A stretch of DNA of 20,916 nucleotides, from positions 1-20,916 of IMG/VR virus record IMGVR_UViG_3300022689_000478. One strand, 5' to 3'. The DNA comes from a virus. Shown in pieces: positions 1 through 20,916 of this stretch (the first letter of the stretch is position 1; the number at the start of each line of letters is the position of its first letter). The translations under genes and the position numbers were made by a program. Under the pieces are notes generated by a model that worked only from the letters and a program-made list of their open reading frames with translations, was not told the DNA's origin and made no database searches.

Positions 1-774
1 ATGGCAAAAAGATCTATCAAACTGATCTATTGCGGTGGTGATCGTAAACAATTCGCAGATATTGCAGTTAATAATGGGTGGCTTTACGGTAGTCGTCTAC
101 CGGCAACGATACATCATCCTATTTATTTTGCTGATCAAGATTGGAAGAATCCTAACAAAGTCAAATATCTTGCAGAGCTTGAAAAATACCGTCCAGTTAT
201 GGCTACTGTTCTTGATCTCGAAGATGAGAACCAATTCGAAGAAGTTATAGATTGGGCAAAGGATGTGTCATTAATTGCCGAACAGGTTGTTATTATTCCA
301 AAGGTTTTAGGTGTTATAAACAAAATTCCTGAATTGATTAATGGAAAACAAGTTATTCTTGGTTATAGTGTACCGACAAAGTATGGAGGAACAACTGTAC
401 CTTTATCGGAATTTGGAGATCGTCCAGTACATCTTCTTGGCGGATCACCGCATAAACAACTAGTACTTTCTTATTATCTAAATGTAGTAAGTACGGACGG
501 TAATATGACAATGAAAATGGCAGTACAAAGAGCACAGTTTTGGCGAAAACGAAAAGGCAGAACAGGTCATTGGGTAAAACTTTGGGAAATAGGAAGAGAT
601 AAAGAACATAATGCTCCCTATTTGGCTTTTGAGCTTTCGATGCAAAATGTTATGGACATGTGGATACAAGCTGGTTTTGATGTACCTCATCGCTATAGTG
701 TTGTCGAATTTGGCAATAGCCAGATGGGAAATAATAGCAGACATACCAGTATCTTTCCTGCTGATAGCATTTGA
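1..774 (+). CDS. DUF6610-like protein, probable TGT/DpdA-like TIM-barrel enzyme
   Basis: This 257-residue protein resembles the phage DUF6610 family, which I recall as related to tRNA-guanine transglycosylase and DpdA enzymes that exchange guanine for a 7-deazaguanine base. Family-like stretches are GWLYGSRLP near residues 26-34, FADQDW near 43-48, MATVLDLED near 67-75, VVIIPKV near 96-102, GYSVPTKYGGT near 121-131, the HLLGGSPH loop near 144-151 and VVSTDGN near 162-168, whose Asp could be catalytic. The ATG is the first base of the window, so an upstream start cannot be excluded. The last 95 nt overlap the transporter reading frame that follows, so the two are probably co-translated. Arginine codons include several CGT, unlike the AGA-rich genes downstream, which suggests separate acquisition. 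Family membership is recalled from sequence pattern; the base-exchange role is inferred. Confidence 0.6.
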   Translation: MAKRSIKLIYCGGDRKQFADIAVNNGWLYGSRLPATIHHPIYFADQDWKNPNKVKYLAELEKYRPVMATVLDLEDENQFEEVIDWAKDVSLIAEQVVIIPKVLGVINKIPELINGKQVILGYSVPTKYGGTTVPLSEFGDRPVHLLGGSPHKQLVLSYYLNVVSTDGNMTMKMAVQRAQFWRKRKGRTGHWVKLWEIGRDKEHNAPYLAFELSMQNVMDMWIQAGFDVPHRYSVVEFGNSQMGNNSRHTSIFPADSI

Positions 775-1140
775 TTTAACAATTCGTTATGTTTTGCATA
801 ATCAGTGGGATCAAAAAGAGTTTGTATGGAAAATGGGAATACCAATTATAACTGGCAGTGTATTGAGCTTTGCACTTAACGCATTATTGCACTTGCATCT
901 TGTATTGCGTTCGGAAGTGCAGCGACAGGTAATGCCATTGTCTATCACTGGTTGCATAATCGGCATTGGTTTCAAAGGGTCAATTTCAGCAACGTTGTTG
1001 GCGCATTGATAGACAGCATTGTGTCTCCAACGTTGGCTTTTGGCAGTGTTATTATTTGGCTCATAATGGGGCAATTTATAGCAAAAGTTTTTGGAGGTGT
1101 AGTATGGAGTTTGATACTAAGAAAAAGAGTTAATATATGA
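680..1140 (+). pseudogene. VUT/YhhQ-family queuosine-precursor transporter, frameshifted
   Basis: The first part, from ATG 680 to about 883, encodes a membrane-type N-terminus ending in DLTIRYVLHNQW and a following GSVLSFALN segment, as in VUT (DUF165/YhhQ) transporters that import preQ0 or preQ1. In the same frame the sequence then becomes unlike the family. From about 880 the frame one base back gives IIALASCIAFGSAA, VYHWLH, RVNFSNVVGALIDS and GQFIAKVFGGVVW, all typical of the family C-terminus. The match therefore switches frame between 880 and 892. The family usually has a few more residues between the LN and IALAS segments, so a small deletion is as likely as a single-base change. No classical slippery heptamer is visible. 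It could be a true mutation, an assembly error or recoding. The end overlaps the next start as ATGA. Confidence 0.7.
1104..1133 (+). other. Nine-codon open frame behind a strong ribosome binding site
   Basis: A TTGGAGGTG Shine-Dalgarno-like run at 1091-1099 lies 4 nt before ATG 1104, which opens a frame of nine codons (MEFDTKKKS) ending in TAA at 1131-1133. The run lies in the transporter frame, where it encodes the FGGV part of its C-terminus. The mini-frame stops 3 nt before the DUF1643 start, so it may deliver ribosomes to that poorly led start or be the remnant of a gene start. A chance occurrence is also possible. Confidence 0.3.
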
Positions 1141-1655
1141 TAGAAAAAATAAGTAAAGAAAAAAAGGATGTAGTTTATTCTAGAGCATTGTATTCAGAGG
1201 ATGAAACCTATAGGTACCTACTTACAAATATATTAGATAAAGAAAATACACTTCAGATTTCTTTTATCGGACTCAATCCTTCTACAGCTACAGAAGAAAA
1301 AGATGATCCTACAGTTCATAAATGCAGCGAATGGGCAAGAGAATGGGGATACGGGTATTTTCATATGTTAAATATATTTTCTCTAAGATCAACAGATCCA
1401 AAGTACCTTAAACAAGTGAAACATAATTATTTCAATATAGATCTAGTGATTAAAGAATATTGTGAATGTTCACACAAAATAGTAATTTGCTGGGGTAATC
1501 ATGGATCTTTGTATAAAAGAGGAGAAGAAGTATTACAAATTATTAAGCCTTTTAAAGAAAGAGTTTATTGTTTAGGAGTTAATAAAACAGGGACTCCAAA
1601 ACACCCTCTTTATCTTAAAAAAGATACTGATACTTTATTATGGGAAAAATGGTAA
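1137..1655 (+). CDS. DUF1643 family protein
   Basis: The 172 residues match the whole DUF1643 family in length and layout. An N-terminal YRYLLTNIL segment is followed by the FIGLNPSTATEEKDDPT signature near residues 43-59, a WAREWGYGYFHMLNIFSLRST segment, VICWGNHG near 117-124, and a C-terminal GTPKHPLYL segment near 151-159. The paired GLNPS and HPL motifs recall the two active-site loops of uracil-DNA glycosylases, but I see no firm proof of that activity and the family function is not established to my knowledge. The start overlaps the transporter stop by four bases and has only a weak ribosome binding site, which points to coupling. The last 16 bases overlap the next gene. Confidence 0.8.
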   Translation: MIEKISKEKKDVVYSRALYSEDETYRYLLTNILDKENTLQISFIGLNPSTATEEKDDPTVHKCSEWAREWGYGYFHMLNIFSLRSTDPKYLKQVKHNYFNIDLVIKEYCECSHKIVICWGNHGSLYKRGEEVLQIIKPFKERVYCLGVNKTGTPKHPLYLKKDTDTLLWEKW

Positions 1656-2062
1656 AAAATAGCAGTTTATTAGATGATATGTGGGGAAACTTGCCGAATC
1701 AAAAAAGGAGTGATGACTCTCCTTTTAAGATATTGAATAAACAGTCTGACCTTTTTAATAAAAAGTATAAAGTTATAAAAACAAGATTAGAATTTGTTGA
1801 AGGTGCAAATAATACTCAGAGTGTTTTTAGATATAAGTTGATACTTTATACAGAATTTTTTTCTTTTGAAGTTCTTTATGTAGTATATGGATCTAATTCT
1901 TACCCTTGTCGATTAAAAATAAATAAAGTTATATATAGAGAAATATATGGAGATAAAAAGAATAGATTTATATACATTAGAGATGTGATAGAATTTAATA
2001 AAATACTAGAAAAGGTATTGACAAGTAGTTCAATACATGATATAATAAATACACTACTTTAG
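1640..2062 (+). CDS. Hypothetical protein, 140 aa
   Basis: No family is recognised. The protein has a polar N-terminus with a run resembling a linker (residues 1-40) and then alternating hydrophobic and charged stretches that suggest a small beta-rich domain (VFRYKLILY, FSFEVLYVVYG, CRLKINKVIYREIYG). There is no signal peptide or membrane segment. Two in-frame starts are close together, ATG 1640 and ATG 1649; neither has a strong ribosome binding site, and both overlap the DUF1643 end, so coupled translation is likely. The final 45 bases contain the consensus promoter for the RNA array downstream, so this coding end doubles as regulatory sequence. Confidence 0.55.
   Translation: MGKMVKNSSLLDDMWGNLPNQKRSDDSPFKILNKQSDLFNKKYKVIKTRLEFVEGANNTQSVFRYKLILYTEFFSFEVLYVVYGSNSYPCRLKINKVIYREIYGDKKNRFIYIRDVIEFNKILEKVLTSSSIHDIINTLL
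2018..2046 (+). promoter_or_regulatory. Consensus sigma-70-type promoter for the Y RNA/tRNA/Ro60 unit
   Basis: TTGACA at 2018-2023 and TATAAT at 2041-2046 are both perfect matches to the housekeeping hexamers and are exactly 17 nt apart. Transcription would start near 2053, a few bases before the first stem of the RNA array at 2061. The promoter sits inside the 3' end of the upstream coding region. Confidence 0.8.
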
Positions 2063-2138
2063 TGAGCCGTAGTGAGAAGGTTATCAGAAGATTATTTTAA
2101 TTTAATTTGTTTTCACCTTCTCACGCTATTTGCTCACT
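2061..2138 (+). ncRNA. Y RNA-like element 1 of 3
   Basis: The outer stem pairs AGTGAGC (2061-2067) with GCTCACT (2132-2138). The inner stem pairs GTGAGAAGGT (2072-2081) with ACCTTCTCAC (2115-2124). Between the stems are CGTA on the 5' side and GCTATTT on the 3' side, an asymmetric bulge. The 5' strand reads CCG, then the inner stem, then GGTTATC at the loop entrance; the 3' strand has TTTG at the bulge. This order (CCG bulge, GGUUAUC, UUG) is that of Ro60-binding Y RNAs as I remember them from vertebrates, and a Ro60 gene lies 800 bases downstream. The loop of about 33 nt is AT-rich. It is probably transcribed from the promoter at 2018-2046. Sequence and pairing are seen; Ro binding is inferred. 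Confidence 0.75.
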
Positions 2139-2154
2139 TCATATTAGAAAATAA

Positions 2155-2222
2155 TAATGAACCGAAGATAGAAGGTTATCTCCCAATTAAGATATCAAGC
2201 TTCTATCAATACTTGTTCATTA
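2155..2222 (+). ncRNA. Y RNA-like element 2 of 3
   Basis: The outer stem pairs TAATGAAC (2155-2162) with GTTCATTA (2215-2222); the inner stem pairs GATAGAAG (2167-2174) with CTTCTATC (2200-2207). The joining segments are CGAA and AATACTT. The unpaired signature is kept (CCGAA, GGTTATC at 2174-2180, ACTTG at 2211-2215) while both stems differ in sequence from elements 1 and 3 yet still pair, which is covariation within the array. A further short pairing of TATC (2177-2180) with GATA (2191-2194) is possible in the loop. This copy has the bulge closest to the animal Y RNA pattern CCGA...CUUG. Confidence 0.73.
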
Positions 2223-2228
2223 AAGAAC

Positions 2229-2304
2229 AAGTGAGCCGAGTTTATAAGGTTATCAGTAACTAATCCGGTTTCTATATTCACCTTATAAAAATATTTGCTC
2301 ACTT
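2229..2304 (+). ncRNA. Y RNA-like element 3 of 3
   Basis: The outer stem pairs AAGTGAGC (2229-2236) with GCTCACTT (2297-2304); the inner stem pairs TTTATAAGGT (2241-2250) with ACCTTATAAA (2280-2289). The joining segments are CGAG and AATATTT. GGTTATCAG opens the loop as in element 1. The inner stem sequence is quite different from the other two copies but fully paired. The element ends only 7 nt before the first base of the tRNA, so RNase P cutting at the tRNA 5' end would also form the 3' end of this RNA. Confidence 0.75.
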
Positions 2305-2311
2305 TAAAAGA

Positions 2312-2388
2312 GCGGTTGTAGCTCAGTGGATTAGAGCAACGGTCTTCTAAACCGTAGGCCGCAGGTTCGAATCCTGCCAACCGCGCCA
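2312..2388 (+). tRNA. tRNA-Arg (anticodon UCU)
   Basis: A complete cloverleaf is visible: acceptor GCGGTTG/CAACCGC (2312-2318 with 2378-2384), D stem GCTC/GAGC, anticodon stem ACGGT/ACCGT with loop CTTCTAA (2344-2350; anticodon TCT at 2346-2348), T stem GCAGG/CCTGC with loop TTCGAAT, discriminator G, and an encoded CCA end (2386-2388). It reads AGA, the dominant arginine codon in most genes of this window, so it probably supplements the host pool. It directly follows the three Y RNA-like elements in the same apparent transcript. Confidence 0.96.
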
Positions 2389-2390
2389 TT

Positions 2391-2446
2391 GCAGAGGAAG
2401 AGTATGGTAATCATCATTGGCTGATATGAGTTCATTCTTCCTTTGC
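2391..2446 (+). other. Long-stem hairpin between tRNA and nuclease-like gene
   Basis: GCAGAGGAAGA (2391-2401) pairs with TCTTCCTTTGC (2436-2446) over 11 positions with one G-U pair. The enclosed 34 nt can form a smaller hairpin (ATCA with TGAT). It starts two bases after the tRNA CCA and ends 15 bases before a strong ribosome binding site. No U-tract follows, so it is not a standard terminator. It may be a processing site or a leader structure; it lacks the CCG and GGTTATC marks of the Y RNA-like elements. Confidence 0.45.
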
Positions 2447-2470
2447 TTCAATTAAAAAAAGGAGGTACTT

Positions 2471-2923
2471 ATGAAGGGAGAAGATGTTATTGAGATTATC
2501 AAAAACTCTTGTTTTAAGGTAGCTATGTATTTTCCTTTTATGGAAGATGAAAGTAGATATGAGAAAGCATTAGAAATAGAACTTTCAAAACAAGCAGGAC
2601 TTGATTGCGAATTTCAAAGAACAGTTCCAGTATTATATGAAGGGAAGTCTTTACGGGATGTACGCGATGAAATTGATATTGTTGTATGGTTTGAAGAAAA
2701 TGGTAAAAGAAAAGCACTTATTGTTGAACTAAAAGTAAATATTAGCAAACCAGTTACAAGATTTAAAGCTATTAATCAAGCTGCTCGATATAAAACATCG
2801 TTAGCTCAAGAAATAAACGAAGAAGTACATGAAAAAGCAGTTGTTGTAAATTTTTATTTCCCTTCAACAGATTCAGATTTCAAAAAAGAAAATAATTCTG
2901 GGGTAGAATTTATATTGGTGTAG
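2471..2923 (+). CDS. PD-(D/E)XK nuclease-like protein
   Basis: This 150-residue protein has the layout of a small PD-(D/E)XK fold protein. The strand RDEIDIVVWF (residues 66-75) would supply the first acidic residue, ALIVELKV (83-90) supplies the E-x-K pair, and NQAARY (102-107) is the Q-x(4)-Y-type helix seen in GxxExxY-like and related families. VVVNFYFP is the last core strand. The start follows an AAAGGAGGT ribosome binding site. It lies between the Y RNA/tRNA array and Ro60, 27 nt upstream of Ro60, so it is probably made from the same transcript. In Deinococcus, Ro60 and a Y RNA work with the exonuclease PNPase; a nuclease-fold neighbour here raises the idea of a different partner, but that is inference. 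It could equally act on DNA or be inactive. Confidence 0.6.
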   Translation: MKGEDVIEIIKNSCFKVAMYFPFMEDESRYEKALEIELSKQAGLDCEFQRTVPVLYEGKSLRDVRDEIDIVVWFEENGKRKALIVELKVNISKPVTRFKAINQAARYKTSLAQEINEEVHEKAVVVNFYFPSTDSDFKKENNSGVEFILV

Positions 2924-2950
2924 CTCTTTAAGTTTTAAAAAAGGTGGAAA

Positions 2951-4534
2951 ATGGATTATAAATCATTAGGAAAAAGAGCCGAAAAAACTAATCAAAAAAT
3001 TCCTTGGATGAATGCTGTAAAGAATGACGAAGGCGGTTATTCTTTTTTAAATGATAAATGGTATTTATTGACGAAGTTTTTAATACTTGGTACTGCTAGT
3101 AATACTTTTTATTCTGATTCTTGTAAACTAACGCAAGAAGCATTTGAAAATATTAAAGAATGTATTAAAGAAGACGGAGTAAGAGTTGTACAAGAGACTC
3201 TTGAAGTTAGTTTATCTGGGAGAAATGTACATAGCGATACTTGTTTATTTGTACTAGCTCTATGTTTAGATTCAAAATTATCAAATAAAAGCACCGTACA
3301 ATTTGCAAAAAATTCTATAAATAGTATTGTTAGAACAGGTTCACACTTGTTCAGATTTGTCGATATAGTATCCTCTTATAGAGGCTGGGGTAGGGCTTTA
3401 AAGAACGGTGTCGCTAATTGGTACACAAGTAAGAATGTCGATGATTTAGCGTATCAAGTGGTTAAATATCAACAGAGGTACGGATATAGTCATAGAGATC
3501 TTCTTCGTCTTTCTCATCCAGTAAGTGAAGAGCATAACGAGTTATTTAAGTATATTCTAAAAAAAGATGATGTACAAATCGAAAATCTTCCGAGTATAAT
3601 TCAAGCATTTGAAGCTATTAAAGACGAAAATAGAGACGAAAGTCCTTTGTATTTAATTGAAAAATATAGAATGCCTAGAGAAGCTATTCCAACTCAAATG
3701 TTAAAAATATCGGAAGTATGGGAGTCTATGCTTAAAGTGGGAATGCCGATGGGAGCACTAATTAGAAACATTAATGCAATGTCAAGAATTCCTGGTCTTA
3801 TAGAAGATTTTGGTTCCCAGGCATATAAATACTTGATCGATAGTTTGAATAACGAATCTGCTTTAAGGAGATCAAGGGTACATCCTATAGAAATACTTAA
3901 AGCTTACGTTACTATACAAAACACATTTCATTCAAGAACAAGAGATTTTGATACAAGAAAAAATATACTTGATGCTTTAAATAAAGCTTTTTTCAAAAGT
4001 CTTGGTAATATTGAACCTTCAGGAAAAAGTATTTTTATTGCTGTTGATGTAAGTGGATCAATGTCATTTGATCAAAATAAACAATTAGGTAATATACAAA
4101 CAAGTGCTTTAGCTATGATGCTTGCTTATATTCATGTAGCTACAGAAAGGTATGTATATACCACTAAATTTAATAATCAAACATCTAAGTTAGATATTTC
4201 GAGGTATAATAGTATTGATCAGATTATAGAATATGCAAGACAGGTATGTCATGGAAGTACTGATGTAGCTTCTCCTATTAACTATGCTGTTGAAAATAAT
4301 ATAAGGGCAGATGGTATTATTATTTATACAGACCATCAAACATACGCGGGTAATAATTATCCAGAACAAGCTTATAGAGAGTATTTAAGAAAAGTTAATA
4401 GTAATGCAAAATTGGCATATGTAAGCATGGCTTATAATAAATATCAGTCGCATATAAGTAATCCTCTTGCTATGGATTTTATAGGAGTGGACACTAGTAC
4501 TCCTATTGCTATAACGGAATTTCTTAAAATGTAA
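2951..4534 (+). CDS. Ro60/Rsr-like TROVE domain protein
   Basis: At 527 residues this is a full-length Ro60 homologue. Residues about 15-345 form the TROVE ring of helical repeats; recognisable parts are the start (KTNQKIPWMNAVKNDEGGY), FLILGTASNTFY, RGWGRALKNGVANWY and YGYSHRDLLRLSHP. Residues about 355-527 are a von Willebrand A-like domain with an intact MIDAS: DVSGS at 366-370, GSTD near 436-439 and YTDHQ near 457-461. Ro60 proteins bind misfolded or structured small RNAs in the central hole and Y RNAs on the outer surface; in bacteria they act in stress survival and, with PNPase, in structured-RNA decay. The start has an AAGGTGG binding site. The Y RNA-like array upstream in the same direction strongly supports a working Ro/Y pair. 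What it does for a phage is not known. Confidence 0.93.
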   Translation: MDYKSLGKRAEKTNQKIPWMNAVKNDEGGYSFLNDKWYLLTKFLILGTASNTFYSDSCKLTQEAFENIKECIKEDGVRVVQETLEVSLSGRNVHSDTCLFVLALCLDSKLSNKSTVQFAKNSINSIVRTGSHLFRFVDIVSSYRGWGRALKNGVANWYTSKNVDDLAYQVVKYQQRYGYSHRDLLRLSHPVSEEHNELFKYILKKDDVQIENLPSIIQAFEAIKDENRDESPLYLIEKYRMPREAIPTQMLKISEVWESMLKVGMPMGALIRNINAMSRIPGLIEDFGSQAYKYLIDSLNNESALRRSRVHPIEILKAYVTIQNTFHSRTRDFDTRKNILDALNKAFFKSLGNIEPSGKSIFIAVDVSGSMSFDQNKQLGNIQTSALAMMLAYIHVATERYVYTTKFNNQTSKLDISRYNSIDQIIEYARQVCHGSTDVASPINYAVENNIRADGIIIYTDHQTYAGNNYPEQAYREYLRKVNSNAKLAYVSMAYNKYQSHISNPLAMDFIGVDTSTPIAITEFLKM

Positions 4535-4543
4535 GGTAAAGTT

Positions 4544-5029
4544 ATGTTACTTCATGAAAACGAAAATTTTTATAAAAGTGCTTCTGAAGAAGTCCTCGAT
4601 TTTTCGGGGACTTCTTTTATTAAAATATCAAAAGATATGTATTCTATAATGCAAAAATATAATACGAGGTATATCACGTCAAGACATGCAGGCTATAATT
4701 TAAACATAATCTATATAAATGCTAAATTAACAGGAAATAAGAGAAGTCTATTCATGATTAATTCTTTTATTAAAGATACGAATAATACAATGATAGATTC
4801 TATAGAATCAGATATTATTATTCCTGGAAAAGTAATACAAGTACCTCGTTATCAATTTATCAAAGTTAGCTATGTTGATAAAAATAATAAAAGAATGTCT
4901 ATAGAATTAAGCGGATTTTACTCCTGTATCTATCAAAAATGTGAAGATATACTGCAAGGAAGATTTCTTGATGATCGGTACAGAGAAATTTATGAAGGTA
5001 ATTATCTTATGGAACAATGGAGTGATTAA
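4544..5029 (+). CDS. Hypothetical protein, 161 aa, with terminator-like hairpin in its 5' end
   Basis: No family is recognised. The protein is rich in Ile, Tyr and Ser, without a clear signal peptide or membrane span, and has a possible beta-rich middle (residues 60-125). ATG 4544 has a plausible AAGGT ribosome binding site in the intergenic gap after Ro60. Codons 15-25 contain a 13-bp hairpin followed by TTTT, so transcripts from upstream may stop inside this gene. A later start at ATG 4637 would avoid the hairpin but has no good binding site. Its last base is the A of the nrdJ start codon, so translation of the two is coupled. Confidence 0.5.
   Translation: MLLHENENFYKSASEEVLDFSGTSFIKISKDMYSIMQKYNTRYITSRHAGYNLNIIYINAKLTGNKRSLFMINSFIKDTNNTMIDSIESDIIIPGKVIQVPRYQFIKVSYVDKNNKRMSIELSGFYSCIYQKCEDILQGRFLDDRYREIYEGNYLMEQWSD
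4587..4618 (+). terminator. Strong intrinsic terminator-like hairpin after Ro60
   Basis: AAGAAGTCC (4587-4595) pairs with GGACTTCTT (4608-4616), and the pairing continues inward (TCGA with TCGG, one G-U) to a TTTT loop at 4600-4603, giving 13 pairs. A TTTT run follows at 4615-4618, partly within the stem. It is 52 bases after the Ro60 stop and would end the Y RNA/tRNA/Ro60 transcript, although it lies within the next reading frame. Confidence 0.65.
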
Positions 5030-5847
5030 TGGATTATATTACAGAAAAGTATGCAAATGAGTATACAAATCCTCCTTTTGGGGGTAATGGATTAGGAGAA
5101 TTTGTATATTACCGTACATATTCTCGTTATAACGAAAAAAAAGGTAAAAGAGAAGAATGGAAGGATACTTGTAGAAGAACAGTGAATTATTCTATGAGTT
5201 TTTATAGTGGTTATAAAGATAATAAAGAAGAAGAAGCAAAAGATTTATTTCAGCATCTTTTTGAAATGAAAACATTTACCGCTGGTAGAACTTTGTGGAT
5301 AGGAGGGACCGAAGCCGCAAAAAGAAATCCTCTCGCCAACTTTAACTGTGCTTTTATTGTTATCGATTCAATGAAATCTTTTGAAGAACTTTTTCATCTT
5401 TTATTAGTAGGTGCAGGAGTAGGATTTAGAGTACTTGAAAAAGATATTAGTAAATTACCAGAAATTAATGATAAAATAGCATTAGCTAATAAACCTTATC
5501 ATGGTAAAAGAAAAGAAGAACGTATTGAAGAAACAATGGCATTCGAGGAAGACGGGAACTACTATATAGTAGTAGGTGATAGTAAAAAAGGGTGGACACA
5601 AGCACTTTCTCATTACTTAAATGCGATACAAAGACAGGATCTTGAAACTATATTAGTAAATTATGATAGTGTAAGACCAAAAGGAGAAATGCTTAAAACA
5701 TTTGGCGGGAGATCTTCAGGACATGAAGCCCTTCGTGATATGTTTAAAGGGATACATAGAGTTTTAAAACATAAAGGAAGCTTTCTTACTTCTATCAAGT
5801 GTTTAGATATAGCTAATATTATCGGATATTACGTAGTTGTTGGCGGT
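5029..5847 (+). CDS. nrdJ: Class II (B12-dependent) ribonucleotide reductase, exon 1
   Basis: These 273 codons are the N-terminal part of an adenosylcobalamin-dependent ribonucleoside-triphosphate reductase of the monomeric Lactobacillus type, which makes dNTPs for phage replication. Recognisable parts are YYRTYSRY, TAGRTLWIGGTEAAKR, the NCAFIVID segment (residues 104-111) with one of the redox-active cysteines, GAGVGFRV, VVGDSKKGW and the end IIGYYVVVGG. The family continues VRRTAEI, and those residues are found again at 6482, so an intron interrupts here. The exon ends GGCGGT, which pairs with GCCGCC in the intron (5862-5867) to form P1 with the expected U-G at the splice site. Unspliced reading stops a few codons later at 5856. 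The three exons join in frame to 688 residues; the Lactobacillus enzyme has about 740. Confidence 0.92.
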
Positions 5848-6481
5848 AGAGTTTAACTTATGCCGCCGTTAAATTGGGAGAATTGCTGGAAGGCTAAGGG
5901 ATTTTTATATCCTATGCTAATCAGCAGCCGAGCTTTAGGAATCGACAATTTTGTACTAAAGAAGGTTCAGAGACTAGAGAATGAAGAATGTCGTACTAAT
6001 AATTTCTCATTAGCACCCAATACAAGGAATTTATGATACTAAAAATATTAAATAAAAAAGAAGAAAATTTACAGACAAGTATAGCTTATTTCAATAATCT
6101 TTCAGAATTTTATCAATATATAAACGAAAGTGAAGTAGATGAATTAAATATTTTATTTTATTACGTAGATCTAGTTTATATAAAAGATAATATTTATTTA
6201 AAATGTTCTATAGATGAACGTGATAATTACATCTGTGAATACAATGTAAAAGAAAGATATAATTTTACCTACAAAGAAGATGATCCAAGAAAATGTCTAA
6301 GAATAACATTTTTAAAAATAGAATCAATATTATTAGGAGAAGAAAAATTATATAATGATATAAAATTTTTCGATAGTGCTTCATGGGTAGCTCTTTTTAT
6401 TATTGCTATAATTATTGCTATTTTTAGTATAATATACTTGTAAAGATATAGTCCGATCCTGGTGGAAACATCAGAAAATAG
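5848..6481 (+). mobile_element. Group I intron 1 in nrdJ
   Basis: This 634-nt intron has the conserved group I core: P element AATTGCTGGAAGG (5881-5893), Q element AATCAGCAGCC (5919-5929), R element GTTCAGAGACTA (5965-5976) and S element AAGATATAGTCC (6443-6454). P1 forms between exon GGCGGT and intron GCCGCC. The intron ends with G at 6481, and removing it restores VVVGG-VRRT. An ORF fills the space between R and S, and its stop codon abuts S. It self-splices and needs a guanosine cofactor, as known for the class. The core resembles phage group IA introns such as T4 td. Confidence 0.9.
6033..6443 (+). CDS. Intron 1-encoded small membrane protein, not a homing endonuclease
   Basis: The ORF sits in the peripheral loop between the R and S elements, the usual place for a homing endonuclease gene. 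The 136-residue product shows no LAGLIDADG, GIY-YIG, HNH or His-Cys signature. Residues 1-112 are soluble and rich in Asn, Tyr, Asp and Glu. The last 20 or so residues (SWVALFIIAIIIAIFSIIYL) are a hydrophobic segment ending the protein, so it could be tail-anchored in the membrane. ATG 6033 has an AAGGA ribosome binding site. It may be a cargo gene that replaced or never was an endonuclease. I recognise no family. Confidence 0.6.
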   Translation: MILKILNKKEENLQTSIAYFNNLSEFYQYINESEVDELNILFYYVDLVYIKDNIYLKCSIDERDNYICEYNVKERYNFTYKEDDPRKCLRITFLKIESILLGEEKLYNDIKFFDSASWVALFIIAIIIAIFSIIYL

Positions 6482-6685
6482 GTAAGAAGAACTAGTGAAA
6501 TGTGTATTTTTGATACTTATGATCAAGAAATACTAGAAGCAAAGCATGACCTTTTCAAAGAAGGTTCAAACAACTACGGTAAATATTGGAGAATGATGTC
6601 AAATAATTCTGTTATGTTTTTTGAAAAACCTTCAAAAGAGAAACTTATGAAATTAGCAGAAAAGATAAAAAACAGTGGTGAGCCT
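6482..6685 (+). CDS. nrdJ: nrdJ exon 2
   Basis: These 68 codons begin VRRTSEMCIFDTYD and continue KYWRMMSNNSVMF to KIKNSGEP. In class II reductases the order is GGVRRTAEI ... NNS ... GEPGF, so this fragment fits exactly between exons 1 and 3. It has no start of its own: the ATG at 6500 is an internal methionine in this stretch (SEMCIF). The end at CCT 6683-6685 pairs through GCCT with intron GGGC (6699-6702) to make P1 of intron 2. Confidence 0.9.
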
Positions 6686-7477
6686 ATACCAATAAACCGG
6701 GCCGTGTATTTGTAAAAATACATGTAAAACTAACCTAAAAACGGTGAAAACTCGAAAGAATAACACCGTGCTAACTCCTTAGTGAGCTGTGTAGAGACTA
6801 TGGTAATGGAGAAAATAATGAATAGAAAAGACTTAACAAAATATATATTTGCTTTTACTTTAGGAGACGGTTATTTATCTAAAGTAGAAAAAAAAGAAAA
6901 TAGTTTTTATGGGATTAAACAAGTAGATACTCATAAAGATTATCTTGAATTTCAAAAAGAGGTATTAAGTAGTATAAGTGATGTAAAAATATCTTATAGA
7001 AATCCTTATAAGGATAAAAGAGGTTTTAATGTACAAGGACAGTTTTCTTTACAAACAGGCAGGCATCCTATATACACAAAAATGAGAAGAAGAATTTACT
7101 ATAATGGAATAAAATCTATAAGTTATCATGACTTAAAACTATTTGATTGGGAATGTTTAGCTATCTTTTTTATGGATGACGGCTGGATGGAAAAAAGAAA
7201 AGACGGGTATAAAAGAATCGGTATCGCTACACATTCTTTTACATTTGGAGATAACATTCTACTAAAAAAAGCAATAGAAGAAAAAACAGGAATAAGATTT
7301 GGGATATTTAAACATAAGCTGGCTTCCGGTAACTATAAGTTTTATTTACGTACCTCGAAGTCAGAATCTGAAAGATTTATAGAAGGAGTTTATCCTTTCT
7401 TATTTAAAAGTTTTCATTATAAAATTACCGAACGGTTAGCTCCTAGTAATTAGGATGATGATATAGTCCATATAAAG
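6686..7477 (+). mobile_element. Group I intron 2 in nrdJ, carrying a homing endonuclease gene
   Basis: This 792-nt intron has td-like core segments: AAACGGTGAAAACTC from 6738, ACACCGTGCTAA further on, R-like GTGTAGAGACTA (6789-6800) and S GATATAGTCC (7460-7469). It ends with G at 7477, and removal restores the GEP-GFIN sequence of the reductase. The endonuclease gene lies between R and S and stops just before S. Together with intron 1 this makes two introns in one essential gene, at conserved sites, as is common for phage reductases. Confidence 0.88.
6818..7453 (+). CDS. LAGLIDADG homing endonuclease encoded in intron 2
   Basis: Starting at ATG 6818 the product is about 211 residues. Two LAGLIDADG-type helices are present: IFAFTLGDGYL near its N-terminus and LAIFFMDDGWM in the middle, with acidic residues at both active sites (GD and DD), as in the LAGLIDADG_2-like intron enzymes. 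Two copies in one chain fit a monomer that cuts a long asymmetric site at the intronless nrdJ exon junction and so spreads the intron. GGAG at 6808-6811 is a good binding site for ATG 6818. Upstream in-frame starts (GTG 6782, ATG 6800, ATG 6806) exist, but GTG 6782 and the sequence after it overlap the intron R element. The enzyme looks intact, in contrast with the decayed one in the terminase intein. Confidence 0.88.
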   Translation: MNRKDLTKYIFAFTLGDGYLSKVEKKENSFYGIKQVDTHKDYLEFQKEVLSSISDVKISYRNPYKDKRGFNVQGQFSLQTGRHPIYTKMRRRIYYNGIKSISYHDLKLFDWECLAIFFMDDGWMEKRKDGYKRIGIATHSFTFGDNILLKKAIEEKTGIRFGIFKHKLASGNYKFYLRTSKSESERFIEGVYPFLFKSFHYKITERLAPSN

Positions 7478-8521
7478 GGTTTTATAAACTATAAAGCTGC
7501 TAATCAAAGAAGACCCTGGTTTGAAGGTTTAAATCCATGTGCAGAAATACTTCTTTCAAGTAGAGGAGTTTGTAATTTATGCGATGTAAATGTTAAAGCA
7601 TTTGTCAAGAATGGTGAATTAGATCTCGAAGGTTTAAAACACGCAATTGAACTCGCAGTAAAACATGGAATTCGTATGACAAATATTGAACTAGAATTAG
7701 AAAACTGGGATACTATACAAAAAAGAGATCGTCTTGTTGGAGTAGGATTATTTGGTTGGATGGATGCTGTAGATTCTTTGCAGTTAAGTGAATTAGAAGA
7801 AGAAGAACTTCTTAAAATTTTAAAATCTGTAGCAGTTAAAACAACAGAGGATTATTCATTTGAAATGAGAATTCCTAAACCTTTATTAGTTACTACTATG
7901 AAACCAGGAGGTACCATACCTCAATTACCTACTGTTTCTAGTAGTAGTTATAGAGCTTTTGCTCCTTTTTATATCCGAAGAGTTAGGATAAGTTCAAGTG
8001 ATCCTCTTGCTAAAGTAGCAAGTAGAAAAGGTTATCCTATATATCCTGAAACAGGACAGGGTCCAGATGTAGAATCTTTTAATACATTAACTAAATTTGA
8101 ACAATTTGAAGTTTTAAAGGATTCTTCAACTTGGGTTATAGAATTTCCTGTTAAGACAGAATCAACAAAAAGAGCTAAAGATGAATCAGCGATTGATCAG
8201 TTAAAAAGGTATATAAGATTCCAGAAATACTGGTCAGATCATAACACCTCTTCCACAATTTATGTAGAAGATGATGAGTGGGATCAAGTGGTAGATTACA
8301 TTTATGATAACTGGGATGACTACGTAGCTGTTGCTTTTCTTCCTAAAAGAGAGGGTGTGTATCCTCTTATGCCTTATGAAGAGATTTCTGAAGAAGAGTA
8401 TAACAGAAGAGTAGAAGAAATCTCCCAGGATGATTTATATGAATTACTCACGAGATCAGAGTATTCAATATCTGAAATAATAGATTCAGAGTGTGAATCA
8501 GGAATTTGTCCAGTTAGATAA
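7478..8521 (+). CDS. nrdJ: nrdJ exon 3
   Basis: These 347 codons and the stop complete the reductase. GFIN follows the GEP of exon 2. The NPCAEILLSSRGVCNLCDVN region (7532-7591) contains the thiyl-radical cysteine, the neighbouring catalytic glutamate and the second redox cysteine. TTMKPGGTIPQLPTVSSS is the phosphate-binding loop of the family, and the C-terminus CESGIC carries the shuttle cysteine pair that passes electrons from thioredoxin. All key cysteines of the class are therefore present across the three exons. A reading frame beginning at ATG 7676 is only the inner part of this exon. A terminator follows 5 nt after the stop. Confidence 0.93.
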   Translation, partial: GFINYKAANQRRPWFEGLNPCAEILLSSRGVCNLCDVNVKAFVKNGELDLEGLKHAIELAVKHGIRMTNIELELENWDTIQKRDRLVGVGLFGWMDAVDSLQLSELEEEELLKILKSVAVKTTEDYSFEMRIPKPLLVTTMKPGGTIPQLPTVSSSSYRAFAPFYIRRVRISSSDPLAKVASRKGYPIYPETGQGPDVESFNTLTKFEQFEVLKDSSTWVIEFPVKTESTKRAKDESAIDQLKRYIRFQKYWSDHNTSSTIYVEDDEWDQVVDYIYDNWDDYVAVAFLPKREGVYPLMPYEEISEEEYNRRVEEISQDDLYELLTRSEYSISEIIDSECESGICPVR

Positions 8522-8525
8522 AAAA

Positions 8526-8562
8526 AGTGGAGGTGTTAATCACATCTCCACTATTATTTTTT
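8526..8562 (+). terminator. Intrinsic terminator after nrdJ
   Basis: AGTGGAGGTGT (8526-8536) pairs with the segment 8542-8552 ending CTCCACT, with one G-U pair and a short loop, and ATTATTTTTT follows. It separates nrdJ from the packaging genes. No convincing promoter fits in the 14 bases before the next start codon, so the late genes rely on read-through or on a promoter that I cannot see. Confidence 0.8.
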
Positions 8563-8576
8563 AAGGGAGGTAAAAA

Positions 8577-9272
8577 TTGGAAAGGATGGAAGAAGATGTT
8601 TTTGAGTTTCAGTTAGAAGAAGAGGGTGATAATTTTGATATTAAGTATAAAAAGAAGATGGAAACTTATGAGCAGCATTATTCAATTGAAGAACTAAATG
8701 ATGCGAATGATTTAACTTTACTCCAAATTCTTATAAAAACCGAAATAATGATTGATGATCTTCAAAAAAGAATACAACAACTAATCGAAGATAATCCTAT
8801 CAGACATGCTTCAAATATTAAGAAATTGTCAGATCTTCTACGGGATGCTACAAGAACAGTAACGGACTTACAAAAAACCCTTGCTATTGATAGAAAGACA
8901 AGGAAAGAGCAAGAAACGAGTGGAGATATATCATCCTACATTAGACATCTTAAAACAATAGCAGGTAATTTTTTAGAAGATAGGATGGTAAAAGTCTATT
9001 GCAACGACTGTAAAGTTATGGTTGGAAGAATCTCACCTGTACATAGTTATACTTCGTATAACTGTTATTTCCAATGCAGTCAGTGTGGGAAAATGATAAA
9101 TACAAAAAGGAAAGAGAAGAATAGAATGTTTGATATAAAGGATTCTGATTGGAGGACTTATCAAGCTGAAATTATACAACCAGATATAATAAGAGATACA
9201 TTTGTGGATGAAGACTTTGTTGATGATGACGAAACAATAACTGTAGATAAGTCTGCTTTTGAAGGAGGATAA
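8577..9272 (+). CDS. Zinc-ribbon coiled-coil protein, possible terminase small subunit
   Basis: The 231-residue product has an acidic N-terminus (1-30), a long helical and probably coiled-coil region (about 36-135), a four-cysteine zinc ribbon with CNDC at 142-145 and CSQC at 167-170 (plus Cys163), and a very acidic tail. It ends two bases before the large terminase gene, the usual place of the DNA-recognising small terminase subunit. I cannot see a helix-turn-helix, so the role rests on position, and an unrelated DNA-binding protein is possible. TTG 8577 is chosen as the start because GGGAGG at 8565-8570 is well spaced for it; ATG 8586 is the alternative. Confidence 0.55.
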   Translation: MERMEEDVFEFQLEEEGDNFDIKYKKKMETYEQHYSIEELNDANDLTLLQILIKTEIMIDDLQKRIQQLIEDNPIRHASNIKKLSDLLRDATRTVTDLQKTLAIDRKTRKEQETSGDISSYIRHLKTIAGNFLEDRMVKVYCNDCKVMVGRISPVHSYTSYNCYFQCSQCGKMINTKRKEKNRMFDIKDSDWRTYQAEIIQPDIIRDTFVDEDFVDDDETITVDKSAFEGG

Positions 9273-9274
9273 TT

Positions 9275-11869
9275 ATGACACTTATAGAAAAATTACCTAG
9301 AGAAGAATTAGACTTACTAGAAGTTGTAGAAGACCCAATCTGGTTCGGTGAATTTTTACGATCTACACATGACGCTTCGTCTATACCACAAGAATGGCCC
9401 TCTTCTCCATTCCATTATCGCTGGTATCAGAAAGATATACTATCCGATAAAAATCCTTATATATCCTTAACAGGAGGTAGAGCAATAGGAAAATGTTCAC
9501 CTTTATCTGAGAGAGTATATACGTATCCTTACGGTTATATGAAATTGATGGATTTATATAGCAAAGATAATAAACATAATTTAGCCATATTTTATGTAAG
9601 AGATCGTGAAGATAATTTTATACAAAGAAGAGGGGAAATACACTACAATTCGAAGGAATATGTTTATGAGGTTAAAACTGAATCTAATCACAAATTTAAA
9701 GGTACAGCGGAACATCCAATATGGACACCGAATGATTATATAAACATAGAGAATTTAGAAGAGGGTATGGAAGTAGGTGTTGCAGCATTATTACCTCATC
9801 AATCTGAACAATCCTTGTTATCATGGGAAGAATTGAGATGGTTGGGTATGGTATGTGCTAAAAAAGGTTTAGGTGGAGAAACACCTATTGTTTTAAAAAA
9901 TTACCGGCAAAAAGAAGAATTAGAAATAATAGCTGAATTTTTTGGAAGTAATTTACATTACATAACTCCAGATGTTGTAAAAATGGTAAGAAGGATAGCA
10001 GAGGTAGGGAGTTATGGAAGAAGACTTTATACAATGCTCGGAATACCTATGTCAAATATTATACGGGAATTGGGATTTCTGATGATTCCTCCTATACTAA
10101 AAGCTGAAAAATTAAGTAATCTTAAAATATTTATGGAATCTTTTTTATCACATAATGCAGAAATATCCGAAAAAGGAATAACTATCAATTTTACAAATGG
10201 TAGGTTTGCAGAGGATATACAAGAAATATTATTGAGATTTGGTATAGAAACAAAAATAACAGAAATAAAACCACGGGTCTATTATAAATCTGGCGAGTAT
10301 ATTATGAAGGTATCAACTTTTGAAGACTATTGTAGAGTTTTTCATACTTTTTCAATACCTGGTATTGAAGCAGTCAATGTACCAGATCCAGGAATTAAAA
10401 CAGAGGCGATAAAATATGAAAAAATAATTTCTATAGAAAGAAGTAAGACAAAGTTATTTACATATGCTGTAAGTATACCGATCTATAATAACTACATATC
10501 TGGTAACTTTTTTGTACACAATTCTTTAGTTATAGAAGATTCAATGGTCTATGATGCTGTAAATTCAGATTTAGTATTTCCAGATACAAAAGAACAGTTA
10601 TTAGCAACTCCAAATAATGCTCAATTAACTCCTATCCAAAATAGACTATTTTTACGATTTGTCAGTAGTAAATTCTTATCTTCTTTTCTTGGTCATATTA
10701 ATAAATCGAGAGGTACTATGGAATTTCCTATATATAGTGGCTCTGTTTATATTTTAAATATGAGAATAGCTGGAAAAACAGGAGAAACAAACTTTATTGG
10801 ACTTCATTTACCTAGAATGGTTATAGATGAAAGTCAAATATTTCCTATGTCGGCACTTATACAAATGCAACCAGCATTCAATAGCTGGGAAAGAAATACA
10901 AGGCAAATGTTTTGCGGCGTCCCTAATGGAATGAGAGATGGAAATGTTTTATTCTATGTTGATCAAAGATCTAAAAAATTTAAAAAATATAGAGTACCAT
11001 CACACGAAAATCCTTTCTTTACGGAAGAGGCAAATATAGATTCACTAATACAGTATGGAGGAGAAGACTCTGAAGATTATCTACATTTAGTATTAGGGAG
11101 ACACGGAAATCCAGTATTTCATATCATTCCCAGAGATAAAATATTTACTGAACCTTTTGATTTTTATAATGGAAGATATACTCAAGAAGAGGTTAATAGT
11201 AAAATAAGTTATAAACAGATATTAGACAGACCTTCTGTTTATAAAAAACCTGATAAGTTAGTAGCTTCGTTAGATACAGGATATGTGGACCCTACTATTT
11301 TACAAATATTTGCCTGGTATAGTGATGAAAAAAAATGGAGAGTATTATCAAGATACCAGCTTATAAGAATACCTTTTCCAAAGCAAGCAGAAATAATAGA
11401 CTGGATAGACAGTTATTACGACTTCGATTATATCGTTATCGACCATGGTGCAGGTGGTGGAGGTATTGGATTAAGTCAAGATCTTTTATCTGCAAAATAT
11501 GGAACCAGGTATAAAGATAAAGTTCACGGAGTTCAATTTCAGCAATTGATACCATTTGGAGAAGAAGATGGTGTAGAAATGAAATTACTAGCTAAATCTT
11601 TCGCTGGATCAGAATTAGCAAAAATGATAACTTCAGGAGAAATAATCCTCAGTGAATTAGACAGGCAAGGTATAAGTCAACTCGAAAGAGTTTCTTATGC
11701 AAGATCTTCCAGCGGAGTTAATCAATATTTTATTTTATCTGAAAACGGTAAAGGTAAAAGTGGAGATGATCATATATTTGCTTGTTATATTGTATTTATC
11801 ATAAGTCTACAAACAGTAAATAAACAAAAAAAGAAAAGAAAGAAATTGTTTACCGCAAAATGGATATAG
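9275..11869 (+). CDS. terL: Large terminase subunit (TerL) interrupted by an intein
   Basis: TerL is the ATPase and nuclease motor that packs DNA into the capsid. The 864-residue precursor contains a 343-residue intein, leaving a mature protein of about 521 residues. The Walker A loop GGRAIGK ends at residue 73 and its serine (S417 of the precursor) lies after the intein. Walker B is RMVIDES with D518-E519. The nuclease domain has acidic residues at SLDTGY (D667), VIDHGAGG (D723) and GDDH (D831/D832), the RNase H-like triad. The basic C-terminus (KQKKKRKKL) may touch DNA. GGAGG precedes the ATG. Until the intein splices itself out, the ATP site is split, so the motor cannot work. Confidence 0.92.
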   Translation: MTLIEKLPREELDLLEVVEDPIWFGEFLRSTHDASSIPQEWPSSPFHYRWYQKDILSDKNPYISLTGGRAIGKCSPLSERVYTYPYGYMKLMDLYSKDNKHNLAIFYVRDREDNFIQRRGEIHYNSKEYVYEVKTESNHKFKGTAEHPIWTPNDYINIENLEEGMEVGVAALLPHQSEQSLLSWEELRWLGMVCAKKGLGGETPIVLKNYRQKEELEIIAEFFGSNLHYITPDVVKMVRRIAEVGSYGRRLYTMLGIPMSNIIRELGFLMIPPILKAEKLSNLKIFMESFLSHNAEISEKGITINFTNGRFAEDIQEILLRFGIETKITEIKPRVYYKSGEYIMKVSTFEDYCRVFHTFSIPGIEAVNVPDPGIKTEAIKYEKIISIERSKTKLFTYAVSIPIYNNYISGNFFVHNSLVIEDSMVYDAVNSDLVFPDTKEQLLATPNNAQLTPIQNRLFLRFVSSKFLSSFLGHINKSRGTMEFPIYSGSVYILNMRIAGKTGETNFIGLHLPRMVIDESQIFPMSALIQMQPAFNSWERNTRQMFCGVPNGMRDGNVLFYVDQRSKKFKKYRVPSHENPFFTEEANIDSLIQYGGEDSEDYLHLVLGRHGNPVFHIIPRDKIFTEPFDFYNGRYTQEEVNSKISYKQILDRPSVYKKPDKLVASLDTGYVDPTILQIFAWYSDEKKWRVLSRYQLIRIPFPKQAEIIDWIDSYYDFDYIVIDHGAGGGGIGLSQDLLSAKYGTRYKDKVHGVQFQQLIPFGEEDGVEMKLLAKSFAGSELAKMITSGEIILSELDRQGISQLERVSYARSSSGVNQYFILSENGKGKSGDDHIFACYIVFIISLQTVNKQKKKRKKLFTAKWI
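9494..10522 (+). mobile_element. Intein in the TerL Walker A motif, with decayed LAGLIDADG domain
   Basis: The intein runs from Cys74 to Asn416 of the precursor. Splicing residues are all present: first residue Cys, block B GTAEHP (143-148, His147), block F YAVSIPIYNNYISG, C-terminal HN and following Ser. Joining the flanks gives GGRAIGK-S, a normal Walker A motif. The middle keeps the outline of a LAGLIDADG endonuclease, but the first motif reads LRWLGMVCAKKGL (187-199), with lysines where GDG is usual, and the second reads FMESFLSHNAEI (286-297), with SHN where DAD is usual. The metal-binding acids are lost at both sites, so it should splice but not home. Confidence 0.9.
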
Positions 11870-11873
11870 GGGG

Positions 11874-11915
11874 ATGAATAGTAGAAAGGAGGAAGTAGGT
11901 ATGTCCCTCGACTGA
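11874..11915 (+). other. Thirteen-codon leader ORF before the portal gene
   Basis: ATG 11874 opens a 13-codon frame (MNSRKEEVGMSLD) ending in TGA at 11913-11915. An in-frame ATG at 11901 is led by an AAAGGAGG run at 11885-11892, the best ribosome binding site in the gap. The portal start at 11923 has no good site of its own and lies 7 nt after this stop. Translation of the leader followed by re-initiation at the portal is a plausible reading. A lost gene start is the alternative. Confidence 0.4.
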
Positions 11916-11922
11916 ATATATT

Positions 11923-13407
11923 ATGGAAGAAGAAACAATTAAATTATCAAAGGCTATTAGCAGTTTCGATCCTCAGTATTACTCCCCCTATGGAGAAATG
12001 ATACCTGAAATAGAAACACAACTTAATATTACCCGTGTTTTTAATTTTCCAACTAATTACAAGGAAGAAGTTAAACAATGCAGGTATTTTTATAAATATG
12101 ATCCTATAGCCAGTTCTGTTATTAATAGAATGGCAGATATGGCAGTAGTAAGAATACATAATCAAAAAAATGACTGTAATTATAAAGAATTAGAATATTA
12201 CAATTATGTACTAAGTAAATATATTTTTCCTCTACTTAATAAAATATGTATAGAATATTTAACTTCTGGACTAGTAGTTCCAGATTATGGACTAAAGAGA
12301 ATAAAAGGATCAGATATGCATAAATCATTAGGTAGAACTAAATTTTATGTACCAGATCCTTTATGGATTAGAAATAGCGATCATATAGAAATAAAAAGTT
12401 CCCCGGTAGGAGGTTATAAAGAAGCTTATCTTAAAATACCTCCAGAAGAGATAGAATTTGTACAAAACCAGGGTAGAAGAAAAGACGGTTCATATGATAA
12501 AGATCTTTACAAAAGATTAACAGACTATTATCCCGAATATGTTAGACTTATAAATGCTGGAGTAAATAGTATTTATTTACCTGTTCGTCCTATATTAAGA
12601 AAACCTCCTGTAAATTCTAACAATCCTTTACCTTTCTTAATCCCAGCATTATCTTCTCTTAAACATAAACTAAGAATTAAACAAATGGATTATGTTATCG
12701 CAAGTAGAGCTATAGAAGCTATAATGTTGATACAGGCAGGAGATAAAGATTTCCCAGTTACAGAAGATGATACAACTCTTGAAGATCTTAGAAATCAGAT
12801 GACCTCTCGATCAAAATATGGTAGTTCAGAAGCTGTCTACAAATTATTTACAAATCATACAGTAAAAATAAGCTGGTCTTATCCTCCACTAGATGCTTTA
12901 TTATCAGATGAGAAATTTTCAGAACCAAATGCAGACATTTTTTTAGCTTTAGGGTTTCCAAGAATTCTTTTAATTGGTGAAACTTTGAGAAGTAATTCTG
13001 GACAAGCAATTACAACTACTATGGGTCCAATAGCAGCATTAGAAGAGATGAGAAATACTATAGTACAATGGATAAATTCGATTTATGAAGATTTAGCAAA
13101 TAAGAACAATTTTGATAATATACCTTTACCGGCATTTGCTCCAATAACTTCTTCAGAAGTAGTTGAACTTATTAAATACGCTGTTGATGCTGCTGGTAAA
13201 GGCTACATATCAAGAAATACTATAGCAAAAATGTTAGGAACTGATTTTAATAGTGAAATAGAACAAAGACTTTATGAAGATAACACTCTAAACAATATAG
13301 AAAAAGAAAAAGTAGTAGTAGAAGATCCTAAAGGTAATCCTGAAGATAACACAAGAGGCGGAGATTTTATTGATACAAACGAGCTTGACGGTAGAATTGA
13401 GGTGTAG
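11923..13407 (+). CDS. Phage portal protein
   Basis: The portal is the twelve-fold ring at one capsid vertex through which DNA enters and leaves. This 494-residue protein directly follows TerL and has a portal-like layout: KQCRYFYKYDPIASSVINRMADMAV near residues 51-75 as the start of the wing, a region around residues 235-275 (LPFLIPALSSLKHKLRIKQMDYVIASRAIEAI) resembling the helices that line the channel, GFPRILLIGETLRSNSGQAITT near 345-366, and a charged C-terminus. The family call rests on this pattern, length and synteny. The real start depends on how the leader ORF just upstream works. Confidence 0.85.
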   Translation: MEEETIKLSKAISSFDPQYYSPYGEMIPEIETQLNITRVFNFPTNYKEEVKQCRYFYKYDPIASSVINRMADMAVVRIHNQKNDCNYKELEYYNYVLSKYIFPLLNKICIEYLTSGLVVPDYGLKRIKGSDMHKSLGRTKFYVPDPLWIRNSDHIEIKSSPVGGYKEAYLKIPPEEIEFVQNQGRRKDGSYDKDLYKRLTDYYPEYVRLINAGVNSIYLPVRPILRKPPVNSNNPLPFLIPALSSLKHKLRIKQMDYVIASRAIEAIMLIQAGDKDFPVTEDDTTLEDLRNQMTSRSKYGSSEAVYKLFTNHTVKISWSYPPLDALLSDEKFSEPNADIFLALGFPRILLIGETLRSNSGQAITTTMGPIAALEEMRNTIVQWINSIYEDLANKNNFDNIPLPAFAPITSSEVVELIKYAVDAAGKGYISRNTIAKMLGTDFNSEIEQRLYEDNTLNNIEKEKVVVEDPKGNPEDNTRGGDFIDTNELDGRIEV

Positions 13408-13409
13408 TT

Positions 13410-15386
13410 ATGTTTCAAACACTTGGAGATTTACGTCAAGAAATAAGGCAGGTGATAGATCCTCTTATTTTTAGAGTTAGAAAAGGATTAAATTTAATAT
13501 CAGGTGCAGTAGTAGGTGTACAAGGAGAAGTAAACTCTGTAAGAAACGATCTCGATGAATATCCTGATCCAGATGATATTGTAGTACTTGTAAGTGGAGA
13601 AGTTCCAAAAGATCAAATATCGAGTGATTATATTCAATGGGCTGCACATTGGAATGAAGGTGATTATATACTACAAACAGCAGGCATAAACCCTATAAGA
13701 GCTTCTCCTGCAAATTTTACATTAGAGGCTCCTTATGCAAAAATAAATTTAAAACATTGGTTACATAAAGGTAGTTATATTACCATTTCTGGTGATACAA
13801 CTATAGGTTCAGGTACAGTAAATGTGTGGGGTACACCTTCACAAGGAAATGTTCCTGTGTGGAATAGTAGTTTAGGATGGTGGGTACCAGATAGTGTATC
13901 AGGTGGTGCTACAGGTTCAGTTGATTGGATAAATGTAACGAATAAACCAACAAATATTGTTTATATAAATGATACTCCTAATCACGGAGAATCTATTATA
14001 TGGGATAGTACTAGCAGTTCTTGGATAGCTATGTTTAATGACTGGTCTAGTATTACGAACATACCCGCAAATATTGTTTATATAAATGACACACCGATTA
14101 GTGGTGAATCAATAATATGGGATGGATCTCAATGGATTACTGAATATATAAGCTCTAGTTCTGTAGAATGGTCCAATATTTTAAATAAACCAGATAACTT
14201 CGTTTTTTCATCTGATACTCCTCTATCAGGAGAATATTTATATTCAGATGGTTCAAACTGGATAGCCAGAACTATAACATGGGATGATATACAAAATAAA
14301 CCGAGTAATATTGTAACTACAGATGATTCTCCTTCAGATAAAGAAATATTATACTGGGATTCTACAAGTGGAGAATGGTTGACTACAGGAGATTACGTTT
14401 ATGTTTCTACTACACCTTCAGATGGAGAATCTATCGTATGGGAATCTGCTAGTTCTTCTTGGATTACAACTACTATTTCTGGAGGTACAGGATCAAGTGG
14501 ACCACATGCTTCTACTCATGAAGATGGAGGAACTGATCTTATAGATACTTTATCTTCTTTAACTATAAACGCCTCTGGTTCAAGTAATCCGGGATTAGTA
14601 GTAAATTCTCATAGTAGTGCAACAGGGACTACTATTTTACAAGAATGGAAAGATTGGTCAGGAAATCCTGTAGCAAGATTATTGTCAGATGGAACTCTTT
14701 ATTGCAAAGCAATAGTATCAGGAGCCATTGTAGAATTTACACCGATGTTACTTAATCCAATATCTTATTGGGATGGTATAGACAGTAGTTTTGACATTGT
14801 AGATACAAATAGAGTTTCTAATTGGTATGATCTAAGCGGTAATAGTTATACAATGGCAGCAGTAGATTCTGCTAGAAGGCCCATCAGAGGATCAGATTAT
14901 GTAGAGTTTGAAACAGGAGATTACTTATCAATAGGAAATGTTGATCTATTTTCTAATACAAATGGTATGACTATATTTGTAGTAACTACTCCTCACAATA
15001 GTGGTACATTATTATCACATTATTATGCTGGGGGCGGACAAAGGGGTTATCTAGCTAGATCTTTTTACTGGAATGTACAAGAAAATAATGGAGGTTTTAG
15101 TTCTGGTACTACTGTTAGCATATCTGCTAATTATAATAAACAAGTATTGACATATCTTTGGGAACCTGGGGCAAGAGGTCCTGTTTATAGAAATGGTTCA
15201 ATGTTAGGTAATATAGGTGTAGTTAATGATATAAGCAGCACTACATCAGTTACAATAGCAAAAGATGGTGAAGGAAATTGGTTTGACGGATATATTTATA
15301 GCATGATTGTCTATGACTATGCTTTGAATGACACAGATAGAGGAAAAGTAGAGAATTATCTTTACGATAAGTATAGTATATCATAG
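13410..15386 (+). CDS. Fibre-like structural protein with internal repeats and LamG-like C-terminus
   Basis: This 658-residue protein probably forms a tail fibre or virion surface appendage. The N-terminus (1-80) begins with a short helical part and would attach to the virion. Residues about 170-355 hold five imperfect repeats of roughly 37-40 residues with the pattern W-x-x-I-x-NKP-x-NIV, then DTP-x-x-GESIIWD, then SSSWI. SGPHASTHEDGGTD follows, a short motif common in phage fibres. From about residue 450 a concanavalin/LamG-like domain is suggested (YWDGIDSSF, NWYDLSGN, MTIFVVTT, WFDGYIYSMIVYDYALN), a fold often used to bind glycans. It follows the portal by two bases, an unusual place for a fibre. 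Receptor binding is inferred. Confidence 0.65.
   Translation: MFQTLGDLRQEIRQVIDPLIFRVRKGLNLISGAVVGVQGEVNSVRNDLDEYPDPDDIVVLVSGEVPKDQISSDYIQWAAHWNEGDYILQTAGINPIRASPANFTLEAPYAKINLKHWLHKGSYITISGDTTIGSGTVNVWGTPSQGNVPVWNSSLGWWVPDSVSGGATGSVDWINVTNKPTNIVYINDTPNHGESIIWDSTSSSWIAMFNDWSSITNIPANIVYINDTPISGESIIWDGSQWITEYISSSSVEWSNILNKPDNFVFSSDTPLSGEYLYSDGSNWIARTITWDDIQNKPSNIVTTDDSPSDKEILYWDSTSGEWLTTGDYVYVSTTPSDGESIVWESASSSWITTTISGGTGSSGPHASTHEDGGTDLIDTLSSLTINASGSSNPGLVVNSHSSATGTTILQEWKDWSGNPVARLLSDGTLYCKAIVSGAIVEFTPMLLNPISYWDGIDSSFDIVDTNRVSNWYDLSGNSYTMAAVDSARRPIRGSDYVEFETGDYLSIGNVDLFSNTNGMTIFVVTTPHNSGTLLSHYYAGGGQRGYLARSFYWNVQENNGGFSSGTTVSISANYNKQVLTYLWEPGARGPVYRNGSMLGNIGVVNDISSTTSVTIAKDGEGNWFDGYIYSMIVYDYALNDTDRGKVENYLYDKYSIS
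13920..14478 (+). repeat. Five imperfect coding repeats in the fibre gene
   Basis: Each unit is about 105-125 bases. The two most alike share AATATTGTTTATATAAATGA (near 13952 and 14068), indicating recent duplication. The later three have diverged but keep the NKP, DTP/DSP and W-rich positions. Such arrays expand and shrink by recombination and can alter fibre length. Confidence 0.75.
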
Positions 15387-15403
15387 AAAATGGAGATTTT
15401 TTT

Positions 15404-15880
15404 ATGGATGAAATTTTATTTGAAATGATGCAAGATCCTATAAGTACACTTTTATATATAATGAGTTCAACAGGATCGGGGGTAATAGCTTCTATTATTT
15501 TTAAAAAGTTAAGAGAATTATACCCGCAACCTAAGAGTATAAGAAATTTTTCTATTAATAAAGGTGCTTGGAAGAAACTACAATGGCAAAGTCATTTTTG
15601 GTTTTATAAATCTTTATGGATAAGAAGATATGCTTTTATTCATGTAATATTACTATCTGTATACGTATCAGTAGCAGCTTCTCTTGCTCTTTCTATTATT
15701 TATAGAGATGTAAATATAGTCATGAGTGCTTTATTAGCTGCTGTATCTAATCAAACGTTATATAATTGGAAAAAAAGAGCAACACATGCTTTAGTAGTAG
15801 ATAATAGTGATAAAGAAGAAGGTACAAATGAAAAACGTTTATACGGATATCCTGGAGATGGAGGATTAGATGATTCTTAG
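15404..15880 (+). CDS. Membrane protein, holin candidate
   Basis: The 158-residue product has two or three likely membrane segments: about residues 15-32 (STLLYIMSSTGSGVIASI), 77-100 (AFIHVILLSVYVSVAASLALSI) and 103-121 (DVNIVMSALLAAVSNQTLY). A Trp- and Lys-rich stretch lies between the first two, and the C-terminus is polar. It comes directly before two lysin genes and overlaps the first by 11 bases, the classic place for a holin, which makes the membrane hole that lets lysins reach the wall. No family signature is recognised, so the role rests on context. GGAG lies 11 nt before the ATG. Confidence 0.5.
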   Translation: MDEILFEMMQDPISTLLYIMSSTGSGVIASIIFKKLRELYPQPKSIRNFSINKGAWKKLQWQSHFWFYKSLWIRRYAFIHVILLSVYVSVAASLALSIIYRDVNIVMSALLAAVSNQTLYNWKKRATHALVVDNSDKEEGTNEKRLYGYPGDGGLDDS

Positions 15881-16760
15881 TATATTATTGTATACATTAT
15901 TTTCTACAAATACTATTACATACACTACACAATCTTTAGAAGAAGTCCATTGCAGTAATCATATGAGGTGGTTTCAACCTATAAATAATCTTGAAGTTTA
16001 TCAAGGTCCTGATTATAGTTTTCCAAAAGTTAATTATAAAGAATCGAGTAATAGTTTTGCTTCTGATTATATAGTAGAAAACAATGGTGACAGATGGATA
16101 CATCATGCTAATGGTATAGGTTTTATCCCAATTAATAATGCAGTAGATATAACATACTATCAGAACGATGAATATTGTAATATCATTACTGCAAATTTAA
16201 GAAGAAATTACACAGGAAATTCTTTTTGGATAAATGAGTGTTTAGCTAATAAATTAGTAATAGTAGAAAATATTAAAAAAAGAGGAACTTCCTATTCTTA
16301 TGATCAAATATATGAAATTGTAAATACCTATGAGTATTATGGAAAATTAACAGAAGTAGACTGGGTTTTAGCTTTAGGACAAAATATGCATGAAACGGAC
16401 TGGCTAAAATCTTGGTGGTCACAACCGCCAAGAAGGAACTTTGCAGGGATAGGTGTTTATGGAATTTCGGCGTATAATCAAGAAGGAAGTAATTGGTCTT
16501 GTTTAGAAAACGGGTTATGTTATCATGGATTTTCCTATAAAAATTTTGACGATTCTATCCGTTCTCATATTGGACTTATTTTAAATTATGTGGTAAAATT
16601 AGAAAATGCTACAGAAAATCAAAAAGAGTTAATGAATTTATATGAATTAAATTATGGAACTTTCGATACTCCTAATTCTATGAATGGTACATGGGCAGTT
16701 CCAGGTTTGAATTATGGTAATAATATAGCCATAAGAGCAAATCAATTATTGGAGGAATAA
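15870..16760 (+). CDS. Secreted glucosaminidase-like lysin with SH3-like domain
   Basis: The 296-residue protein starts with a short hydrophobic segment (MILSILLYTLFS) that may be a signal peptide or anchor. Residues about 40-95 form an SH3-like module (YQGPDYSFPKV, WIHHANGIGFIPI), similar to the GPGTSYP and WIHHSAGIGFIH parts of the next protein. Residues about 160-296 are a glucosaminidase-like domain: VDWVLALGQNMHETDW with a likely catalytic Glu, WWSQPPRRNFAGIGVYG, DDSIRSHIGLILNY and GTWAVPGLNYG. Such enzymes cut the glycan strands of peptidoglycan. The domain is a paralogue of the C-terminal domain of the next gene. It overlaps the holin candidate and is followed at once by the second lysin. 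Confidence 0.72.
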   Translation: MILSILLYTLFSTNTITYTTQSLEEVHCSNHMRWFQPINNLEVYQGPDYSFPKVNYKESSNSFASDYIVENNGDRWIHHANGIGFIPINNAVDITYYQNDEYCNIITANLRRNYTGNSFWINECLANKLVIVENIKKRGTSYSYDQIYEIVNTYEYYGKLTEVDWVLALGQNMHETDWLKSWWSQPPRRNFAGIGVYGISAYNQEGSNWSCLENGLCYHGFSYKNFDDSIRSHIGLILNYVVKLENATENQKELMNLYELNYGTFDTPNSMNGTWAVPGLNYGNNIAIRANQLLEE

Positions 16761-18194
16761 ATGCTAGATAAAAAATATTATACTACTCAAGGTAATCCTC
16801 CTATGATAGGAGAAAAGTTAAATAAAGAGCAATGGTTAAATTATATCTCGGATTATGATTTTGGTAAAGTTAAACCATCAAGAATTGTTCTTCATCATAC
16901 TTGGAAACCTACGGTAGAAAGCTGGAATGGTCTATCTACCATGAAAGGTATGCAGTCATACTATAATGGGTTAGGGTGGACTTCTGCTCCTCATTTATAT
17001 ATTGCTCCAGATGGAATATGGTTATTTACACCATTATCTGAAGTAGGGATACATGCAGGAGAAGGTAATTCTGGTTATTGGGAAAACGGAAATTGGAGTT
17101 ATTCCATAGGTATAGAAATGGTAGGAAATTACGATAATTCTCCTCCTTCTGGTAAAATTTTGGAATATACTCTATTAGTAATGAGTTCTTTAGTCAACGT
17201 AATGGAGAAAAGTATAGATCAGGTATTGTATTTTCACAGAGATTTCTCAGATAAAACATGCCCAGGATCTTCTGTAACTAAATACTGGATTAAAGAAAAG
17301 TATTATGAATATACGAATAAAGACTTTGTAGAGGTACACTCTTTTATTGATAATCAATATACTATAAAATCAGGAATAGATTTTGCAGCTATCAGGGAGG
17401 GTCCTGGAACTAGTTATCCAATAGCATTAGACGGTAGTGCAAAATTATATCCTGGTGAAACATTCCCTTATGATACATCTGTAGAAGGTGAATCTATAGA
17501 AGGTAATAATGCATGGATACATCATTCTGCTGGAATCGGATTTATACATAGTAGTTTAATAGAAGAACTAATGCCTGAAACTAAAGAACCGTCTGAAGAA
17601 GTGGTAATTAATTCAAAATTTCAACATAATTCTCTACTATTGTCGGATTGTCACATATCTGCAAATACAGTATTAACAAATATAATCAAGTATGATAATG
17701 GAGAATACACAACTTACGATTTAGCAATAATTATATACTTTTATAGAAAATATTGTAGAGAAGTAGGATTAAACTGGGTTTTAGCGATAGCTCAAAATAT
17801 GCATGAGACAGCAAATTTCTCATCTTGGTGGGCTGCAAGACCGAGGAGAAATCCTGCTGGATTAGGAGTATGGGGCCAATCAATAGATTCTATTCCAGAA
17901 GGAGAAGATGAACTATGGGCTTATAATAAAGAAGATAACATTTATTATAGAGGAAAAAGTTTTTCTTCTTGGGAAGAATCTATTAAATCACATGTAGCCC
18001 ATATGTTACTGTATGCTTTAAAAAATGAAGAAATGAATGAAATACAAAAGCAGTATACTCAGTATACACACTCAATTCCAGACAATTATAGAGGGGTAGC
18101 GAAAACATTAGATGGATTTAATGGTAAGTGGGCTGTACCAGGTAAAACATACTCGTATGCTATAGCTAAAAAAGCAAATAGTATTAGAAGTTAG
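16761..18194 (+). CDS. Modular endolysin: amidase_2 + SH3 + glucosaminidase-like
   Basis: This 477-residue lysin has three domains. Residues about 35-185 are an N-acetylmuramoyl-L-alanine amidase of the amidase_2/PGRP type: RIVLHHTW (first zinc His), HLYIAPDG, SIGIEMVGNYD, FHRDFSDKTCPGS (second zinc His and the Cys ligand). Residues about 195-270 are an SH3-like wall-binding module (REGPGTSYPIA, AWIHHSAGIGFIH). Residues about 335-477 are a glucosaminidase-like domain (LNWVLAIAQNMHETANF with likely catalytic Glu, WWAARPRRNPAGLGVWG, GKWAVPGKTYSYA). It would cut both the amide link and the glycan chain. No signal peptide is visible, so export would use the holin. A good GGAGG precedes the ATG. 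SH3 and glucosaminidase parts are shared with the gene before, pointing to duplication. Confidence 0.87.
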   Translation: MLDKKYYTTQGNPPMIGEKLNKEQWLNYISDYDFGKVKPSRIVLHHTWKPTVESWNGLSTMKGMQSYYNGLGWTSAPHLYIAPDGIWLFTPLSEVGIHAGEGNSGYWENGNWSYSIGIEMVGNYDNSPPSGKILEYTLLVMSSLVNVMEKSIDQVLYFHRDFSDKTCPGSSVTKYWIKEKYYEYTNKDFVEVHSFIDNQYTIKSGIDFAAIREGPGTSYPIALDGSAKLYPGETFPYDTSVEGESIEGNNAWIHHSAGIGFIHSSLIEELMPETKEPSEEVVINSKFQHNSLLLSDCHISANTVLTNIIKYDNGEYTTYDLAIIIYFYRKYCREVGLNWVLAIAQNMHETANFSSWWAARPRRNPAGLGVWGQSIDSIPEGEDELWAYNKEDNIYYRGKSFSSWEESIKSHVAHMLLYALKNEEMNEIQKQYTQYTHSIPDNYRGVAKTLDGFNGKWAVPGKTYSYAIAKKANSIRS

Positions 18195-18203
18195 AGGTTA
18201 ATT

Positions 18204-18644
18204 ATGGATAAAATAAAAATTTTTTTAGAAAGAGTATTCAATTGCTCAGTATTTATGATTATAAATACCGAGATATGGTCTTTTACATATACTTTCATCA
18301 TAGTACTGCTCTATTTAATTGACATTAAAGGTTTCGTTGATACAAGTTTTTCTACTTTATTCATTACTTCAAATATTATAGGATTATTTCTTATATTCGT
18401 AGGATTTGTAAAAAAACAATACATTTTTTTAATTATAGCATATTGTTTGATACTTGTACCTTCTATGTATAATTTATTCGATAATATGATTATAAATTTC
18501 TATAATGTAAAAAATTATCTATTTTACTTATCAAATTCTACCATCTATACGAGATTCATATGGAAAGTTCTTACTTATGATCTAAATCGAGAATTTGTAG
18601 GGAAATATGGAAAAATAAGAAAATCTTGTATATGCGGAGAATAA
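18204..18644 (+). CDS. Hypothetical membrane protein, four segments
   Basis: The 146-residue product has about four hydrophobic spans: residues 24-40 (EIWSFTYTFIIVLLYLI), 48-66, 71-87 (YIFLIIAYCLILVPSMY) and perhaps 92-108. It ends in a basic, cysteine-containing tail (KIRKSCICGE). No family is recognised. It follows the lysin by nine bases and has a GAGGT binding site. It could be an extra lysis factor, such as a second holin or antiholin, or an envelope protein acting during superinfection exclusion; nothing in the sequence decides. It resembles the next protein in size and topology but not clearly in sequence. Confidence 0.6.
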   Translation: MDKIKIFLERVFNCSVFMIINTEIWSFTYTFIIVLLYLIDIKGFVDTSFSTLFITSNIIGLFLIFVGFVKKQYIFLIIAYCLILVPSMYNLFDNMIINFYNVKNYLFYLSNSTIYTRFIWKVLTYDLNREFVGKYGKIRKSCICGE

Positions 18645-18648
18645 AACT

Positions 18649-19116
18649 ATGTTTATTATATTTAATAAAATTTTTGATAAAATATTATCGTTATTCTATA
18701 ATAATAAAAACTTTTATTCTTTTTTAATATATTTTATTACCTTATTTTGGGTTATTTTCTTAATTTACCAGGATTTAACTTTTGGTAGTATAGAATCATA
18801 TATTATAATGTATGTAATATTTTACACTATTACTTCTATAATTGATAGAACTGGGTATTTTTTAGAAATAGAATTTACTCATGTTTTCTCTTATTTACTC
18901 ATTATTATATACGAAACATACTTTATAGCATATGATCTATTTAATGAACCTAGATTACCTCAAGAAAAAGAATTATTATCTTTATTTATCATCGTTTTTG
19001 TATTTTTAAGAGGGATATGGGTACAGACTCTCGAAAGTAGAAAGTATGAATTAAAAAAACAAATTATTGAGAATGGAGGAAAAGATGATAGAGATTCTTT
19101 CCCTCCTGCCTCTTGA
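18649..19116 (+). CDS. Hypothetical membrane protein, four segments
   Basis: The 155-residue product has likely spans at about residues 21-40 (FLIYFITLFWVIFLIYQDL), 48-66, 76-95 (FTHVFSYLLIIIYETYFIAY) and 107-122 (LSLFIIVFVFLRGIWV), then a short basic and acidic tail. No family is recognised. GGAG precedes its ATG and the gap from the previous gene is four bases, so the two are probably co-expressed. Its last 32 bases overlap the coiled-coil gene that follows, in another frame. Confidence 0.6.
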   Translation: MFIIFNKIFDKILSLFYNNKNFYSFLIYFITLFWVIFLIYQDLTFGSIESYIIMYVIFYTITSIIDRTGYFLEIEFTHVFSYLLIIIYETYFIAYDLFNEPRLPQEKELLSLFIIVFVFLRGIWVQTLESRKYELKKQIIENGGKDDRDSFPPAS

Positions 19117-19396
19117 TGCTTTGCCTACTTACATAACAGTTATTTTATTTTTATTAGTTGCTCTAGGTATATGGAATATTAAAAATAAAGAAGTTGATGT
19201 AAGTACAGAAGGAGATTTAAGGAAAGATCTGATGAAATCAATTCAAGATTGTACAGAAAGGGAAGAATCTTGTCATGAAAGAAATGCTAAATTATCTATT
19301 CAGTTAGATAAATTACATAAAGAAAATTTTTCACTAAGAGAGGAATTATCTGATGTTAGGTCAGAATTATTGAAGTATAAAGGAGTTACAAAATGA
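19085..19396 (+). CDS. Membrane-anchored coiled-coil protein, spanin-like candidate
   Basis: Starting at ATG 19085 the product is 103 residues: one N-terminal membrane span (about residues 13-30, TYITVILFLLVALGIWNI) and then a charged helix with heptad-like spacing (about 45-95, KLSIQLDKLHKENFSLREEL), including two cysteines. This is the layout of inner-membrane spanins (Rz type) and of some lysis regulators. GGAGGA at 19075-19080 fits ATG 19085 better than the in-frame ATG 19067. No lipoprotein partner is seen within or next to it, so spanin function is only a suggestion. It overlaps the membrane protein upstream, and its stop overlaps the next start. Confidence 0.55.
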   Translation: MIEILSLLPLDALPTYITVILFLLVALGIWNIKNKEVDVSTEGDLRKDLMKSIQDCTEREESCHERNAKLSIQLDKLHKENFSLREELSDVRSELLKYKGVTK

Positions 19397-19866
19397 CTAT
19401 TAAACTCGATATAGGAAGTGGTCAAAAACATAATAACGATGGATGGGTAGGCGTAGATCCTTATACAGAAGCTAATGTAAAAGCTTTTATGTGGGATTTG
19501 CCTTATGAAGAAGGAGAAGTGGATGAAATATTTAGTTCTCATTCTCTTGAACACATAGGTAAAAGAGATGTCGAAAAAACTTTAAGAGAATGGTATAGAG
19601 TACTAAAAATTAAAGGAAAAGTTACAATCTGGGTTCCAGATCTCGAATGGTGTGTCCTTCATTGGTTGAGGCATAAAAATTCAAGAGGGTGGGAGTTAGA
19701 TATTATTTTTGGAAATCAGAATCATGATGGTGAATTTCATAAAACTGGATTTACGCCACAAACACTTAAATATTTGTGCGAAAGTGCAGGTTTTCTTGTT
19801 GTAAAACAAGAAAAAATTAGTACGCACTCACAACAAACTTTAGCAATAGAATTGACAAAAGAATGA
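19393..19866 (+). CDS. Class I SAM-dependent methyltransferase
   Basis: The 157-residue protein has the SAM-binding signature KLDIGSGQKHNNDGWVGVDP at residues 4-23: a GxG-type loop with the acidic Asp at the end of the second strand. FSSHSLEHI near 48-56 is motif II-like, and LREWYRVLKIKGKVTIWVPD near 64-83 is the motif III/IV region. This is the Methyltransf_11-type fold in a compact form typical of phage and sugar-biosynthesis clusters. The substrate is unknown; the following GT-C-like gene hints at a glycan or lipid-linked sugar, but DNA or a small molecule is possible. A GGAG site precedes the ATG and the gene overlaps both neighbours by four bases. Confidence 0.8.
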   Translation: MTIKLDIGSGQKHNNDGWVGVDPYTEANVKAFMWDLPYEEGEVDEIFSSHSLEHIGKRDVEKTLREWYRVLKIKGKVTIWVPDLEWCVLHWLRHKNSRGWELDIIFGNQNHDGEFHKTGFTPQTLKYLCESAGFLVVKQEKISTHSQQTLAIELTKE

Positions 19867-20813
19867 AAAGGGTTTACCATGCAACAGCTCTTTTAATCAG
19901 TACTATCGTATTCTTTGTATCTTTGAGTAATCTAAAACAAGCAGGTGATTTTACTTGGGGGATAAAAGCAGCAGAATTTTTAATAGAAGGAAAAAATCCT
20001 TATCTTTATTTTCCAGTTACAAAAGATTATCCTCTTAACGATTATCTTTATTACCCTATGCCTGCTATTTTATTTTCAATCCCTTGGATATATTTAGGTA
20101 AACTAGCAGGACCATTATTTTTAGCTATACCTACTTATATAATAGCATTCAATACAGTTAAAAACGAGGGATTTTATAGTACATTGATTACCTTTAGTAG
20201 TGTAAGTTTTGCATCAGCTGTACATTATTGTCAATGGTCAATACTTCTCGTAGCTATTCCTGCTTTATGGTTTGTTAAACCTAGCATAGGATTGATAGCT
20301 ATAACAAAAGTTAAAAACTGGAGAATAATGGCAATAGGAGTATTAATATGTATAGCATCTTTGGTATTTTTCCCATGGTGGTTAGGGAGTTGGGTATATA
20401 CAGTTACACATTTTAAGAATCATATTCATAATATACCTATAGTGTTAGAAAATTTACTTATAGTGCCATCACTCATACTATTAAGTGAAATACATACCCT
20501 TCCTCTTGTTTTATTTTTATTTATGAGGCAAAGTATATTTTATTACGATCAATTTATTTTCTTTTCTTTTTTTAGAAATATAAGAGAAAAGTTAATATAT
20601 GTTTCTATAGAATGGGCTGGATTTATCTCTATATTTTATTTTAATTTAGAGGATATTCATTACTATATATTACTTACTTCTTTTTTTCCAGCCTATATTA
20701 TATTAAGTTTTAATGTTATAAAAGACAGATTTATTGTAAAAAAGGAGAATAGTTATGTCAAATTTGTTAGATTATGGAAAGATTTCTCCAAAGAAAGATT
20801 CCAAAAAAGATAA
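19863..20813 (+). CDS. Polytopic membrane protein, GT-C glycosyltransferase-like (DUF2029/GT87)
   Basis: The 316-residue product has about eight hydrophobic segments. The first span is followed by an outward loop, DFTWGIKAAEFLIEGKNPYLYFP at residues 30-52 with an early Asp, then YYPMPAILFSIPW. GT-C lipid-linked sugar transferases such as DUF2029/GT87 carry the same early pattern of an acidic residue, an ALLxGxxPY-like stretch and Y-x-YPP. It is shorter than most of that family (about 400), so it may be a reduced form or only a look-alike. Modification of host surface or virion glycans is inferred. It starts within the methyltransferase stop (ATGA) with a weak binding site, so translation is coupled. 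Its end overlaps the next gene by 59 bases. Confidence 0.5.
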   Translation: MKRVYHATALLISTIVFFVSLSNLKQAGDFTWGIKAAEFLIEGKNPYLYFPVTKDYPLNDYLYYPMPAILFSIPWIYLGKLAGPLFLAIPTYIIAFNTVKNEGFYSTLITFSSVSFASAVHYCQWSILLVAIPALWFVKPSIGLIAITKVKNWRIMAIGVLICIASLVFFPWWLGSWVYTVTHFKNHIHNIPIVLENLLIVPSLILLSEIHTLPLVLFLFMRQSIFYYDQFIFFSFFRNIREKLIYVSIEWAGFISIFYFNLEDIHYYILLTSFFPAYIILSFNVIKDRFIVKKENSYVKFVRLWKDFSKERFQKR

Positions 20814-20916
20814 GAGAAAGAAAAAAGAAGAGCAGCCAGCTACAGAGCAGCCAGCTACAGAGCAGCCAGCTACAGAGCAGCCAGCTACAGAGCAGCCAGC
20901 TACAGAGCAGCCAGCT
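20755..20916 (+). CDS. Partial gene: lysine-rich start followed by EQPAT repeats
   Basis: ATG 20755 follows an AAAGGAG binding site at 20741-20747 and opens a frame that runs off the end of the window. The first 25 residues (MSNLLDYGKISPKKDSKKDK, then more Lys, Arg and Glu) are basic; then EQPAT repeats five times plus a partial copy. Low-complexity Pro/Ala/Thr repeats often serve as flexible linkers or surface-exposed spacers. It could be the start of a virion or surface protein. The rest is missing, so function cannot be judged. Confidence 0.6.
   Translation, partial: MSNLLDYGKISPKKDSKKDKRKKKEEQPATEQPATEQPATEQPATEQPATEQPA
20830..20916 (+). repeat. 15-base tandem repeat encoding EQPAT
   Basis: GAGCAGCCAGCTACA repeats five times exactly, with a 12-base sixth copy at the window edge. 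The copies are identical at DNA level and much richer in G and C than the flanks, so the array is young. The window ends inside it, as expected when an assembly breaks at a repeat. Confidence 0.95.

Follow-up and report, generated by a model that had tools for sequence, protein, structure and literature searches.

The window, by which we mean the whole stretch of DNA analysed here (20,916 nt), is the IMG/VR virus record IMGVR_UViG_3300022689_000478, a 20.9 kb virus sequence which is probably a fragment and whose portal only distantly resembles the portal of Bacillus phage G. Three hairpin units lie head to tail behind a predicted promoter, and they are followed by a tRNA gene and by a gene for Ro60 (Rsr), a protein known from animals as an autoantigen. 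The features are listed below, with scores from R1, a covariance model built on other phages.

2018-2046, + strand: predicted sigma-70/sigma-A promoter, TTGACA-17-TATAAT with TG before the -10 element, 12/12 consensus positions
2061-2138, + strand: candidate Y RNA unit 1 (78 nt), R1 29.6 bits, E 1.1e-5, fold z -6.0
2068-2069, 2079-2085 and 2130-2132, + strand: bulge CG, GGTTATC and TTG of unit 1
2155-2222, + strand: candidate Y RNA unit 2 (68 nt), R1 39.9 bits, E 2.7e-8, fold z -4.2
2163-2164, 2174-2180 and 2213-2215, + strand: bulge CG, GGTTATC and TTG of unit 2
2229-2304, + strand: candidate Y RNA unit 3 (76 nt), R1 40.2 bits, E 2.2e-8, fold z -4.6
2237-2238, 2248-2254 and 2295-2297, + strand: bulge CG, GGTTATC and TTG of unit 3
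2312-2388, + strand: tRNA-Arg(UCU) found by ARAGORN, Rfam tRNA 77.8 bits, CCA encoded
2951-4534, + strand: Ro60 (Rsr) protein, 527 aa, TROVE and vWA_Ro60 domains, Pfam E 1e-32 and 8e-28

The gaps between the units are 16 and 6 nt, and tRNA-Arg(UCU) starts 8 nt after unit 3. An ORF of 150 aa that matches PDDEXK_3 lies between tRNA-Arg and the Ro60 gene, and a peptide deformylase-like gene (4544-5029) lies directly 3' of it. A DUF1643 gene at 1137-1655 is also near Ro60, as it is on the Bosea plasmid (L129:5115-5642); it was not found in the other Ro loci searched. Further downstream, a class II ribonucleotide reductase is seemingly split over 5029-8521 (N-terminal part 5029-5856, probable C-terminal part 7676-8521), with a LAGLIDADG endonuclease gene at 6782-7453 between the two parts. 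The large ORF ahead of the portal gene (9275-11869) probably encodes the terminase large subunit, and it contains an intein, indicated by Intein_splicing and LAGLIDADG_3 matches. The region after the tRNA (2392-2447) was considered as a fourth unit and rejected, as its fold z was -1.7 and R1 gave no match; it holds a weak hairpin, GCAGAGGAAGA...TCTTCCTTTGC, that is not a Y unit.

As the initial annotation had described, three consecutive stem-bulge-stem units of 68-78 nt are present, and when folded as stand-alone RNAs they were far more stable than shuffled sequences (z scores as listed, 0/200 shuffles as stable). Each unit is made of a lower helix, an internal loop, an upper helix and an apical loop. 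The motifs described as fixed, CCG, GGTTATC and TTG, occur in all three units, and the window has CCGN9GGTTATC at precisely three places (2067, 2162 and 2236, all on the + strand), compared with 0.02 per window expected from dinucleotide shuffles. The lower helices have 7-8 bp, are closed by a C-G pair and are followed by an unpaired C at 2068, 2163 and 2237; it is the second C of CCG that stays unpaired, since the 3' TTG provides a G partner for the first. On the 3' side the units carry an unpaired stretch with TT at its end, and folding leaves the exact pairing across it ambiguous. The apical loops past UUAUC measure 30, 18 and 26 nt in units 1, 2 and 3. Both stems had been said to vary in sequence while staying paired. 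This holds for the upper stems, which differ in each of the three units, but not fully for the lower stems, since GTGAGC/GCTCAC is identical in units 1 and 3 and the only compensatory lower-stem change inside the window is that of unit 2 (AATGAAC/GTTCATT).

The predicted promoter, a perfect sigma-70 match abutting unit 1, is an addition to the initial annotation. It lies inside the 3' end of ORF 1640-2062, with 14 nt between the end of the promoter and unit 1, and transcription is predicted to start at about 2053, approximately 7 nt ahead of unit 1 and thus a few bases upstream of where its pairing begins. Perfect promoter matches are expected 0.05 times per window in whole-window shuffles. 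A 12/12 match was also seen ahead of the units at nearly the same place in one other locus (L186), and 11/12 matches in two more (L189 and L134). In most of the other loci tested no promoter was found ahead of the units, and therefore we do not claim a shared promoter design. The tRNA-Arg is probably on the same transcript as the units. When the joined transcript (2053-2391) was folded, the structure with all three Y stems lay 2.4 kcal/mol above the predicted minimum, in which pairings to the neighbouring units compete with the lower stem of unit 2. This suggested that unit 2 may need processing or Ro60 for its folding. Within 2205-2236, two other partners are available to the 3' arm of unit 2, namely the linker plus the start of unit 3 (CTTGTTC ATTAAA GAACAAG) or the 5' arm of unit 1. 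Such predicted alternative pairing might mark a site of processing or allow the RNA to switch from one fold to another.

Units of the form CCG...CGGTTATC were found just upstream of the Ro gene in the Ro loci of the mycobacteriophage Sparky, the Gordonia phage BearBQ, the Streptomyces phage Tomas and elsewhere; part of them have a tRNA-like T arm and the rest lack it. An alignment (A2) and the covariance model R1 were made from 34 minimal units of Ro loci in other phages, with the window excluded; R1 partly scores sequence, because its training units were found with the CCG...TTATC motif. In the window, the only R1 matches with E below 0.5 were the three units. Across 92 Ro loci it gave 112 matches in 71 loci, including the training units and not counting as independent events because many loci are related; all 112 were on the Ro strand, and 92/112 lay within 1 kb upstream. 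No R1 match was seen in 21/92 Ro loci, some of which have little flank. A loose motif scan of viral contigs and a genome scan yielded mostly chance matches, which then served R1 as negative controls. Specificity was assessed on stretches gathered by sequence motif alone, blind to the neighbouring genes. Ro60 was present within the stored stretch for 32/47 R1-positive and 0/186 R1-negative stretches; searching the whole records raised the first number from 32 to 42 of 47, with some stretches sharing a record, and the remaining 5/47 come from possibly fragmentary records. In dozens of other phages, the Ro60 gene has close relatives of these RNAs next to it. Minimal Y units beside Ro60 were also noticed in two contigs of Verrucomicrobia and Armatimonadetes bins (L242 and L283, the latter with four R1 matches), which are possibly cellular or prophage.

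These data bear on two other readings of the array. The hairpins could be elements unrelated to Y RNAs, such as hairpins for processing a tRNA array, antisense regulators or inverted repeats that arose by chance. Phage tRNA arrays can hold processing hairpins and this array adjoins a tRNA, but the motif count far above expectation, the matches to an independent model and the strong association with Ro60 make this extremely improbable. Alternatively, the array could be a cis-acting leader, whose hairpins are bound by Ro60 for self-regulation of its own operon and from which free Y RNAs are not made. Its position upstream and on the Ro60 strand, here and in the 92 matches within 1 kb, would fit such a leader. 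However, the tRNA gene and the 150-aa ORF separate the array from Ro60, the promoter sits at the array itself, and the units are downstream of Ro60 in three other loci (L189, L164 and L159), so we regard it as very unlikely.

In alignment A2, the structure had 83% paired cells compared with 58% in shuffles, and the covariation score was 0.554 compared with 0.194. Because the A2 units had been picked with the help of pairing, the arms were redefined from sequence anchors alone, in 50 units from 32 loci, and the 3' sides were exchanged between units. With their own arms, the units formed 6.08 of 8 pairs in the lower stem, compared with 4.46 after swapping (sd 0.145), and 7.10 pairs in the upper stem, compared with 5.96 (sd 0.098); 0/1000 shuffles were as high for either stem. 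A structure search that ignored UUAUC recovered CG-bulge hairpins upstream of Ro60 in 24/71 candidates, compared with 1/39 on the antisense strand. UUAUC was present in 15 of these 24, and most of the others had a variant such as UUACC or UUAAC. As the motif was recovered by a search blind to it, UUAUC is conserved and not merely selected by the pattern.

The protein named as Ro60 in the initial annotation was confirmed, as it carries TROVE and vWA_Ro60 domains and matched solved Ro60/Rsr structures in the PDB over nearly its full length (E 2.5e-71 to 1.4e-66). Its K172, R176 and H189 align with K170, R174 and H187 of Xenopus Ro60 and are invariant in 13 sequences of phage and plasmid homologues. 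H187 of Ro60 contacts Y RNA and is reported to be essential for this contact (PMC4030889), and H187S abolished the binding of mouse Y3 (PMC11277228). Ro60 homologues were found in 344/50,697 phage records. A search of viral contigs with the window Ro60 protein alone returned no close relatives, and an alignment query was needed. Two Ro60 frames contain one in-frame TGA each (G010:C1:26600-28159 in the record of L331, and G004:C1:53903-55456 in the record of L390), which might reflect recoding, gene decay or an artefact of sequencing, and the Ro60 gene at G006:C1:6043-7660 (record of L339) is in two pieces, broken between the TROVE and vWA parts.

We compared the units with curated RNA families, as the initial annotation had proposed. 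Rfam RF00019 (Y_RNA) gave no match in the window up to E 10. The best YrlA (RF02553) match reached 10.7 bits and fell inside the tRNA at 2361-2377, leaving the units unmatched. The units are therefore not members of those two curated families. In an Rfam scan of the window for another RNA family, only the tRNA passed. The best sub-threshold match near the units was wcaG (21.2 bits, cut-off 42), dismissed as a chance-level match that covers parts of two units. Human hY4 starts GGCTGGTCCGATGGTAGTGGGTTATC and has the same CCG-N9-GGTTATC spacing as the window units (PMC5763536). The bulged C9 is the primary Ro60 contact in Y RNA, and the unpaired C of the window units occupies the same position after a lower helix of ~7 bp (PMC4030889). 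UUAUC is common to vertebrate Y RNAs and nematode sbRNAs (PMC4726728). The claim of a Y RNA array beside Ro60 is thus supported by all the computational tests, namely the independent R1 model, the co-occurrence with Ro60, the covariation, the hY4 spacing, the retained H189 and the lack of a tRNA-like module. The units have the Y RNA-defining features that could be checked.

The absence of a YrlA-type tRNA-like module, also claimed at the outset, was upheld, as ARAGORN and the YrlA model found only the separate tRNA-Arg. This bears on whether the units tether Ro60 to a nuclease in a phage RNA-decay machine, comparable to the RYPER complex of D. radiodurans, where Y RNA links Rsr with PNPase (PMC4726728, PMC8058203). 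RYPER is the only worked-out bacterial role of Ro60 and Y RNA (PMC4726728, PMC8058203), and in related phages long-loop units make up about half of those linked to Ro (50 short-loop and 50 long-loop units in Ro loci by the arm-pairing screen), many of them with a T-arm/D-arm module. The three window units, however, are without such a module and their loops have just 18-30 nt, although PNPase might make contacts outside the tRNA module; we judge a tether unlikely. Since they are without the tRNA-like module, the units are most likely gates or regulators, like the small-loop hY5, and not YrlA-type adaptors.

We consider it very likely that the three units encode short Y RNAs which act as RNA partners of the phage's own Ro60 and gate it. 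From the strong host-type promoter at 2018-2046, transcription would begin at unit 1 and continue across the three Y units and tRNA-Arg, and cleavage of the transcript would then release the individual RNAs, RNase P at the tRNA 5' end being one candidate enzyme. Each unit would offer Ro60 its classical site, that is, a C-G-closed lower helix of 7-8 bp, an unpaired C and an upper helix with GGUUAUC at its junction. Once bound, the Y RNA would cover the outer face of the Ro60 ring, where it could protect, place and gate the protein and thereby decide which structured, damaged or misfolded RNAs enter the ring. The sites for Y RNA and for misfolded RNA on Ro60 overlap (PMC4030889, PMC4726728). We infer such gating in RNA quality control during infection by carrying the role over from D. 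radiodurans and animals; a phage Ro60 whose function has been tested was not found. With a loop this small, space may remain for a substrate, as has been reported of hY5 and 5S rRNA (PMC11277228). In Salmonella, Ro60 and Y RNAs sit within a tRNA-repair operon (PMC7790460), which makes a link of the window RNAs to tRNA damage plausible. It could also be proposed that such minimal Y RNAs form interchangeable sets, in which a constant core with variable stems and loops acts as a guide panel that aims a single Ro60 at different host or phage RNAs while infection proceeds, but we think this distinctly unlikely.

Bacterial Y RNAs have been described mainly as tRNA mimics. The window, like many Ro60 phages, has in tandem an animal-type core without the mimic, with the same bulged C, the same GGUUAUC and the spacing of hY4. 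It therefore provides a simple natural system for asking what Ro60-Y RNA particles do and what the conserved UUAUC is for, and it bears on how animal and bacterial Y RNAs are related. Moreover, R1 annotates RNA genes beside phage Ro60 that Rfam misses.

In the Listeria phage CKA15, three highly transcribed non-coding regions have been proposed as Y RNAs, and like the window units they have strong sigma-A promoters and lie near tRNA genes and upstream of an Rsr-like protein (PMC12282133). In the related Listeria phage P100, gp165 (L442 33571-35091, minus strand), which was equated with that protein from its size and position, matched DUF2828/DUF7788 and not Ro60, and an R1 search of the region gave no Y-like unit. 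These results weaken the published suggestion for that phage, and identity of the CKA15/P100 RNAs with the window units was not supported.

Compared with animal Y RNAs (hY1, hY3, hY4 and hY5; nematode CeY and sbRNAs), the window units share the C-G-closed lower helix, the unpaired C, the upper helix, UUAUC at the loop entrance and the lack of a tRNA module, with small loops as in hY5. They are shorter (68-78 nt compared with 84-112 nt) and, unlike the animal RNAs, lie in phage DNA, in tandem behind a bacterial promoter, and are not matched by RF00019. With YrlA (RF02553) and the D. radiodurans Y RNA they have in common that they are bacterial-type genes beside the Ro60 (Rsr) gene, and the same CCG...GGUUAUC core is found in tRNA-module units of Sparky, BearBQ and a Picosynechococcus plasmid; they differ in having no T-arm/D-arm module and no match to RF02553. 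In several loci (L123:2595, L125:2730, L133:2757 and others), the order within the tRNA-like module is T arm, acceptor, D arm, so that the module of phage Y RNAs resembles a circularly permuted tRNA with the Y helix in place of the anticodon stem.

Y RNAs in mycobacteriophages have been reported earlier, as cited in PMC12282133. Minimal Ro-linked units occur in Sparky (L123:2736-2804), BearBQ (L125:2870-2943) and Tomas (L132:2527-2593), and tandem runs of at least three minimal units (3-5 units) in five loci (L172, L189, L392, L361 and L375). The minimal units of other Ro60 phages share the model, the motif and the genomic place with those of the window, and several are in tandem. The view that a tandem array without the tRNA module is unusual thus has to be given up as far as Ro60 phages are concerned. 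Many other Ro60 phages mix minimal and tRNA-module units, whereas the window is distinctive in having only minimal units, with a perfect promoter match ahead of them and a true tRNA directly behind.
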